Source: Candidatus Hydrogenedentota bacterium
Lineage (GTDB): Bacteria; Hydrogenedentota; Hydrogenedentia; Hydrogenedentales; SLHB01
Direction of reading: 5' to 3'
NCBI GenBank assembly: GCA_029552745.1
Contig: JAKPDK010000184.1
Span: 1 to 64,000, forward strand
DNA length: 64,000 bases
Part shown: piece after piece, positions 1-64,000 of the stretch
Layout of the letters: each line of letters starts with the position of its first letter
Numbering within the stretch: the first letter of the stretch is position 1
Program-made: the position numbers and the translations under genes
The notes under the pieces: generated by a model
What the model was told of the DNA's origin: nothing
Seen by the model: the letters and a program-made list of their open reading frames with translations, nothing else
Databases searched by the model: none

Positions 1-2555
1 GCCACACCGGAGGTGGCTGATAACCCTTTGGGATCCAGCGGTTTTAAATCTGAAGGCACAAAATCCGGCGTTCCATCCCCGTTTAGGTCAGGTCCCCAGA
101 AGGCAACGGTGATCTGCTTCACCACCAACCGCTGATATTGGGCCGTCCGGGGATCGTTCGCACCGCAGAAATTGAACCCCAACAGCGCTGTGGGATACGC
201 GCTCTCTGCGTCAATCCGCTGCACCAGTTTCCTCGCGGCACGCTCGGAAAGGGGCCAATCTTTCTCTTGGGGATAACGTCCTAACGGCAGACGATTCCCA
301 CTAGGATTCGCCGCGTTGTTTCCAAAGGGCCAAGTATCGTACGTGGGACGATTCGGCTGCGGCGGCGGCGTGGTGTACCAGAACGACCGAGGTCCGTAAG
401 GTGGCGTATCAAACCGAGAGTAAAACGGCACCGACTCATACGGCTGTTGAATATTCAGTCCGTCAGGCGCTGTGCCCCATAAACGAACACCGACCGAATA
501 GCCATCATAAAAGGTGTTAGCGCGGTCGTCAAATGCATCCATCCATGCTGGAAAATCTGTCAAATAGTTATAGCCCGACCTGCAAAAAGGTTGATCGTTT
601 GCGCCGTCGTATGCTGGAAAATCTGTCAAATAGTTATAGCCCGACCCCGTCGCAAAGTCGCTGTCGGAATCGTAGGTCAACACAAGGTCATGTACTTCAG
701 CGCCACAACGTACTGCTTTGGTGTTGGTCCAGTTCTGGGAACGTTCGGGCCACCACGGCTCCGTCCACGTGTTGCCGTCCGCCATGTTGTTCCACCGAGT
801 ATCCGCCTCCCAAGGCTGGCGATTTATCAATACATTCTCCAAGGGGATTTGGCAGGTAGCGAGGAGTCCGCCGCGAGCCGGGTTCGCAGGGTCACGTGGC
901 TCGATAAATATCTTGGTATCCGATCCCAACGTGATGCCCGTTCCGTCGCCGGGATCGGTCGAAGAGTCTGCATAGCCGCTGTCGGGACGAATGGTTATAA
1001 AATAATCGGGATAATAGGCATTGGGACCAGGCCACTCTTTATCCCCGTCCGGAGTCGGCTCGATCCGCCCAAAGTCACTTGCTCGCATCTCACTCAACGG
1101 CAATTTAATCCGCCACCAGGGATAAGGCGACTGGGTTTCAGGGGGAAACGGCACCCATTCCCAGAAATAGAGCTCATTGGGATACGCTTCACTAAACTCC
1201 TCCTTGTTAGGAAAGACTGGATCGGGTAAGTCCCTAGGCATTATCACACCCGCAGGCAACGCCGGATGGTCATTGAACGTCACCCCGTTGCCGGCAGCGT
1301 CCGGAGTAGGTCTGTTAAACGCATAGTCATTGTTCGAATCGTTCCACAGCCATAACCCATTGAACGCATGATCGTGGCGGATTGCCCCGTTGGGATCGGG
1401 ACCCTCGCCCGCGCTAGAGGAAACACCAAACGACTGAAAATCCAGCCCTTCGGACGGGTTAAACCCACCGTTACCGGGAAAACCTAGCGGGTCGGCGCCC
1501 TCATCGGTAGCAACCACGCTAACTTCACGAATGATCGGCTGACCGATACGTCTCATCGGCAAACCTTGCTGGGCATTCGGCGCTCCTGTTGCCGCCACCG
1601 CGCCTAACGGGTTGCGTCTTGCCTGAGCCTCTAACCAAGACTGATCGGTGGCGTGGATGTTGATGCCTACGACGGCCGTCCACGTCTCAATAGAAAACAA
1701 CCGGCGCAGCTCCATCCGCTGGTAGGTTACTGGGAACGTCTCGAGCAAATTTCCCTGGTCCCACCGTGGGCGGGCAAATTCCGGCAGCGGGGCATAGAGA
1801 AACGACGTCCAATTCCATGAATTCGTGTACGGTTGAGCCTGTTCCCCATCGAGGGTACCAGTCACATCGTACACCGAAAAACTCGAACTGTATGCCGTAC
1901 CGGGATCGAGAATTTCCGGAGGCGCGCCGTAGAAATTCGGCGAATAGGAGTCCGCCGGCTCCGGCGTGACGTCAGAGTGCATTTTCGCCTCGTGTACTTT
2001 ATAGGCGAACCCTAAGCCACTATGCCACCGTGCACTCGTGCGAAAGGCAACCCGATAAGTTATGTCCACCGGCTCGGGCAAACCAAGACTATCCGCGTTC
2101 GGCACGGGATAGTTATTGGCGTGAAAATTGATGCGATACCGAAGCCCTGTGCGTGTCCCTAACGGCTCGCCTTCGTTGTTCCAGACATACAGGACGCCCC
2201 ACTGAGGCGAATCGTCGGTTCCAAAATTCCGCAACAGGGCAAACTCAAGAAAATGATAATGTTCAGGAGTTTTAACAGGTGCGTAAGGCCTATCTCCCGC
2301 TTTCGGGTCAGGAACGATCTCGTAATCCAAATAATCAAGAACCCGCGGCGCCTTTGTCTCTGTTGTGCTGGAGCCCATCTTAATATCAAACAAGGGCGAC
2401 CAGTTTTGCAGCGGCAAAAGGGCGTGCGTGTCCGGCAAGGCGTCTGTAATGGTAAGTGTTGCGGAGGGCGTCGTTTCCTGTCCAAACGCGTGAAACGCAA
2501 TGCAAAAAACAACTGCCGCTGACCATACGAAAAACCTACGCTGAGAGTTACTCAC
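1..2555 (-). CDS. Large secreted protein of unknown function, 3' end outside window
   Basis: An open frame of 851 codons runs off the left edge without a stop. I place the start at a GTG with GGAGGT eight bases upstream. The N-terminus (SNSQRRFF, then WSAAVVFCIAFHAFGQ) is a Sec signal peptide with likely cleavage after AFG, so the protein is exported. The mature part is rich in Pro, Trp, Tyr, Asn and Asp and has a beta-rich look. It ends in view with a DLNGDGTPDF motif resembling the calcium loops of FG-GAP or dockerin-like repeats. I recognise no catalytic family. The sequence SGYNYLTDFPA occurs twice, 22 residues apart. A TTGACA-17-TATAAA promoter lies about 270 bp upstream. The coding claim is firm; function is unknown. 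Confidence 0.85.
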   Translation of the reverse strand, partial: MSNSQRRFFVWSAAVVFCIAFHAFGQETTPSATLTITDALPDTHALLPLQNWSPLFDIKMGSSTTETKAPRVLDYLDYEIVPDPKAGDRPYAPVKTPEHYHFLEFALLRNFGTDDSPQWGVLYVWNNEGEPLGTRTGLRYRINFHANNYPVPNADSLGLPEPVDITYRVAFRTSARWHSGLGFAYKVHEAKMHSDVTPEPADSYSPNFYGAPPEILDPGTAYSSSFSVYDVTGTLDGEQAQPYTNSWNWTSFLYAPLPEFARPRWDQGNLLETFPVTYQRMELRRLFSIETWTAVVGINIHATDQSWLEAQARRNPLGAVAATGAPNAQQGLPMRRIGQPIIREVSVVATDEGADPLGFPGNGGFNPSEGLDFQSFGVSSSAGEGPDPNGAIRHDHAFNGLWLWNDSNNDYAFNRPTPDAAGNGVTFNDHPALPAGVIMPRDLPDPVFPNKEEFSEAYPNELYFWEWVPFPPETQSPYPWWRIKLPLSEMRASDFGRIEPTPDGDKEWPGPNAYYPDYFITIRPDSGYADSSTDPGDGTGITLGSDTKIFIEPRDPANPARGGLLATCQIPLENVLINRQPWEADTRWNNMADGNTWTEPWWPERSQNWTNTKAVRCGAEVHDLVLTYDSDSDFATGSGYNYLTDFPAYDGANDQPFCRSGYNYLTDFPAWMDAFDDRANTFYDGYSVGVRLWGTAPDGLNIQQPYESVPFYSRFDTPPYGPRSFWYTTPPPQPNRPTYDTWPFGNNAANPSGNRLPLGRYPQEKDWPLSERAARKLVQRIDAESAYPTALLGFNFCGANDPRTAQYQRLVVKQITVAFWGPDLNGDGTPDFVPSDLKPLDPKGLSATSGV
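545..646. repeat. In-frame tandem duplication (two 36-bp copies, 66-nt period)
   Basis: A 36-bp sequence beginning ATGCTGGAAAATCTG occurs at 545-580 and identically at 611-646. The period of 66 nt is exactly 22 codons, so the frame of the secreted protein is preserved and SGYNYLTDFPA is repeated. The 30 nt between the copies are not repeated. Perfect identity suggests a recent event or an assembly collapse or expansion. Confidence 0.9.
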
Positions 2556-2820
2556 AACTGGTTACCTCCGAAAGGTGATGGGGAAGGCACAGATACTGAA
2601 CCGACATAACCAAGCGGGGACGGGGCACACACATGGTGCCTCCGTATTGCATTGTTCTCGAGAGAGGCGGCTTGCCCCAAACTAACGTGTCGGGGTGACG
2701 CCAGCAGCCATTCTTGCACGGGCAGCTCCCTCATCTGTTGTTTTGCCATACGGACTATCGAGGACGAATCCACCGTCCCATTACTGCATGTCTTTCACTT
2801 ACTATACCACCGTCACACAG

Positions 2821-2849
2821 TTTATATCACATGAATGGCAGTCTGTCAA
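2821..2849 (-). promoter_or_regulatory. Sigma-70-type promoter of the secreted-protein gene
   Basis: On the minus strand TTGACA (2849-2844) is followed after exactly 17 bases by TATAAA (2826-2821). The predicted transcription start near 2812 leaves a leader of about 255 nt before the GTG at 2555. The leader contains a GGAGG followed by a 28-codon frame (2634-2548) that overlaps the GTG start, which could allow translational coupling. The promoter match is strong; use in vivo is inferred. Confidence 0.6.
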
Positions 2850-2950
2850 CAAAGAACCCTCAACCAATTGCCGAGATTACAACAAGTTATGCTATTTTGT
2901 CTAGAAATATCTCGTCCTGTCATCTCACGAAGAACGCTACGCCCCGCCCT

Positions 2951-3082
2951 GTCATTGCGAGGAGTGCCGAAGGGGCGACGCGGCAATCCCCTCAGGAATT
3001 CGGACTTCACCCTATCCTTGGGTTCCCTTGCGCTGTCGAGGGGATTGCTTTGTCGCTTCGAAGACTCGCTCCTCGCAATGAC
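2951..3082. repeat. Dispersed GTCATTGCGAGGAG repeat element, copy A
   Basis: The element opens with GTCATTGCGAGGAG and closes with its inverse, CTCCTCGCAATGAC, giving a 132-bp unit with terminal inverted repeats. Internal blocks GGCAATCCCCTCAGG and GAGGGGATTGCTT are also inverted relative to each other. A second full copy lies at 49462-49603 and a right-hand half copy at 3170-3212. It contains no credible gene. Elements of this type look like MITE or REP sequences and recur across many bacterial genomes; a transposase partner is not in this window. Confidence 0.85.
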
Positions 3083-3130
3083 AATGCACAGGCTATGTGC
3101 GCAAACAGGTTTCTCCAGGCCGCGGAAACG

Positions 3131-3160
3131 GGGTAGGGCGCAACGCATTGCGCCCCTACA
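3131..3160. repeat. GTAGGGCGCAA inverted-repeat element
   Basis: GTAGGGCGCAA and TTGCGCCCCTAC face each other across a CGCA loop, forming an 8-bp perfect stem extended by three pairs after a one-base bulge. This matches a second type of short dispersed palindrome (GTAGGGGCGCAA...). It sits between the full and half copies of the CATTGCGAGG element. Confidence 0.7.
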
Positions 3161-3169
3161 AAAGTCCAC

Positions 3170-3212
3170 GGGATTGCTTCGTCGCTTCGAAGACTCGCTC
3201 CTCGCAATGACA
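3170..3212. repeat. Half copy of the dispersed CATTGCGAGG element
   Basis: GGGATTGCTTCGTCGCTTCG followed by AAGACTCGCTCCTCGCAATGAC repeats the right half of copy A nearly exactly (copy A has TTTGTCG for TTCGTCG). The left half is absent, so this is a truncated copy lying 90 bp from the full one. Confidence 0.8.
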
Positions 3213-3255
3213 ACCGGGGGGACCATGCCCCCAGGGAACTGCGTCCAACGTGGCT

Positions 3256-3282
3256 ATGTAGGGACGACCCCTGTGGTCGCCC
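3256..3282. repeat. GTAGGGACGACC...GGTCGCCC palindrome
   Basis: GTAGGGACGACC and GGTCGCCC form an imperfect hairpin around a short CTGT-type loop. It is a third kind of short palindrome in the same 330-bp stretch and resembles widespread GTAGGGGCGACC elements. The rest of 2850-3374 outside these elements holds no gene that I can support. Confidence 0.6.
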
Positions 3283-3374
3283 ACTCAACCCATCACCCCA
3301 TCACCCCCTACAGGCAACACCCTGGCAGCCACCTCCCTCTCATAGGAGACAAAAATGCTCTCGCGTACCCGCCT

Positions 3375-5396
3375 TTACTCCCTGTAGAGGGATTTGTACG
3401 CCGCGTAGTTACCCAAAACTTTCCGAACATAACCCCGCGTTTCCCGGAAAGGAATCGCGTCAATGAACGTGTCCATATCGGCATTGGGTCTCGCCGCGCA
3501 CCATTTGTTGACGTTACCCGGTCCCGCGTTGTATGCCGCCAAGGCAAAAACATAGTTCCCGTCGTACCGCTCCAACATCCGCGCCAGATAATGGGCGCCG
3601 AGCCGCAACGAGTTCTCGGGCACGTCCAGGTTCGCGGCGATTTCGGGCGATATCGCAGGCTCGACTTTCGCGAGCCACTCCGCGGTTTTGGGCATAAGCT
3701 GGAGAACCCCCGTCGCTCCTGCGCTGGACACGATACGCGCCTGAAACAGACTTTCCTGCCGTGCCATAGCGAGCAAGAGATAGGGGTCGAGCCCGGTCTC
3801 CTGCGCCGCCTGTTGGACGAGAGGCCAGTAGGCGCGCGGGTAATCCACGGTGAGACGCTCGAGCGATATGTCGTTTTCGCCCTCGCCCCATTTTTGGGAA
3901 CGTGCAATCGCCGCAGCCGTTGCTGCGAGGCCGACTTCGCTCACTGTGCGTAGCACCTCGCCGAACCGGTCGGTACCCGCTGCGGACTCAAGCAGGTGCA
4001 GGGCTTCCCATTCCGCTTCTTCCAGCCCGTTATACGCTAAAAACTGAAGAACGACAGGCAATTCAGGGGCTTTTCTCGCATTGCCAGGGATTGTCTTTTC
4101 TCGCAGCCACGACGTGGTTTTTATTCCGATTGCGACCACATTTCCGGCATGAGGATCGGGGTGACCGAGACGTGCCAATCTCCCCAAGGCGCGGTGCGTA
4201 AAGAAGTTGCCTACGGGTCCGTCGGCAGCCATTTGATAGGCGTGCACCCCTTCCTTCGGCTTCTTTGCGGCGTCTGCCAGCATACCGGCACGAAACCATG
4301 CCTCCGGGGCTTGACTACTTTTTGGATACCGCTCGCCCAGTCTGACATAGGTCCGCCGTGCCTGATCCCGTTCTCCACGACTTCGGAATATATCCGCGGC
4401 AGCAAGCAAAGCCGCGGGTGCACGTTCATGACTGGGACATTTCTCCGCCAATTGAAGAAAAACGTTTGCGGCGCCCGCCGCGTCTTCCGCCTGTTGGAGT
4501 CGGTCAGCGTACCAGTACAATGCCTCGCCTGTTTCCACGGTATCAGGATACTGACGCACGAGCTCCCGCAGCGCCGCGAGTCCATCGTCCGGTGGGGTCT
4601 TGCCTAGGAGAAACCGCGCAAGCGCGGCAAAGCCTTTGCGCGCCCACGGAGACTGCGGCGCCGACCGTTGCAGGGTTTCGAGAATTCCCCGTCCTTCTTC
4701 GGGTTTGCCACCAACCAACAAGTTCCTGCCGCGCAAGTATTCGAGCCGTTCCTTCTCATCAGGAGAGCTCGGAGAGAACGACGCTCCCAGTGCTACAAAA
4801 GCGAGATAGGCGTCTCGGTATTCGCCGGCATCGAGCAAAACATCAATGGCTTCCATGCGGTGAATCGGGTCGGGAGAAGCGACGAGAAGCTTGGCGATAG
4901 CCAACTTGTCCTTACGAAGCGGCGCGGAACGCATTGCTTCGGCGAGCATAGCATAGCCCCGGGATGCATAATAGGGCGCAGAAATGAACGTTTCCGCCGC
5001 GTTTCGGGACAACGCTGTTAGCCAAGGCGACTGAAACCTCTCCGTCAGCACTAAGGAATATAACGCGGCGGCATCGGCATACATCTTATTTTGAGCGAGA
5101 ACCGCCGCACATTCCGCCTGCGCCATGCGTCTCGCGGGTCCCTCGGGAAGACGCTCCGCGAGACGACGAAACGCAGCGATTGCGTCCGGCACGAGATTAC
5201 CCCGCACAGCGCATACGGCGGCTCGAACCCGAGCGAAACCCGCCAGAGGGCTGTTCTCGTCGACCTTCTGGAAAGATTGGAACGCACTCGCAAAGTCAGA
5301 CCGTTTCTGTGCCGCACACCCTGCCAAATACGCGTCAGCACCGGGCAGTTCGGGCACAGACGACAGGAGAAGCATACCGACAAAAAGAACAGTCAT
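3375..5396 (-). CDS. Lytic murein transglycosylase with TPR-like helical N-terminus
   Basis: This 673-residue exported protein has a hydrophobic leader (TVLFVGMLLLSSVPELPGA), a long alpha-helical region of TPR or Slt-type repeats to about residue 515, and a C-terminal SLT domain. The domain shows the family signatures: ARQESLF with catalytic Glu near residue 548, GATGVLQLMPKTA, and AYNAGPGNV near 621-629. The family cleaves the MurNAc-GlcNAc bond of peptidoglycan with formation of a 1,6-anhydro product, in the periplasm. It lies 48 bp downstream of the dehydrogenase gene and may be cotranscribed with it. Repeats follow the gene rather than a clear terminator. Confidence 0.92.
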   Translation of the reverse strand: MTVLFVGMLLLSSVPELPGADAYLAGCAAQKRSDFASAFQSFQKVDENSPLAGFARVRAAVCAVRGNLVPDAIAAFRRLAERLPEGPARRMAQAECAAVLAQNKMYADAAALYSLVLTERFQSPWLTALSRNAAETFISAPYYASRGYAMLAEAMRSAPLRKDKLAIAKLLVASPDPIHRMEAIDVLLDAGEYRDAYLAFVALGASFSPSSPDEKERLEYLRGRNLLVGGKPEEGRGILETLQRSAPQSPWARKGFAALARFLLGKTPPDDGLAALRELVRQYPDTVETGEALYWYADRLQQAEDAAGAANVFLQLAEKCPSHERAPAALLAAADIFRSRGERDQARRTYVRLGERYPKSSQAPEAWFRAGMLADAAKKPKEGVHAYQMAADGPVGNFFTHRALGRLARLGHPDPHAGNVVAIGIKTTSWLREKTIPGNARKAPELPVVLQFLAYNGLEEAEWEALHLLESAAGTDRFGEVLRTVSEVGLAATAAAIARSQKWGEGENDISLERLTVDYPRAYWPLVQQAAQETGLDPYLLLAMARQESLFQARIVSSAGATGVLQLMPKTAEWLAKVEPAISPEIAANLDVPENSLRLGAHYLARMLERYDGNYVFALAAYNAGPGNVNKWCAARPNADMDTFIDAIPFRETRGYVRKVLGNYAAYKSLYRE

Positions 5397-5444
5397 CCCG
5401 CTCGCAAATCCCGACGCTCGCTCGTATCTGGAACACGCGCAAAA

Positions 5445-6428
5445 TTATGGCACACGGACAGACTTGCCGGTTTTCGCCGATTTCCACGCGGCTTCTGTAA
5501 CTTCGATGGTGCGAAGCCCGCATTCCGGCGGTGTCTGCGGAACATCTTTCCCAAGGATGCTGTCGATAAAGTTCGAATCGTGATTCTTGGTATACTTCGG
5601 CAGTTTGATTTTGACGGGTCTGCCCACAGCATCTTGTTGAATCAAGCCCAGTCCTTGCCTCAGATAAAACGCCCCCTTGCTACCGACAATGGAATGATCT
5701 TCATACCAAGCCGGCGCATTACCTATAATGGACATGCTGCCGAGCGCCCCATTTTCGAATCGCATCGCAAGCGTCGAGTTGATGTCCACTTCTGTACCGA
5801 AATTCTCGCTCTTGGCAAACACTTCCTGCACCTTCATGCCCGTCACCCACATCACGATGTCCACCAGGTGACTGCCCGAATCGTTCAGCTGGCCTCCACC
5901 GGACAACGCCAGCTTTTGCCGCCACGTGCCTTTCGTCGCCCGCAGCCACTCCTGTGCTTGAATCGCCTGAACGTATTGAATTTCACCCAACACCCCTTTG
6001 GCAATCTGATCGCGCATATACCGAAACTGCGGATCAAAGTGACGCTGATATGCGATCATCAGTATCCGTTTAGCCGCTTTTGCTTTTTCAATCACGGCTT
6101 TGGCGTGTTTGATGCTGCAGACCATCGGTTTTTCGGTGAGCACATGCAATCCTTTGTCAAGACTGGTCATGATCTGCTCGTAATGACAGGTGTGAGGACT
6201 GAGGACCACCACTGCGTCCAATGCCTCGTTCTTGAGCATGTCACGATAATCCCGATAGACTGGCAACTTATCCGCCCCTTCACACCGCTCACAAAACCGC
6301 TTCAGCATTTCATCACTGGGTTCCGTAAGCGCTGTGACTTCCGCTTTTTTTGTTTCGTGGATGCGACGATAGTGACCGACCGCAATACCGCCGGCACCAA
6401 TAAAACCGATGCGCAACTTCTTCGCCAT
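5445..6428 (-). CDS. Gfo/Idh/MocA-family oxidoreductase
   Basis: The 327-residue protein starts with an NAD(P)-binding Rossmann fold (IGFIGAGGIAVGH) and has the family EKP motif (LTEKPMV), whose Lys is catalytic. Further on is GGGQLNDSGSHLVDIVMW with the conserved Asp and His of the substrate-binding domain. Members oxidise or reduce sugars, inositols and related polyols; the substrate here cannot be read from sequence. I chose the ATG preceded by AGGAG rather than an upstream start 13 codons earlier. There is no signal peptide, so it is cytoplasmic. Such genes are abundant in glycan-degrading members of the phyla suggested for this genome. Confidence 0.92.
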   Translation of the reverse strand: MAKKLRIGFIGAGGIAVGHYRRIHETKKAEVTALTEPSDEMLKRFCERCEGADKLPVYRDYRDMLKNEALDAVVVLSPHTCHYEQIMTSLDKGLHVLTEKPMVCSIKHAKAVIEKAKAAKRILMIAYQRHFDPQFRYMRDQIAKGVLGEIQYVQAIQAQEWLRATKGTWRQKLALSGGGQLNDSGSHLVDIVMWVTGMKVQEVFAKSENFGTEVDINSTLAMRFENGALGSMSIIGNAPAWYEDHSIVGSKGAFYLRQGLGLIQQDAVGRPVKIKLPKYTKNHDSNFIDSILGKDVPQTPPECGLRTIEVTEAAWKSAKTGKSVRVP

Positions 6429-6535
6429 ATGCTGGAGTCTCCTCTCGGGTTGAAGCTCTTTTGCCACAACGACCTCGTGTTACCAAACTGCGGCATCATA
6501 ATGAGTCATTTTCAAAAAATCAAAGAGAACGGTTC

Positions 6536-6564
6536 TTGCAAAGAATCCTCTGTTGTGGTAGTTT
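6536..6564 (+). promoter_or_regulatory. Possible promoter for the HDOD-kinase pair
   Basis: TTGCAA and TAGTTT are separated by 17 bases in the divergent gap between the dehydrogenase and the HDOD gene. The -35 match is fair and the -10 match is moderate, so this is only a candidate. Confidence 0.35.
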
Positions 6565-6642
6565 AAGGCGTTGGCAGTTCGGAAAGGGGGGAACGGTTAG
6601 TAGGATGGGTGGAACTTGGAACACCGTAACTGGGGAATGAGT

Positions 6643-7515
6643 ATGGTTGACCGACGCATCCTTGCGCGCTTGTTGGAGGTTCATGACCTTCCCACCTTAC
6701 CTGTAATCATCACGCATATCCTGGAGACCATATCCGACGAATCCTCTTCTGCAAGCGACCTCACCACATTGCTGGAACAAGACCATGCTATCTCCGCAAA
6801 GCTATTACGTTTGGCAAACTCGGCGTTCTACGGTCTTCGGCATCGGGTCGACACGATTCGGCGCGCGGTGGTTGTGTTGGGGTTTAACGAGGTCCGCCAA
6901 TTGGCGCTTGCTACATCTGTGTTTGATACGCTGTCAAAACGCAAGCAATTCGCATTCGATCCGGAAGACTTTTGGATGCATGCGCTCGGGGCAGCGCGCG
7001 GCGCCCACCTAATCGCTGAAAAGTTCTGCCCTACGGGAACACGCGAAGGCGCCTTCACGGCAGGGTTGCTTCACGATATTGGCAAGTACGTGCTAGCGCT
7101 TGTGCTCAAAGAAGAATATTGCGAAATCGTTCAAGAGGCTCAGAAATCGCGCAGAGCCCTCCGCGAGGTGGAGTTCGAGAAAATGGGAACTACGCACGCG
7201 CGAGTGGGCCGTTGGATCGGCGAAAAGTGGCGATTTCCACCCTCTATCTTGAACGCCATAGGCAACATCTACCGCGTCACAACCTACGAGGAAGCAGATC
7301 AGCGCACAGTTGCGGCCGTGGCAGTAGGAGATGAACTATCCCGAAAAGCGGGCTTCGGATATGCTGGAGATGGGGACTGCTTCAAGCCGGATACAGATGT
7401 TCTGGCAATACTCGGTATCGGACTCAAAGAGTTTGACGAATTGGTTGTACAATTGCAGGAAGTCCGTGAAGAAGCGGCTGCTTTTCTTCGAATCATGGAT
7501 CAACAAGGAAACTAG
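6643..7515 (+). CDS. HDOD-domain signalling protein
   Basis: The protein has about 290 residues and is mostly a single HDOD domain. Recognisable parts are LPTLP near the start, ITHILETI, LLEQDHAISAKLLRLANSAFYGLR, and GLLHDIGKYVL. HDOD domains are catalytically reduced relatives of HD phosphohydrolases that usually act as scaffolds in two-component and second-messenger signalling. I prefer the ATG at 6643 because GGGGA lies six bases before it; ATG 6637 and TTG 6616 are in-frame alternatives. The hybrid kinase gene begins 12 bp downstream, so the two are very probably cotranscribed and functionally linked. Confidence 0.88.
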   Translation: MVDRRILARLLEVHDLPTLPVIITHILETISDESSSASDLTTLLEQDHAISAKLLRLANSAFYGLRHRVDTIRRAVVVLGFNEVRQLALATSVFDTLSKRKQFAFDPEDFWMHALGAARGAHLIAEKFCPTGTREGAFTAGLLHDIGKYVLALVLKEEYCEIVQEAQKSRRALREVEFEKMGTTHARVGRWIGEKWRFPPSILNAIGNIYRVTTYEEADQRTVAAVAVGDELSRKAGFGYAGDGDCFKPDTDVLAILGIGLKEFDELVVQLQEVREEAAAFLRIMDQQGN

Positions 7516-7527
7516 ATGTAGACTTAG

Positions 7528-9693
7528 ATGGATTTGAACGAGTCGATCACAAAACTACAACCTTTTGTCCAGGCATTACAAGAAACGACGCGCCGCTGCG
7601 AGCGATTGATGCAAATCCTTTCTGTCCTGCGTCAAATGGACGAGCTGGACGACCCCACGCTGACGTTGGCAGAGATTTGCCGCCGCATGGTAGAACCCAT
7701 CGCCTTTGACCTCGCCGCAGAGAACTGTTCTCTTTTTCTTTTGGATGAGACAGGGGAGTACCTGGAACTTCGGGCGGCATACAGCCCGTTTGAAGACAAG
7801 GCAAAAGCCTACGCACCGGGGGCATGGAGAGGCAGCCGTTTCAAAATCGGTGAAGGCATCGTAGGTACGGTGGCAAAGACACGGCGACCTTTGCGCGTCA
7901 ACGACACGGAGAAAGACCCTAAGTACGTAACCTTACCAAACGGCAATGTGCAAGTCCGTTCTCTTTTGGCATATCCCTTATTCAAGAAATCCACTGTTAT
8001 CGGCGTACTGAACCTGAGTCATTCCGAGCCGAATCGGTTTACCACTGAAAGCGAAAATGCGCTGTCGTTTATTGCACAACGCGCCGCCCAGATTCTTGCC
8101 TCCCATCATTTAGCCGAACAATTGCGACAATCCGAGGAACACTACCGCCTTGCCACCCAGAACGCGGGTGACGCATTTCTCATTTTTGACGCAGAAGGAC
8201 GTATCACCAGCTGTAATCCTGCCGTAGAGGCTATCAGCAAAGTGCCTCAAGAAGACTTTCTGTCCGGCAAGGCAACTTGGGAAGAGCGGATCGTACCAGA
8301 AGACCGACTTCGGTTTGTGGCAGCACAGAATCGGCTTTTGAAAACCGGCGAGCCGGTCACTATCCAGTATCGTTTGTTGGATAAGGACAATAACATCCAC
8401 CATTTAGAGCAGCGTTGTAGTCCATTTAGAGATGCCAACGGCAAGATTGTTGGTGTGATATCGGTTGCACGGGACATCACCGAGCGAATTCACGCGGAAG
8501 AAGAGCGGCGCGCCCTCGAAGCGCAAGTACAACATCTGCAAAAACTCGAAAGCCTTGGTATATTAGCCAGCGGTATCGCGCACGATTTCAACAATCTTCT
8601 CGTCGGCATCATGGGAAATGCGGGCTTGGCTCTGAGCAAAGCCCCACCCGATTCTCCTGCCATTCCGTACTTGGAGAAAATCGAGTCCACCTCGCGTCGT
8701 GCCGCCGACCTGACACGCGAAATGCTCGCTTACTGTGGCAAGGGCGATTTCTCTGTGGGACCTGTCCATTTAGGCAGCCTGGTGTGCGAAATGGGTAATT
8801 TGCTCGAAGCTTCTATCGGCAAAGGCGTCGTGATTAAATATGATTTCAGCGAAAACATCCCTCTTATCCAAGGCGATGCCGCTCAGATTCAACAGATCGT
8901 CATGAACCTCATCACAAACGCCTCCGACGCCATAGGCGATACCGAAGGACTTATTACGGTTCGCCTGTATGTCACTTATTGTCGAAAAGACGACCTCATT
9001 TCCGCTTACCACACGGAATCGGCCGAAGAAGGCGAATATGTGTGTCTGGAGGTGTCGGACACGGGCGCCGGAATGGACGAAGCCACGCGGCTCCGCATCT
9101 TTGACCCATTTTTCACCACGAAACACGCGGGGCGAGGTCTGGGCCTTGCCGCTGTGTTAGGTATCGTTCGCGCTCACAAAGGCGCACTCAAGGTGACAAG
9201 CAAACCCGGAAAAGGCTCCACCTTCACGGTGTTGTTCCCGACCCTTTCGCCCGATGCGGTCTTCGCCACACCAGCACCCAAACGCCCCGAAATATCCGTG
9301 GAAAATTGGCGTGGCAGCGGCACCATTTTGGTAGTCGATGACGAGCCCAATATCCGGGAAATCGCCGAAGCTGCATTGGCCGACTTCGGATTTGAAGTAC
9401 TTACAGCTGGCGACGGCAGAGAAGCCGTGGAAACATTTAAAGCCCACGCCGAAAAAATCCGTGCCGTTCTCCTCGATTTGACCATGCCCGTCATGGACGG
9501 GCTGGAAGCCTTTGAAGAAATCATTGCTATACGCGACGACGTACCGGTGATCCTCTCCAGTGGTTATACAGAGTCGGAGTCGGTTGGAAGATTTAACACG
9601 CGGTCCCCAGATGGCTTTATTCAAAAACCCTTCTGGCCAAGTGAGTTAGTGAAAAAGTTTCGCGAAGTACTGGAAAAACCGCCTGCAGAATAA
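7528..9693 (+). CDS. Hybrid sensor histidine kinase (GAF-PAS-HisKA-HATPase-REC)
   Basis: In order, this 721-residue protein has a GAF domain (about 45-195), a PAS domain (about 200-320), a HisKA dimerisation domain with phosphoacceptor His352 in GIAHDFNNLL, an ATPase domain with N box (MNLITNASDA, Asn464) and G boxes (DTGAGMD, GRGLGLAAVLG), and a C-terminal receiver whose Asp650 lies in LLDLTMPVMDG. No membrane segment is visible, so sensing is cytoplasmic through GAF and PAS. It is paired with the HDOD gene. No DNA-binding output is fused, so the phosphate is probably passed on or used in feedback. Confidence 0.94.
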   Translation: MDLNESITKLQPFVQALQETTRRCERLMQILSVLRQMDELDDPTLTLAEICRRMVEPIAFDLAAENCSLFLLDETGEYLELRAAYSPFEDKAKAYAPGAWRGSRFKIGEGIVGTVAKTRRPLRVNDTEKDPKYVTLPNGNVQVRSLLAYPLFKKSTVIGVLNLSHSEPNRFTTESENALSFIAQRAAQILASHHLAEQLRQSEEHYRLATQNAGDAFLIFDAEGRITSCNPAVEAISKVPQEDFLSGKATWEERIVPEDRLRFVAAQNRLLKTGEPVTIQYRLLDKDNNIHHLEQRCSPFRDANGKIVGVISVARDITERIHAEEERRALEAQVQHLQKLESLGILASGIAHDFNNLLVGIMGNAGLALSKAPPDSPAIPYLEKIESTSRRAADLTREMLAYCGKGDFSVGPVHLGSLVCEMGNLLEASIGKGVVIKYDFSENIPLIQGDAAQIQQIVMNLITNASDAIGDTEGLITVRLYVTYCRKDDLISAYHTESAEEGEYVCLEVSDTGAGMDEATRLRIFDPFFTTKHAGRGLGLAAVLGIVRAHKGALKVTSKPGKGSTFTVLFPTLSPDAVFATPAPKRPEISVENWRGSGTILVVDDEPNIREIAEAALADFGFEVLTAGDGREAVETFKAHAEKIRAVLLDLTMPVMDGLEAFEEIIAIRDDVPVILSSGYTESESVGRFNTRSPDGFIQKPFWPSELVKKFREVLEKPPAE

Positions 9694-9700
9694 GCACTTT

Positions 9701-10426
9701 TTACCTGCGGAAAATCCACTCCCGCGAAAGGTATTTCTCTTCCGCGAGAACATGAACCTCGTTCATTTCTTTGCGACTCAAACCCTTTTCGCAAGGCACC
9801 ACCTCGAATGCCTCGCAGACTACTTCCTTCAAAACATCACGACCTAAAGGAATGTTTGTCACGAACTTTTCGTGGGACCTACCCACACGATACCCAGGTT
9901 GTTCCGTCGGTTCACGCAGGTAACGACTTATTAACGTCGTATCAAAAGAATACAACAACGTTCCGTGGTGCAGAATCGAGTGACGCCGCCGTCGTTGTGC
10001 ATTCCCGGAGAACTTCATGCCCTGTATGGCAAGGTCGGAGATTCCTTGATGCTGCGCTAGAACTCCCCGTCTCTGCAAGCTATCAACAAGCCTTCCCAAA
10101 ATGTAACAGTAAGACCCACGAATGGTTTGTAACTCGGGTGCATTAAGACGCGGCAACACCAGGGTGAAATTCAGGCATCCCGGGCCTTGAAGCACCGTGC
10201 CCCCGGCGGAACATCGGCGAAAAATGCGTACCCCGTCCTCACGGCAATGGTGCTCATACACTTCCTGGCGAACAACCTGCGAAACCCCGACCACGACGAA
10301 ATAAATCGAACTTTCCCAAAAACGCAGTACCCCGTCGCATCCACCCCGCTCTACCAAGTCCGATAGTATTTCGTCACACGCCAGGTTCTCGGCAGGATAT
10401 CGAAATGAATAATCAATGTATCTCAT
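9701..10426 (-). CDS. lplA: Lipoate-protein ligase A-like protein
   Basis: This 241-residue protein belongs to the biotin/lipoate ligase fold. The conserved lipoate-binding loop is RRCSAGGTVLQG, a variant of RRxSGGG, and the catalytic Lys lies in GMKFSGNAQRRRR followed by HHGTLL, the usual order for LplA. It would attach lipoate to the Lys of GcvH. It is the last gene of the gcv operon, its ATG overlapping the gcvPB stop, which strongly supports that role. A lipoyl or octanoyl transferase activity cannot be excluded from sequence. It is convergent with the hybrid kinase, with only 7 bp between the stops. Confidence 0.85.
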   Translation of the reverse strand: MRYIDYSFRYPAENLACDEILSDLVERGGCDGVLRFWESSIYFVVVGVSQVVRQEVYEHHCREDGVRIFRRCSAGGTVLQGPGCLNFTLVLPRLNAPELQTIRGSYCYILGRLVDSLQRRGVLAQHQGISDLAIQGMKFSGNAQRRRRHSILHHGTLLYSFDTTLISRYLREPTEQPGYRVGRSHEKFVTNIPLGRDVLKEVVCEAFEVVPCEKGLSRKEMNEVHVLAEEKYLSREWIFRR

Positions 10427-11862
10427 GCAGGATAAATGCAGTTCAGTTCACGTGCCGCGCGCACTTCGTCTAACCTACCCACGGGCGTCGTCGTGGGAGC
10501 CGCGTGCAACTTCTCCGGACTTTCCGAAGCATCACGCGCCAATTCAATCATCGCGTCACAAAACGCGTCCAGGGTATCACGCGACTCGGTTTCTGTCGGC
10601 TCAATCATGAGGCTTTCTTTTACAGTCAGTGGAAAATACACGGTCGGGGCGTGGAAACCTTTGTCGAGTAGCGCTTTGGCAAAGTCCAATGCCTTTACCC
10701 CATGTTGGAGAAACGGCACGGCGGATAAGACACATTCATGCATGCAGTTTCCCTGAAATGCCGGCGGGAAATACTCACGAAGACGGGACAAAACATAATT
10801 CGCATTCAACACGGCATTTGCGGAGACGGCCTCAAGCCCTTCCGCACCCAGCATACGAATATACGCATACGCACGTACAGCCACCAAAAAATTGCCAAAA
10901 AACGGGGCTATCTTGCCGATGCTCTTTATGGGCTCACTCAATTCATATCCTTCTTCTGTCTTAGTAACGCGAGGTCCCGGTAAATAGGGTGCAAGTTTTT
11001 CGTTTACCCCGACCGGACCTGCGCCGGGACCGCCCATCCCATGCGGTGTCGCAAAGGTCTTATGAAGATTGAAATGCATCACATCAAACCCCAGATCCCC
11101 CGGGCGGCATCTTCCCACAATCGCATTCAAGTTGGCACCATCGTAATACATGAGCGCATCCACTGCGTGTGCCATTTCTGCAATCTGTTGAACGGCAGGC
11201 TCAAACAAGCCATGCGTGTTAGGGCACGTTAGCATAACCGCCGCCACGCGTTCCGTGAGCGCCGCGCGAAACGCCTCCCTATCAAGTGTGCCATCCGGTG
11301 CGGAAGGGACTTCGACCACCTTGAACCCGGCAATGGCTGCGCTGGCGGGATTGGTCCCGTGTGCCGAATCCGGCACAAGAACCAGGTCTTTTTCATTGCG
11401 TTTGTCTTTGTGATAAGCCGCGATCAACAACGTGCCTGTCAATTCCCCATGGGCGCCGGCAATCGGCTGCAACGTCACGGCGTCCATACCCCCTATCTCG
11501 GCAAGCAGGCGTTCCAGATGATATATCAATGCCAAGGCGCCTTGACATTCTTTCAAAAAAGCCGGGCAAGAACTCAAATGAGGGTGCAACTGGGCAAAAC
11601 CCGGTTCCGCCGCAATCCGGTCCATTACTTTCGGGTTATATTTCATCGTGCACGAACCCAATGGATAGAAATTCGTATCCACTCCGAAATTTCTACGGGA
11701 AAGCCTCGTGAAATGGCGCACCACGTCGAGCTCAGTCACTTCCGGAAGCCTCAAATCCGTATGGCGGCACAAATGAGACGGCGGCGAAACATCAGGGACA
11801 TCCAGGGGGTCGATTTGCACCCCCCGTCGCCCTTTCTTGGACAACTCAAATATCAGCTGCAT
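10423..11862 (-). CDS. gcvPB: Glycine dehydrogenase (decarboxylating) subunit 2
   Basis: This 479-residue protein is the C-terminal half of glycine decarboxylase and carries the PLP site: Lys268 in NLHKTFATPHGMGGPG. Other hallmarks are FYPLGSCTMKYNP and the early LHPH. With GcvPA it decarboxylates glycine and moves the aminomethyl group to lipoyl-GcvH in the cytoplasm. GGGAGG lies just before the ATG, and the gene overlaps both neighbours (gcvPA by 10 bp, lplA by 4 bp), implying tight coupling. Split P-protein subunits are typical of many anaerobes and deep-branching bacteria. Confidence 0.96.
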   Translation of the reverse strand: MQLIFELSKKGRRGVQIDPLDVPDVSPPSHLCRHTDLRLPEVTELDVVRHFTRLSRRNFGVDTNFYPLGSCTMKYNPKVMDRIAAEPGFAQLHPHLSSCPAFLKECQGALALIYHLERLLAEIGGMDAVTLQPIAGAHGELTGTLLIAAYHKDKRNEKDLVLVPDSAHGTNPASAAIAGFKVVEVPSAPDGTLDREAFRAALTERVAAVMLTCPNTHGLFEPAVQQIAEMAHAVDALMYYDGANLNAIVGRCRPGDLGFDVMHFNLHKTFATPHGMGGPGAGPVGVNEKLAPYLPGPRVTKTEEGYELSEPIKSIGKIAPFFGNFLVAVRAYAYIRMLGAEGLEAVSANAVLNANYVLSRLREYFPPAFQGNCMHECVLSAVPFLQHGVKALDFAKALLDKGFHAPTVYFPLTVKESLMIEPTETESRDTLDAFCDAMIELARDASESPEKLHAAPTTTPVGRLDEVRAARELNCIYPA

Positions 11863-13139
11863 ACAACCTCCCGCAATGATTGAGCAAAAAATTCCAACTG
11901 CCCCCGTGTTTTTTTCTCGGTTACGGCAATGAGAAGCTCGGTGGGCTCGCCAGCACCAACGCTATGCAACGGCAAACCCGCCACAATGCCCCGCGTCAAC
12001 ATACGTTCAACGACCTGGTCCGCCGATATCGGTAAACGAACGACAAATTCGTTGAAGGTCGTGGCATTATCAGCTAGCCACTCGGCAGGCAACAAACGCT
12101 TCAAGTACTCGGTCTTCGCATAACATTGGTGGGCAACCTCTTTCAGCCCTTGGGGTCCCAATAAACACAAGTAGATCAGGGCGCGCAAAGCACAAAGCGC
12201 CTCGTTGGAACAAATGTTAGACATTGCCTTTTCCCGACGGATATGTTGTTCGCGAGCCTGAAGCGTCAGTACAAAACCGCGAAGCCCCTTATGATCTACC
12301 GTCGCTGCGGCTAACCGCCCCGGCATCTTCCGCACGTACTCCCGCTTGGTTGCCAGTATGCCCAAATAAGGGCCGCCAAAACTCAAAGGAATGCCCAAAC
12401 TCTGCCCTTCCGCCACAGCAATATCAGCGCCCATCTCACCCGGTGTCTTCAAAAGACCCAGAGAAACAGGATTAAACACGACAACAAGAAGGGCGCCGGC
12501 TTCGTGACACCGCTGGGCAAGGTCCGTGTAATCGGATACGGTCCCTCGAAACGAAGGATTCTGTACAATCACGCATGCCGCTCCGACGGGGTCAACACCG
12601 GTCTGGATTTGCAGCCCCAGATTGAACGTATGAGTCTCCAACAAGCGCCGATAAATGGGATTCAGCGTCGGACTGCACTGAATCCGCCGTCGGTTCGTAA
12701 TACGAACTGCCATAGTCGTCGCTTCGAAAACGGCCGTACCACCGTCGTATAAGGACGCGTTGGCAAACTCCATATCGGTGAGACGGCATATTGCCGTTTG
12801 ATACTCATAAATAGCCTGTAACGTCCCCTGGGCACATTCCGCCTGATAGGGGGTATAGGCGGTCAGAAACTCCCCTCGACTCACCAAGGCGTCTATAGCA
12901 GCAGGAATAAAATGGTCATAATACCCCCCGCCGAGAAAACTAACGAGACTCGTATCGTTTTTCTTCGCCAATTCAGCACAATGCTCGCGAATGGCAAACT
13001 CGGACATGGAACCAGGCAACGCCAGCCTGCCGCTTCGCACTTCCTCGGGAATGACAGTGAAAAGGTCTTCGAGAGAACTGGCTCCTATCCTTCGGAGCAT
13101 TTCCCTTTGTTCGTCTTCTGTGTTAGCTATCCAACTCAT
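11853..13139 (-). CDS. gcvPA: Glycine dehydrogenase (decarboxylating) subunit 1
   Basis: This 428-residue protein corresponds to the N-terminal half of the P-protein. Characteristic stretches are SFLGGGYYDHFIPAA, TAYTPYQAECAQGTLQ, SLYDGGTA and RGFVLTLQAREQHIRREKA. It pairs with GcvPB to form the heterotetrameric glycine decarboxylase. Its ATG overlaps the stop of gcvH by 4 bp. Length and motifs match the family, with no sign of damage. Confidence 0.96.
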   Translation of the reverse strand: MSWIANTEDEQREMLRRIGASSLEDLFTVIPEEVRSGRLALPGSMSEFAIREHCAELAKKNDTSLVSFLGGGYYDHFIPAAIDALVSRGEFLTAYTPYQAECAQGTLQAIYEYQTAICRLTDMEFANASLYDGGTAVFEATTMAVRITNRRRIQCSPTLNPIYRRLLETHTFNLGLQIQTGVDPVGAACVIVQNPSFRGTVSDYTDLAQRCHEAGALLVVVFNPVSLGLLKTPGEMGADIAVAEGQSLGIPLSFGGPYLGILATKREYVRKMPGRLAAATVDHKGLRGFVLTLQAREQHIRREKAMSNICSNEALCALRALIYLCLLGPQGLKEVAHQCYAKTEYLKRLLPAEWLADNATTFNEFVVRLPISADQVVERMLTRGIVAGLPLHSVGAGEPTELLIAVTEKKTRGQLEFFAQSLREVVCS

Positions 13140-13522
13140 TTTTCGAGTGACTTTATATAAGCTTCATAGGCGTCCGCTTTCATGAGTTTATTTAATTCAG
13201 ACACCCGCACACTATCCAACTTAAAAAACCACCCCTCACCATAAGGGTCTTCATTGACCAACTCGGGGCGCGACTCGAGGAAATCGTTAACCTCACAAAT
13301 ATGGCCTCCGACGGGAGAATAGACATCACTGGCAGCTTTCACCGATTCCACCGTCGCTACCGTCTCGCCCCGGATGACATCTGCCCCCAGTTCAGGCAAT
13401 TCCACATACGTGATGTCTCCCAATTGCTCGACAGCATACGAAGTAATTCCTACGACATACTCGGAACCCTCATCCCGAATCCACTCGTGATCTTCGGTGT
13501 AATACAAGTCGTCCGGAAACAT
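13136..13522 (-). CDS. gcvH: Glycine cleavage system H protein
   Basis: The 128-residue protein carries the lipoyl-attachment site ESVKAASD, with Lys62 as the modified residue, in a small all-beta lipoyl domain. It shuttles the aminomethyl group between the P, T and L proteins. The start is the ATG at MFPDDLYY because AGGAGGT lies nine bases upstream, within the end of gcvT; a 19-codon longer frame exists but has no such site. No lpd gene for the L protein is present in the window, so dihydrolipoamide dehydrogenase must be encoded elsewhere. Confidence 0.96.
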   Translation of the reverse strand: MFPDDLYYTEDHEWIRDEGSEYVVGITSYAVEQLGDITYVELPELGADVIRGETVATVESVKAASDVYSPVGGHICEVNDFLESRPELVNEDPYGEGWFFKLDSVRVSELNKLMKADAYEAYIKSLEK

Positions 13523-13529
13523 TGTCCTT

Positions 13530-14624
13530 TTACCTCCTACACGTTCCCTGTTTATAAAAAGGCACCGAAACAACTTCAACAGGAAGCTGCTTCGGTCCAG
13601 CCATTAGTCTTGTTCCGGGAGTGACAAAGTCAGAACCCACATAGCCTAAACCTATACCATATCCTACACTCGGTCCAAACGTCCCGCTGGTCACCATACC
13701 TACGGGCTCGCCACTCACGCTTAGTGTGTAGCCCGTTCGCGGGGCTCTACGGTCTGGAGCGGAAAAGCCCACGAGTTGAGCATAGCCACCGGCCCGTCGC
13801 ATCTCAACCAGCACTTCTTTGCCAACGAAATCTTTCTCCCAATCTACGAACCGCGATTGAGAAGCCTCTAAAGGAGTCTTGGTATCGTCAAAGTCCTGAC
13901 CGCTCAAGGGGTAACCCATTTCCAGCCTTAACGTATCTCGAGAGCCTAAGCCCGCAGGCATTACTCCGTCCAATTGCAGCAGCCAAGTCCAGACATCGGA
14001 TGCGGATTCCCATGGGATGTACAATTCGAACCCCAGCTCTCCCGTGTAACCCATGCGCGTCACGACGAGAGGTAACCCGCGCCAACTCGTCCTTCGAGCG
14101 CTAAAATACCCCAGCTCTGAGACAACGGTGAGTCCTGCCTTCTCCAGGACTTCCCGGGACCGAGGCCCCTGAACATCGATCTTCGCCGTCAAACCGGACA
14201 CATCCTCTGCTGGATGCTTCAGGGAGGTCAGCAAGGCACTGATGCGCGAAGCCGGACCGGCGTTACTTACCACAAACAATTCTTCTTCGGCAAGTCGAAT
14301 TGAAATCACGTCATCGAGAATGCGCCCTTGATCATTTAATATAGCACCGTACCGTCCACGACCCACAGGCAAGTTCGTAAGATTGGCTGTAAACAAACGG
14401 TCGTATTCCTGTATCGCGTCTCGTCCCACGAGTCGAAACTCCGCCATGTGAGAGCAATCAAAGACGCTGACAGATTCCCGTGTGTGCCGATGTTCCTCCA
14501 GAATGCCCCGAAATTGCAAAGGAAGCAACCACCCGTGGAAATCGACCACCTTGCCGCCCAATGCCACATGTTGATCGTAGAAAGGCGTTTTCTGAGGAAG
14601 TATTTCGCCACCAATATCGCTCAT
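13530..14624 (-). CDS. gcvT: Aminomethyltransferase (glycine cleavage T protein)
   Basis: The 364-residue protein matches GcvT along its length: TPFYDQHVALGGKVVDFHGW, the conserved FDCSHM with catalytic Asp, the folate-domain segment MGYTGELGFELY, and ETPLEASQ-like KTPLEAS. It transfers the methylene group from aminomethyl-lipoyl GcvH to tetrahydrofolate and releases ammonia. It is followed 7 bp later by gcvH. A glycosyltransferase gene ends 7 bp upstream, so gcvT is internal to the operon and not the first gene. Confidence 0.96.
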   Translation of the reverse strand: MSDIGGEILPQKTPFYDQHVALGGKVVDFHGWLLPLQFRGILEEHRHTRESVSVFDCSHMAEFRLVGRDAIQEYDRLFTANLTNLPVGRGRYGAILNDQGRILDDVISIRLAEEELFVVSNAGPASRISALLTSLKHPAEDVSGLTAKIDVQGPRSREVLEKAGLTVVSELGYFSARRTSWRGLPLVVTRMGYTGELGFELYIPWESASDVWTWLLQLDGVMPAGLGSRDTLRLEMGYPLSGQDFDDTKTPLEASQSRFVDWEKDFVGKEVLVEMRRAGGYAQLVGFSAPDRRAPRTGYTLSVSGEPVGMVTSGTFGPSVGYGIGLGYVGSDFVTPGTRLMAGPKQLPVEVVSVPFYKQGTCRR

Positions 14625-14631
14625 TGATTTT

Positions 14632-15642
14632 CTATCCTTTGTTGTTGCGAGAAAGTCGCTTGCTCACAAGGGACCATTTGATCTGCCCATAGGCAAGAGG
14701 TAATTTGGCGAAATACGTATGAACCGCATAACCCAAGGCAATGGACCAAGGATGCCCTTTTCTAACAACTTGAAACGTTTTTCGAAATAAGACAATCCCC
14801 GCTACAATCAAAACAGCAAGACGCCACACAATCGGCGCAAATAACAGAAGCATCAAACCAGCAAGCAGCGCAGCCGCCCACCTGTAATTTGCGCGACATT
14901 CTCGTTGCCACATCCTATCGGAAGCACCCGCACACCGATGTGAGACTTCGGCGTACGCCCAGCCTGACCGAACACACCGCCGCCAATAGTCGGAAAAACC
15001 TCGAAACGCCAGATCGTGGTACGCCATCAATTCCGACAACTTCATGACCTTTTTGTGCAAATGATTCCGGATCCGCCAGCAAAGAAGCGGCTCTTCTCCG
15101 AACGACACATCCTCCGGAAACCCGCCCGCTTCAATAAAAACAGAACGCCGAAAGATTGCCGCGCCACCACAAAACGCCACCTCACCCTCACCCTGTATCC
15201 AATCCAGTTCCAATATCTTGTAGAGAAAACTTGAACGCATTTCCCGCAGTTCGCCAAAAACGACGCCCACATCCTCTCTCGTCACAATGAATTCCAAAGC
15301 TTTTTTCGGCCAGGACGGTGCCATCACCATATCGCCGTCAAGAAACTGGAGAAATGTTCCTTTAGCGTGAGCCGCGCCTACATTGCGGTTCTTTGGCGCC
15401 TTCCTACGTTCTTCCGCAGCGAGAACGAGGTCACACCCTGCAGCACGTGCGACGTCCAAACTGCCGTCATTTGAACCACCGTCTACATAGATTACTTCAA
15501 AAGGGACTCCTGAAAGCTCTGCTTCCCTGATCGAACGTATACAGGCGGACAACGTGGCAGACTCGTTATACCCGATGACTACAAAAGACAGCAGCGGCTG
15601 CGAACAGGCGTTGGCGGGTAATGTGTTATCAAAACAGGCCAT
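14632..15642 (-). CDS. Family 2 glycosyltransferase, membrane-associated
   Basis: This 336-residue protein has a GT-A fold: LSFVVIGYNESATLSACI at the start, VDGGSNDGS, and the metal-binding motif FLDGDMV. The acceptor region includes CGGAAIFRR and EEPLLCWRI. A hydrophobic stretch near residues 255-290 (ALLAGLMLLLFAPIVW, then AVLIVAGIVLF) anchors it to the membrane. It probably makes a cell-surface glycan. Its place as first gene of the glycine cleavage operon is unexpected, since no metabolic link is obvious. Donor and acceptor are unknown. Confidence 0.88.
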   Translation of the reverse strand: MACFDNTLPANACSQPLLSFVVIGYNESATLSACIRSIREAELSGVPFEVIYVDGGSNDGSLDVARAAGCDLVLAAEERRKAPKNRNVGAAHAKGTFLQFLDGDMVMAPSWPKKALEFIVTREDVGVVFGELREMRSSFLYKILELDWIQGEGEVAFCGGAAIFRRSVFIEAGGFPEDVSFGEEPLLCWRIRNHLHKKVMKLSELMAYHDLAFRGFSDYWRRCVRSGWAYAEVSHRCAGASDRMWQRECRANYRWAAALLAGLMLLLFAPIVWRLAVLIVAGIVLFRKTFQVVRKGHPWSIALGYAVHTYFAKLPLAYGQIKWSLVSKRLSRNNKG

Positions 15643-15707
15643 TTTCTGATTTCACTAATTCTAACTAGTCAGCCACCGCGCCCTTAAAACAAAACTCATT
15701 CCCATGA

Positions 15708-15736
15708 TCCATACCTACTACACCCAATTTTGTTAA
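15708..15736 (-). promoter_or_regulatory. Possible promoter of the gcv operon
   Basis: On the minus strand TTAACA and TATGGA are separated by 17 bases, about 65 bp before the glycosyltransferase start. The -35 is good and the -10 poor. I found no glycine-riboswitch-like fold in this 147-bp gap. Confidence 0.3.
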
Positions 15737-15742
15737 AGCGCG

Positions 15743-15751
15743 TGATATACT
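15743..15751 (+). promoter_or_regulatory. Possible extended -10 promoter of the nine-gene operon
   Basis: TGATATACT combines an extended TG element with TATACT, 39 bp before the GTG of the zinc-ribbon gene. No good -35 box is present at the expected distance. It overlaps the divergent gcv promoter region. Confidence 0.3.
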
Positions 15752-15789
15752 AAATGTCACACGTTTATAGGTCGTGAGGAAAAACCGTC

Positions 15790-16368
15790 GTGGTGTATTT
15801 CACCTGTCCAAAATGTCAATCTACCTATCAGGTAAAAGAAATGCAGCTCGCGGAATACTTCTGGTGTCGCAAATGCCGTTCTGCCATCAAGGTTTCATCC
15901 AATGAAACGGATCCGCCAAAGCCATCCACAAAAAACCGAAATACAGACCTTTACCAGATTTCTGAACCGTCGTCTTCTTCAGCGGCACTCCGTGACAAAA
16001 TGGATACCTCACCGTCACAATGTGAGGCACCGTCACGCGAATATGATAGGGATCGTGATGCGCTACTTCAACTGAAACAAACCCTTCACGAGACCATTCA
16101 GCAAGTCCGCGCACAGAGCGAGGCAATGGCAAAATTGGAACAAACCTTAGCGCAAGAACGGAAACTTCGTGCGGAACTGGAAAAACAACTCACGGCGCCC
16201 TCCTCAGGCGGGTTAACTGCCAACGATATACCGCAACAATCAGAATCAATTCGTTCTTACGCTGACGAACCAAGCGGTTTTCCTACCGTGCCCGAAGAAC
16301 AGCCCAATCAGGAGAAACTTTCCGACGCCGCTATGATAGAATTGCTGCTGAGATTCTCTAAAAAATGA
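15790..16368 (+). CDS. MJ0042-type zinc-ribbon protein with coiled coil
   Basis: The 192-residue protein begins with a zinc ribbon, CPKCQSTYQV and then FWCRKCRSAIKV, the MJ0042 pattern seen in many Planctomycetota and Deltaproteobacteria-type proteins. A Ser/Pro/Asp-rich linker follows. Residues about 85-140 form a heptad-rich coiled coil (LLQLKQTLHETIQQV, AKLEQTLAQERKLRAELEKQL). The start is one of two adjacent GTG codons with GAGGA upstream. It has no membrane segment. Function is unknown; zinc ribbons of this type usually bind protein or nucleic acid. It heads the nine-gene operon. Confidence 0.82.
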   Translation: MVYFTCPKCQSTYQVKEMQLAEYFWCRKCRSAIKVSSNETDPPKPSTKNRNTDLYQISEPSSSSAALRDKMDTSPSQCEAPSREYDRDRDALLQLKQTLHETIQQVRAQSEAMAKLEQTLAQERKLRAELEKQLTAPSSGGLTANDIPQQSESIRSYADEPSGFPTVPEEQPNQEKLSDAAMIELLLRFSKK

Positions 16369-16414
16369 TTGTTCATAAGAAGATGCGAATGCGGTAGTGA
16401 GTATATAAGGTCAC

Positions 16415-17086
16415 ATGCGAAAGTTAATTTTGACCTGCGAATGCGGAGAGCGCATGCAAGTCCCCCGGTCTGCGCTGGGCAAAACGGGGCTTTGTCCGGC
16501 TTGTTCCCGCGCCATACCCATCCGAACCGATAATACCCAGCCTGCACCTCCAACCGGCGCATTCGCCTCCTTTTCCAACACCACACCCCAAGTAGCGCCC
16601 CCTTCGAGCCCCGCGGAGGATGATAAGCGGCGATTCGGCGAGGCTGTAGACCTGTATTTTGCCAGGCGTTATGCCGAGGCATTGGCAGTCTTTAATAGTT
16701 TGGCAACCCGATTGCCCGACTGTCCCGAGGTGGAGATGGGGAGGTCTCTGTGTCTGAAAGCCTTACAAACACGCCCCGCTTTTGCTTTGGAAGACAAACG
16801 AGCCCCAAGCGATCCGAGCCAATTGACCGAAGACCTCATCAAGAAGCTCCTCGTTCACCTGATGATGAACGCGTCCTCCGAGGAAATCCAACTAAAAGCG
16901 GCAGAGTTGGCTTGTCGTGTATTGGGTATCCTACAAAACGGCAACAATCATCTCCCGTTGAATCACAGCACGAACTCGTTGCTTGACGAGCTACAGCAGC
17001 TTCATGCGACTGTTGAAACGCTCTTGCAAGAGAGGGACGACACCAAAACAGAAGAAACACCTGTTCCTGATGAACTTCAGCCTTAA
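16415..17086 (+). CDS. Zinc-ribbon protein with TPR-like helical region
   Basis: The 223-residue protein starts with a second, different zinc ribbon (CECGERMQV and LCPACSRAI). A Pro-rich linker follows, then a helical repeat resembling one TPR motif (AVDLYFARRYAEALAVFNSLATRLP). The C-terminus is helical and acidic (LLDELQQLHATVETLLQER). It starts at an ATG 46 bp after the first zinc-ribbon gene. I do not recognise a named family. The repeated arrangement, ribbon plus helical partner-binding region, suggests that the two adjacent proteins act together, but this is inference. Confidence 0.8.
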   Translation: MRKLILTCECGERMQVPRSALGKTGLCPACSRAIPIRTDNTQPAPPTGAFASFSNTTPQVAPPSSPAEDDKRRFGEAVDLYFARRYAEALAVFNSLATRLPDCPEVEMGRSLCLKALQTRPAFALEDKRAPSDPSQLTEDLIKKLLVHLMMNASSEEIQLKAAELACRVLGILQNGNNHLPLNHSTNSLLDELQQLHATVETLLQERDDTKTEETPVPDELQP

Positions 17087-17104
17087 GCAACGGAGTTTTG
17101 GGCT

Positions 17105-18265
17105 GTGCGATTGATTATCGATGTCAGTTCAACCATGGATCACCCCCTGACAGGAGTAGGTTGGCGCACGTTCTATTTGGTCGACCACTTTCTGAAACTC
17201 AACTCCCGCTGGGATGTCTGTTTGTTTGCGGCACGTTCCAGAAAAACTCCTAGGGGTCAATTCCCTTTCAAAGAGGGCCACTCAAAAGCCGTTATTGTTC
17301 CCTATTTCAGACGCCTGAAAACCTTGCTTTGGCCAACGTGGGAGTTTCCGCCGATCGAATGGTTTTGCGGAAAAGCCGACCTCGTCCACGGTACGTTTCA
17401 CGATTTACCCGCATCCCGACACGCCCTCCGTTTGGTCACCGTACACGACCTGTCGTTTCTTCTCTATCCGGAAACGCACACCCCGAAAACGGTCGCGGTT
17501 CAAAAGCGGCTGATGGAACACGCCGTCCGCCATGCAGATGCTTTTGAAGCAGTATCCGAAAGCTGCAAGAGGGACCTTATGAACGTGTTCCACATCGCCC
17601 CCGAAAAAATCCACGTGGTGCCGGGTGGCGTCCATCTGGAAGAATGGCAGAATCCGTTCCATGAAGCCGACTTGGCTGCGTTGAAACGCAGACTAAACAT
17701 CACACGGGAATATTTTATTCATCTCGGCACAATCGAACCCCGCAAAAACTTACCCCGTTTGCTTGAAGCGTACGCCCGGATACGAGAACGATTTCATGAA
17801 TATCCCCAGCTTGTCCTCGCGGGCGCAAAAGGCTGGAAATCGGAGCTGACTCTAGAGGTGCTCGCCCAACACAACTTTGGCGAAGATGTCATCGTAACCG
17901 GATATATCCCTCGTTCCGATGCGGTTTTGCTGTTGCGTGGCGCCGCCGCTTGTGTTTATCCTTCTTTGTATGAAGGCTTTGGGTTGCCGGTCCTGGAAGC
18001 CATGGCTGCATGCGTACCCGTGATATGCTCCACTGCTTCAGCGTTGCGGGAGGTTTCCGACGGGCAGTGTATCTTTGTGGATCCCCTGAGTGTGGAGTCC
18101 ATAGAAGCCGGGTTGGATCTATTCTTGAACAAACGCGACCTGGCGAAAAAAAGAGCAGAATCCGCTTATCAACGCGCTAGAACCTACACGTGGGACTCAA
18201 GCGCAAAAAAACTCGCCGCTTTGTATGAGCTACTAATAACAAGGGGAAAAGATACGAGTGAATAA
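17105..18265 (+). CDS. Family 4 glycosyltransferase
   Basis: The 386-residue protein is a GT-B glycosyltransferase. The donor-binding half has HLGTIEPRKNLPRLLEAY, LAGAKGWKSE and YPSLYEGFGLPVLEAMA, the last holding the E-x7-E motif of retaining GT4 enzymes. The N-terminal half has LTGVGWRTF and LVTVHDLSFLLYPE. It would add a sugar to a lipid- or surface-linked glycan at the inner face of the membrane. Translation starts at a GTG; the gene overlaps the next by 8 bp. The sugar cannot be predicted. Confidence 0.92.
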   Translation: MRLIIDVSSTMDHPLTGVGWRTFYLVDHFLKLNSRWDVCLFAARSRKTPRGQFPFKEGHSKAVIVPYFRRLKTLLWPTWEFPPIEWFCGKADLVHGTFHDLPASRHALRLVTVHDLSFLLYPETHTPKTVAVQKRLMEHAVRHADAFEAVSESCKRDLMNVFHIAPEKIHVVPGGVHLEEWQNPFHEADLAALKRRLNITREYFIHLGTIEPRKNLPRLLEAYARIRERFHEYPQLVLAGAKGWKSELTLEVLAQHNFGEDVIVTGYIPRSDAVLLLRGAAACVYPSLYEGFGLPVLEAMAACVPVICSTASALREVSDGQCIFVDPLSVESIEAGLDLFLNKRDLAKKRAESAYQRARTYTWDSSAKKLAALYELLITRGKDTSE

Positions 18266-20318
18266 ATCAAAAACTCTCACCCAGAAAAATGCAAACGTTA
18301 CCTTCGTTGCCCTCTTGTTCCTTCTCGGCATAGTTATATTTCCTTGCGTTTTGGGAAACGCATACGGTGAATCATCCGGGCTTTCCTCCGTGGTGGACAA
18401 GTCGCACGTGGTGAGCCCAGAAACACCACCGCCTCAACCCGCGGAAAAAGTTGAGACGGCGCCACCCAGCGCCACGCTGACCCTGCGGGAAAAAGTCGCG
18501 CAACTCATGATTGTCACCCTACAGGGTGATCCGCTGCCGGACTCCCAAGACCTCCTTTTCCTCTCGCAATATCCGCCCGGCGGCATCGTACTCCCACGGC
18601 TTTCCCAACCGCGCATGACTGCCCGCTACGTCGCAACGCTGCGCGGTATAAAGAACCCTTCTAGGGTTTGGATTGCCGCAAACATGCACACGTTCCCAAA
18701 GTACAACTGGGGACCCGAGAATTACTTCCCGCCCATCCCTTCGCTTTTGTCTGTTGCGGCTTCAAATGACAATTCAGCTGCTAACGCATTGGGGATCGTC
18801 ATCGCAGAACTAATGAACACACTCGGCTTGGACGTTCATCTCGGACCTACGCTGGAACTCGCGCCCACCCTCCCCGAAAGTAAGGGTAACATCCAATGTT
18901 TGGGCAGTGTGCCCCAGTTCGCTGCAGATGCAGGTTGCGCGCTGATAGCAACGTTGAGCAGTCACGGTATTTTGCCCGTACCACTGGGATTCCCCGGGGG
19001 CGGCTATAACAAAACGCCAAAACAACCTGCCGTTCTTTCCACCCCTCGCCCCTTGCTCGAAGAACACGACCTGTTGCCCTACAGAAAAGCAATAGAACAA
19101 GGCGTAGCAATCATTCATGTGAGCAATACACTCGTTCCCACAATCGACCCTGCCAACGTGCCTGCAAGCCTTTCGCGTCCCGTGATGGTCGACCTCTTGC
19201 GAAATCAACTCGGATTTCAAGGAGTCGTCATTGCAGGTCCGATGGACGACGAGGACATAACAAGATATCGAGACGCCTCCGCTGCAGCACGTGCAGCGCT
19301 TGAAGCCGGCGCAGACATGATTCTATGGAACTCCGCAGGACAACGGGTCATGAAAACCATCGACCAAATTGTAATGGCGATACAGCGAGGCGAACTAGAC
19401 CAGGATATCGTGGAATCTGCGCTGCGCCGTGTGCAACAGGTGAAGCAAGACCACACGAGAGCAGCGACGGACCTTCCAAAAGCGACCCAGGCAGAAAAGA
19501 TAGAAAAAACAAGTAAGTACAGTGACGCCGCTTACAAAATCGAGCGAAAATCCATCACCCTTGTCCAAAATCGAAACAACGCACTTCCTCTCCAAAAAAC
19601 AAAAGCAATAACGGTAGGCATATGCGGTGTAATCGGTGTCAGCGAACTACAAAGCGCCTTGGAACGTTACTTGAAAAAAGTGCCCGTTCAGCCCATTACC
19701 ACGGCAAAGCACGGCGGAGATATTTACGATTTTGAAATTGACCGGGTGACTCGAGGCATCCAGGGTGCAGGAACAATTATTTGCATACTTACCTCCGACA
19801 TACGTCCCGCCGGTCAAACCCGCCTCATCAACGCCATCAAGATGAAAGGTCCACGGGTGGTGGTAGTGCTCGTTGGCTATCCCTCGTCTCTGCCACAACT
19901 ACAGACCGCCGATGCGATTGTGCTGGCATACTGCAACCCCGACGCCTTGGAAGAATCCATGCGTGCTGTCGCAGATGTCCTCATGGGTGAAGGGGCGCCG
20001 GGCATCTTTCAACCTGTCAGGGAACTACACTTTCAACTCGGCGTGCCCCAAAAACTTAACGCCCTGGATGTCATTCGTGTGCCTTCCGGCAGATTGCCCG
20101 TCAACTTGGAACCCCCATTTGTTGCCGGGCTGGTTGTACAATACGACCCGTCCAAAGCCGTAAAAAAGGTCGAATGGGATTTCGGTGACAAGGAACGAAT
20201 GAAAGGGGTTGAAGTTGAAAAGGTCTACAACGCCCCAGGCTCGTATATCATTACCCTTACGTTGATAGATTCCAAGAACGACACCGTACAACAGACATTT
20301 CCTGCCATCGTGGAATAA
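18258..20318 (+). CDS. Exported GH3-like protein with degenerate active site and C-terminal PKD domain
   Basis: The 686-residue protein has an N-terminal membrane segment or signal (FVALLFLLGIVIFPCVLG), a Pro-rich linker, a GH3-type barrel from about residue 75 (LREKVAQLMIVTL, GGIVLPR), an alpha/beta region from about 420, and a terminal PKD-like domain (WDFGD, APGSYIITLTLID). The barrel resembles beta-N-acetylhexosaminidases of the NagZ type. However, the KHFPGHG site reads PLGFPGGG (242-249), the downstream Asp-x-His dyad is missing, and the nucleophile loop normally GVVISDD reads GVVIAGP (322-328). It is therefore probably a non-catalytic, sugar-binding or structural relative. It overlaps the GT4 gene. 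Confidence 0.85.
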   Translation: MNKSKTLTQKNANVTFVALLFLLGIVIFPCVLGNAYGESSGLSSVVDKSHVVSPETPPPQPAEKVETAPPSATLTLREKVAQLMIVTLQGDPLPDSQDLLFLSQYPPGGIVLPRLSQPRMTARYVATLRGIKNPSRVWIAANMHTFPKYNWGPENYFPPIPSLLSVAASNDNSAANALGIVIAELMNTLGLDVHLGPTLELAPTLPESKGNIQCLGSVPQFAADAGCALIATLSSHGILPVPLGFPGGGYNKTPKQPAVLSTPRPLLEEHDLLPYRKAIEQGVAIIHVSNTLVPTIDPANVPASLSRPVMVDLLRNQLGFQGVVIAGPMDDEDITRYRDASAAARAALEAGADMILWNSAGQRVMKTIDQIVMAIQRGELDQDIVESALRRVQQVKQDHTRAATDLPKATQAEKIEKTSKYSDAAYKIERKSITLVQNRNNALPLQKTKAITVGICGVIGVSELQSALERYLKKVPVQPITTAKHGGDIYDFEIDRVTRGIQGAGTIICILTSDIRPAGQTRLINAIKMKGPRVVVVLVGYPSSLPQLQTADAIVLAYCNPDALEESMRAVADVLMGEGAPGIFQPVRELHFQLGVPQKLNALDVIRVPSGRLPVNLEPPFVAGLVVQYDPSKAVKKVEWDFGDKERMKGVEVEKVYNAPGSYIITLTLIDSKNDTVQQTFPAIVE

Positions 20319-20333
20319 AATGCGCCAAGAAAC

Positions 20334-23300
20334 ATGAGAAGAACGAGCATGCCCGGTTATCATCGAAGGACATGGCTGATTGCCGTATGTTGGGCAGTCT
20401 TTCTTCCTGTCTTTAGCGAACAACCAAGCTTGAAATGGGAGTTTCGCGCACAAACCAATCTTTATGCGTCACCGCTCGTCGCAGACGTTCATTCCTCGCC
20501 AGGGCTTGAGACTATCATCAGCGACAGTGAGGCACGGTCCCTGCGTTGTATAAGCGCCCAGGGCACGGAACTGTGGTCGTTTCATCCCGGTTGGAAAAAA
20601 CGACTGACCGCCAGTGCCGCCCTTTCTTTCACTGCACGTCCTGGCAAAGGAACTCTCGCAATCGCCAACCCCGATGGCACGCTCTACGTGCTCGACGCCG
20701 AATCGGGCGCCAGCCTCTGGAAAAAAGAAATTGGAAAAATGGAATGGTCATCTCCCATGTGGGTAGATCTGAACAACGACCAAGTGGATGAACTCGTCGT
20801 TCCCACAGAAACAGACGGCATAACCGTCTTCCGCGCCGATGGCGAGTTGCTTTGGAAACGCACGCAAACAAACGATGGAATAACCTGGAACATTCAAGCC
20901 CCTGCGGCGGCAGGAGATGTTGATGGCGACAACGTCAAAGAAGTCTTTGCAATCACCTCTTCCACCATAATTTGCGTGAATCAAGACGGTACCCTCCGAT
21001 GGGCATACAGTCCCGGACACGAGATGATTGGCGCCCCGACAGTGGGAAGACTCAAAAAAGATGCCGGTTACACCGTGCTCGCTGTATCGCGCAAAGAAAA
21101 CCTACTCCACATCGTTGATGCTCCAAGCGGCATTCCGCTTCACACCGTAGCATTACTCGGAACCCCCGACCTTTACGCTGCCTCATCCATTGCGGTAGGA
21201 GACCTCGTCGTTGACGATTCTAATGAGTCTGAAATCGTTCTTGGCGATGGGCTAGGCAACATATATTGCTTTTCCGCTAATGCAAAACTACTTTGGACGT
21301 ACAAAACGGAAAAAGCAGCCTCTGTATGTTGCACTCTCGGAGATGTTGACAGAGACGGAATCGCAGAAGTACTCGGGGGCGGCGCTGACCACTATCTGTA
21401 TTGCCTTTCCTATGCGGGGAAATTCCTGTGGCGTTTTGGAGTAGATTTGCGTATCGTTCATTCTCCTACCCTTGCCGACATCGACCTAGACGGGAAGACG
21501 GAGATCCTCTTCGGCGCGAGCGATGGAAAACTCAGGTGCCTCGCTACAGAAGGGTGCGCCAGACACGAATATGCTACGTTCCCCGCGCGACGTTTCGACA
21601 ACGCCCAGACTGGATTCGTTCCTGAAATAACTCCTCTGGAACAACGCTTGCCTGTCGTGCACGAAGAATCATTACTGAGGAATCCGACGTTTACCCAAAC
21701 ATATGCTCAAAACGAACATGTCCCCGGTTCCCAAGAAAAACCTATCGAGTGGATTGCAGAAACACCTAACAACGGGGAATGGTCTCTGCGATTCAACGGA
21801 AACACTCCTGCTGGCATTACCACGCAGGCTCGCGACGCCGAATTCCAAGTCTCATCTGTCCCGGTGCAGTTATCCCCCAATACCGTCCGTGTCAAAGCCG
21901 CCGTACGATGCAACAAAGAATCCGCGAGTGCCTTCCTAGAATGGCTCGGAACCCAGGGCGTCCTTATGCAAACCCCACTTACCATTCAAAATGCGGAAGT
22001 CGCTTCAACGACTGACACATGTCAATATTGCCTTTTCGCCGAACAATCACGGCCGCTTTTTGCAGATGCCGTCCGTCTGATATTGAAAACCCAACCAGGC
22101 ACCTCGGTAGCGTGGGAACAAGCTGAAATTCAGACGGTTTCTCGTTTTCCCAAAACAGTTGAAATCCTGACAAATCAAGTGGGCTACGATCTCGACGCGC
22201 CAAAACGGTTCGTTGTGCAGACAAACTTCAATTCTTCGAACGCCATTTTTCAAGTATTGACAAAAGACGGAAAAGTGGCTCTTGAAAAGAATCTAATCGC
22301 TAAAGGACGTATTATCGGCGCCTATGGACAAGACTGGGGATCGGAGTATTGGCAAGGAGATTTCACAGAACTCAATACCCCGGGCGACTACAGCCTGAAA
22401 GTGATCGTCGGCGACACGGCTGCGCTTTCCCAACCTGTCCAAATCGGCAAAGACCTACTTTGGCAAAACACCGCCCGCCTCGCTTATCGGTTTTTCTATT
22501 TCCAGCGCTGCGGCACAGAAGTCCCAGGCTACCACAAGCCTTGCCATCTCGACGACGCCGTCTCCGCGGACGGCACCCAGCTCGACCTCACCGGGGGCTG
22601 GCACGACGCCGGCGATTACAACAAGTACCATAACGCACCTTATCTCTATGGGCTTGTTCGCGCGTATCAAATAATGACGGAAACCCCCAAGAACGACGAC
22701 CAAAAACAGAAATTAACTGAGTTCTTCGAAGAAATCCTCTGGGGCGCGGAACATGTGTACAAAATGGTTGCCCCCGACGGTTCGGCATACGGTCCCATCA
22801 CCAGCGGCTACGGATTTTGGGGACCCCCGGAGATAGAAACGGATAACATTCCTAACACGGGGGACGAAAGACCTATCTCCGGCGCCGAGAAAGGCCATGA
22901 CCCCGTGCATCACGCCGCCGCTTTGGCAAAAATCGCCCTCTGGGATGTGCCACATCGTTCCGCGTATCTCGAGGCTGCCCGCAAGGGCTTCACCTGGCGG
23001 GAACAACAGGGGAAAAAGGACGTTTACCAGCTAAGCATCGCGTTGGACCTCTGTGAACTGACTCAAGAAAATCATTATGCAGAATCTGCCAAACGACTAT
23101 TTGAAGAAAATGCGGACAAGTGGCTCAACGCCTTACCCCTGAATTCGCTGGAGTATAGTTATCTCGTCGACGCCGTAAGAAAGTACGACAAACTGTTCCG
23201 GCAAGACCACAGCCAAAAGGTGGCGACAGCTGTCATACAACAAGCCGACCGCCTTCTGGAGCGTGCGGACAATCCATTCGGTATACTTACATTCGGCGAC

Positions 23301-23750
23301 AAAGAAAAATCCAACTTTTTCCATACACCCGAACAGTCCGAGCAATGGCATATCGGCACGAATAGCCATCTTTTAAATGCGGCGGCGGGTGTTGCCCTCG
23401 CCTGTCGTTTCGATCGTAAACCAGCGTATTGCATTTTCCTTTATGATCAGCTCAATTGGATTTTCGGCGTTAATCCATTTGGGATTTGTATGATGGAAGG
23501 CGCCGGGATACATCATTTACCCTCGTATCACAATCGCCTCACTTTTGCGGGTGTTCCACGTGGCGCCGTGCCAGGTGGGATTGTCAACGGCGTGACTTAC
23601 CGAGGTGTTGGCGATGATCGCCCCTACTTGGATTTACGAGGTGTGGACATTCCCGATTTCGAGCCCAACGAGTTTTGGTTGCCCCACAACACGGCGTATC
23701 TGAATGTCCTGGCAAACATAAGCTACATACAAACGGGGTGGGCAGAATGA
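20334..23750 (+). CDS. Secreted PQQ/FG-GAP propeller fused to family 9 glycoside hydrolase
   Basis: This 1138-residue protein has a signal peptide (TWLIAVCWAVFLPVFS), then a beta-propeller to about residue 430 with alternating PQQ-like strands and calcium loops (DLNNDQVDE, DVDGDNVKE, DVDRDGIAE, DIDLDGKTE). A linking beta region follows, then an Ig-like cellulase domain (ILTNQVGYDLDAPKRFVV) and a GH9 catalytic domain. GH9 hallmarks are GGWHDAGDYNKY with the catalytic Asp residues, WIFGVNPFG, the His region HHLPSYHNR, and FEPNEFWLPHNTAY with the general-acid Glu. GH9 enzymes hydrolyse beta-1,4 glucans or related polymers by inversion. Its stop overlaps the next ATG. Confidence 0.9.
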   Translation: MRRTSMPGYHRRTWLIAVCWAVFLPVFSEQPSLKWEFRAQTNLYASPLVADVHSSPGLETIISDSEARSLRCISAQGTELWSFHPGWKKRLTASAALSFTARPGKGTLAIANPDGTLYVLDAESGASLWKKEIGKMEWSSPMWVDLNNDQVDELVVPTETDGITVFRADGELLWKRTQTNDGITWNIQAPAAAGDVDGDNVKEVFAITSSTIICVNQDGTLRWAYSPGHEMIGAPTVGRLKKDAGYTVLAVSRKENLLHIVDAPSGIPLHTVALLGTPDLYAASSIAVGDLVVDDSNESEIVLGDGLGNIYCFSANAKLLWTYKTEKAASVCCTLGDVDRDGIAEVLGGGADHYLYCLSYAGKFLWRFGVDLRIVHSPTLADIDLDGKTEILFGASDGKLRCLATEGCARHEYATFPARRFDNAQTGFVPEITPLEQRLPVVHEESLLRNPTFTQTYAQNEHVPGSQEKPIEWIAETPNNGEWSLRFNGNTPAGITTQARDAEFQVSSVPVQLSPNTVRVKAAVRCNKESASAFLEWLGTQGVLMQTPLTIQNAEVASTTDTCQYCLFAEQSRPLFADAVRLILKTQPGTSVAWEQAEIQTVSRFPKTVEILTNQVGYDLDAPKRFVVQTNFNSSNAIFQVLTKDGKVALEKNLIAKGRIIGAYGQDWGSEYWQGDFTELNTPGDYSLKVIVGDTAALSQPVQIGKDLLWQNTARLAYRFFYFQRCGTEVPGYHKPCHLDDAVSADGTQLDLTGGWHDAGDYNKYHNAPYLYGLVRAYQIMTETPKNDDQKQKLTEFFEEILWGAEHVYKMVAPDGSAYGPITSGYGFWGPPEIETDNIPNTGDERPISGAEKGHDPVHHAAALAKIALWDVPHRSAYLEAARKGFTWREQQGKKDVYQLSIALDLCELTQENHYAESAKRLFEENADKWLNALPLNSLEYSYLVDAVRKYDKLFRQDHSQKVATAVIQQADRLLERADNPFGILTFGDKEKSNFFHTPEQSEQWHIGTNSHLLNAAAGVALACRFDRKPAYCIFLYDQLNWIFGVNPFGICMMEGAGIHHLPSYHNRLTFAGVPRGAVPGGIVNGVTYRGVGDDRPYLDLRGVDIPDFEPNEFWLPHNTAYLNVLANISYIQTGWAE

Positions 23751-24619
23751 ACCCATCGGACGACACACCTGTGGTCTACACCAATGAAAAAGGAACGGTA
23801 CGAATCCTTGTTATCGCTGATCTTCACACCAACGTGACAGAAGAGGCGAACCGCAAAACGTGGCGGGACGTTCGATCGTTTATTTCTTCCACAAAACCCC
23901 ATCTACTCGTAGTTCTTGGAGACGTGTGGTGCGGTGATGACCAAGCGCATGAAGCCTCTGACTGGATGAACCGTGACCTCGCTTTGCTCGGTTCTCTTGG
24001 AGTGCCTTGGGCGTTTGTCTGGGGCAACCACGACTATGGCATCGATACCTATTGGGGCAACAAGGCGATCTCGGATACCCCCAATTCGTTGATGCCCGAA
24101 AACACTTACAATGGCAATTACCGCGTCCAAATCGCCGAATCCAAATCAGACGGCAGACTGCTATGGGACCTTTATGTCCTCAATTCCCACACCTGGAGTC
24201 TCTTGCCGGAAGATGTGATGTGGTTCGAACAGGAGTCCCAACGCCTTTACGCCACCCGCGGCAGACTCGTGCCTGCAATGGTCTTCTTTCATATTCCACT
24301 GGAACAGTTTGAAACGGCGCGATCGTCCGGACGTTTCAATGGCGAAGCAAACGAAGAAGTTGGTTATTGGGGGAACACAGCGTCGCTTGGTCAACCGATC
24401 ATACGAACAAGGAACGTGCGCGCGTGTTTTGTGGGGCACAGTCATGCCAACGATTTCTCCTTTACACAAGACGGGATTCTCTTCAGTTATGCACGCGCAA
24501 CAGGTTACGGCGGTTATGGAGAGAAACATCTGCAAAAGGGGGCAAAGCTAATCCTAGGTAAAGGAGCCGACATCAAGTGCAAAACCCTGTTTGCGCGCAA
24601 TACCACAACGTCTGTATAA
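23747..24619 (+). CDS. Calcineurin-like metallophosphoesterase
   Basis: The protein has about 290 residues and the full metal-binding set: IADLHTN (usually DxH), VLGDVWCGDD (GD), WGNHDYG (GNHD), FHIPLEQF (the single His) and FVGHSHANDF (GHxH). It resembles Dcr2- or purple-acid-like phosphodiesterases. No signal peptide is seen from the chosen ATG, which overlaps the GH9 stop as ATGA and has GGGTGGG before it. The substrate is unknown; linkage with a glycan hydrolase suggests removal of phosphate from a glycan or metabolite, which is inference. Confidence 0.9.
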   Translation: MNPSDDTPVVYTNEKGTVRILVIADLHTNVTEEANRKTWRDVRSFISSTKPHLLVVLGDVWCGDDQAHEASDWMNRDLALLGSLGVPWAFVWGNHDYGIDTYWGNKAISDTPNSLMPENTYNGNYRVQIAESKSDGRLLWDLYVLNSHTWSLLPEDVMWFEQESQRLYATRGRLVPAMVFFHIPLEQFETARSSGRFNGEANEEVGYWGNTASLGQPIIRTRNVRACFVGHSHANDFSFTQDGILFSYARATGYGGYGEKHLQKGAKLILGKGADIKCKTLFARNTTTSV

Positions 24620-24653
24620 CCTAATCCATGACCATTTTCGTAAAGGAACCCCT

Positions 24654-25826
24654 ATGAAAGCCGAAATCATTATGATAGGTACGGAGCTTTTGCTCGGTCA
24701 GATCGTCGATACAAATGCCGCCTACATGGCAAAAACATTGGCAAACAACGGCGTCGACCTTTATTTCAAAACTACCGTTGGAGACAATCGAGAACGAATT
24801 ATCACCGTGCTCGACACCGCTCTCAATCGTGCCGACGTAGTTTTGACCTCGGGTGGGTTAGGACCCACCGAAGACGATATCACACGGGAGTGCATTGCCG
24901 AGCTGACTGGACGCCCTCTCGAGTTTCGGACCGACCTTTATGAACAACTTGCCGCTCGCTTTGCACGCATGAAACGCCCGATGACCGATAACAACCGTAA
25001 ACAAGCGTTTGCCCCGCAAGGTGCAATTCCTATCCCAAATCCGCACGGCACAGCGCCCGGCTTGATAGTCGAGGATACGCGCGGCGTCATCATTTCCATG
25101 CCGGGCGTTCCCCGGGAACTCATCCCCATGCTCGACGACCAAGTCATCCCCTACTTGATAAGAAGATTTAACATCCAAGAACGCCTCTTTTGCCGCGTTC
25201 TGAAAGTCTGCGGCATCGGAGAGTCCCGAATTGACGCTGTCATCGGGGACCTCATTCAAGAGTCCAACAATCCCAAAATCGGTTTGCTTGCGTCTCCAGA
25301 TGCCGTCCGGATTCGTTTGTCTGCGAAAGCCAAATCGAAGGAAGAAGCAGAACAACTCTTGGACGAGCTTCATAAAAAAATCGAGGAACGTTTGCCTCAC
25401 GGTATCATGGGCATAGACGACGACACCTTGGAAATGGTATTTGACCGTTTGCTGCAGTCCAAGAGTTGGACGCTCGCTGTTGCTGAAACCTCCACGGGGG
25501 GATTGCTGGCTCACAGATTGACGGTGGCAAAAGCTTCCCAGTTTCGGGGAGGCATCGTGCTCCCGGTCAATTCTCCAGAAAACCAACACAAGGACTTCGA
25601 CCTCATCGCTGGTAGTTTGCGTGAAAGGTTTAACGCTGACTGTTCTTTGATCCTCCTTTCGGACATTCAACAGAATATGTCGCAGGTAGAATGGCGAACT
25701 CCGAAAGACTGCACCAAATGGCAATATGGGTTCGCCTCGCCGGATGACATCAATGCAGCCCGCTGCGCCGTCATTGCGCTGGAGCACGTGCGTAGAAATT
25801 TACTCGGTGTGGTGGACGACGTATGA
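24654..25826 (+). CDS. cinA: CinA-family protein with divergent C-terminal domain
   Basis: The 390-residue protein has the N-terminal molybdopterin-binding-like domain of CinA: IIMIGTELLLGQIVDTNA, LTSGGLGPTEDD, MPGVPREL. In the family this domain acts as an ADP-ribose pyrophosphatase-like or COG1058 enzyme. The C-terminal nicotinamide-nucleotide amidase domain is recognisable (TLAVAETSTGGLLAHRLT) but reads ETSTGG where the family usually has ESCTGG. The segment after it lacks the usual GGVVAYSNxxK signature. Deamidase activity is therefore doubtful. The start is the ATG behind AAAGGA, 34 bp after the phosphoesterase. Confidence 0.88.
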   Translation: MKAEIIMIGTELLLGQIVDTNAAYMAKTLANNGVDLYFKTTVGDNRERIITVLDTALNRADVVLTSGGLGPTEDDITRECIAELTGRPLEFRTDLYEQLAARFARMKRPMTDNNRKQAFAPQGAIPIPNPHGTAPGLIVEDTRGVIISMPGVPRELIPMLDDQVIPYLIRRFNIQERLFCRVLKVCGIGESRIDAVIGDLIQESNNPKIGLLASPDAVRIRLSAKAKSKEEAEQLLDELHKKIEERLPHGIMGIDDDTLEMVFDRLLQSKSWTLAVAETSTGGLLAHRLTVAKASQFRGGIVLPVNSPENQHKDFDLIAGSLRERFNADCSLILLSDIQQNMSQVEWRTPKDCTKWQYGFASPDDINAARCAVIALEHVRRNLLGVVDDV

Positions 25827-26290
25827 CCATGACGATGTATATCGGAAAAACGCTGAGACTCGTCGCGGCCGTAATTCTTGCCTCGTCGATGCTTTTCGGT
25901 TGCGCAACCATACGACCGCCCAAAGGCGCCCGTTATATGGAAAAGACCATGGAAACGACCGGTTACTGCCCTTGTAAAAAATGCACCGGGTGGCGCAGAA
26001 CTTGGTATGGAAAACCCGTGTACGCTTACGGACCCAACGAAGGCAAATACAAACCCGTTGGTGTAACAGCAAGCGGCACAAAAGCCCGAAAAGGCACCAT
26101 TGCAGCAGACACTACGGTGTTCCCTTTTGGGACAATCATGTTCATCCCAGGATACGGATATGGCAGCGTGGAAGACCGCGGGTCAGCGATTACAAACGAT
26201 CACATAGACCTTTTTTTCCGAAGACACAGCGATGCCGTAAAATGGGGAAAACAGGTCAAACCTGTGCGAATCTGGTTGCCCCAGAAATGA
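25823..26290 (+). CDS. 3D-domain lipoprotein (MltA/RlpA-like fold)
   Basis: The 155-residue protein has a lipoprotein signal with lipobox MLFGC and a C-terminal 3D domain: GVTASGTKARKGTIAAD, PFGTIMFIPGYG, VEDRGSAI, HIDLFF and AVKWGK. The Asp residues in VEDRG and HIDLF are those for which the domain is named. Such domains are double-psi barrels in lytic transglycosylases and Rpf-related proteins that act on peptidoglycan. A CPCKKC cluster near residue 50 is common in this subgroup. The start overlaps the cinA stop by 4 bp. It would sit in a membrane facing the periplasm. Confidence 0.88.
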   Translation: MTMTMYIGKTLRLVAAVILASSMLFGCATIRPPKGARYMEKTMETTGYCPCKKCTGWRRTWYGKPVYAYGPNEGKYKPVGVTASGTKARKGTIAADTTVFPFGTIMFIPGYGYGSVEDRGSAITNDHIDLFFRRHSDAVKWGKQVKPVRIWLPQK

Positions 26291-26343
26291 CGAAATACAC
26301 GACACTCTGCCAAACGTTATAAAGAAGGACAAGGAAACAAGAT

Positions 26344-26772
26344 ATGGACACACCAAACGAAGTAGCGGAACAACAACCTGAACAAAAACCTGCAGCGGCA
26401 CCAAGAAAAAGTCCTCTCGCATTTCGGATTATCTTGTATTCCGTGCTGGTGGTAGTAATCGTAGGCGCCGTCCTGTATTGGACGAGGGTGCTTTACTACG
26501 AGCGCGGACTGCGTGAGTACGCCGTGGAACTTATCATCAGAGGAAATCAAGATGACCTATTCCCCATAAAGGAAGGGGAAACCTCTGCCAGCCCAGAGGT
26601 GCAGGTAACGTGTTCGTTTGATCCGTTTTTGATCGGCGAACCTGTCGGGAAAATCCGTCTAACCGTAAGACCAGCGTCTGATTCAAATATAGAGTCAGAT
26701 TACACCATCGCTTACATCTGTTCATACAAGGATGGCGTCTGGAAAGACATAGAAAGCTACCACGAACACTGA
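26344..26772 (+). CDS. Single-pass membrane protein of unknown function
   Basis: The 142-residue protein has a polar, Gln/Glu/Pro-rich N-terminus of about 27 residues, one transmembrane helix (RIILYSVLVVVIVGAVLYW), and a beta-rich C-terminal domain of about 90 residues (VQVTCSFDPFLIGEPVGKIRLTV). An AAGGA site precedes the ATG. It is the last gene of the operon and is followed by a terminator. I do not recognise a family. Confidence 0.78.
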   Translation: MDTPNEVAEQQPEQKPAAAPRKSPLAFRIILYSVLVVVIVGAVLYWTRVLYYERGLREYAVELIIRGNQDDLFPIKEGETSASPEVQVTCSFDPFLIGEPVGKIRLTVRPASDSNIESDYTIAYICSYKDGVWKDIESYHEH

Positions 26773-26788
26773 AAAAGACTTCAATTGG

Positions 26789-26830
26789 AAAACGCCCGTT
26801 GGAGAATCATCCTCCCGACGGGCGTTTCTT
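26789..26830. terminator. Bidirectional rho-independent terminator
   Basis: AAACGCCCGT and ACGGGCGTTT pair over 10 bp around a loop of about 18 bases, with TTTCTTTCT after it on the plus strand and an A-rich flank serving as a U-run on the minus strand. It separates the nine-gene operon from the convergent DUF1080 gene. Confidence 0.85.
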
Positions 26831-26842
26831 TCTCTTGGAACG

Positions 26843-27949
26843 TCACTTGTACTCTTGAATTAAGATATTCCGGAATGACAAGTCGGTCGTTTTGTCATGG
26901 CCTTGAAGGTGAATAGTTCCTGGTCCGGGCACATATCCCGCTTTCCCATTGGCGTCGGGCGAAATCGGACGCGTGTCCGTGAAATCACTCACTTGATAAC
27001 CATTCACCCAAACCGCCATATGATTTCCATCACAGACAATGGTCTTGGTAAACCACTCACGGTCGCTGGGTACCACCTTACGCGCCGGCTGGTTGCCATA
27101 AATCCCCCCCGTGCCAAAATCAACCGGCTTGGTACGATCGTCTCCCTCCCATTGGTTCCGAATTTGTGATTCATAACCCTTCCAGAAAACTCCCACAGGG
27201 CCGCGGAAGAACACGCCACTATTCAGGTGATCCCCATTCGAAATCACATCGATTTGCAACAAAAAGTCTTTATACACACCCGCGGTCTCAATTTGTCCTT
27301 TCCCGTCCTTGATGTTCAAGGCTCCATCCACGACGCTGAATCGAGAAGGTAGGTCTGGAATAACATTCCATCCGGTCAAGTCGACTCCGTTAAAGAGCGG
27401 CTTCAAAACGAGCGGACGCAATTTCACTTCTTTTACCTCAACTTTACCACCGTTGTTGTGGTGATACAGAATCCCAAGGTAACCACGCGCCCGCGCCGGT
27501 TGGGATAACTCAACTTCTTTCCCATCTACTGCAGCACGCACATCAGTCCCTTTGGCAATAATTCGAATCTCATGCCAAACGGGCTGGGCATCTTGCGGTT
27601 CCGCCATTACCAACATCGTTCCGCCGGTTTCGAGTGGGTGCCCTTCTATCCCGGAGCGGATCGCCAGGCCCGATGACGTCCCGGGTTTTACCCGCATGGT
27701 AACGGCGAGTTCAAAATCCGAAAACTGGCTAGTCGTGACCAACCACCCACCGGAACCTTGTTCGCAAAGGATTTCCCCATCCACCACCTTCCAATCGGCA
27801 TCTCCTAGCGCATTCCAACCAAATGTCGTCTCTCCATCAAACAAGTTAATCCACTGGCCTGCCTCCACGTTCTGCGCAAAGGCAACACCAGCAAAACAAC
27901 CCGTAACCACGAACAAAACGCCAATTACGAAACAAGTTTTCTGATACAT
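26843..27949 (-). CDS. Secreted protein with two DUF1080 (3-keto-disaccharide hydrolase-like) domains
   Basis: The protein has about 368 residues: a signal peptide (CFVIGVLFVVTGCFAGVAFA), then two concanavalin-like DUF1080 domains. The first begins WINLFDGETTFGW and the second LFNGVDLTGWNV. The second has the typical GVFFRGP, YESQIRNQW and WFTKTIVCDGNHMAVWVNG. Members include 3-keto-glycoside hydrolases, which cleave sugars after C3 oxidation by Gfo/Idh/MocA-type enzymes, so the dehydrogenase at 5445 could be a remote partner. I chose the ATG with GGAGG upstream; frames extend 31 codons further without such a site. Confidence 0.88.
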   Translation of the reverse strand: MYQKTCFVIGVLFVVTGCFAGVAFAQNVEAGQWINLFDGETTFGWNALGDADWKVVDGEILCEQGSGGWLVTTSQFSDFELAVTMRVKPGTSSGLAIRSGIEGHPLETGGTMLVMAEPQDAQPVWHEIRIIAKGTDVRAAVDGKEVELSQPARARGYLGILYHHNNGGKVEVKEVKLRPLVLKPLFNGVDLTGWNVIPDLPSRFSVVDGALNIKDGKGQIETAGVYKDFLLQIDVISNGDHLNSGVFFRGPVGVFWKGYESQIRNQWEGDDRTKPVDFGTGGIYGNQPARKVVPSDREWFTKTIVCDGNHMAVWVNGYQVSDFTDTRPISPDANGKAGYVPGPGTIHLQGHDKTTDLSFRNILIQEYK

Positions 27950-28119
27950 CGTTAATTTCCTCCAGTTGAACACCATCATGGAACAGCCTTTCATAGAGTC
28001 AAGCCTATAACTATACCAAACAAACGACAGACTAAAAAACAATAGCGTATCGCCATCTTTTTCACATTTTCGATATCCCTTTTGTGATCCCTTTTGACTT
28101 GATTCTTGGTGCCTTAAGT

Positions 28120-28148
28120 TTGCAGCAAGTTGCTCCGTTCTCTATAGT
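28120..28148 (+). promoter_or_regulatory. Possible sigma-70-type promoter
   Basis: TTGCAG and TATAGT are spaced by 17 bases, upstream of the lipoprotein gene at 28210. The -10 is a good match. Confidence 0.45.
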
Positions 28149-28184
28149 ACTCCTGTCCGTGTAAGTGATTAGATGACAACGCCA

Positions 28185-28199
28185 AGTTCAGTTTGAACT
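28185..28199. promoter_or_regulatory. Inverted repeat AGTTCA-GTT-TGAACT
   Basis: Six-base perfect half-sites flank a 3-bp spacer in the predicted leader, 10 bp before the upstream GTG start of the next gene. It could be an operator or a small hairpin controlling translation. Confidence 0.4.
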
Positions 28200-28209
28200 A
28201 AAAACGGCC

Positions 28210-29205
28210 GTGATCGTGATAGTTGGTAAGACACATTGGAAGGGAAACGTGTTGCTTTTTGCATTCTATACGTCTGCTGTCATTTTGCTTTGCGGATGCA
28301 ACGCCACCGTGATCGAAGGCAAAGTCCTTGATATAAAAGGAGAAGCGTTACCTGGTGTTACCGTTTCCGTTCAAGGGGCGGCGACGCAAGCCTTAACCAA
28401 CGCGTTGGGAGCATACAAGCTCCGTGTTGCCCCCGGACATTGGATGCTATTTTTTCACAAGTCGGGATATACTCCTGGACGTTTCGAAATCGACGCCGAA
28501 GTCCCCGGCGTCGTAGAAGCAAATTCGGTTACGCTCTGGTGCTTGCCACCAGGAAATGGCGTTTTCTTGTACGAGGGATACCGCTACCGCGCTACGCGAG
28601 CAATCGAGCGCGAAACGTTTCTCGCACAAGACGGCAGAATGCTTTACGGCACAGTCAAATTTGACCCGGAACATCCAGACAGTCCCGCAACCAGCAATTC
28701 AACACCTACGTTGTTGTGTTACAACATGCCCCGTTCGGGAGTCTGCCTTCATCGGCTGGAACGCACCGACGTTGTCCTGGAAGATGCACGAAACGGCACG
28801 TCGGTTAAGATTTGGACTCCAGTGGAATCCTTCCCCGTGTCATTAATATCCATTGACGAGCCGGAAGGACTTTTGCAACAGGTACAACTTGACACCAGTC
28901 TACAACCTGGAGTTTATGCCGTGAATTGGGGAGCCTTTGACACAAGTGCCGCTGCGGACCCGCGTATCTACCTTTTCTCTGTACTGACACATCAAGACAA
29001 AGACCCCCAAGATGCGAAGGATGCCTCAACCGAGCAAAAAGTACCTGCACCAAGCAAACGCCCTCAAGAAAAGCCGACTTCCAAACAGAAGACGGCATCT
29101 CCAGAAGGCGCGACCGACAAAGTGCCGGCGGATCAAGTACAAATAAAACCACAAAAAATAAAAGACGAGATCGACTTGATAGAACCTGTCTTGCATGATT
29201 TGTGA
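28210..29205 (+). CDS. Lipoprotein with carboxypeptidase-regulatory-like beta domain
   Basis: The 331-residue protein has a lipoprotein signal ending VILLCGC and then a CarboxypepD_reg-like beta-sandwich (VIEGKVLDIKGEALPGVTVSVQ, TNALGAYKLRVAPGHW). The middle is beta-rich and unassigned. The last 75 residues are a Lys/Pro/Gln/Asp-rich tail. The start is uncertain: GTG 28210 gives a positively charged signal n-region but no ribosome site, whereas GTG 28249 has GGAAGGG at good distance. It is followed 40 bp later by the DUF6785-like gene. It is likely surface or periplasmic. Confidence 0.8.
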   Translation: MIVIVGKTHWKGNVLLFAFYTSAVILLCGCNATVIEGKVLDIKGEALPGVTVSVQGAATQALTNALGAYKLRVAPGHWMLFFHKSGYTPGRFEIDAEVPGVVEANSVTLWCLPPGNGVFLYEGYRYRATRAIERETFLAQDGRMLYGTVKFDPEHPDSPATSNSTPTLLCYNMPRSGVCLHRLERTDVVLEDARNGTSVKIWTPVESFPVSLISIDEPEGLLQQVQLDTSLQPGVYAVNWGAFDTSAAADPRIYLFSVLTHQDKDPQDAKDASTEQKVPAPSKRPQEKPTSKQKTASPEGATDKVPADQVQIKPQKIKDEIDLIEPVLHDL

Positions 29206-29245
29206 GCGGTCAAAAATCATTTATCGGAGAGACAGATAAAGAAAA

Positions 29246-31159
29246 ATGGTAATTTCGTTTCGTTCCATTGTCATCGGGTTGCTTCTGATCCCGCTGAACA
29301 GCATGTGGCTTGCCCTTGCTGAAGTAGTCTGGTACTCGGGAGAACCCACGACCCTAAGTCTTTTCGCAAATGTCATTTTCATTTTGTGTCTTCTGGTCAT
29401 TGCAAATGCGCCTCTAAAACGGTTTAAGCCCGAGTGGGCCCTATCACCCGCAGAACTGACTGTTATCTACGTCATGTTAGCCGTAGCAACGTCGTTAGGG
29501 GGACACGACATGCTTTCGGTCTTGATGGCGACTGTCCCCCATCTCCATCGAAACGTGCCACTTAACTCGCGATACGAGGAGGTCGCCTCTTATGTCCCGA
29601 AGTGGTTGGTCGTGACGGATCCCAAAGCATTGGAAAGTGCGTACGTCGGCCAGGAATCTGTGTTTAACCCTACGAACTTCCTGCCTTGGCTGACCCCTTT
29701 GGCGTGGTGGTTTGCATTTGTCATGGCGCTATGTTCTGTGTACTGGGGTTTGACCCTTATCTTCCGAAAGCAGTGGACAGTAAACGAAAAACTGGCCTAT
29801 CCTATTGTCCAGACCCCACTCATGCTCATCAGCGAAACAAAAACCCTCGCAAGAAGCCGCGCGTTCTGGGCAGCTTTTTCCATTGCATCCCTGATCGATA
29901 TCATCAACGGTCTGAACGTCCTTCACCCGGTATTGCCCCGCATACCCATCGTTCGGGTCGTCAATCTTCAGACGCTCTTTACAGAAAGACCGTGGACCGA
30001 TATGGGAGAAGCATGGATATCGTTTTTCCCATGCGTCATCGGTATTTGCTTTTTGATGCCGCTGGACCTCAGTTTTTCTTGCTGGTTCTTTTTCCTTGTC
30101 ACGAAAGTGCAACTTATACTCACTAGTTACTTCGGCGTCGCGGGGATGCCCGGGTTCCCCTATATCCAGGAACAAGCCGCAGGCGGTTACTATGCTATCG
30201 CATTGATCGCCCTATGGATAAGCCGACGGGAAATAATCCGAATAGCCAAAATCTGGCTAGGCAAACCCGTCGAGTCGGAAGACCCATGGGAGAGAAAAGA
30301 GGCTCGGATTGCCCTCGTGCTCTTAGTAGCCGGAAGTCTGTTTCTCGCCTATTTTTGTCTCCGCGCTGGCATGAGTCTACCCATTGTCGTGGCCTTCTTC
30401 GGTATCCATTTCGTTCTCTCGATTGCGATTTCGCGCATGCGCGCAGAACTGGGTCCCCCGTCTCATGACCTTTTCCCCGTAGGTGCTCACCGCCAACTGA
30501 TCGCCATTTTAGGTCCCGTTTCTTTACGCAATCGGAACCCGGTGGACGTTGCCATGTTCGGTTTGCTCAACTTCTTCAACCGCTGTATGCGCACCCATCC
30601 TATGCCTCAGGGGATTGAAGGGTTCCGCATGGTGGAGCGGCTGCGGTTGAATAATCTTCATATGTTAGTAGCCATGGGACTGGCTATCATTTTTGGCACA
30701 CTCACCTCAATGGGCGCCTTGCTCTGGGCATATAACAGGTATGGCATATCCGCTCAAGTCAGCAACCTCCCCATGTATTTGGGAACAGAAACATGGGACG
30801 CAGTTGCCACCTGGCTGCAAAACCCGCCTCGGTGGATCGCCGCACCTTCCTACGCCATACTGGTCGGGCTGCTCTTTGCCCTCGGACTATCCACACTGCG
30901 CATGAATCTCACGTGGTGGCCGCTTCATCCCGTGGGTTTTGCCATTTCAGGCTCTTACACTATGATGCGAATGTGGTTTTGCGTGTTCCTCGCATGGGCT
31001 GTCAAAGCCCTTATTTTGAAGTACGGCGGTCCGCGCGTATACGCTCCCGCCTTGCGCTTCTTCGTTGGCCTGATTGTGGGTGATTTCCTCGTAGGAAGTT
31101 TTTGGTTCACCTACGGCGTGATTATGGAAACCCCCGTCTATCATTTCTGGCCTTACTAA
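29246..31159 (+). CDS. Polytopic membrane protein, DUF6785/DUF6784-like
   Basis: The 637-residue protein has roughly 12-14 hydrophobic segments, starting SIVIGLLLIPLNSMWLALAE. Conserved-looking segments include WALSPAELTVIYVMLAVATSLGGHD, FNPTNFLPWLTPLAWW and RMRAELGPPSHDLF. It resembles the DUF6785 membrane proteins common in Planctomycetota, Armatimonadota and related genomes; I assign it by memory of this pattern and not by a search. No transported substrate is known. It ends 12 bp from the convergent opp operon. Confidence 0.82.
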   Translation: MVISFRSIVIGLLLIPLNSMWLALAEVVWYSGEPTTLSLFANVIFILCLLVIANAPLKRFKPEWALSPAELTVIYVMLAVATSLGGHDMLSVLMATVPHLHRNVPLNSRYEEVASYVPKWLVVTDPKALESAYVGQESVFNPTNFLPWLTPLAWWFAFVMALCSVYWGLTLIFRKQWTVNEKLAYPIVQTPLMLISETKTLARSRAFWAAFSIASLIDIINGLNVLHPVLPRIPIVRVVNLQTLFTERPWTDMGEAWISFFPCVIGICFLMPLDLSFSCWFFFLVTKVQLILTSYFGVAGMPGFPYIQEQAAGGYYAIALIALWISRREIIRIAKIWLGKPVESEDPWERKEARIALVLLVAGSLFLAYFCLRAGMSLPIVVAFFGIHFVLSIAISRMRAELGPPSHDLFPVGAHRQLIAILGPVSLRNRNPVDVAMFGLLNFFNRCMRTHPMPQGIEGFRMVERLRLNNLHMLVAMGLAIIFGTLTSMGALLWAYNRYGISAQVSNLPMYLGTETWDAVATWLQNPPRWIAAPSYAILVGLLFALGLSTLRMNLTWWPLHPVGFAISGSYTMMRMWFCVFLAWAVKALILKYGGPRVYAPALRFFVGLIVGDFLVGSFWFTYGVIMETPVYHFWPY

Positions 31160-31171
31160 CAACGCAAATAG

Positions 31172-32173
31172 TCACCACTCTCCCCGCTGGACACGAAGGC
31201 ACGCCGAACATCGCCCGGCAGCTATTTCTTTCAATTCAGGAGACGTACGTCGACAATCGGGCATCGCATACGAACAACGAGGCTCAAACGGACAACCTGA
31301 TGGTAGGCAAGAAAGGTCCGGGGGCGCCCCGTTCAGTCCCCGCAGCGGCTCCTTCCGCGGATGAAAAGCCGGCAAGGCACCGATCAATGCCTCCGTGTAC
31401 GGATGCCTCGGGCTCTCGAACAACGCCGCCGTCGGGGCAACCTCCACAATCTTGCCGGCATACATCACAGCGGTGCGTGTGCACGTCTCCGCAACAACGC
31501 CCAAATTATGCGTGATCCAAATCACCGCCATGCCCAGTCGGTCCCGCAATTTCATGATTAGGTCAAGTATCTGCGCCTCCACGGTGACATCCAATGCCGT
31601 GGTAGGTTCATCTGCAATAAGAAGTGAAGGATTCAACAACAACGCCATTGCAATCATGACGCGTTGTCTCATTCCACCTGAAAGCTCATGAGGATAACTG
31701 GACATTCGGCGTATCGGTTCAGAAACCCCCACCTGCTCGAGCATTTCCACCGCCCTGGCTCGCGCCTCCGTGCGTTTGCATCTCGTGTGGGCAATTATCC
31801 CTTCTGTAAGCTGATATCCAACGGTGAGATACGGGTTCAGCGCTGTCATAGGTTCCTGAAAGACAATTCCTATACGACGTCCACGAATTCTGCGCAGTTC
31901 TTGCTGCGAAAGTCGAAGCAAGTCAGCGCCTTCGAAGCGTACCTCGTCGGCTTCTATTCTTGCCGGAGGCATCGGTAACAACTTCACCAGTGACATCATC
32001 GCCGCCGTTTTGCCTGACCCCGATTCTCCCACAATACCCAGCGTTTCCCCTGCATCGAGTTCAAACGAAAGCTGGCTCACCGCCTGCACAGCAACTCCCG
32101 CGCTCACAAAAGTTACATTCAGGTTCTTCACCTGCAACAACTTCGAGTCTAAACGTGGAGTCGTGTCGTTCAT
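31172..32173 (-). CDS. oppD: Oligopeptide/dipeptide ABC transporter ATP-binding protein
   Basis: The 333-residue ATPase has Walker A GESGSGKTA, the Q-loop FQEPMTALNPY, the ABC signature LSGGMRQRV, Walker B LLIADEPTTALDVT and the H-loop WITHN. The C-terminal oligopeptide-transporter extension is present (PPDLSCLPSGCPFEPRC) with the Cys cluster that binds an iron-sulfur centre in some members. It is the last of four genes, its ATG overlapping the oppC stop. No second ATPase gene (oppF) follows; the DNA continues into the convergent DUF6785-like gene. Confidence 0.95.
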   Translation of the reverse strand: MNDTTPRLDSKLLQVKNLNVTFVSAGVAVQAVSQLSFELDAGETLGIVGESGSGKTAAMMSLVKLLPMPPARIEADEVRFEGADLLRLSQQELRRIRGRRIGIVFQEPMTALNPYLTVGYQLTEGIIAHTRCKRTEARARAVEMLEQVGVSEPIRRMSSYPHELSGGMRQRVMIAMALLLNPSLLIADEPTTALDVTVEAQILDLIMKLRDRLGMAVIWITHNLGVVAETCTRTAVMYAGKIVEVAPTAALFESPRHPYTEALIGALPAFHPRKEPLRGLNGAPPDLSCLPSGCPFEPRCSYAMPDCRRTSPELKEIAAGRCSACLRVQRGEW

Positions 32174-33048
32174 GGATGGGAGGAATTCCTGGGATCAAAA
32201 GCGTCCCGCAAGCCGTCACCTAGAGCATTCAAGGCAAACAGCGTTAGCGTTAAGGCGGCACTCGGAAAAATCAACAACCAGGGATACTCTTCCATAGCGG
32301 CAACGCCGTCCTGTATGAGTGTCCCCCAAGATGCCTCCTGAGTACCCAAACCTAAGTAGCTCAAAAATGCCTCCAGAAGAATGACACGCGGCGCAGTCAA
32401 CGTCGTATACACTACAATAACGCCAAGAGTATTAGGTAACATATGTCGGAACAGTACGCGGTACCAGGGCAAACCGGTCGCCCATGCCGCCTCGACAAAT
32501 TCCCGACGCTTTAGAGACAAAATCTGTCCCCGAATGATGCGCGCCATCGTCAACCATTCCACCGCACCAATAGCGGCAAACAACAAAACAAGGCTGCGAC
32601 CGAAATAGGTCACAACAATAATGACAAACACGGCATACGGTAGGGAATACATAATGTCAACAAACCGCATCATAACCGCATCGACACGCCCACCCCAAAA
32701 TCCCGCCAGTGCCCCATAAAGCACGCCGATGAATACAGCCACCCCGGTCGCCACCGTAGCCACTTCCAACGATACACGCCCCCCCATGAGCACACGCACA
32801 AAAATGTCGCGCCCTAGATTGTCCGTCCCAAACCAGTGCGTCCTGCACGGCGGTTGAAAACGGTTTTCCCGCTCCTGATCCTGCCACGTATAGCGTGAAA
32901 ACATGGGACCCAATACACAAGACATGACGATAAGAACCAAGACGATCAAGCTTGCCACTGCCAATCTGTTCCTAAGAAAACAACGAGCGATGGAGTTTCT
33001 GCCTTGAAATGTAAAAGATGCTGCTTCGTTGCGATGGGCACTAGTCAT
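32170..33048 (-). CDS. oppC: Peptide ABC transporter permease, OppC/DppC type
   Basis: The 292-residue protein has six predicted membrane helices, an N-terminal OppC-specific segment (NRLAVASLIVLVLIV), GTDNLGRDIFVRVLMGGRVSL, and the EAA loop near EAAWATGLPWYRVLFRHMLPN that docks with the ATPase. It forms a heterodimer with OppB. It overlaps oppB by 8 bp and oppD by 4 bp. Confidence 0.95.
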   Translation of the reverse strand: MTSAHRNEAASFTFQGRNSIARCFLRNRLAVASLIVLVLIVMSCVLGPMFSRYTWQDQERENRFQPPCRTHWFGTDNLGRDIFVRVLMGGRVSLEVATVATGVAVFIGVLYGALAGFWGGRVDAVMMRFVDIMYSLPYAVFVIIVVTYFGRSLVLLFAAIGAVEWLTMARIIRGQILSLKRREFVEAAWATGLPWYRVLFRHMLPNTLGVIVVYTTLTAPRVILLEAFLSYLGLGTQEASWGTLIQDGVAAMEEYPWLLIFPSAALTLTLFALNALGDGLRDAFDPRNSSHP

Positions 33049-33958
33049 GGCGAAGCCTCGGATCTATCCAGGCGTGAATCAGGTCAACCAGGAGATTAAA
33101 AAACAGAATCAAAACGGCAAACACAAGCACCGTCCCCATGATCATCGTGTAATCCCGGTTTAGCGCCGCTTTGATGAATTCCGTCCCTAATCCTGGAACT
33201 CGAAAAATGTTTTCTACAACGAATGAACCGGTGAGCAACCCCGCCGCCGCTGGTCCCAGAAACGCCACTACCGGCTGCAACGCTCCTGGCAACGCGTGCC
33301 GAAAAACAACTTGAAATTCACTCAGTCCCTTGGCACGTGCCGTCCGAATAAAGTCCTGGGATAATACCTCGATCATAGCGGTGCGGCTCAGTCGTGCAAT
33401 ATAGGCGGCATACACCACACCTAATGTGAGCGACGGCAAAATCTTGTCCACCGGCTTTTCCCAAAGCGCCACCGGCAACCATCCCAACCAGATGGCAAAC
33501 ACCAATACCAACAACGGTCCCAACACAAAATTGGGGATACAGATACCTGCAGTGGCGCCGGACATGGTGACTCGATCAATCCACGTGTTTTGATACCGAG
33601 CGGCGAGAACACCGGCTGGCAGTCCAATGAAAAGGGCAACAAAAAGACCATAGAGCCCCAGTTCCAGAGACACCGGAAACTTCAGTTTGATCCACTCTGT
33701 CACGCTGCGATTAGGCCGTTTTAAGGAGGGTCCCAAGTCACCACGGAGAACGTCCGTCAAATAGTCCCAATACTGCACAAATAGCGGCGCGTCTAAATTG
33801 TACTGTGCCTCAATCTGGCGCAATGCCTCCTCACTGACAAATTTCTCTCCCGAAAAAGGACCACCCGGCGCCAAACGCACCAGAAAAAATGTCAACGTGA
33901 TCACAAGGAAGACCACTGGTATGAATTCCATTAACCGCCGAACAAAAAATCCAGCCAT
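33041..33958 (-). CDS. oppB: Peptide ABC transporter permease, OppB/DppB type
   Basis: The protein of about 305 residues begins FFVRRLMEFIPVVFLVITLTF, typical for OppB, and has LAPGGPF, a periplasmic loop, and the EAA-type segment RTARAKGLSEFQVVFRHALPG. The C-terminus FNLLVDLIHAWIDPRLR is characteristic. I chose the ATG 11 bp after the oppA stop; a TTG nine codons earlier would overlap oppA. Confidence 0.94.
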   Translation of the reverse strand: MAGFFVRRLMEFIPVVFLVITLTFFLVRLAPGGPFSGEKFVSEEALRQIEAQYNLDAPLFVQYWDYLTDVLRGDLGPSLKRPNRSVTEWIKLKFPVSLELGLYGLFVALFIGLPAGVLAARYQNTWIDRVTMSGATAGICIPNFVLGPLLVLVFAIWLGWLPVALWEKPVDKILPSLTLGVVYAAYIARLSRTAMIEVLSQDFIRTARAKGLSEFQVVFRHALPGALQPVVAFLGPAAAGLLTGSFVVENIFRVPGLGTEFIKAALNRDYTMIMGTVLVFAVLILFFNLLVDLIHAWIDPRLRHD

Positions 33959-33969
33959 CCCGCTACTCG

Positions 33970-35592
33970 CTAGTTTACGTTCCAAAACACATTCTTGAAA
34001 TCAATGTAACCCAGCAGATTCGGATACACCCCTTGCACATTCGGCGCCATCAAAAATACGCGGGTGTAAAAGTACAAAGGCGCAATCGGGGCTTCCTCTA
34101 GCAACAGTTTTTCCGCCTCCCTCAACCTCTCAAAGCGTTCAGACACACTTGAAGCAGAACGCGCCTCTTCAATCAGCCCGTCAAAAATCGGTGACGAAAA
34201 GCCTGTGCGATTATTACCGTTCCCGCTGGTGAAGCATTCCAAAAAATTGACCGGGTCAATGACATCGCCAATCCAAGCCGACCGCGCTATATCGTAATCC
34301 AACGTACTGAGAGAATTCAGATAGACTTTCCAGTCTTGATTCCGCAAACCAACGCGAATCCCCAGATTTTCACGCCACATGGCTTGAATTGCCTCCGCCA
34401 CTTGGCGGTGGTCCTCGCTGGTATTGAACAAAATCTCAACCGGTGGAAATCCCACACCCTCTGGATACCCTGCTTGCGCAAGTAAACGCCGCGCTTCCTC
34501 AGGATTGAACGGCGCTGACTCAGGCGGAATGTAGTTCTCTATCCCCTTCGGAGTGAGACTGAAAGCAGGCGCCCGTCCGGCTCGCACCACGTTCCGCACC
34601 AAGTCATCGCGATTGATCGCCAAACTGAACGCGCGCCTCACCCGAACATCATCAAAAGGCCGTCTTTTCGTATTGAACCGGTAAAAATAAGTGCCCAGAT
34701 AGGGCGAAATGTGGATTTTTTCAGGATAATTTCGCTGGTACGGTTCCACCTTGTTCAGCGGTACAGTACTGGTCAGGTCAAGCCTTCCCACTCGAAAGAG
34801 CAATTCCTCCGTATTCAAATTATCGATCGGATAAAACTGGATTTCATTGAGAGACACCATACTTGCGTTCCAATAGTACGGATTTCGCTTTACGACTAAG
34901 ATCCGGTCAGGTTCCCATCGGTCTAACTGGAATGCCCCATTACCTACGAAATTCCCCGCACGCGTCCACTGTGTTCCTCGCTCATCCATTCTCCCAAAAC
35001 GTTCAATTGTCCCACGATGGACTGGAAAGTACGTAAAATGAATCTGCATCGACAAGAAATAGGGCGTCGGATGTTCCAAAACCACGCGTAAGGTATGGGG
35101 ATCCAAAACTCGTACCCCCACTTGAGAAAAGTCTTCCAGTTTGCCCTCGTTGTAAAGCCGCGCATTCTGGATACAGTGAAGCATATGAGCGTACTCAGAA
35201 CCTAAAGACGGAGTCAGAATACGGCGCCAAGCGTATGCAAAATCTTCCGCCGTTACCGGGTCTCCGTTTGACCACCGCGCACTATGACGCAGATGAAATG
35301 TATACTCCCTCCCATCGGGCGAGAGTTCCCATGATTCAGCCACTCCCGGCATGGGTTGCAACGTTCGTGCATTAAGATTCACAAGCCCTTCAAATAACGT
35401 GGAAAGGATGACATGCTCGGTCACTCCAGAAACAAGATGCGGGTCTAGATCAGCCGGTTCCGCCCCGTTGCCCACACGAAGAACACTTGGGTTTACACGT
35501 GACCACACGTCGGCTTCCTGACAACTCACATAAGACAGCGCTAGAATCGTGAAGACAACAAAGACAAAATAGTTGAAATGCATCTTTGCCAT
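33970..35592 (-). CDS. oppA: Peptide-binding lipoprotein, SBP family 5
   Basis: The protein has about 540 residues, with a lipoprotein signal ending ALSYVSC, so it is anchored to a membrane. The family 5 solute-binding pattern is clear: LRVGNGAEPADLDPHLVSG, ESWELSPDGREYTFHLRHSARWSNGDPVTAEDFAYAWRR split over the N-lobe, RRPFDDVRVRRAFSLAINR and ARRLLAQAGYPEG. It delivers peptides to OppBCD. A longer frame begins 25 codons earlier but the chosen ATG gives a proper lipoprotein signal. The sulfatase gene diverges from it. Confidence 0.93.
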   Translation of the reverse strand: MAKMHFNYFVFVVFTILALSYVSCQEADVWSRVNPSVLRVGNGAEPADLDPHLVSGVTEHVILSTLFEGLVNLNARTLQPMPGVAESWELSPDGREYTFHLRHSARWSNGDPVTAEDFAYAWRRILTPSLGSEYAHMLHCIQNARLYNEGKLEDFSQVGVRVLDPHTLRVVLEHPTPYFLSMQIHFTYFPVHRGTIERFGRMDERGTQWTRAGNFVGNGAFQLDRWEPDRILVVKRNPYYWNASMVSLNEIQFYPIDNLNTEELLFRVGRLDLTSTVPLNKVEPYQRNYPEKIHISPYLGTYFYRFNTKRRPFDDVRVRRAFSLAINRDDLVRNVVRAGRAPAFSLTPKGIENYIPPESAPFNPEEARRLLAQAGYPEGVGFPPVEILFNTSEDHRQVAEAIQAMWRENLGIRVGLRNQDWKVYLNSLSTLDYDIARSAWIGDVIDPVNFLECFTSGNGNNRTGFSSPIFDGLIEEARSASSVSERFERLREAEKLLLEEAPIAPLYFYTRVFLMAPNVQGVYPNLLGYIDFKNVFWNVN

Positions 35593-35752
35593 GATCGCAG
35601 TGTTTCCATCATAGAATTGCGTTTCCCGACACTTTTTATGATAAGCGATAGCCGGACGCACATTCATATCCAGGGTTTTTGCAGAGGGCGTTTTATGCTA
35701 CCCTAATCTGGAAACAGAAAAAGAGCCAAACACAACAAAATCGGTAATTGTT

Positions 35753-37111
35753 ATGAAACACCCTTCTCAACAGCCGAATGTCGTTTTCTTGTTCGCGGAT
35801 CAATGGCGACAACAGGCAACGGGTTATTCCGGCGACCCCAACGTCCACACCCCAAACCTTGATACGCTTGCCAAAGAGAGCATTATGTTCACGCGTGCGG
35901 TTTCGGGCTGCCCCGTGTGCTCTCCCTACCGCGCAAGTTTGCTAACGGGGCAGCGTCCCCTCACCCATGGCGTCTTTGTCAACGACGTGCCGCTTCAGCC
36001 GAGAGGGCTTACTTTGGGAGAAGCGTTTGCTAAAGCAGGATACGCCACCGGATACATCGGTAAATGGCACGTCGACGGACATGGGCGTTCCTCTTACATC
36101 CCGCCCGAACGTCATTTAGGATTTGAATACTGGAAAGTCCTGGAATGCACCCACGACTATAACAACTCTCCTTACTATGTCGGCGATTCTGACGTGAAGC
36201 GCTACTGGGAAGGCTATGATGCCATTGCTCAGACACGCGACGCGGAGTCATTCCTACGCGATCACCGAAACAAACAACCGTTCGCGCTTGTGGTCTCTTG
36301 GGGACCTCCTCATGAACCGTACCACACCGCCCCAGAGGAGTTTCGCAATCGGTATCAAGCCGAAGCCATTCGCCTCAGGGGAAATGTTCCGCAAGACATC
36401 AGAAAAGAAGCCAGTCATGACCTTGCTGGTTATTATGCCCATTGCACCGCACTGGACTTCTGCGTGGGTAAAATTCTTCAGACACTGCAACAATGCGACC
36501 TGATAGATAACACCTTGCTCGTTTTCACTTCTGACCATGGGGACATGCTCGGTTCTCAGGGAGAACGCTTTAAACAAAAGCCTTGGGACGAGTCTATTCT
36601 CGTCCCGTTCTTGATGAGACTCCCCACCTGCTACGGAAACCGCTTAAAAACGTTGGGCATTCCTATCGATGCACCGGATATTATGCCCACTCTCTTGAGC
36701 CTTTGTGATATTCCCATACCGGAAACGGTCGAGGGCTTAGATTATTCTAAGAACATCCTAGGAGAGAGTGACACCTACGATGAAGTAGCGCTAATCACAT
36801 GTCCCCATCCCTTTGGACAATGGTCTGCCCCAATACACGGCGGCAAAGAATATCGGGGAATACGCACCAATCGGTACACCTATGTCAGAGATCTTCGAGG
36901 CCCTTGGCTGTTGTACGACAACAAAAAGGACCCGCTCCAAATGATGAACCTTGTACATGACCCTCAGTACGCCAAACTCTGCACAAAACTCGACGACGCA
37001 CTGAAACAAAAACTGGAATCCACGGGTGACCTTTTTCTCCCGGGAAGTCATTATCTTCGCGAGTGGGGATATACCGTCGACAAGACAGGGACAGTACCTT
37101 ACACGGAATGA
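35753..37111 (+). CDS. Type I sulfatase
   Basis: The 452-residue protein carries the formylglycine motif CSPYRASLLTG, with Cys56 converted by a maturase in this family, and metal-binding positions in FLFADQW and FTSDHGDMLG. GYIGKWHVDG and the C-terminal YRGIRTNRYTYVRD are also typical. It would hydrolyse sulfate esters, most likely on a polysaccharide. No signal peptide is visible from this start, so it may act in the cytoplasm. No sulfatase-maturing enzyme is encoded in the window. No good ribosome site precedes the ATG. Confidence 0.94.
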   Translation: MKHPSQQPNVVFLFADQWRQQATGYSGDPNVHTPNLDTLAKESIMFTRAVSGCPVCSPYRASLLTGQRPLTHGVFVNDVPLQPRGLTLGEAFAKAGYATGYIGKWHVDGHGRSSYIPPERHLGFEYWKVLECTHDYNNSPYYVGDSDVKRYWEGYDAIAQTRDAESFLRDHRNKQPFALVVSWGPPHEPYHTAPEEFRNRYQAEAIRLRGNVPQDIRKEASHDLAGYYAHCTALDFCVGKILQTLQQCDLIDNTLLVFTSDHGDMLGSQGERFKQKPWDESILVPFLMRLPTCYGNRLKTLGIPIDAPDIMPTLLSLCDIPIPETVEGLDYSKNILGESDTYDEVALITCPHPFGQWSAPIHGGKEYRGIRTNRYTYVRDLRGPWLLYDNKKDPLQMMNLVHDPQYAKLCTKLDDALKQKLESTGDLFLPGSHYLREWGYTVDKTGTVPYTE

Positions 37112-37278
37112 GTCCGTATATATTCCAGAGGATCAGACAGGACTCTGAGTCGCCACTATCTGAAGGAACTTCGGGCGCTCTTTGTTTATAATCAACCCAT
37201 ACGAAGGGGCATCTCAGAAAAAATGCCCATCGTGTTCGTAGGGTAAAGTCTGACATAACCTAAAGGAGGTCTTCTCGA

Positions 37279-39363
37279 ATGAGTTTCCTGCAAGTCCTTT
37301 TGCTGATGGCATGCATCTGTTTCGCTTGGATGTCTGAGCTGAGCGCGGAAGTTTCGCTCTATGTTTCACCCGAGGGAAACGACAGTTGGTCAGGCTCCAA
37401 GCCGGAACCGACACCGGACAAATCGGACGGTCCTTTTGCAACGATAGAACGCGCTCGAGATGCCATAAGGGAAATGAAACAAAGCCAGAGCTTGCCACAA
37501 GGCGGAATCACCGTTTTCATTCGCAAAGGAGATTATTACCGCACTCAACCTTTTGAGTTGACCTATCTAGATTCTGGCGCCAGAGATTGTCCGATAACCT
37601 ATCGCGCCTACCCGGGAGAACGAGTCCGCTTCCTAGGAGGGAAAAGAATAACCAATTTTTCGCCCGTCTCTGATTCTGCCGTACTAGAAAGATTTCAGAC
37701 AAACACCCGTTCCAATATCGTTCAAGCCAATCTCATGGAAATGGGTATTACTGATTTCGGCAGCCTTCGCCGCAGAGGCTTTGGGATAGCGCCTCAACCA
37801 GATGCGCTGGGTCTCTTCTTCGACGGCGCGCCCATGACTCGCGCCCGCTGGCCTAACGGCGACTGGGCTCGCATCGCATCGGTTCCTGATGGCGAGCAAG
37901 GGGCATTTCGATACGACGGCGACCGCCCATCCCTTTGGCGCAACACGGAAGATATCTGGGTGCATGGTTATTGGACGTGGGACTGGGCAGACAGCCGAGA
38001 AAAAGTCGCCACAATCGACACCTCAACCCGAACTATCTGCACCCAACCCCCGCACGGGGTTTATGGATACAAAGCTGGCGCGAGGTTTTATGCGGAAAAC
38101 ATCTTGGAAGAGCTCGACGCTCCGGGCGAATACTACGTAGATACCAAAGCGGGCATCCTGTATTTCTGGCCCCCTTCGGCTACGGAAAACGTGGAGGCCC
38201 TAGTCTCGCTGTTGGAAAAACCGTTCGTGACAATGGATGGCGTCTCGTTTGTCTCCTTGCGCGGAATTACGTTCGAATGTTCGCGCGGTCCGGGAATCAT
38301 CATTCGAGGCGGAAGTTGGAATCGCGTCGCCGGCTGTGCCTTTGCCAACCTCAGTTCCTTCGCCATTGACATTAGCCCCACATCATCGGACAATGTCACT
38401 GATTCTGCCAAAAACCCAATCCACAATGGAGTAATAAGTTGTAATTTCCGAAACTTGGGCGAAGGCGGTGTCTCTATCAACGGCGGCGACCGGAAAACGC
38501 TGAAACCCGGTTCCAACTTTGTTGTGAATTGCGATTTCGATAACTACAGCTATCTGTCCCGTACCTATCGGTGTGCCATCTATCTCAATGGCGTAAGGAA
38601 CCGAGGCGCGCACAATCACATCCGAAACGCTCCCCACATGGCGATCGGCATCTATGGCAATGAACATATTGTCGAGTTCAACAAAATACACCACGTTTGC
38701 ATGGAGACACATGACGCCGGCGCCTTTTATATGGGGAGAGATTGGACGTGCAGACAAAATGTCGTGCGATTTAATTTCTTCTACGAGCTAGGGAAAGGAG
38801 ATGTGCAGGCAATTTATCTGGATGATTGGACCAGCGACACAATCATCTTCGGCAACGTCTGCTACAAAGCGGGCAGGGGCGTCCTGATTGGTGGTGGCAG
38901 GGACAACGTCATTGACAACAACATCTTTATCGAATGCACACCGGCGCTCCATATCGACCAGCGCGGGTTGGGCTGGGCAAAATACTATTTTGACGGCAAT
39001 TACAATACCCTGTTTGAACGTCTCTATGAAGTAAATGCCGATAGCCCAACCTACAGGCTGCGCTATCCCCAGCTGACGACCCTCGTCCAAGATCAACCTG
39101 CCAAGGCGAAGTATAATCACATTTTGCGAAATATATCTGTGGGCGGGCGGTGGATAGACCTCTTTGACGGTCTCACAGAAAATGATGTCGATATAGCAAA
39201 CAACTGGGTACAAGGCGACCCGCTGTTCATTGACGCTGCAAATAAAAACTTCCAATTACATGAAGACTCGCCAGTCTATGAGCTGGGTTTTCAACGCATT
39301 CCTTTTGAACAGATCGGAACCTACGAAGATGATTTGCGACATGAACTGGAAACCGCAAAATGA
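37279..39363 (+). CDS. Secreted right-handed parallel beta-helix protein
   Basis: The 694-residue protein has a signal peptide (VLLLMACICFAWMSELSA) and the DUF1565-like opening YVSPEGNDSWSG, PFATIERARDAIREM. From about residue 260 it has short repeating strands with Asn turns (NNIFIECTPALHI, HNGVISCNFRNLGEGG, DAGAFYMGRDW), the signature of a pectate-lyase-like helix. The architecture recalls GH141-type and related glycan-active proteins, but I cannot name the activity. An excellent AAAGGAGGT precedes the ATG. It follows the sulfatase by 167 bp and may act on the same glycan. Confidence 0.88.
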   Translation: MSFLQVLLLMACICFAWMSELSAEVSLYVSPEGNDSWSGSKPEPTPDKSDGPFATIERARDAIREMKQSQSLPQGGITVFIRKGDYYRTQPFELTYLDSGARDCPITYRAYPGERVRFLGGKRITNFSPVSDSAVLERFQTNTRSNIVQANLMEMGITDFGSLRRRGFGIAPQPDALGLFFDGAPMTRARWPNGDWARIASVPDGEQGAFRYDGDRPSLWRNTEDIWVHGYWTWDWADSREKVATIDTSTRTICTQPPHGVYGYKAGARFYAENILEELDAPGEYYVDTKAGILYFWPPSATENVEALVSLLEKPFVTMDGVSFVSLRGITFECSRGPGIIIRGGSWNRVAGCAFANLSSFAIDISPTSSDNVTDSAKNPIHNGVISCNFRNLGEGGVSINGGDRKTLKPGSNFVVNCDFDNYSYLSRTYRCAIYLNGVRNRGAHNHIRNAPHMAIGIYGNEHIVEFNKIHHVCMETHDAGAFYMGRDWTCRQNVVRFNFFYELGKGDVQAIYLDDWTSDTIIFGNVCYKAGRGVLIGGGRDNVIDNNIFIECTPALHIDQRGLGWAKYYFDGNYNTLFERLYEVNADSPTYRLRYPQLTTLVQDQPAKAKYNHILRNISVGGRWIDLFDGLTENDVDIANNWVQGDPLFIDAANKNFQLHEDSPVYELGFQRIPFEQIGTYEDDLRHELETAK

Positions 39364-39468
39364 TTGCCCAGAAACAGGAGCCCTCGCCGTTGTTTCTTTT
39401 CCCCTCGGGGGAGCAGAATACCCCGTTTGTGGGAAAAAACGTGGCTGTTACGAAAAAGAAAGGACCAC

Positions 39469-40389
39469 ATGAATATCACTTTTGTTATACCGGTGTTCAA
39501 CGAGCGAGAAACACTGCGTCCGCTCGCCGAAGGTATCCTGCAACATACACAAGGCCATGAATGCCGCATCCTATTCGTCGACGACGGCAGTACGGACGGG
39601 TCTTACGAAGAGATCCTCGCGCTTCAAAGAGACTACCCTTGTGTCGACATGATACGACTCAGAGGCAATTTTGGGAAATCTGCAGCATTGGCGGCAGGTT
39701 TTGTTCATGCTGACGGCGACTATATCTGCACAATGGACTCCGATCTGCAAGATGACCCCAAGGAAATCCCACGATTCATTGAGAAAATAAACGAAGGCTT
39801 CGACGTGGTATGTGGCTGGAAAGCCATACGACATGACCCGTGGCACAAAACCTATCCTTCGCGTGTCTACAATGCCGTCGTATCACGGCTGTTTAACCTG
39901 CCGATCCATGACGTCAATTGTGGCTTCAAACTGATGCGCAAAGACGTGGTACGTCACCTGCGCCTTTACGGTGAGATGCACCGGCTCATCCCCGTGTATG
40001 CCCACAGCCTCAATTTCAAAGTCACGGAAATCCCCGTGGAACATCATCGCAGACGATATGGCAAATCCAAGTTTGGTTTTGAACGATTCACACGGGGCGC
40101 TATTGACGTCCTCACCACGTGGTTTCTCACACGTTACCGCCATCAGCCCGCCCATTTCTTTGCAAAAGTGGGGTTTCTCAAAATAGCCTTCGCATTCCTA
40201 CTTTGTATCCTTGGCTTTTGGATCTCGCAACCCTTGGCACGACTTCTGCTGCTCGTTCTGGCAATCGCTTTGGCACTCGGCGGCGCACTTGTGGTGGCTC
40301 TTGGACTGTTTTCCGAGTTTGTTTTGTATCACTTTGTACGTATCGACCCCGCGCTTTATATCGCGGAAAATGAAACACGAAAAAAATAG
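39469..40389 (+). CDS. DPM/GtrB-type family 2 glycosyltransferase
   Basis: The 306-residue protein has MNITFVIPVFNERETLRPL, VDDGSTDGS, the metal motif MDSDLQDDP and RRRYGKSKFG, all typical for polyprenyl-phosphate sugar transferases of the GtrB/ArnC group. Two C-terminal membrane helices (FLKIAFAFLLCILGFWI, LLLLVLAIALALGGALVVA) anchor it. It would load a sugar onto undecaprenyl phosphate. The chosen ATG has AAAGGA upstream; the frame continues 35 codons further upstream without support. Confidence 0.93.
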   Translation: MNITFVIPVFNERETLRPLAEGILQHTQGHECRILFVDDGSTDGSYEEILALQRDYPCVDMIRLRGNFGKSAALAAGFVHADGDYICTMDSDLQDDPKEIPRFIEKINEGFDVVCGWKAIRHDPWHKTYPSRVYNAVVSRLFNLPIHDVNCGFKLMRKDVVRHLRLYGEMHRLIPVYAHSLNFKVTEIPVEHHRRRYGKSKFGFERFTRGAIDVLTTWFLTRYRHQPAHFFAKVGFLKIAFAFLLCILGFWISQPLARLLLLVLAIALALGGALVVALGLFSEFVLYHFVRIDPALYIAENETRKK

Positions 40390-40412
40390 AACTAACCGAA
40401 AAGGGGATCGGT

Positions 40413-41387
40413 ATGCTCGGAACATTACTATTCTTGCAATTTCTTGTCGCAGGTCCTGAAAACGAACAAACGGACCCCAGAGGAAAAGGCATCGAGGACA
40501 ACGATTATGCCGTTTTCGAAATCTCGCAGCTCAAATGCGTCATAGGCAACAACAAATCCCTCAACGAACACTTGCCCGGTTATAACGGCGTCTTTGCTAT
40601 GGTTTCGTCAAATGACCCTCAGAATGCCTATGTACCCAGTTACTCCGGAATCAATCTCGAACATTTTTTCGACGCCACCCCAAGAAACCCCGATCCCAAA
40701 GTCTTCTTCGAACCCCGCTACGCTCCCATGCTGTTTAAGAAACTGTCCCCTACCACAGCAGAACTGCATCAACCGCCCACGCCCGTCTATCAAGTAGAAA
40801 GTTGGACTTCGTTTCAGCTCACCGAGCCGTACTACATCGACATATCCTTTCGCTGCATTCCTCGAGCTAATACCTTCGCGGGAGGTTTCATGGGGATCTT
40901 TTGGGCATCCTACATCAACGCGCCCGAGGACAAGAGCATCTATTTTTTGGGACCCGGTGCAACGCTGGAGCTACCCAAGTGGTTGCAGTTATGCACCCAG
41001 CAGCACAACCATTTCAGTTCCGTACTGGGTGAAAAGGACATCGGTCCTGCGAACTTCCCCGAACTACCCCCCGTCCTGTGGAATCAAATCTCACCGCTGA
41101 AGTATTCAATCCCCTTTTTCTATGGCCGTGTGCGAGACATGGTAATCATCTACCTATTTGAACCCAACCCGTATCTGAGATTTGCGCATTCACCGTCCGG
41201 CGGAGGCCCTAGCTCGGACGGCACCGACACCAACCCCGCTTGGGATTTTCAACTGGTTATTCCTCATTACGAACCGCAACAAGAATACCTGCTCAAGCTA
41301 CGCGTCGTTTACAAACGCTGGCTTGGGCGCGAAGATGTATTGCAAGAAGTCAAAAAATATTACCGCACGATCGGAACCGCCGAATAA
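40413..41387 (+). CDS. Exported protein of unknown function
   Basis: The 324-residue protein has a short hydrophobic leader (MLGTLLFLQFLVAG) and a beta-rich, Pro/Tyr/Phe-rich body without a family that I recognise (PYYIDISFRCIPRANTFAGGFMG, GRVRDMVIIYLFEPNPYLRF). A Gly/Ser patch occurs near residue 260. The C-terminus is helical (REDVLQEVKKYYRTIG). GGGG lies before the ATG, 23 bp after the glycosyltransferase, so the two are likely cotranscribed. It could be a carbohydrate-binding or lyase-like beta-sandwich; that is a guess from composition. Confidence 0.75.
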   Translation: MLGTLLFLQFLVAGPENEQTDPRGKGIEDNDYAVFEISQLKCVIGNNKSLNEHLPGYNGVFAMVSSNDPQNAYVPSYSGINLEHFFDATPRNPDPKVFFEPRYAPMLFKKLSPTTAELHQPPTPVYQVESWTSFQLTEPYYIDISFRCIPRANTFAGGFMGIFWASYINAPEDKSIYFLGPGATLELPKWLQLCTQQHNHFSSVLGEKDIGPANFPELPPVLWNQISPLKYSIPFFYGRVRDMVIIYLFEPNPYLRFAHSPSGGGPSSDGTDTNPAWDFQLVIPHYEPQQEYLLKLRVVYKRWLGREDVLQEVKKYYRTIGTAE

Positions 41388-41410
41388 AACATGTTTGCCC
41401 CGCTGCGTCG

Positions 41411-42973
41411 CTAAGCCTCTACCGTGCGGTCGGCTGTAAGATTGTACCAGCCAATCCCCAGTTTACGCAGGGCATAGCCCGTTTCCTTCAAGTAGTCGCC
41501 ATAAACCAACATCCAATGAAAACCTCGCATGTCTGCCGCAAGTCGCGTGCAGTCTCCTTCGATAGCAACATCCACCTGCGTCCGACAAATATCCAAAAAC
41601 GGGTTTTCTAAAATCTTCCCTCGAAAACCGATCCATCTCTGATTTGCGAAATCGGGGTCTACCACCGTGACCACTTGGCCAATTCGCATGTCCACCTTGG
41701 GGGCCGCACCATAATCCGATTCAAAATGGGTCAAGAGCCGTGTTTTTTCCAACCGCTTGCCGTCCATTTTACGCGGCGCCGTACAATGCGCCAAGGTAAC
41801 AATGCCATGATGAGGATATGTCGGGTCCTGCAGAAACACCGGCGTTCCGGCAATATGATGCAACAAGACCCCCGAAGGAATGACAACGAAATCAGATTCA
41901 CAGAATGCCAAGCGCCCCTCATCATTGATCAACGAAAGCGCCAAACACGCCGTCGTTTCGGACATAGGAATGATCGTCGTCATGCAATCATTTATCGTGA
42001 TCGCGTTCGCGCCCGCTTCCATCATCAGGTCATCGAAGATGTGTTTGAGCAAAAACGCCCGTTCCACAAACCCTCTGTCCGTTTCCAGGCGCGTACCCGA
42101 TATTTTCAGGTAAGCCGAGGTCTCTTCCTGCGCACGCCGAATGCGGCTGGCATCCTGTTTCGCCGACGCAATGCGCTTACCTAGTTCGTCATACGGTACC
42201 GTCTGGATATCCATTTTCCATACATCGCTGGCAATCTTCGGGGCAGTCCGACCGCCATGTCCCCATCCGCTCGGACCTCCCACAGCAACCATACGCGTCC
42301 CCAGCGTGTTTTTCAGGGCAAATAAAGCACGCAAACGCCACAGAAGATCATCGTATTCGTCCACAATGACGTCATACGGTTCCAACCCCGGTTGACCATA
42401 CTCATCCACCGCCTTGCGCAAAAGCCATGGGTGAGCAATTTCATACCACAGATAAACGGGTCCCGATTTATGACGAACATAAATCAAGTTGTATCGGTCG
42501 GGCGTAATAAGCGCCTCGATGTTCCCTCCAGAGGCGGCGTAAACCAACATTACATCCGCGTCCCCACGACGAAACGATTCGGCTTGCTCCTGACTCGTCA
42601 CCCGACCTACAGGCCGAAACTCGATAGGGAAACCCGCCCGCGCCGCCAACGCACGTAACTCCCCCTCGATCCGTTTGATCTCATTGTCCACATCATTCGC
42701 CGAATGAAGTCCGCCCCAAGGACGCCAGCTGACTGCCTCGCGTCGTTCGTAGATTTGGTACGTGATCACAGGCTGCACAAGAAGAGGCTTCTTGGAGACA
42801 GCAACCGAACTCGTTTCGATTGGGACTCCCGGCATTTTCACCCGCGCATCCGCGGCGCTTGAAAAAAGAGCTATACCTGCTGCAAGTCCCCCTGCTGACG
42901 CCAAAAATTCTCGCCGGTTTACACCATGAACGCGACAACCGCAACACCCTGAATGACGTCTTATTTCATCCAT
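41411..42973 (-). CDS. Tat-exported L-fucose/L-arabinose-isomerase-like protein
   Basis: The protein has about 520 residues and begins with a cysteine cluster (GCCGCRV) and a twin-arginine signal (NRREFLASAGGLAAGIALF). The body resembles the fucose/arabinose isomerase fold: a Rossmann-like half (VTSQEQAESFRRGDADVMLVY), VAVGGPSGWGHGG, and a C-terminal part with MSETTACLALSLINDEG, ESDF and VTLAHCTAPRKM that could hold metal ligands. Family members convert aldoses to ketoses in the cytoplasm, so export would be unusual. GGAGG precedes the chosen ATG. It lies 53 bp after the acyltransferase gene. Confidence 0.82.
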   Translation of the reverse strand: MDEIRRHSGCCGCRVHGVNRREFLASAGGLAAGIALFSSAADARVKMPGVPIETSSVAVSKKPLLVQPVITYQIYERREAVSWRPWGGLHSANDVDNEIKRIEGELRALAARAGFPIEFRPVGRVTSQEQAESFRRGDADVMLVYAASGGNIEALITPDRYNLIYVRHKSGPVYLWYEIAHPWLLRKAVDEYGQPGLEPYDVIVDEYDDLLWRLRALFALKNTLGTRMVAVGGPSGWGHGGRTAPKIASDVWKMDIQTVPYDELGKRIASAKQDASRIRRAQEETSAYLKISGTRLETDRGFVERAFLLKHIFDDLMMEAGANAITINDCMTTIIPMSETTACLALSLINDEGRLAFCESDFVVIPSGVLLHHIAGTPVFLQDPTYPHHGIVTLAHCTAPRKMDGKRLEKTRLLTHFESDYGAAPKVDMRIGQVVTVVDPDFANQRWIGFRGKILENPFLDICRTQVDVAIEGDCTRLAADMRGFHWMLVYGDYLKETGYALRKLGIGWYNLTADRTVEA

Positions 42974-43026
42974 TGGGGCACCCTCCTTTTTGGTGAGCCG
43001 CTTTACTCTACAACAGTTCTTTGCCA

Positions 43027-44154
43027 CTAGAGACGCAAGAAGATATTGTTCTTCTCCAGATGCCGCACAAAGAAATACGTGACGCCGAAAAAGACCAACA
43101 AACCAAGCACGACGAGCGTTCCCGGTGAGTCATGCGGAATACTCCGCTCGACGGTTTCGCCAACGACGTCGTGAATCAGGTACGCCGCCAAGGCATTTTG
43201 ACCGAACGTTCGGAAAAAACCAACCTGCAACGTCTTGATATCACAAGCGTAAAGAAATGCCGCAAAGACCAACATGGAAAATCCTGCACCAAAAAACTGG
43301 TACGACGTCGAACCCGTGCGCTGACACATGGTCCACATATCTACCGGACGGGACGGCGGCACAAAGGGCGGTTCCACAAACCATGCAAGTATTCCTCTGT
43401 TTCCCGGAACTCCCGCCCACGCCTGTTTTATCGTGGTGATGCAAGACAACCCATACCCAAGGAGCATAAGAGCCACCGCCCAAATCAGAATGGGACGTAT
43501 CGCGTTTCGAGCAGAATGAGCGGCAACAATATCATACGTGATAGAGCCCATTAACAAGGGGATTGTCCACGTTAGAAACCCCAAGGGTCCCCCGTCGTTT
43601 GTACTTACCGCAAATGTCCACGGGTAATAAGAAGTATGAAGCACAAACATATTCGCTACGGCACATAAGGCAAGAAATACCAACCGTACGGCTGTGCCTC
43701 GCGCAATCACAGGAAGAACCCATAGCCCCGTCACCCCAATATGCACCAAGGCTTGCCAAGGCGAGTCACGAAAGGCGGTCAACAAAAACCCTTTGAGCCC
43801 CATGGCGCTCAATTCAGCCCAGCTGGAATAGTTCGCGTCAAGCCCATACACTGCAAGCCCCACAAGGATCAAGCCCAAGTTACGCCAGACTGCCTGCATA
43901 TAGGTTTCTCTAACCGATTGCCGCTGCAACCGACGAAGAAACGTCAGCCGATACGCAAATCCGACCGCAAAAAGAAAATGCGGCATAATCGTATCGGCAT
44001 AACTACAAAACGTGTTCTTGTGTTGCAGAATGGTTGGCACACCCATATACCCGCCCAAAAAGTTTACTAAGAACATTCCTGCAACCGTGTAACCGCGAAA
44101 TTGGTCCAACGAAACAATCCGCTGCTTTTGAGAAAACGTCTCCTTGTTTGCCAT
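43027..44154 (-). CDS. DUF5009/HGSNAT-like membrane acyltransferase
   Basis: The 375-residue protein has about ten membrane helices and the N-terminal signature RIVSLDQFRGYTVAGMFLVNF of the heparan-alpha-glucosaminide N-acetyltransferase-like group. Other helices carry ADTIMPHFLFAVGFAYRL with the conserved His after the first loop. Family members transfer acetyl or similar groups to sugars across the membrane. It sits between the methyltransferase and the isomerase-like gene on the same strand, and probably modifies a glycan component; this is inference. Confidence 0.87.
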   Translation of the reverse strand: MANKETFSQKQRIVSLDQFRGYTVAGMFLVNFLGGYMGVPTILQHKNTFCSYADTIMPHFLFAVGFAYRLTFLRRLQRQSVRETYMQAVWRNLGLILVGLAVYGLDANYSSWAELSAMGLKGFLLTAFRDSPWQALVHIGVTGLWVLPVIARGTAVRLVFLALCAVANMFVLHTSYYPWTFAVSTNDGGPLGFLTWTIPLLMGSITYDIVAAHSARNAIRPILIWAVALMLLGYGLSCITTIKQAWAGVPGNRGILAWFVEPPFVPPSRPVDMWTMCQRTGSTSYQFFGAGFSMLVFAAFLYACDIKTLQVGFFRTFGQNALAAYLIHDVVGETVERSIPHDSPGTLVVLGLLVFFGVTYFFVRHLEKNNIFLRL

Positions 44155-44210
44155 TTCACATCCCCTCGATTAGGACAAGTTTCTTCTTATAAAACCCATT
44201 CATAAAAACG

Positions 44211-44972
44211 CTAGCTACGTCGAATAACCACAATAGGCCGAAAGTAAGATTCCGTAGTACCCAAAGGCTGATTCAAATCCCACGCATTCCACCATCCCAC
44301 AAACTCAAAATCCCGCCGTGCCCCCACAAAAAGCAAAAATTCCTGCGGATAAATCGCCCTCTTAATCGCTGTCTCTTGGAGAACAAATTCCTCGCCACCG
44401 TCGTTGACCTCCAACGTCACGGTTTCCCGATACGTTTGGGCGGCGCGATTGACACTAACTGCATGATACGTCGTAGTCACTCGCACTCCATTACGATGCT
44501 CCGTCCACGTCTCACAAAGGTCGGTTGCGGGAATGAAGTCCACACACCAATCCAACACATAAAGACCCCCAGGGCGGAGCGCCCTCGCGATTGCATCGAA
44601 GTGTTTCTTCATGCCTTCATTATCCACCACATACAACGACCCCAAAAAAATAACCGCGAGATCGGCTTGACAAGGAGACACAAAATCCGTCAAATCCCCA
44701 CAAACAAACGTAGCCTTTGCATGACAAGAGTCGGCACGTTGACGCGCATACGACAACATCGTTTCGTTGTGGTCCAACCCCACGTAAAAATAACCCCGAC
44801 GAGCCAGTTCCGGCAGATGCGGAGCGCTCCCACAAGCAACTTCGAGCACCGTTTTGACAGGAATCTTGGAGTACTGCCTCATCATGTTCTCCAATCCGTC
44901 AATTTCCGCAGGAATATCACGAAAGGAAAACGCGATTTCATAATATTGAGGGTTATCATAAATACGGTTCAT
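44211..44972 (-). CDS. Class I SAM-dependent methyltransferase
   Basis: The protein has about 253 residues. Motif I is VLEVACGSAPHLPELA, followed by VGLDHNETMLSYAR, and motif IV-like DLAVIFLGSLYVV with LRPGGLYVLDW. It probably methylates a small molecule. I chose the second ATG (MNRIYDNPQYYEIAF), which begins the usual domain; the first would add an eight-residue Cys-rich leader. It heads a possible three-gene minus-strand operon and diverges from the recombinase gene. Confidence 0.88.
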   Translation of the reverse strand: MNRIYDNPQYYEIAFSFRDIPAEIDGLENMMRQYSKIPVKTVLEVACGSAPHLPELARRGYFYVGLDHNETMLSYARQRADSCHAKATFVCGDLTDFVSPCQADLAVIFLGSLYVVDNEGMKKHFDAIARALRPGGLYVLDWCVDFIPATDLCETWTEHRNGVRVTTTYHAVSVNRAAQTYRETVTLEVNDGGEEFVLQETAIKRAIYPQEFLLFVGARRDFEFVGWWNAWDLNQPLGTTESYFRPIVVIRRS

Positions 44973-45093
44973 AGGACATGCCCCAAGACAACACACATAA
45001 ACACCCCAGTAATGACGGAACCACCTTCAATTCATTATTAACTGGAAGCTCCTACTGGTATAAAAAAACGTTTCTGAGTATAGTAGTAAAGCA

Positions 45094-46014
45094 ATGGAAA
45101 TTAAAGAACAACCTGAAAGGCCCAGAAGTTCCTTAAGACTTGCACTCGACCGTTTCATGGAATCCGCCGTATTCGAGTCGGGGTTGGCGGAACATACCTT
45201 AAGCGCTTATGCAGGCGACCTCAACGGTTACCTTACCTATTTGGAATCTCAAGGAATTACAGACCCTTCTTGCATTACACGGAAAAACATTTTGGACCAT
45301 CTGATTGAGCTCAGAAAGAAAGGCCTGTCCACCCGTTCGGCAGCGCGCCATCTTACCGCCATTCGACGTCTTCACGCATTTTTGCGCGAAGAAGGATTCG
45401 CCGATCACGACCCCGCCGAAGGTTTTGAAACCCCGCGTTCCGTGAGAACCCTTCCCCACGTATTGTCTCAACGGCAGGTCGAAGACATGCTGGTCATGCC
45501 CGATGCTTCGACAGTGGAAGGCGCGAGAGATGCGGCTATTCTCGAACTATTCTATTCGTGCGGCTTACGTATCTCGGAACTCGCAACGTTACCACTACGA
45601 GATGTTTCCCTGGAAGAAAGTATGGTGCGGGTGCGAGGTAAAGGCGCCAAAGTGCGCTTAGTCCCCTTAGGCGAAGAGGCTATTGCGCGGATACGCCTTT
45701 GGTTAGAAAAAAGGACTGCCTGGCCTATTCGAGACGACACTGTGTTTATAAGTCGAAGAGGCAGAAGAATGTCGCGAACCACCGTATGGAAAGTCGTAAA
45801 ACATTACGCCCGCGCAGCCGGTATCCCCTTTAATGTTACCCCCCACATGTTGCGGCACTCTTTCGCCACGCATTTGCTAGATCACGGTGCAGATCTGCGC
45901 GCCGTACAGGAGATGTTAGGACATGCCGACATCTCCACCACCCAGATTTACACCCATGTGAGCTCGGAACGATTGAGTCGCGCTCATCGCGAATTCCATC
46001 CCCGGGCAGGTTGA
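45094..46014 (+). CDS. XerC/XerD-type tyrosine recombinase
   Basis: The 306-residue protein has the SAM-like N-terminal DNA-binding domain ([22 protein letters not shown]) and a complete catalytic set: Arg159 (SCGLRISEL), Lys183 (GKGAKVR), His251 and Arg254 ([12 protein letters not shown]), His277 ([12 protein letters not shown]) and Tyr286. It matches Xer recombinases that resolve chromosome dimers at dif. I saw no flanking att sites or phage genes, so a housekeeping role is more likely than an integrase role. I cannot decide between XerC and XerD. Confidence 0.94.
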
Positions 46015-46109
46015 ACTTGATGTAACAAAGGTATACGCTCTCTTTTTTAGGTAAAACCGTCGGGGTAGCCAAAAACGACGTCAGTCAACAAACGGGAAAG
46101 GGAAATAAC

Positions 46110-46706
46110 ATGAGACAGTCTACCGTTTTCAATTACTGTGCTACGGCATTCGCTTTGCTTCTTGCAGCAAGCTTCATGGCGGGCTGCGGACAGAAGATCG
46201 GTGAAAAGGTGTCCGAAAAAATCGCTGAAAAGGCAATTGAAAACGAAGCGGCAAAACAAGGACAAAAAGTGGACGTAGATATTTCCTCAGGGAAAATGAC
46301 CGTGAAATCCGACGAAGGTACTGTGGAATACGATGCTGAAAAAGGCACCTCCGTTATGCGTTCGGAAACAGGAGAAACCTTGTTTGCCACCGGGGAAAAG
46401 GCGGAAATACCGGCGGACTTCCCAAAAGATGTACCTGTGTACACCAACATGAAGCCAAACCTCGTAGGACGAGATGAATCAGAAAAGACCATTACAGTCT
46501 CCGCAACGTCCCCCGATCCGTGCGATAAAATCACTGCATTTTACCGAGACGGCATGAAACAGCATGGCTGGACCGAAGAAACTTCTCTCACACAAGACAT
46601 GGGCAAAATGAATCTGTTTACATTTACAAAAGGGGAACGCGAAGCCACGCTGATGATCATGGCAAGCGAAAAAACTTCGGAAATTACGCTCACTGTAAAA
46701 CAATAA
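46110..46706 (+). CDS. Lipoprotein of unknown function
   Basis: The 198-residue protein has a signal with lipobox FMAGC, an amphipathic Glu/Lys helix (KIGEKVSEKIAEKAIENEA), a beta-rich middle, and a C-terminal domain with IPADFPKDVPVY and DKITAFYRDGMKQHGWTEE. That C-terminal arrangement is found in several small bacterial lipoproteins that I cannot name. AAGGGAAA precedes the ATG. It lies 95 bp after the recombinase. Confidence 0.82.
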   Translation: MRQSTVFNYCATAFALLLAASFMAGCGQKIGEKVSEKIAEKAIENEAAKQGQKVDVDISSGKMTVKSDEGTVEYDAEKGTSVMRSETGETLFATGEKAEIPADFPKDVPVYTNMKPNLVGRDESEKTITVSATSPDPCDKITAFYRDGMKQHGWTEETSLTQDMGKMNLFTFTKGEREATLMIMASEKTSEITLTVKQ

Positions 46707-46766
46707 TGACGAAACTTTTTGATTCGACTCGGAATAATAGTTTAAACTTTGGTCAATTGTCCGCTC

Positions 46767-46910
46767 TTGATGGGCCGCGCCCACGCGCGCATCAACGCGA
46801 GGCAACGTGTGTCACAAGCCCGTGACGTTATAGCGTTGGAGAATCCAACGAGCGGTACCCCAAACGGCAACGTTTTCCAAAGTTCTCGAGAGCCAAGGTG
46901 GCTCTTGAAC
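46767..46910 (+). other. Strongly folded intergenic region, candidate structured RNA or 5' leader
   Basis: Five hairpins follow each other with short linkers. H1 pairs TTGATG with CATCAA (46767-46795) around a GC-rich interior. H2 pairs GTCAC with GTGAC (46811-46826). H3 pairs CGTTGGA with TCCAACG (46834-46850). H4 pairs AAACG with CGTTT across a GCAA tetraloop of the GNRA class (46862-46875). H5 pairs GTTC plus AGAGCC with GGCTCT plus GAAC (46882-46910). GCCC in the H2 loop could pair with GGGC in H1. No U-run follows. It ends 36 nt before the next lipoprotein start. It matches no riboswitch or ncRNA class that I know. Confidence 0.5.
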
Positions 46911-46946
46911 ATAATGAAACTTCGATATAAGGAAGGAGAAAACGAA

Positions 46947-47375
46947 ATGAAAAAGATTTTGTCCCTGGTAATGTTCGTATCCCTGATCGTTCTTGCAGGT
47001 TGTGGAGGCCAACAAAAATCTGAGACGCCTGCCCCTGCAGCAGCCCCCACAGAAACCGCTCCCGCTCAAGAAGAAGCCCAGCCTGCTCAACCGGCTGCCG
47101 TAACAGAAACTCCTGAAACAGCGGCAGCCCCTGCAGAAACTCCCGAAACAGCGGCACTAACTGCCGAAACCCTTGTCGGAACCAAATGGCAGGCGGGACC
47201 CTATACCCTCGAGTTTCAAGCGAATGGCGTACTCGTTCTCAATAACGATACCCAAGGGACATGGAGCGTGGAAGGAAATGCCGTGAAAGTCTCCGCGGGC
47301 GACAAGTCTTACACAGCTGAAATCAAAGGCGATAAGCTGTTCTACGGCGGCATGCCGCTGTCCCGACTGAACTAA
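46947..47375 (+). CDS. Small lipoprotein with ETPETAA repeats
   Basis: The 142-residue protein has a lipoprotein signal with lipobox LAGC, then a Pro/Ala/Glu/Thr-rich linker with imperfect repeats (ETPETAAAPAETPETAALTAET is the core, about residues 55-77), and a C-terminal domain of about 60 residues with TKWQAGPYTLEFQANGVL and GTWSVEGNAVKV, similar to META or lipocalin-like small beta domains. AAGGAG lies seven bases before the ATG. The frame stays open further upstream through the folded intergenic region, but no start there is supported. A terminator follows. Confidence 0.88.
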   Translation: MKKILSLVMFVSLIVLAGCGGQQKSETPAPAAAPTETAPAQEEAQPAQPAAVTETPETAAAPAETPETAALTAETLVGTKWQAGPYTLEFQANGVLVLNNDTQGTWSVEGNAVKVSAGDKSYTAEIKGDKLFYGGMPLSRLN

Positions 47376-47396
47376 TCCACTTTCTCAAAAAAATAT

Positions 47397-47436
47397 AAGG
47401 GAACCCAACTGCTGGCAGGACGGGTTCCCTTTTTTG
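47397..47436 (+). terminator. Rho-independent terminator
   Basis: AAGGGAACCC and GGGTTCCCTT form a 10-bp stem followed by TTTTT, 21 bp after the lipoprotein stop. The flanking A-run could also permit function on the other strand. Confidence 0.9.
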
Positions 47437-47554
47437 ATTCTAACCGGGTAAAAACTACCGTAGACGTTTTTCGTGGCGCTTCGAAAATTCTCCATGCAAT
47501 GGAGGGCGCAATTCTGGTAGCTTAAATAGGCGTGGTTTTGGATCCCCAGAAGAG

Positions 47555-48934
47555 ATGAGAGACATGAGTGAGTCAAATACGGCTGGAACCATTCTACTCG
47601 TCGACCCCGACCCCAAAGTTGCGCAATCCATATTATCTTTTTTGGAAAGCCGCCACTACAGCGTGCTCTGGGTTGACGACGGCGAGAAGGCTTACAACCA
47701 ACTCGATGAACGCCCTTTCGATGTGCTCATCACCGAACTCAGCGCCCACCGAATCGACGGGATGCGCCTCATGGCGGTCGCCCGCGACAGAAACCCCGAA
47801 ATTTGCGTCATCCTGATTGCAGAACAACCCGATGTGGAACGTGCCGTAGAGGCAATGCGTTGTGGCGCCTACGACTTTCAAACCAAGCCCCTCAATCTCG
47901 GCAAACTGGAAGCGGTCATTCAACGCGGTATAAGCCAGCAACGACTCGTCCTGGAAAAACATGAACTCGAGAGAAGACTTGACGAACGCTACGGATTAGG
48001 CAGCCTCATCGGCAAATCACGCCAAATGATCAAAATCTACGAATCGGTGCGTCAAATCGCCCCATCCCGCGCTACCGTTCTGATTCAAGGGGAAACAGGC
48101 ACCGGCAAAGACCTCGTCGCACAAGCCATCCATAACAACAGCCCCAGAAAAATGGAACCCTTCGTCAAACTGAACTGTGCCAACTTGCCGGAGGCCCTTG
48201 TGGAAAGTGAGTTGTTTGGGCACGTAGCCGGCGCGTTTACAGGGGCAATTCAGTCCCGCAAGGGTCGTTTCGAACTCGCAGATAAAGGTACGTTGTTCCT
48301 GGACGAAATTGGGGAACTCTCTCCCGGATTACAATCAAAACTGCTTCGGGTGCTCGAACACCAACAGTTCGAACGCCTCGGTGACTCCAAAACCATCACC
48401 GTGGATGTCCGTCTAATCGCAGCAACCAATCGTCCTCTCGAACGTATGGTTCAAGAGGGAACGTTCCGCAGCGATTTGTTCTACCGACTAAACGTAGTCA
48501 CCATCGACATGCCACCACTGCGCCACCGAAAGGAAGATATCCCACTTCTTGCCCAACATTTTCTAAAAGAAGCATGCGCCCAGAATGGCAAACACATCGA
48601 GGGAATCACCCGCGGCGCTATGGACCTTCTCATTCGGTACAATTGGCCCGGCAACGTCCGTGAACTTAAAAATATCATCGAGGGCATGGTCGTCCGTGCA
48701 CATGGACGACAAGCGCTCGACGCCCACGATGTACCCGACCACGTCCGACAAAGCATTCAACCCGAAGCCGGAGAAATACGCATTCCCACGGGCGTGACCA
48801 TGGCAGAAGTCGAACGCATCGTTATCGAGGAGACCATGCGGATTTGCGGCTACAACAAAGAAGCATGCGCCAAAACCCTGGGCATCGGCTTGCGCACCTT
48901 ATACCGCAAACTGAAAGAATATGACATCCGTTGA
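47555..48934 (+). CDS. NtrC-family sigma-54 activator with atypical receiver domain
   Basis: The 459-residue protein has a receiver domain (about 12-130), an AAA+ sigma-54 interaction domain (Walker A GETGTGKD, GAFTGA loop intact, LFLDEIGEL Walker B, RSDLFYRLNV) and a C-terminal Fis-type helix-turn-helix (CAKTLGIGLRTLYRKLKEY). In the receiver the phosphoacceptor Asp is replaced by Glu61 (VLITELSAH), and the switch Thr/Ser after beta-4 is Ile (VILIAEQ); Lys111 remains. The receiver is thus unlikely to be phosphorylated normally and may be locked or respond to something else. A possible start nine bases downstream changes little. Confidence 0.93.
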   Translation: MRDMSESNTAGTILLVDPDPKVAQSILSFLESRHYSVLWVDDGEKAYNQLDERPFDVLITELSAHRIDGMRLMAVARDRNPEICVILIAEQPDVERAVEAMRCGAYDFQTKPLNLGKLEAVIQRGISQQRLVLEKHELERRLDERYGLGSLIGKSRQMIKIYESVRQIAPSRATVLIQGETGTGKDLVAQAIHNNSPRKMEPFVKLNCANLPEALVESELFGHVAGAFTGAIQSRKGRFELADKGTLFLDEIGELSPGLQSKLLRVLEHQQFERLGDSKTITVDVRLIAATNRPLERMVQEGTFRSDLFYRLNVVTIDMPPLRHRKEDIPLLAQHFLKEACAQNGKHIEGITRGAMDLLIRYNWPGNVRELKNIIEGMVVRAHGRQALDAHDVPDHVRQSIQPEAGEIRIPTGVTMAEVERIVIEETMRICGYNKEACAKTLGIGLRTLYRKLKEYDIR

Positions 48935-49003
48935 GTAAACAACGCAACCGTACGTGCTGAGCGTCGGAGATTATTCAGAAATCACACCGAACGGTGCGCG
49001 GAA

Positions 49004-49198
49004 TCACTCCCCTTTATCAGAAGGCGGGACGTCTTTCTTTTCGGTAGTGGGCTCATTCTTCGCTCCCGAAATGCTATCCTTGAATTCTCGGATAGCTTCC
49101 CCGAGCGACCGCCCTATTTCCGGCACCCGACGGGCACCAAAAACCACCAAGACTATCAGCAAGAATATGATTAACTCAGTTGTTCCTACACCAAACAT
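49004..49198 (-). CDS. tatA: Sec-independent translocase protein TatA/TatE
   Basis: The 64-residue protein has the TatA pattern: a short N-terminus with Glu in GTTELIIFLLIVLVVFG, the FG hinge, and an amphipathic helix (RRVPEIGRSLGEAIREFKDSI), followed by a charged tail. TatA oligomers form the pore for folded, twin-arginine-bearing proteins, such as the isomerase-like protein at 41411. No tatC gene is in the window. The gene is convergent with the sigma-54 activator. Confidence 0.94.
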   Translation of the reverse strand: MFGVGTTELIIFLLIVLVVFGARRVPEIGRSLGEAIREFKDSISGAKNEPTTEKKDVPPSDKGE

Positions 49199-49461
49199 GA
49201 ACGTAGACTCCTAACTTACAACACTTCATTATATACCCGCAGACGCTGGATAACAATTATTTGTATAAGTCCAGTACCTTTGGCATTTTTTGTCATGTTC
49301 GATGAGGAATTGAACAGAGGACGTTGCATAAAGGTCATTACAGGAAAGGCACCGACGCATGACATTTCAAAGGTACATTTGAACTACTTACGAACCCCTT
49401 TGACCACTTAAGATTACTTGTTTTTCCGTGTTACGTCCTATTGCGCTATGGCCCACGCTCT
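49199..49461. other. Intergenic stretch without recognised features
   Basis: No gene, convincing promoter or terminator was found in this AT-richer segment between tatA and the dispersed repeat. It contains only short unsupported open frames. Confidence 0.5.
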
Positions 49462-49603
49462 GTCATTGCGAGGAGCCCCGAAGGGGCGACGCGGCAATCC
49501 CCTCAGGTAGTTTGGGAAGTTCGCAACCTTGTGCGTTGCCCTCTTGCGCTACGCGGTTGAGGGGATTGCTTCGTCGCTTCAGGGACTCGCTTCTCGCAAT
49601 GAC
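49462..49603. repeat. Dispersed GTCATTGCGAGGAG repeat element, copy B
   Basis: This 142-bp copy opens with GTCATTGCGAGGAG and ends TTCTCGCAATGAC. The arms GGGGCGACGCGGCAATCC and GGGGATTGCTTCGTCGCTTC match copy A at 2951-3082, while the centre differs in sequence and by about 10 bp in length. Conserved arms with a variable centre are typical of non-autonomous mobile palindromes. The following 185 bp up to the UroD gene hold nothing that I can support. Confidence 0.85.
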
Positions 49604-49788
49604 ACCCGGCTCTACGAGCCTAAGTCTATTGCCTCGCTGCGCTACCAGACGTTTGTAGGCCTATGCATCTGTTCTATGAGTCCTGTACCTCTGATGTTTG
49701 TTCTCAACCAAACGAGAAAGTGAAATTTTTTAAGCGCCAAGAGGGGGTATCTACCTGAAACGACAAAAGGCAACCCCTATCCCACTTA

Positions 49789-50769
49789 TTATACATATCG
49801 GCAAGCTTTGACCGCCTCAACGTAGGCGTTGATCTGTTCTTCGGTTACTGCGTAATCAATGTCGTGACTGGACATGATGAGTCCGCCGCCACGCCCTGCC
49901 TGCTCAAAAAGGTCAAACACGTGTCGACGGATTTCATCGGGTGCCATGGTGTGAAAACGTGCGGTGGCGATGCCGCCGTACAGACCCATCTTGCCGTTGT
50001 ATTCTTCCTTGAACTGTGCTATGTTTTGCAGCTCCGGCTGAAGCGGATTCAACATGCACACCCCCAGGTCCTTGTAAAGCAAATCATACACGGCGTCCAC
50101 CTTGCCGTCGCTATGAAAGAACACGGGCTTGCCATAGGCGTGTGCCACGTCAGCGACCTTTTTCCAATAGGGCAACAGAAACTCTCGGATAGTCTCTATG
50201 GACACAATAAGCCCGTTGTTATAGGCGATGTCATCTTGAATGTACAGTGCGGTGATATCGCGTTGGCAAACCTGTTCTGCAATGATTGCCATGACTGAGG
50301 AAATACGTTCAAAAAGGTCTTTTACCTCTTCAGGGTAGCTCAGCATGTCTACGTAAATGTTTTCCTGCCGTCGCATCATCTCGAGGATAGTGAGTACACC
50401 GGGTGAATTGACGATAATGGCATGGTGGGGGAAATTGCGAAGATGGTCGTTGAGCATCTCGTAAATTGACGGCTGGAGCGGGTCAGGCATGGGCAAGTTC
50501 TTTGCCTCTCTCCAATCATCAAAGGCCTCACGAACCATCCACGCAGTTCCTTCCCGCACCACGTATTCCGCGTGCGGAAACGGCGGCATACTTCCATAGC
50601 TCTCAATCAAATCCGCACCATAGTGTCGCACGCGAAACTCCGCCCCATACTTTGTCTCCAATTCCGCCATTCGTCGCCGGTCCATCCAGAAATTAAACGG
50701 CACCCTATCGGGTTCCGCAAAGTGAATGGTTCGTTCCACGCGTTCCCGTGAGGTGATCGACCTGCCCAT
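49789..50769 (-). CDS. Uroporphyrinogen decarboxylase-family protein
   Basis: The protein has about 326 residues and a UroD/MtaA-like barrel: RVERTIHFAEPDRVPFNFW, ITALYIQDDIAYNNGLIVS, KPVFFHSDGKVDAVYDLLYKD split at the conserved HSDG, and GLIMSSHDIDYAVTEEQI. Sequence features of true heme-pathway HemE are absent, so it more likely belongs to the corrinoid-methyltransferase-related or catabolic UroD-like proteins often found in these phyla. The ATG has GGAGG upstream. It lies downstream of the GntR/LacI-type regulator on the same strand, 139 bp away. Confidence 0.85.
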   Translation of the reverse strand: MGRSITSRERVERTIHFAEPDRVPFNFWMDRRRMAELETKYGAEFRVRHYGADLIESYGSMPPFPHAEYVVREGTAWMVREAFDDWREAKNLPMPDPLQPSIYEMLNDHLRNFPHHAIIVNSPGVLTILEMMRRQENIYVDMLSYPEEVKDLFERISSVMAIIAEQVCQRDITALYIQDDIAYNNGLIVSIETIREFLLPYWKKVADVAHAYGKPVFFHSDGKVDAVYDLLYKDLGVCMLNPLQPELQNIAQFKEEYNGKMGLYGGIATARFHTMAPDEIRRHVFDLFEQAGRGGGLIMSSHDIDYAVTEEQINAYVEAVKACRYV

Positions 50770-50908
50770 ATCAAAATCCTCCTCTAGATTAGAAATTCCG
50801 TGATAGGTAGATAGCAATCAAAAGGCATCGTCATAGACCCACAAAACAAGTTAGCAGCTTTCTTTGAAAGATTATGCTCGCCAAACATCCCCAAGGTGAT
50901 CATTAACG

Positions 50909-52081
50909 TCAGGGTTCATTTAACGCAGCTGCCTGAGCGGCTATCGTCGGAATACGTACGATTTCCACTTCTCGCCGAGTTCGACGCACAACGGGCGCGG
51001 GAAGTATATAGACGACAGGGCTGTCAATTTCACCGTTGAGGTGCTGCATGGCAAGATGCACAGCCTTTTCACCAGCAGCAGCAAAGTCAGGCTTTGTGGT
51101 GTAGTATTCACGCCGGATAGGCGGTACCTCCGAGGTATTGTCAAACCCAACCACGATCAGATCTTCGGGAACGGCGATACCGGCCTCTATCGCCTCCGAA
51201 ACAAACGTTATAGCGGTCATGTCATCCAACGCAATGACCGCCGTAGCGCGCTCCGATTTGGGCGTCTTTTTCCAGTTCAAAAGCCAATCCTGAATCTCTT
51301 CCTCTAGAAAAGCGGGGCGTCTCGGATTACAATGCCATTGAAGTTTCGCGTCAGGGGCTATCCCTGCGTATCGCAACGCCGCCAGGTAACCTTGGTAACG
51401 GTCGAGGTTTGAACGCCACATCATCTTCTCGGGACATCCCAGGACGGTCATAAAAACAATTTTGCTGTGTCCCTTCGATAACAGCAGTTGGGTCATAGCA
51501 AAACCGGAAGCAAAATTGTCAAATACGACTTGAGACCGCCGTTGCTGAGGAAATGCCATATCCACAAGAACAATCGGAATATCCAAGAACTCGCGGTTCA
51601 AATAGTCATTGGCAATTTCCGATTCTGTCCGTATCCCTGGCGTCAAAATGATCGCCTGACAACCTGATTCATACATCGACGCCACGACTTCTCTTTCCCT
51701 TTCGGCAAAAAAAGATCCCGTCGACGCCATGGTAAGGCTCAAACCGTAGTACTGACATGCACGTTGCGCCCCTTCATGAATCCACATCAGCAGCCGTGCA
51801 TGCCCATCTCCAGGTATGACGAGCCCTATCGTGCCCCCAGCAGTCCGACCGCCATTGTTCAATGCCGTCAAATTGACATAGGCCCGCCTGTCCCCGCCTT
51901 TTCGAACGTAACCCAATGCCTGGAGTTGACCGACGGCGTGGGCAACTGTAGCTATGGATGCGTCATATTTCTCAGCGAGTTCCCCGAGACGAGGTAACCG
52001 GTCACCTTGTTTCAACCGCCCACTTTGAAAAAAGTCGGTCAGAATCTTTTGGGCGATCTTCGATGCAAGTAATTCTTTCAT
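50909..52081 (-). CDS. GntR-type HTH / LacI-type sensor transcription regulator
   Basis: The 390-residue protein has a winged-helix domain of the GntR type (QKILTDFFQSGRLKQGDRLPRLGELAEKYDAS, in two parts around residue 20-45, then TVAHAVGQLQALGYV). A periplasmic-binding-protein-like sensor of the LacI/AraR sort follows (GTIGLVIPGDGHARLLMWIHEGAQ, VVFDNFASGFAMTQLL, VVGFDN). Such regulators sense sugars and control glycan-use genes. It diverges from the prepilin-like gene, and a palindrome lies in its own promoter. Confidence 0.92.
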   Translation of the reverse strand: MKELLASKIAQKILTDFFQSGRLKQGDRLPRLGELAEKYDASIATVAHAVGQLQALGYVRKGGDRRAYVNLTALNNGGRTAGGTIGLVIPGDGHARLLMWIHEGAQRACQYYGLSLTMASTGSFFAEREREVVASMYESGCQAIILTPGIRTESEIANDYLNREFLDIPIVLVDMAFPQQRRSQVVFDNFASGFAMTQLLLSKGHSKIVFMTVLGCPEKMMWRSNLDRYQGYLAALRYAGIAPDAKLQWHCNPRRPAFLEEEIQDWLLNWKKTPKSERATAVIALDDMTAITFVSEAIEAGIAVPEDLIVVGFDNTSEVPPIRREYYTTKPDFAAAGEKAVHLAMQHLNGEIDSPVVYILPAPVVRRTRREVEIVRIPTIAAQAAALNEP

Positions 52082-52147
52082 CAGTTCTCTCTAATCCTGT
52101 AGAAGACGATTGAAATGGCAGCCAGCGGACCACCACAATTTTTTAAA

Positions 52148-52176
52148 AATATAACATATGTTACTTTTTTTGTAAA
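52148..52176 (-). promoter_or_regulatory. Promoter of the GntR/LacI-type regulator
   Basis: On the minus strand TTTACA (52176-52171) and TATATT (52153-52148) are separated by exactly 17 bases, about 70 bp before the regulator start. The spacer contains the palindrome at 52152-52163, which suggests autoregulation. Confidence 0.6.
52152..52163. promoter_or_regulatory. Candidate operator TAACATATGTTA
   Basis: This perfect 12-bp palindrome overlaps the -10 and spacer of the regulator promoter. Its position fits a binding site for the dimeric regulator encoded next to it. A repeated TTTTTAAAAAT sequence occurs at 52140-52150 and 52230-52240, once beside each divergent promoter. Confidence 0.5.
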
Positions 52177-52243
52177 GAAAAAAGCGTATACGGTGTAATT
52201 TAAACTGAAATATGAGACTTGGGTGCCACTTTTTAAAAATGTC

Positions 52244-52272
52244 TTGACATGTTTAAAATAATATTATATAAA
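52244..52272 (+). promoter_or_regulatory. Strong sigma-70 promoter of the prepilin-like gene
   Basis: TTGACA and TATAAA are separated by exactly 17 bases. The predicted start near 52279 gives a leader of about 155 nt. This is one of the best promoter matches in the window and suggests high expression. Confidence 0.75.
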
Positions 52273-52294
52273 ACTTGGTTGAAGGGAGGTGGTC

Positions 52295-52387
52295 TTGGCA
52301 AGGCAAAGACAAAGATCAATCAAAAGCAATTCTAAACATTTGAAGAGGGGTCACTGTACTACAAGAACAAAAAATCAACAGGAGTGA
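52295..52387 (+). CDS. Possible 30-codon leader peptide, very basic
   Basis: A TTG with GGGAGGTGG just upstream opens a 30-codon frame rich in Arg, Lys and Gln (beginning [17 protein letters not shown]). It lies wholly in the leader of the prepilin-like gene. The strong ribosome site is the only support; no family is known, and it could be chance. Confidence 0.22.
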
Positions 52388-52414
52388 AGGTTTGTTTCTA
52401 AAGAATCACACCTT

Positions 52415-52457
52415 AAAAGAAGGAGTTCACAAAATGAAAGAAGGAGTTCACAAAACG
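52415..52457 (+). repeat. Tandemly duplicated ribosome-binding site and start region
   Basis: AAAGAAGGAGTTCACAAAATG (52416-52436) is repeated immediately as AAAGAAGGAGTTCACAAAACG (52437-52457). The 21-bp unit holds a full ribosome site and start codon, but in the second copy the ATG has become ACG. Translation therefore probably begins at 52434 and reads through the second copy as extra residues of the leader. Confidence 0.85.
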
Positions 52458-53507
52458 AACAAGAAGGGCTTCACACTCATCGAGCTTCTGGTCGTAATCG
52501 CGATCATTGCCATCTTGGCAGCGATTCTATTGCCGGCGCTTGCCCGGGCACGCGAAGCAGCAAGACGGTCATCCTGCCAGAACAATTTAAAACAATGGGG
52601 TCTAATTTTAAAAATGTTTGCCGGGGAAAACAAAGACAAGTTTCCCTCGTGGCAGGCTGTATTGTGGCAACGTCATCTAGGCGTTGATTCCAAAGAACTC
52701 TACCCCGAATACTGGACTGATCCAGGAATCATGGTTTGTCCATCAGACCCGCATTCGGACTGGTTCGCGTCCAAATACGGAATTGACGGAAACAATTTCG
52801 TCGATCAAATACAAAAGATAGCGGCACAGTCTCCGGGAACTAACGGAAAATGTCTGGAGTTTTACTTGTCCAATCCCATGTCGTATTTCTACTTCGGAAA
52901 ACTTGCAAAAACGTCCTCGCAGATTATCGACATGTGGTCCGCCTTTAACTGGTGGTTTACGGTACCTGAGTATTTTGCGGGTTCTGGTGCCGTTCTAGGA
53001 GATGATCTGATAGCACAGGGCTGCAAAGTTGATCAGGCATATCTCCCGGCAATTTGGGATCTAACAAATTGCAAAGCCGTCAGATCGGGCGATGTGAAGG
53101 GTTTCTTCTCAAGTGATCCGGGACAAGCGCCGATTTGGTGCGACGACGATGGTTCGCTGCTTCCCTCTAAGTATATGCACCTAAAAGAGGGCATCGAACG
53201 ATTCACAATCACCGATATCAATAATCCGGCTGCCACGTCCCAAGCCCAAAGCACGGTGGTTACCATGTTGGATGCATTCTCGGACATTGGTAGCACGCAA
53301 ACCAATTACCCTGGAGTCAATGGCGTCTTGCGTTTCAATCATTTGCCGGGTGGAAGCAATGTGCTGTACATGGATGGACATGTGGAATTCCTGAAATGGA
53401 ACAGCAAGTTCCCTGTAAAGAACGGACCTGCGGGACCAATAGGCGGCAGATTTCCTCTGGGACAATTCCTCTCGTATTGGGCGTCTGAAATGGGTGGTAT
53501 TGGCTGA
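52434..53507 (+). CDS. Prepilin-like protein with N-terminal methylation motif and DGH C-terminus
   Basis: The protein has about 357 residues. [19 protein letters not shown] is the type IV prepilin class cleavage and methylation motif, with cleavage after Gly and Glu at mature position 5. [20 protein letters not shown] follows, the usual start of the DUF1559-like proteins. Near the C-terminus is [18 protein letters not shown], the H-x(9-10)-DG motif of this group. They are numerous in Planctomycetota, Lentisphaerota and related bacteria; function is unsettled, perhaps pseudopilins or secreted surface proteins. The start is the ATG in the first copy of a duplicated ribosome site. Confidence 0.93.
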
Positions 53508-53535
53508 GAGATAAGTAACTGATGAAGGTCGATAG

Positions 53536-53574
53536 AGGTAAGGTCTGACTCGCGTCAGGCCTTACCTTTTCCCC
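53536..53574 (+). terminator. Rho-independent terminator
   Basis: AGGTAAGGTCTGA and TCAGGCCTTACCT form a 13-bp stem with one G-T pair and a CTCGCG loop, followed by TTTT, 29 bp after the prepilin-like stop. Confidence 0.88.
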
Positions 53575-53607
53575 AAAAAACATTAAAAGTAGTTCCTTAC
53601 AGGAGAG

Positions 53608-53856
53608 ATGATGATGAAAAAAAGATTGTCACTCGTTATACTAGTTGCCTTCAGCCTAACGTTAATCATTAGCCTTTCGGCTTGTTCGGGTCAAAGCAGA
53701 GATGTGGTTGTTGAAGAACAAAAACAGGAAAACGTTGACCCACAAACAAAAGCCCTGCGAGAGCAAATGTTGAAAATGATGCAACAGTCGCGGGAAATGA
53801 AGCCTACGGTAAACGGTGGGCAGCCGCAGCAACCAATGCAAAACCAAGATAATTAA
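53608..53856 (+). CDS. Small lipoprotein
   Basis: The 82-residue protein has a signal with KKRLSLVILVAFSLTLIISLSAC, lipobox LSAC, and a short Gln/Glu/Met-rich tail with a predicted helix (TKALREQMLKMMQQSREMK). AGGAG lies before three consecutive ATG codons; the second is best spaced. It sits behind a terminator between the prepilin-like gene and the rhamnosidase. I do not know a family; small Met/Gln-rich lipoproteins often follow such prepilin genes. Confidence 0.75.
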   Translation: MMMKKRLSLVILVAFSLTLIISLSACSGQSRDVVVEEQKQENVDPQTKALREQMLKMMQQSREMKPTVNGGQPQQPMQNQDN

Positions 53857-53922
53857 AAATGGAACCTATCGCATAGGGACACCGGTTTTTTAGGGGGTAG
53901 CGCAGGGGTAAAAAGGTTTACG

Positions 53923-55614
53923 ATGTACCTATTTGATTCGGTTAAACGGGACCCGCGCGTCCGATCCCTTTTAGCGCCGCGTCGTATCGTTTGGCAATCT
54001 ACAGGCAGCGCAGCGCCAAAACACAGCGAGTGTTTGATCGACTCCATTCAAACCCAAACCAGCCTCTCCGGGGAGCAGGGCTGCCTGTTAAGCCACCGTG
54101 ATCAGCCCTGTAGTGTCTTGCTCGATTTCGGCAGAGAAATCTACGGAGGCATCCAGCTTGTCACCCGACGTACAAGCGATAATCGTCCTGTACGCTTGCG
54201 CATCCGATTTGGTGAAAGCGCCAGCGAAGCCATGGGGTCTCGTCCAGACAACGATCATGGCATTCACGATTTAGTCGCGCCTGTTCCGTGGCTGGGTAGT
54301 GCAGAATATGGTTCCACAGGGTTCCGTTTTGTCCGTATTGATACGGTAGACCCGAATTCCTGGGTTGAACTGATAAGCGCTCACGCCGTCTGCCTACATC
54401 GGGACATCCCCTATCTGGGTTCCTTCCGGAGCAACGACCCACGTCTCGATGCTATCTGGAAAACCGGCGCGTACACGGTCCATCTCAACATGCAAGAGTT
54501 TGTTTGGGACGGTATCAAACGCGACCGACTCGTGTGGATAGGCGACCTGCACCCCGAGGCTATGGTAATCGCTCATGTATTTGGCGACCACGAGATCGTC
54601 CGCCAAAGCCTTGATTTCGTGCGTGACCAGACTCCCGTGCCCAATTTCATGAACGGCATATTCACCTATTCCCTTTGGTGGATTCTGATTCAACGGGATT
54701 GGTACCGTTACCACGGAAACAGAACGTATCTCGAAGCGCAACGTGCCTACCTCGTCGACTTGTTATCCTTGTTGGTCAGTCTCAAGAAATCCACTTTGCC
54801 CGATGGGTTTCTCGATTGGCCAACGTCCACGAACAAACCCGCGACGGAGGCGGGTACGCGGACATTGTTGGTTTGGGCATTACGCGCCGGTGCAGAGCTT
54901 TGTGCGGAATTGGGAGAGCATCGTTTGGCAAACAAGTGCAGCACTGCCGCTGAACGATGGAGCACGAAAGCATTGCCACATCACAACGTTAAAACTACTG
55001 CCGCTGTCATGACGCTTGCCCAGATGATGACCCCGGAAGAAGCGAACAAGACCGTCTTGTCCCGTGAACCGCTAAAAGGAATATCGACGTTTTACGGCTA
55101 TTATATATTGCAGGCGCGGGCACTCGCCAAAGACTATGCTGGTTGCCTGGAACTCATCCGCCGGTATTGGGGCGCCATGTTGGATTTTGGTGCTACAACC
55201 TTCTGGGAACATTTTGATTTGGAATGGACGAAAAATGCCGCGCGTATCGACGAACTCGTCCCCCAGGGCAAAGATGATTTGCATGCAGATTTCGGCGACT
55301 TCTGCTATAAAGGCTTTCGTCATAGTCTCTGCCATGGCTGGGCAGGTGGACCGACTGCGTGGCTGAGCGAACACGTTCTCGGATTTCGACCGCTTACACC
55401 AGGTAGCAAGAAATTATTGATCGAGCCCCACCTCGAAGACCTCACATGGGCAAAAGGGACATTCCCGACGCCATACGGTGTCGTCTCCGTGCATCACGTT
55501 CGAGCAGCAGACGGCTCTATCGAAACAGAGGTCGACGCCCCCAAGGAGATCGAGCTCGCTGTTAAAACCACAACAAAACGGGACCGCCCCATCGCCCCCG
55601 TGCCATCGCGGTAA
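53923..55614 (+). CDS. Alpha-L-rhamnosidase-like glycoside hydrolase (GH78 type)
   Basis: The 563-residue protein has an N-terminal beta-sandwich with DFGREIYGGIQL and RIRFGESASEAMG, then an (alpha/alpha)6 barrel. The catalytic loop EFVWDGIKRDRLVWIGDLHPEA resembles the GH78 DGxxRDR signature, and GATTFWEHFD places the putative acid Glu. C-terminal LCHGWAGGPTAWLSEHVLG is also typical. GH78 enzymes invert alpha-L-rhamnosides, but relatives act on other deoxysugars. No signal peptide is visible, so substrate would be imported oligosaccharide. The regulator and UroD-like genes next to it may be part of the same sugar-use locus. Confidence 0.88.
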   Translation: MYLFDSVKRDPRVRSLLAPRRIVWQSTGSAAPKHSECLIDSIQTQTSLSGEQGCLLSHRDQPCSVLLDFGREIYGGIQLVTRRTSDNRPVRLRIRFGESASEAMGSRPDNDHGIHDLVAPVPWLGSAEYGSTGFRFVRIDTVDPNSWVELISAHAVCLHRDIPYLGSFRSNDPRLDAIWKTGAYTVHLNMQEFVWDGIKRDRLVWIGDLHPEAMVIAHVFGDHEIVRQSLDFVRDQTPVPNFMNGIFTYSLWWILIQRDWYRYHGNRTYLEAQRAYLVDLLSLLVSLKKSTLPDGFLDWPTSTNKPATEAGTRTLLVWALRAGAELCAELGEHRLANKCSTAAERWSTKALPHHNVKTTAAVMTLAQMMTPEEANKTVLSREPLKGISTFYGYYILQARALAKDYAGCLELIRRYWGAMLDFGATTFWEHFDLEWTKNAARIDELVPQGKDDLHADFGDFCYKGFRHSLCHGWAGGPTAWLSEHVLGFRPLTPGSKKLLIEPHLEDLTWAKGTFPTPYGVVSVHHVRAADGSIETEVDAPKEIELAVKTTTKRDRPIAPVPSR

Positions 55615-55831
55615 GGATACCTGCGCCAACGCGTCTCGGCGGGTCTCCGCTTTGACCTCAGCGAGGACCCAGCACCAGCATCTTGTGAGTTCGCGCACTT
55701 CCTAAAGTTCGCATCGAAATCATACGGGAAAAAGTCTCAGTAAATTAGAAATGACCATGGATATCCCCTCAGTAGACCTGAAGGGTGGAAAAGACCATCA
55801 GGGCAGAGGATACGACGCGCTAAAACTTCTC

Positions 55832-55860
55832 TTGACAGATCTTTACTTTTCTTATATTCT
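55832..55860 (+). promoter_or_regulatory. Sigma-70 promoter of the eight-gene envelope operon
   Basis: TTGACA and TATTCT are spaced by 17 bases, about 30 bp before the first start codon. The rest of the gap from 55615 holds no gene that I can support. Confidence 0.65.
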
Positions 55861-55890
55861 GATCCATAGAATTATGGTACACTGTGGGGT

Positions 55891-56607
55891 ATGACCGGGA
55901 AAATAGGCTCAGAACGTCAAAACGGGTTTTCAAAGTGGTATCTCGTCATAGGGGCAGGAATGGGTATTGGACTCGCCTTAGGGTGGGTTCTCATACAACA
56001 CCAGAGTACCCCAGAGAACGGACCACTCATCAAAAATCTTGAAGTAACGCCGGAACGTTTTGAGACGGATAGCATTACCGACACAGATATTGTTTCTATT
56101 GCCTTGCGGTACGCTAAGGCATATCAAACTGGAGAATGGGAGGCAATTCTGAATTCCACGGAATGGATGCGGCAACGAATGAACCGAATACGTTCTAAGG
56201 CAGCAGCCGAGGACGAAATCGAGAGAACCAGGCTAGAATTGAAGCGTCGCATTCTGGAAAGACCTGAAGAAAACAACATCCTTAGGGAAGAAGGTATCGA
56301 GGATGCGTTGGTGTTTCGGCCAGAAGCTAAAGTAGAACTGATCGGTATCGACAAGGGCAGGGACGACTTAGAAAAACCCGTTCGAGGAAGGACGTGGTTG
56401 CGCGTGACCTATCTGAAGCCCGAGCGCGCTCCGTTAGGTCCGAACGGGATACCAATACATGCGATGAACGTTGGTTTGAACGTTTCTCACGAGGGTACTA
56501 TTCTAAAAGCTGCCATTAAAGGGAATGCCGAGGTGGACATGGGCTCGATCGATTACACATGGCCCACAACAAGAGGAGAGAATAATCATGCCACTAGCAA
56601 GCTGTGA
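55891..56607 (+). CDS. Single-pass membrane protein of unknown function
   Basis: The 238-residue protein has one membrane helix (WYLVIGAGMGIGLALGWVLI) near the N-terminus, then a helical segment (DIVSIALRYAKAYQTGEWEAIL, RQRMNRIRSKAAAEDEIERTRLE) and a beta-rich end (RTWLRVTYLKPERAPLG). The arrangement recalls NTF2-like accessory domains. It begins 31 bp after the -10 of the promoter and overlaps the next gene by 20 bp. Function unknown. Confidence 0.8.
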   Translation: MTGKIGSERQNGFSKWYLVIGAGMGIGLALGWVLIQHQSTPENGPLIKNLEVTPERFETDSITDTDIVSIALRYAKAYQTGEWEAILNSTEWMRQRMNRIRSKAAAEDEIERTRLELKRRILERPEENNILREEGIEDALVFRPEAKVELIGIDKGRDDLEKPVRGRTWLRVTYLKPERAPLGPNGIPIHAMNVGLNVSHEGTILKAAIKGNAEVDMGSIDYTWPTTRGENNHATSKL

Positions 56608-57037
56608 ACGTTGTGGAAAATTGTTCTCAAAAACCAATCTACCGATTTGCCCAAAATGTGAACCGGATGAAGAGAACGATTATGAAAAAGTGCGCGATGC
56701 GTTGCAAAAGAGCCCAAATCTGACTGCAGAAGAGGTCTCAGAAAGCACGGGCGTCGAGATTTCTTGCGTATTAAGACTGATCGAGCAAGGCAGAATCCAA
56801 AACGTTCCCTCTTCCGGCAAGGTTCTTTGCGGCCGTTGTGGCGCACCCGCAATAAGCCTCAGCAAGAAACTATGTGAGGCTTGCCTAAACAAACTCAATC
56901 AGGAACTGGCAAAAGAGCAAGCCAAGATTCAACTACCCAAGAAAAAAGAAGTGGAAGTAGGTACAGCGCTAAATGTGCCTGATTCCCTAAAGGGCAAATC
57001 GAGAGGTCTTGAGTTTCGTAACCGGTCGGAAAGGTAA
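56588..57037 (+). CDS. YvyF-like zinc-ribbon/helix-turn-helix protein
   Basis: The protein has about 149 residues: an N-terminal zinc ribbon (CERCGKLFSKTNLPICPKC), a helical segment resembling a winged or MerR-like helix-turn-helix (TAEEVSESTGVEISCVLRLIEQGRI) and a second Cys pair set (LCGRCGAPAISLSKKLCEAC). This order matches YvyF/TIGR03826 proteins encoded in flagellar operons of Firmicutes. No flagellar gene is nearby. GAGGAG lies before the ATG. The basic tail could bind nucleic acid. Confidence 0.85.
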   Translation: MPLASCERCGKLFSKTNLPICPKCEPDEENDYEKVRDALQKSPNLTAEEVSESTGVEISCVLRLIEQGRIQNVPSSGKVLCGRCGAPAISLSKKLCEACLNKLNQELAKEQAKIQLPKKKEVEVGTALNVPDSLKGKSRGLEFRNRSER

Positions 57038-57043
57038 ATAGCC

Positions 57044-57253
57044 GTGATTGATCCGCGCTACGGCAAAAAGACCGACCCCCCTCCGCCCACGTCAAAAACG
57101 GAACGAAAGGCGATTTTTGTCATCATCGCGCTGTTTGTGTTACTCTTAATTGCGTTGTTTTTCACCTTCAAAAGGCCAGAGGGTCCCGGTCACAGCCCCG
57201 CGGAGAGTCCAATTGTCAAGCAGAGGATTATCAACTTGCAAAAATCAAAATAA
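57044..57253 (+). CDS. Small membrane protein
   Basis: The 69-residue frame begins with GTG, has a Pro-rich N-terminus, one membrane helix (AIFVIIALFVLLLIALFFTF) and a short polar tail. It starts 6 bp after the YvyF-like stop and overlaps the amidase start by about 40 bp. It has no family that I know; position in the operon supports its reality. Confidence 0.65.
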   Translation: MIDPRYGKKTDPPPPTSKTERKAIFVIIALFVLLLIALFFTFKRPEGPGHSPAESPIVKQRIINLQKSK

Positions 57254-58043
57254 ACGCATACCTCTTTTTTTCGTCCTTTCCGCAACGCTGTGGCTTTTCT
57301 CAAGTGCCCTGCAAACTACCTTTGCCCAATCCTCTGAGGAGCGAATCTCTCCCATTTCGTCAACGGATTCCGAGGGGAACATGGAGCCCATCCTCGTCGA
57401 GCCTGCACCCCCTCCAAAACCTACCACGGTTGTCATTGACCCCGGACATGGCGGTTCCGATACGGGCGTGCTTGGCGTAAACGGCCTCAAAGAAAAAGAG
57501 GTCGTGCTTGCAGTAGCCGAACGAATTGTCCGTCTGTCGGAACCCATCAATACAATAAAAATCGCTATTACAAGGGAAGCCCGCGATGTGGAGTGGTCTG
57601 ATGCAACCCGTGTGAATTTCACTCTCACAAAAACTCAAGCAGACCTTTTCATCACCTTGCACACCGGGGCATCTTACAGCCCAACCGCACGCGGCTTTGA
57701 ACTATACATTGCCGCTCCAACAACTGACACCACGGGCAGCACCAATAAACCGCCCTCCGATGCCGGAAAATCTTCTGCCACACAGAATGCAAGCCTAAAA
57801 CTAGCGGAAAAAATAGCCACCGCCCTTAGTGCTAGTAGCGGGGCATCGGCACGGGGGATCCGCCGGGTGCCGTTCCGAATTCTGAACAGCCTGAATATCC
57901 CTGCCGTTGCCATAGAAATTGGAGTTTTAACGAATCCTGAAGACGAAAAACTACTCGCCTCCGACGAGTTCCGAGACAAAATCGCACAGGGCATCCTTGC
58001 CGGAATACAGGAATACTTGGCAGAAACGGGAGGCTCGCCATGA
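57213..58043 (+). CDS. N-acetylmuramoyl-L-alanine amidase, family 3
   Basis: The protein has about 276 residues, with an internal signal or anchor (IPLFFVLSATLWLFSSALQTTFA) and an amidase_3 domain: VIDPGHGGSDTG (zinc His), LKEKEVVLAVAERI (zinc Glu), FITLHTGAS (second His) and VAIEIGVLTNPED (catalytic Glu). It cleaves the MurNAc-L-Ala bond of peptidoglycan in the periplasm. No ATG fits; I chose a TTG with GGAGAG five bases upstream, inside the preceding small gene. Its stop overlaps the next ATG. Confidence 0.9.
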   Translation: MSSRGLSTCKNQNKRIPLFFVLSATLWLFSSALQTTFAQSSEERISPISSTDSEGNMEPILVEPAPPPKPTTVVIDPGHGGSDTGVLGVNGLKEKEVVLAVAERIVRLSEPINTIKIAITREARDVEWSDATRVNFTLTKTQADLFITLHTGASYSPTARGFELYIAAPTTDTTGSTNKPPSDAGKSSATQNASLKLAEKIATALSASSGASARGIRRVPFRILNSLNIPAVAIEIGVLTNPEDEKLLASDEFRDKIAQGILAGIQEYLAETGGSP

Positions 58044-58693
58044 AAGAAGCCGAGCGCACCCGCTTTTTCAAACGAGCCTTGCTGGTCCTGTGGGCAATGG
58101 CTACTTTGATTTTGCTTTTCTCTCTCGTCCTCATCGTGCAAGACCTTATGAAACAGGGTTATAATCCCATACCGGCTCCGCCCAAGCCATCGGAAGAGAC
58201 CCAGACTCCCCCGCCCCCTTCCTCCTCTGTTAACCGGAATGTACCTTTATATTTCGCAGATGCCAACGCCCTGGGACTCGTCCGAGAAATCCGCGAACTG
58301 CGCCTGGGTCCCTTCACGCAAGAGAATTGCCGAACAGTTATTGAGGCATTAATCGAAGGACCGCGCTCCACAGAGCTGGTCCGCGTTCTACCGCGAACTG
58401 CCAAAATTCGTAACGTCTTTTTACTCGACAACGGAGAATTGGTCATCGACTTCTCCCGCGAAATTCAAACAGACACCTCACGGCCGAAGAGCGCCAATGC
58501 CGAGAGTCTTATGGTGTTCAGCATTGCGAGCACCCTTTGTCAACCCTCCGTTCAAGGCGAAAAAGACAAACCGGTACGCACTATCCGCCTCCTCTTTGAA
58601 GGCTCCCCCTTCCCCGCCACGTTTCCAGAGCATCTCGACTTCTCCCAGGCTTTCGCCCCTGACCCTAGTTGGCTCATTGCCGAGAAACCGTAA
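58040..58693 (+). CDS. GerMN-domain membrane protein
   Basis: The 217-residue protein has one N-terminal helix (LLVLWAMATLILLFSLVLIV), a Pro-rich linker, and a GerMN domain: VPLYFADANALGLV, RTVIEALIEGP, LLDNGELVIDFSREI and VRTIRLLFEG. GerMN domains occur in Bacillus GerM and in envelope proteins of non-sporeformers. It is linked by 4-bp overlap to the amidase and lies 6 bp before murI, so it likely acts in envelope or peptidoglycan work. Confidence 0.9.
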   Translation: MKEAERTRFFKRALLVLWAMATLILLFSLVLIVQDLMKQGYNPIPAPPKPSEETQTPPPPSSSVNRNVPLYFADANALGLVREIRELRLGPFTQENCRTVIEALIEGPRSTELVRVLPRTAKIRNVFLLDNGELVIDFSREIQTDTSRPKSANAESLMVFSIASTLCQPSVQGEKDKPVRTIRLLFEGSPFPATFPEHLDFSQAFAPDPSWLIAEKP

Positions 58694-58699
58694 GCGGCT

Positions 58700-59503
58700 A
58701 TGACTGACGCAAAACAAGCAATAGGAATATTCGATTCTGGCGTGGGAGGTCTTACCGTTCTGCGCAGTCTGGAACGGGTGCTTCCCAACGAAACCATTAT
58801 TTATTTGGGCGATACCGCGCGGGTACCTTACGGGACAAAATCTCCGGAAACAGTTATCCGCTATGCCCGAGCATGCGCAAACCTACTAGTGAAACTCGGA
58901 ATAAAACTGCTCGTTGTCGCCTGCAATACGGCTTCCGCTGTCGCTATAGAAACACTGGAAAAAGAACTCCCGGTGCCGGTAATCGGCGTGATCCGTCCCG
59001 GTGCTTCTGTAGCCGCAGCCACGACCCGCACGGGAAAAATCGGCGTCATTGGGACCCCCAGCACCATACGAAGCGGCGCGTATCAAAAGGCAATCCACGC
59101 TTTACTCCCCGGCGCGCAAGTTTTTGCAAAAGGATGTCCCCTGTTCGTACCCCTCGCCGAGGAGGGTTGGCTCGATGGACCTGTGGTGGAGCAGATCGCC
59201 CAAATCTATTTATCTGACTTTTCGAACCACGAGATAGACACCTTGGTCCTCGGTTGTACGCATTATCCTCTGCTGCGAACTGTCATCGCCAAAACCGTTG
59301 GCACAGAGGTGACGATTGTAGACAGCGCCGATACGACCTCGCAAGCCGTGCAAACCCTACTCGATACCATCCAACTATGTAACGAATGCTCAGAGAAGCC
59401 TAGGCATCGTTATCTCGTAACCGACTCTCCCGAGAGGTTCCAAGAGGTTGGCGAAAGGTTTCTGGGACGGGTACTCAACAACGTTGAATGGATAGACTTT
59501 TAG
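58700..59503 (+). CDS. murI: Glutamate racemase
   Basis: The 267-residue protein has IGIFDSGVGGLTVLRSL with the catalytic Asp and Ser, YLGDTARVPYG, VACNTASAVA and VLGCTHYPLL, the last two carrying the catalytic cysteines. It makes D-glutamate for peptidoglycan. Length matches the family. It lies between the GerMN and deacetylase genes, supporting a cell-wall operon. Confidence 0.97.
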   Translation: MTDAKQAIGIFDSGVGGLTVLRSLERVLPNETIIYLGDTARVPYGTKSPETVIRYARACANLLVKLGIKLLVVACNTASAVAIETLEKELPVPVIGVIRPGASVAAATTRTGKIGVIGTPSTIRSGAYQKAIHALLPGAQVFAKGCPLFVPLAEEGWLDGPVVEQIAQIYLSDFSNHEIDTLVLGCTHYPLLRTVIAKTVGTEVTIVDSADTTSQAVQTLLDTIQLCNECSEKPRHRYLVTDSPERFQEVGERFLGRVLNNVEWIDF

Positions 59504-59530
59504 GGTTGTTACAAGAAATGTAAACGAAAC

Positions 59531-61141
59531 ATGGCGAACGTGGAAGCAAGAGAAACCCCACTCGACCAACAGGTTACCGACGGCAGAAATCTCCGTTGGA
59601 TAGTGATCGCCGTCGCCGGCTCATTCGCCTTGTCTCTTGCACTCGTTTATTTATACATTCACTACCTGCCCATGAATCTCACCTCGCACACCCGAGAACT
59701 AACTCAACAAATCGAGGAATTTCTAAATAAACAAGGGATCCCAAACGATAATTTTACGGAAAGCGCCTTCTCAGAAGAGAACGACTCCCGGGCTATTTGG
59801 ACTAAAAAACAGCTACAAGTTAATTTGCCGCCCCAAATCAATGGCTCCGCCCTTATCCAGACCTTACGCAGAGACCTGTCGACGGTTGGCGTAGTCGTCA
59901 TGGAAGACCCCGAGCCGCAACATGGCAGCACGGTCGCACATTTTCTGCTGGCAGGACGCCCCTTTTTGTCGCTTCGCTTGTTCGAAGCCGCCCCGCAGGT
60001 TCCACAGACACCGCCGCGTGACTTGACTGCTCCCTGCCAATCCCTACAAGCCAAAATCCGCGCCCTTTTGTCTCAAAACAACGCGACATTTCCTGCCGCA
60101 TCACAAAAGGAACCCGAACGCCGCGAAATCAATGGTTGTCTCATCAACTGGTACGATTGGAAAGTCAACCTTCCGGAAACGCTCCCCTTGGAGACCCTTG
60201 CGACAACCATTGAGACCACCTTAAGCGACGATTCCGTCGCCGTGCGACAAGAAAATAGTCAACCCGAGCAAGAGAAAGTTTTAATTGTTTCGTATCTCGG
60301 TCTTGACTTCTTAAAAATGACTTTTGTGGAAAGTGACGTCGGCGGTGCATCCGTTTCCGAACCACAGTCCGACACACGTGTCACAAACAACGAAACGGGA
60401 AATGAGTTACCCCTCGATTCAGTCGAATACAACGGGAACAATAATGGAGCTCCGCCACCTGAAGCGACAACACAAACGGCGGCTCCCGCTCGAATCGCCA
60501 TCATTGTCGATGACGGCGGTTACGGCGGTGCCCCAACGGAAAAGATCCTATCACTGAACACTTCACTCACGCTCGCCATCCTTCCGTTCACTCCTTACGC
60601 GGCAGAAACGGCAACCCGTGCCGCACAATTGGGGTTTCAGGTTCTCATTCATATGCCGATGGAATCTTTCAGTACAAAGACGACATTCCCTGGTTCCGTA
60701 CTCACCCACATGACCCAAGAAGAAATGCGCGACGTCATTGCCCGTGCCCGTGCTGACGTGCCGAATGCGGTAGGCATGAACAATCATACCGGCTCGAAAT
60801 TCACGCAAAATGCAGAAGCCCTTTCTTTGTTTTTCGCCGCGCTAAAAGATACCTCGTTGTTCTTCATCGACAGCCGAACCACAGGGAAGTCCAAAGCTTT
60901 CGATACGGCAGTCTCGGCTGGAATCCGCGCACGATCTTCCAACCTTTTCCTCGACAATAGTCCAGATGCGGACGCGATTCTGGCGCAAACCAGGAAGCTC
61001 ATTGCCTTAGCCCAACTACATGGCAGCGCCATCGGCATATGTCATTTTCGCCATGCTACCGCACAAGTCCTTGAACGGGTTATCCAGGAAATTCAGAATG
61101 CCGGTGTTCAGCTGGTTCATGTTTCGGAGTTGGTACCATGA
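59531..61141 (+). CDS. YibQ-type divergent polysaccharide deacetylase, membrane-anchored
   Basis: The 536-residue protein has an N-terminal membrane helix (WIVIAVAGSFALSLALVYLYI), an extended region of about 270 residues, and a C-terminal domain of the YibQ (DUF610) family: IAIIVDDGGYGG with metal-site Asp, LTLAILPFTPYA, VLIHMPMESF, GMNNHTGSKFT and FIDSRTT. This domain is a relative of NodB-type deacetylases. The long N-terminal region, with two copies of a similar helical-beta unit (about 45-140 and 170-265), is unusual. It overlaps tsaD by 4 bp. Confidence 0.9.
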   Translation: MANVEARETPLDQQVTDGRNLRWIVIAVAGSFALSLALVYLYIHYLPMNLTSHTRELTQQIEEFLNKQGIPNDNFTESAFSEENDSRAIWTKKQLQVNLPPQINGSALIQTLRRDLSTVGVVVMEDPEPQHGSTVAHFLLAGRPFLSLRLFEAAPQVPQTPPRDLTAPCQSLQAKIRALLSQNNATFPAASQKEPERREINGCLINWYDWKVNLPETLPLETLATTIETTLSDDSVAVRQENSQPEQEKVLIVSYLGLDFLKMTFVESDVGGASVSEPQSDTRVTNNETGNELPLDSVEYNGNNNGAPPPEATTQTAAPARIAIIVDDGGYGGAPTEKILSLNTSLTLAILPFTPYAAETATRAAQLGFQVLIHMPMESFSTKTTFPGSVLTHMTQEEMRDVIARARADVPNAVGMNNHTGSKFTQNAEALSLFFAALKDTSLFFIDSRTTGKSKAFDTAVSAGIRARSSNLFLDNSPDADAILAQTRKLIALAQLHGSAIGICHFRHATAQVLERVIQEIQNAGVQLVHVSELVP

Positions 61142-62148
61142 CTCGTATATTGGGCATCGAAACCTCTTGCGACGAAACCGGCATCGCCATCGTGGAGAAC
61201 GGACGAAAAATCCTCGCCGACATTGTCGCTTCTCAAACGGCATTGCATGCGCAATTCGGAGGGGTTGTACCGGAACTTGCCTCGCGGCAACACATCATAA
61301 CTATTGCTGAGTTGACCGCGCGCGCATTAGAAAAATGCGAGAATAAAGTTGATGCCGTGGCGTGCACCCAAGGACCAGGGCTCATGGGCTCCTTGCTCGT
61401 CGGCGTCAATTTCGGAAAAGCCTTTGCCTACGCTAGGAACCTGCCCTTTATCCCCGTCCATCACATCGAGGGCCACCTATTCGCTGCATTTCTGGAACAC
61501 CCGGACAATACGACGGGAACCCCGCAGTATCCTTTTCTCGCTTTGGTTGTGAGCGGCGGACATACTTGCCTCATTACATGTCCCGAACCTCATCAGTATA
61601 CCATTTTAGGAACAACCCGCGATGACGCCGTCGGTGAGTGTTTCGATAAAGTAGCGCGTTTGTTGGGTTTGCCTTACCCGGGAGGTCCCGCCATCCAACG
61701 TGCCGCTTTGAACGGTGATCCTCACGCCTTTGAATTCCCTCGCGCTATGAGCAAAAGAAATTCACTAGAATTCAGCTACAGCGGATTAAAGACCGCTGTT
61801 CTCTACACCCTGCGGGATTTGGGGAATAACGCTCAAGAAAATCCCTCCACGCTCGCAAACCTCGCTGCCAGCTTTCAATACGCCGCCATAGATATCCTCG
61901 TCGAAAAAACAAAACTTGCCTTGACTCTCACCGGATTTAAGCGTCTGGTGGTTGCGGGTGGCGTCGCCGCAAACCAACTGTTGCGATCCCGATTAACGAA
62001 CGAACTAGATTGCCCCGTACATATTCCACCCTTGCCACTTTGCATGGACAACGGCGCCATGATTGCCGCCGCGGCTTACTCTCGCCTCCAGCATGGTTTT
62101 TCGGGCAATCTGTCAGCGACAGCCGATTCATCTCTGCCACTAACATGA
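61138..62148 (+). CDS. tsaD: tRNA N6-adenosine threonylcarbamoyltransferase
   Basis: The 336-residue protein opens MTRILGIETSCDETG and carries the metal-binding VHHIEGH with His109 and His113, the CTQGPGLMGSLLVG loop, and PYPGGPAIQRAAL. With TsaB and TsaE it adds threonylcarbamoyl to A37 of ANN-decoding tRNAs. It is last in the envelope operon. tsaB and tsaE are not in the window. Confidence 0.97.
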   Translation: MTRILGIETSCDETGIAIVENGRKILADIVASQTALHAQFGGVVPELASRQHIITIAELTARALEKCENKVDAVACTQGPGLMGSLLVGVNFGKAFAYARNLPFIPVHHIEGHLFAAFLEHPDNTTGTPQYPFLALVVSGGHTCLITCPEPHQYTILGTTRDDAVGECFDKVARLLGLPYPGGPAIQRAALNGDPHAFEFPRAMSKRNSLEFSYSGLKTAVLYTLRDLGNNAQENPSTLANLAASFQYAAIDILVEKTKLALTLTGFKRLVVAGGVAANQLLRSRLTNELDCPVHIPPLPLCMDNGAMIAAAAYSRLQHGFSGNLSATADSSLPLT

Positions 62149-62166
62149 GCCTGAACACATCAGATA

Positions 62167-62261
62167 CTGTACATTTTTGTGCAATAACGGTAGTTTTCTT
62201 TTTATATTGTACAAAATTGTGCAAAGCATTTTTCGCCTGTTTTTCATAACATATTGTGCAA
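62167..62261. promoter_or_regulatory. Helically phased TTGTRCAA motif array
   Basis: The 8-bp sequence TTGTRCAA or a near match occurs at 62167 (CTGTACAT), 62177 (TTGTGCAA), 62207 (TTGTACAA), 62217 (TTGTGCAA) and 62254 (TTGTGCAA). The first two pairs are each 10 bp centre to centre, and the pairs are exactly 40 bp apart, so all four sites face the same side of the helix. It lies in the 211-bp gap before the REC-kinase gene. I know no regulator with this site. Confidence 0.55.
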
Positions 62262-62359
62262 AAAAGAGATAGACAATTAGCATTTCGGGCACAAATATTG
62301 CTCCCTTTTTTAGAGTGTGCTATGTGCGTGTTTTGATTTTCCAGCAAAAGAAGGATACT

Positions 62360-63547
62360 ATGGCAGAAATGACCCTTGACCAAAAGACGAGAGGGAGGGT
62401 TCCTGTGTCTTCGGAAAAAAATGAGTTCATGCGAAAGGAAAACGGGAGAAAAGGTTCTGTATTGGTTGTAGATGATGAGAATGGTCCCCGCCAGTCTCTC
62501 AGGGTGTTACTCAAGGAAGATTTTGACGTATATCTAGCAAACGACGTGGAATCCGCCCGCGAATTACTCCAACACCAGCCCATCGACGTCATAATCACGG
62601 ACCTTCGTATGCCGAAAGAGTCGGGGCTTAATCTCTTAGAGTACGTGCGCGAGAATTACCCCGATGTGCAAGTTATTATTCTGACCGGTTACGGACAGCT
62701 GGAGTCCGCAATGAAAGCCGTGGAATACGGCGCCTTCGCGTACCTAGAAAAACCTTTTGATAACGCGGCGATGTTCCAGTATGTTCAAAAGGCAGTTGAG
62801 AAACGGCGCAAAGAATTGGAACGCCGTCAATTGGAACATCTCGCTCTGGAAGCCAACCGGTTTGAAACGCTTGGCCGTTTCGTCTCCGGTATGCTTCACG
62901 ACTTATCCACGCCTCTCTCTGTCATCGACAGTTACATTGAGCTCCTGCAAACGGATCCCGAACGCAAGAATATGGAACGAAAACTTCAGGTCATGCACGA
63001 ACAGGCGAAGTTGTGTACGGACCTCATACGCTCCGCAATGAACTTTTTGCGCCACGAGAGCGGCCGCATCGCCCCTGTTAATCTAAACGAAGCCGTTGAG
63101 GCATGCATCTTGGTAAGCAGCCCCGTCTTAAACCGCCAACAAGTTACCTTAGAACACGAACTACAGCCCAATTTGCCCTTGCTTAAAGGCGACTTTGTCC
63201 TCATACGCCAAGCCATATTGAACCTTATCATGAATGCGGTCCAGGCGATGGACGGGCAGGAAACACCTCGTGAGATCCACCTGCGCACTTGGAGCTCTGA
63301 AGATTCGGTTTGGTTCTCGGTTCAAGATACGGGACCCGGAGTACCCGATCCGATACGCCAAAAGATTTTTAATGCCTTTTTTACAACAAAAGGCACAAAA
63401 GGCACAGGCCTCGGTCTCGCCGTGGTGAAATACGTCATGAATCGTCACGGCGGCGAAGTCGTACTGAACGACACCGGGCTTCAAGGCGCCCATTTCGCGC
63501 TGCGTTTCCCTATTGGGACAAATTTTGACGCAATGCCAACCAATTAA
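62360..63547 (+). CDS. Receiver-histidine kinase fusion (REC-HisKA-HATPase)
   Basis: The protein has about 395 residues: an N-terminal receiver (LVVDDENGPRQSLRVLL, Asp81 in VIITDLRMP, Lys131 in YLEKPF), a helical linker, a HisKA domain with His180 (VSGMLHDLSTPLSVID), and an ATPase domain with NLIMNAVQAM, DTGPGVPD and GTGLGLAVVKYV. It has no membrane segment. The receiver-first order means another kinase probably controls its activity. AAGAAGGA precedes the chosen ATG, 15 codons inside a longer open frame. Its end touches the convergent ATP-grasp gene. Confidence 0.92.
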   Translation: MAEMTLDQKTRGRVPVSSEKNEFMRKENGRKGSVLVVDDENGPRQSLRVLLKEDFDVYLANDVESARELLQHQPIDVIITDLRMPKESGLNLLEYVRENYPDVQVIILTGYGQLESAMKAVEYGAFAYLEKPFDNAAMFQYVQKAVEKRRKELERRQLEHLALEANRFETLGRFVSGMLHDLSTPLSVIDSYIELLQTDPERKNMERKLQVMHEQAKLCTDLIRSAMNFLRHESGRIAPVNLNEAVEACILVSSPVLNRQQVTLEHELQPNLPLLKGDFVLIRQAILNLIMNAVQAMDGQETPREIHLRTWSSEDSVWFSVQDTGPGVPDPIRQKIFNAFFTTKGTKGTGLGLAVVKYVMNRHGGEVVLNDTGLQGAHFALRFPIGTNFDAMPTN

Positions 63548-64000
63548 GATACGCTCAGAACCGCCTGCGACTCTGAGGTACTCGTGGCTACACGTTCCAA
63601 GGCAGCCTCGATAATTTTCCTTAACAGGTCCGCGTATCGCATACCCGCCATACCCGCCATAATGTTAAACTTGCCGTCCCAGCACCAACCCGGGTTCGGA
63701 TTCACTTCCAAGAGTTTGATTTCGCCTTGCGCATCCGCCCGAAAATCAAACCGTGCGTAGTCTCGACAACCGAGTCGTTCAAAAAGTTCTTTCGAGTAAT
63801 CATGGAGCTTACGCACTTTGTCCTCATCCAGACGCGCCTCACGGTACCGAATATCTGTCCAATAAGGCGAGCTCGGCATCCACTTGGATTCGTACCCCAA
63901 AATACAAGGCAAATCCGACGGCAAGCCCGAATAATCCACTTCAAGGACAGGCAGCACGTCATACGAAAGTCCCGGATTGCCAATGATTCCCACACTATAT
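63544..64000 (-). CDS. ATP-grasp ligase, C-terminal part (D-Ala-D-Ala ligase-like)
   Basis: Only the last about 152 codons are visible; the frame continues past the right edge, so the internal GTG at 63993 is not the start. The fragment has RLGCRDYARFDFRADAQGEI and LLEVNPNPGW, which is the metal-binding ATP-grasp core resembling D-alanine-D-alanine ligase (typically EVNTxPG). It ends with a short Ser/Thr-rich tail. Substrate cannot be judged from this part. Confidence 0.85.
   Translation of the reverse strand, partial: YSVGIIGNPGLSYDVLPVLEVDYSGLPSDLPCILGYESKWMPSSPYWTDIRYREARLDEDKVRKLHDYSKELFERLGCRDYARFDFRADAQGEIKLLEVNPNPGWCWDGKFNIMAGMAGMRYADLLRKIIEAALERVATSTSESQAVLSVS

What the first reader, a model, noticed from the sequence alone, without database searches (positions are those of the whole stretch)
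46767..46910. Five consecutive hairpins between two lipoprotein genes: candidate unknown RNA
Stems of 5 to 10 bp follow each other with short linkers over about 145 nt, one with a GCAA (GNRA) tetraloop and one with a 7-bp stem and triloop. A loop-to-stem GCCC/GGGC contact is possible. No U-run makes it a terminator, and no riboswitch or ncRNA class that I know matches. It could be a cis-acting leader of the lipoprotein gene or an independent small RNA.
Basis: partly seen in the sequence, partly recalled or inferred. Interest (0 to 1): 0.62.

Follow-up and report, generated by a model that had tools for sequence, protein, structure and literature searches.

The report
Orphan folded RNA between lipoprotein genes
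A 165-base stretch between two lipoprotein genes of an uncultured Hydrogenedentota bacterium should fold into an unusually stable multi-hairpin RNA, but it is single-copy, has no detectable relative anywhere searched, and is most simply an untranslated structured spacer or leader of the lipoprotein message.

Summary
The hairpins are real and fold better than chance. Positions 46745-46908 (+ strand) form six hairpins: four inside helix P2, a GCAA-capped one beside them, all inside an 8-bp closing helix (P1), and a 9-10-bp hairpin (P8) just outside. Energy is about -67 kcal/mol, z about -3.9 to -4.8. Only two copies of a dispersed palindromic repeat fold clearly better among the window's intergenic tiles. 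Nothing in Rfam matches. I found no second copy in the genome and no relative by DNA or by a single-sequence covariance model in the 68 genomes held for the phylum, nor in phages, plasmids or viral contigs. The only relative seen with the two lipoprotein genes adjacent in the same order has a 37-nt gap there instead of 240 nt. No terminator lies between the genes and a strong one follows the second, so the element is most likely part of the lipoprotein mRNA. My best guess is a lineage-specific, cis-acting intercistronic or leader structure that affects mRNA decay, as in malEF, papBA or ompA. Non-functional, drifting spacer is a serious rival.

The parts
46110..46706 (+). upstream lipoprotein-like gene (198 aa, lipobox LLAASFMAGC), no Pfam family
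   Evidence: ORF, Pfam, homologues in 14 other genomes of the family
46745..46752 (+). P1 left arm AACTTTGG, pairs with 46877-46884
   Evidence: MFE and pair probabilities; inverted repeat I2
46759..46766 (+). P2 left arm, pairs with 46850-46858, closes a multiloop of four hairpins
   Evidence: pair probability 0.58-0.82
46768..46794 (+). hairpin P3
46795..46810 (+). hairpin P4 (one G-U pair)
46811..46826 (+). hairpin P5, loop holds GCCC
46834..46850 (+). hairpin P6, CGTTGGA-GAA-TCCAACG, 7-bp stem and triloop (outer pair competes with P2)
   Evidence: and sequence
46862..46875 (+). hairpin P7 with GCAA tetraloop
46877..46884 (+). P1 right arm CCAAAGTT
46886..46908 (+). hairpin P8, 9-10 bp with a 3-nt loop, strongest single hairpin (z -4.4)
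46930..46949 (+). Shine-Dalgarno-like AAGGAG and ATG of the downstream lipoprotein gene, outside the element
   Evidence: sequence; pairing probabilities
46947..47375 (+). downstream lipoprotein gene (142 aa, lipobox LIVLAGC), no Pfam family
   Evidence: ORF, Pfam, homologues in 18 other genomes of the family
47398..47436 (+). intrinsic terminator after the downstream gene (AAGGGAACCC...GGGTTCCCTTTTTT)

Best explanation
It is an untranslated, lineage-specific structured region of the mRNA that carries the two lipoprotein genes. It would be intercistronic if transcription comes from upstream, or a 5' leader if a local promoter is used. The likely action is in cis on decay or processing: the compact P1-P7 domain and P8 would block 3'-5' exonucleases after cleavage, or shield the 5' end of the downstream message, so that the two genes are kept at different levels. 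Shown: position, predicted structure, absence of a terminator between the genes, presence of one after them. Inferred: co-transcription, cleavage, effect on decay.
For: Significant fold on the + strand, the coding strand of both genes; both G-U pairs inside the element (46797/46808, 46888/46906) pair only on the + strand. No intrinsic terminator between the genes on the + strand and no U-run after P8; strong terminator after the second gene. The Shine-Dalgarno-like sequence and ATG lie outside the element. Intergenic hairpins that stabilise operon segments are well documented (malE-malF, papB-papA: PMC5927463). Orphan structured intergenic regions without homologues are common in bacterial surveys (PMC8632094).
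Against: No homologue, hence no covariation. The only relative seen with the same gene order has 37 nt between the genes and no room for such a structure, and upstream regions of 12 other homologues of the downstream gene show no special folding. No transcript data. The function could be nil.
Confidence: 0.42

Rival explanations
1. Non-functional, fast-evolving intergenic sequence, perhaps a decayed insertion, that happens to fold well.
For: Single copy, no relatives in the phylum; the comparable spacer in a relative is 37 nt; an 8-bp inverted repeat somewhere in about 310 nt is expected about once by chance (my estimate), and an imperfect flanking direct repeat (46706-46717 / 46911-46922) could be chance or an insertion scar. 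The genome is rich in other foldable palindromic repeats.
Against: Overall fold z of -3.9 to -4.8 with 0 of 200 shuffles as stable for 46740-46950; most helices are well determined.
Confidence: 0.33
2. Independent trans-acting small RNA made from its own promoter, about 140-165 nt long.
For: A compact domain closed by P1; an AATAAT box at 46733-46738 would place transcription start near 46745, the first base of P1 (sequence; inference).
Against: No U-run or terminator after P1 or P8; no recognisable -35 box for that AATAAT, and the promoter scan finds no clear excess over shuffles; no homologues.
Confidence: 0.13
3. Ligand-sensing riboswitch or other regulated leader of an undescribed class.
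For: Multi-helix junction with a GNRA loop in a 5' untranslated position; GCTCTTGA occurs twice, so TCGAGAGC could pair with either copy.
Against: Riboswitch classes are conserved; none of the other genomes held for the phylum has it. The alternative pairing is about 12 kcal/mol worse and 8-nt repeats are expected by chance here. The P1-P8 fold does not cover the Shine-Dalgarno. The downstream gene is an uncharacterised lipoprotein with no metabolic hint.
Confidence: 0.04
4. DNA-level element (cruciform, recombination site or ends of a mobile element).
For: XerD-family recombinase gene ends about 730 bp upstream; 8-bp inverted repeat at the domain ends.
Against: Single copy, no significant target-site duplication, folds better as + strand RNA than as - strand RNA; XerD is a housekeeping gene and the surroundings of its relatives lack the element.
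Confidence: 0.04
5. Coding sequence: N-terminal extension of the downstream protein (the frame is open from 46749).
For: 208-aa open frame from 46749.
Against: A good Shine-Dalgarno and a lipoprotein signal peptide start at 46947; the 66-aa extension has no significant relative (E 0.02 at best) and no Pfam match above cut-off.
Confidence: 0.03

Closest known systems
Intercistronic mRNA-stabilising hairpins (malE-malF, papB-papA, puf)
   Same: Stable RNA structure between co-directional genes in a probable transcription unit
   Different: Here one 165-nt multi-helix domain rather than a single hairpin or REP; processing and decay untested
E. coli ompA-type structured 5' leader (own knowledge)
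   Same: Long multi-hairpin untranslated region upstream of a cell-envelope protein gene, with the Shine-Dalgarno left outside the main structure
   Different: No sequence relation; half-life and transcription start unknown
Orphan structured intergenic regions from bacterial IGR surveys (PMC8632094)
   Same: Significant structure in an intergenic region without homologues
   Different: Found by reading sequence, not by the length/GC sorting used there; the element's G+C (56%) is only slightly above the window's 52%
Dispersed palindromic repeat of this genome (49440-49609 and relatives)
   Same: Intergenic, highly foldable, similar length
   Different: That repeat has dozens of copies; the element is single-copy and does not match it by BLAST or covariance model

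Membership tests
Any Rfam 15 family | Covariance-model score at or above the family's gathering score | tested here: not met
   No match in the window; best in 46600-47000 are chance-level, E 1.8 or worse
Structured noncoding RNA class (new) | Two or more homologues with compensatory base changes | tested here: inconclusive
   No homologue found, so no alignment exists
Intrinsic terminator | GC-rich hairpin followed by a U-run | tested here: not met
   No + strand site in the scan; no U-run after P8
Intercistronic mRNA stabiliser | Stable structure between co-directional genes without a terminator between them | tested here: met
   co-transcription itself is inferred
Intercistronic mRNA stabiliser | Measured RNA end at the structure and different decay of the two segments | not testable with these tools
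   Needs RNA-seq or term-seq and half-life measurements
Riboswitch | Conserved aptamer across species | tested here: not met
   Not found in the other genomes held for the phylum
Dispersed palindromic repeat / MITE | Several copies in the genome | tested here: not met
   Single copy by BLAST and by covariance model

The most novel reading that the evidence does not exclude
A genus-restricted structured RNA (regulatory leader or small RNA) with a P1-closed multi-helix architecture not described before, whose homologues lie in unsequenced or unsearched sister species.
Probability: 0.12. Interest if true: 0.45.

Novelty: new member of a known kind. Interest (0 to 1): 0.2.

Why it matters
If functional, it would be a post-transcriptional control region in a phylum with almost no RNA biology; a search of the held paper library for Hydrogenedentes together with riboswitch found nothing. 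As it stands it is one orphan folded spacer, a common find in bacterial genomes, and it cannot be raised to an RNA class without relatives.

Tried and rejected
Rfam at gathering and permissive thresholds. DNA search in the own genome and 59 relatives: only the element itself; other matches are chance-level short or GC-rich words. Single-sequence covariance model R1 against the order, the phylum and the own genome and against 38 loci around homologues of the flanking genes: only the element itself. Protein-guided search of GTDB contigs with the upstream lipoprotein found nothing; with XerD it gave Hydrogenedentota relatives at 58-69% identity whose surroundings lack both the lipoproteins and the element. 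Phages, plasmids and viral contigs: nothing. An idea that P8 is a conserved pre-Shine-Dalgarno hairpin of this lipoprotein family looked good by eye but failed the shuffle test (mean z -0.3 over the set). The flanking direct repeat was considered as an insertion scar, but such a match is expected about twice by chance in this length (my estimate).

Full report
Where it is. The window is the start of a 615-kb contig of a 4.36-Mb draft genome. The best relatives of its XerD-like recombinase are Candidatus Hydrogenedentota MAGs (58-69% identity), so the genome belongs to that phylum; no other genome of its genus was among the relatives searched. The stretch lies in the 240-nt gap between two co-directional lipoprotein-like genes, 46110-46706 and 46947-47375. 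Neither has a Pfam family. An intrinsic terminator follows the second gene at about 47398-47436. The pattern scan finds no + strand terminator between 46000 and 47600, but it also misses that real one because of its loop-length limit; reading 46707-46946 shows no U-run after any of the hairpins.

What is there. Folding 46740-46950 gives -72.9 kcal/mol against -56.5 +/- 4.0 for dinucleotide shuffles, z -4.1, 0 of 200 as stable. The fold of 46740-46915 is an 8-bp helix P1 (46745-46752/46877-46884) enclosing helix P2 (46759-46766/46850-46858) with four hairpins inside (P3-P6), a GCAA-capped hairpin P7, and then hairpin P8 (46886-46908). P1, P3, P5, P6 and P8 have pair probabilities mostly above 0.9; P2, P4 and P7 are less certain (about 0.55-0.9). 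With downstream coding sequence included, P1 loses part of its weight to alternatives.

Is it more than chance. Among 320 tiles of 170 nt the mean z is 0.0 (sd 1.1) and the lowest -3.7, while the optimally placed element window gives -4.8 (its placement was chosen, so the comparison is generous). With 500 shuffles, 46745-46908 gives -3.9, the P1-P7 part alone -3.1, and P8 alone -4.4. Among intergenic tiles, the clearly stronger ones are copies of a dispersed palindromic repeat at 2921-3090 and 49440-49609. So the fold is significant but not extreme, and P8 contributes a large share. The + strand folds somewhat better than the - strand, and the element's two G-U pairs work only on the + strand, a weak argument for RNA rather than DNA.

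Relatives. Nothing in Rfam. By DNA, the only full match in 60 genomes of the phylum is the element itself. A covariance model built from the one sequence finds only itself in all 68 genomes of the phylum held, and in the own genome. A model from a single sequence, with a loose first filter in those searches, can miss diverged relatives, so this is strong evidence against a close homologue and weak evidence against a distant one. Homologues of the downstream lipoprotein exist in 18 other genomes of the family and of the upstream one in 14. In one genome (G005) the two are adjacent in the same order, with a 37-nt gap and no room for the structure. In the others examined, the upstream regions of the downstream gene do not fold unusually and do not match the model. 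XerD relatives are not followed by these genes. Phages, plasmids and viral contigs gave nothing.

Coding check. The frame is open from 46749 into the lipoprotein, but the 66-residue extension has no significant relative and no family above cut-off, while a Shine-Dalgarno-like AAGGAG and a normal lipoprotein signal peptide begin at 46930-46947. The stretch is most likely untranslated.

How it probably works. With no terminator between the genes and one after them, the simplest layout is one mRNA in which the element is an intercistronic spacer, or a leader if a promoter lies just upstream. An AATAAT at 46733-46738 would place transcription start at the first base of P1, but its -35 region is poor. 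Structures of this sort protect upstream segments from 3'-5' exonucleases (malE-malF) or downstream segments after RNase E cleavage (papB-papA), as reviewed and extended in PMC5927463. That is the mechanism I commit to, at moderate confidence, with non-functional spacer close behind. A survey reports that many intergenic regions resembling those of known ncRNAs have no homologues even in close species (PMC8632094), so an orphan like this is not surprising in itself.

Verdict. The interpretation as an unknown RNA is neither proved nor excluded; its decisive test, compensatory change, has no data. Interest is low to moderate.

Noticed in passing
window 49440-49609, also 2942-3213: Copies of a dispersed palindromic repeat (CATTGCGAGG...CGAAGGGGCGACGCGGCAATCC) with dozens of copies in this genome (70 matches, 248 first-look candidates). 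They are the best-folding intergenic stretches of the window.
   Followed up: partly
window 26344-26772: A 142-aa protein gene, probably membrane-anchored, with no Pfam family, followed by a terminator-like hairpin; its 3' end is conserved at DNA level in two relatives (77-88%), and the sequence reads as coding, not RNA.
   Followed up: partly
window about 53534-53569: A 16-bp hairpin just after a pilin-like gene, terminator-like.
   Followed up: no
G003:C140, G006:C55, G020:C768, G024:C892 (L024, L027, L029, L030): Homologues of the two lipoproteins are neighbours in several relatives but in the opposite order, so the pair seems functionally linked although neither has a Pfam family.
   Followed up: partly
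window 545-580 and 611-646: An exact 36-nt direct repeat, spaced 66 nt (ATGCTGGAAAATCTGTCAAATAGTTATAGCCCGACC).
   Followed up: no
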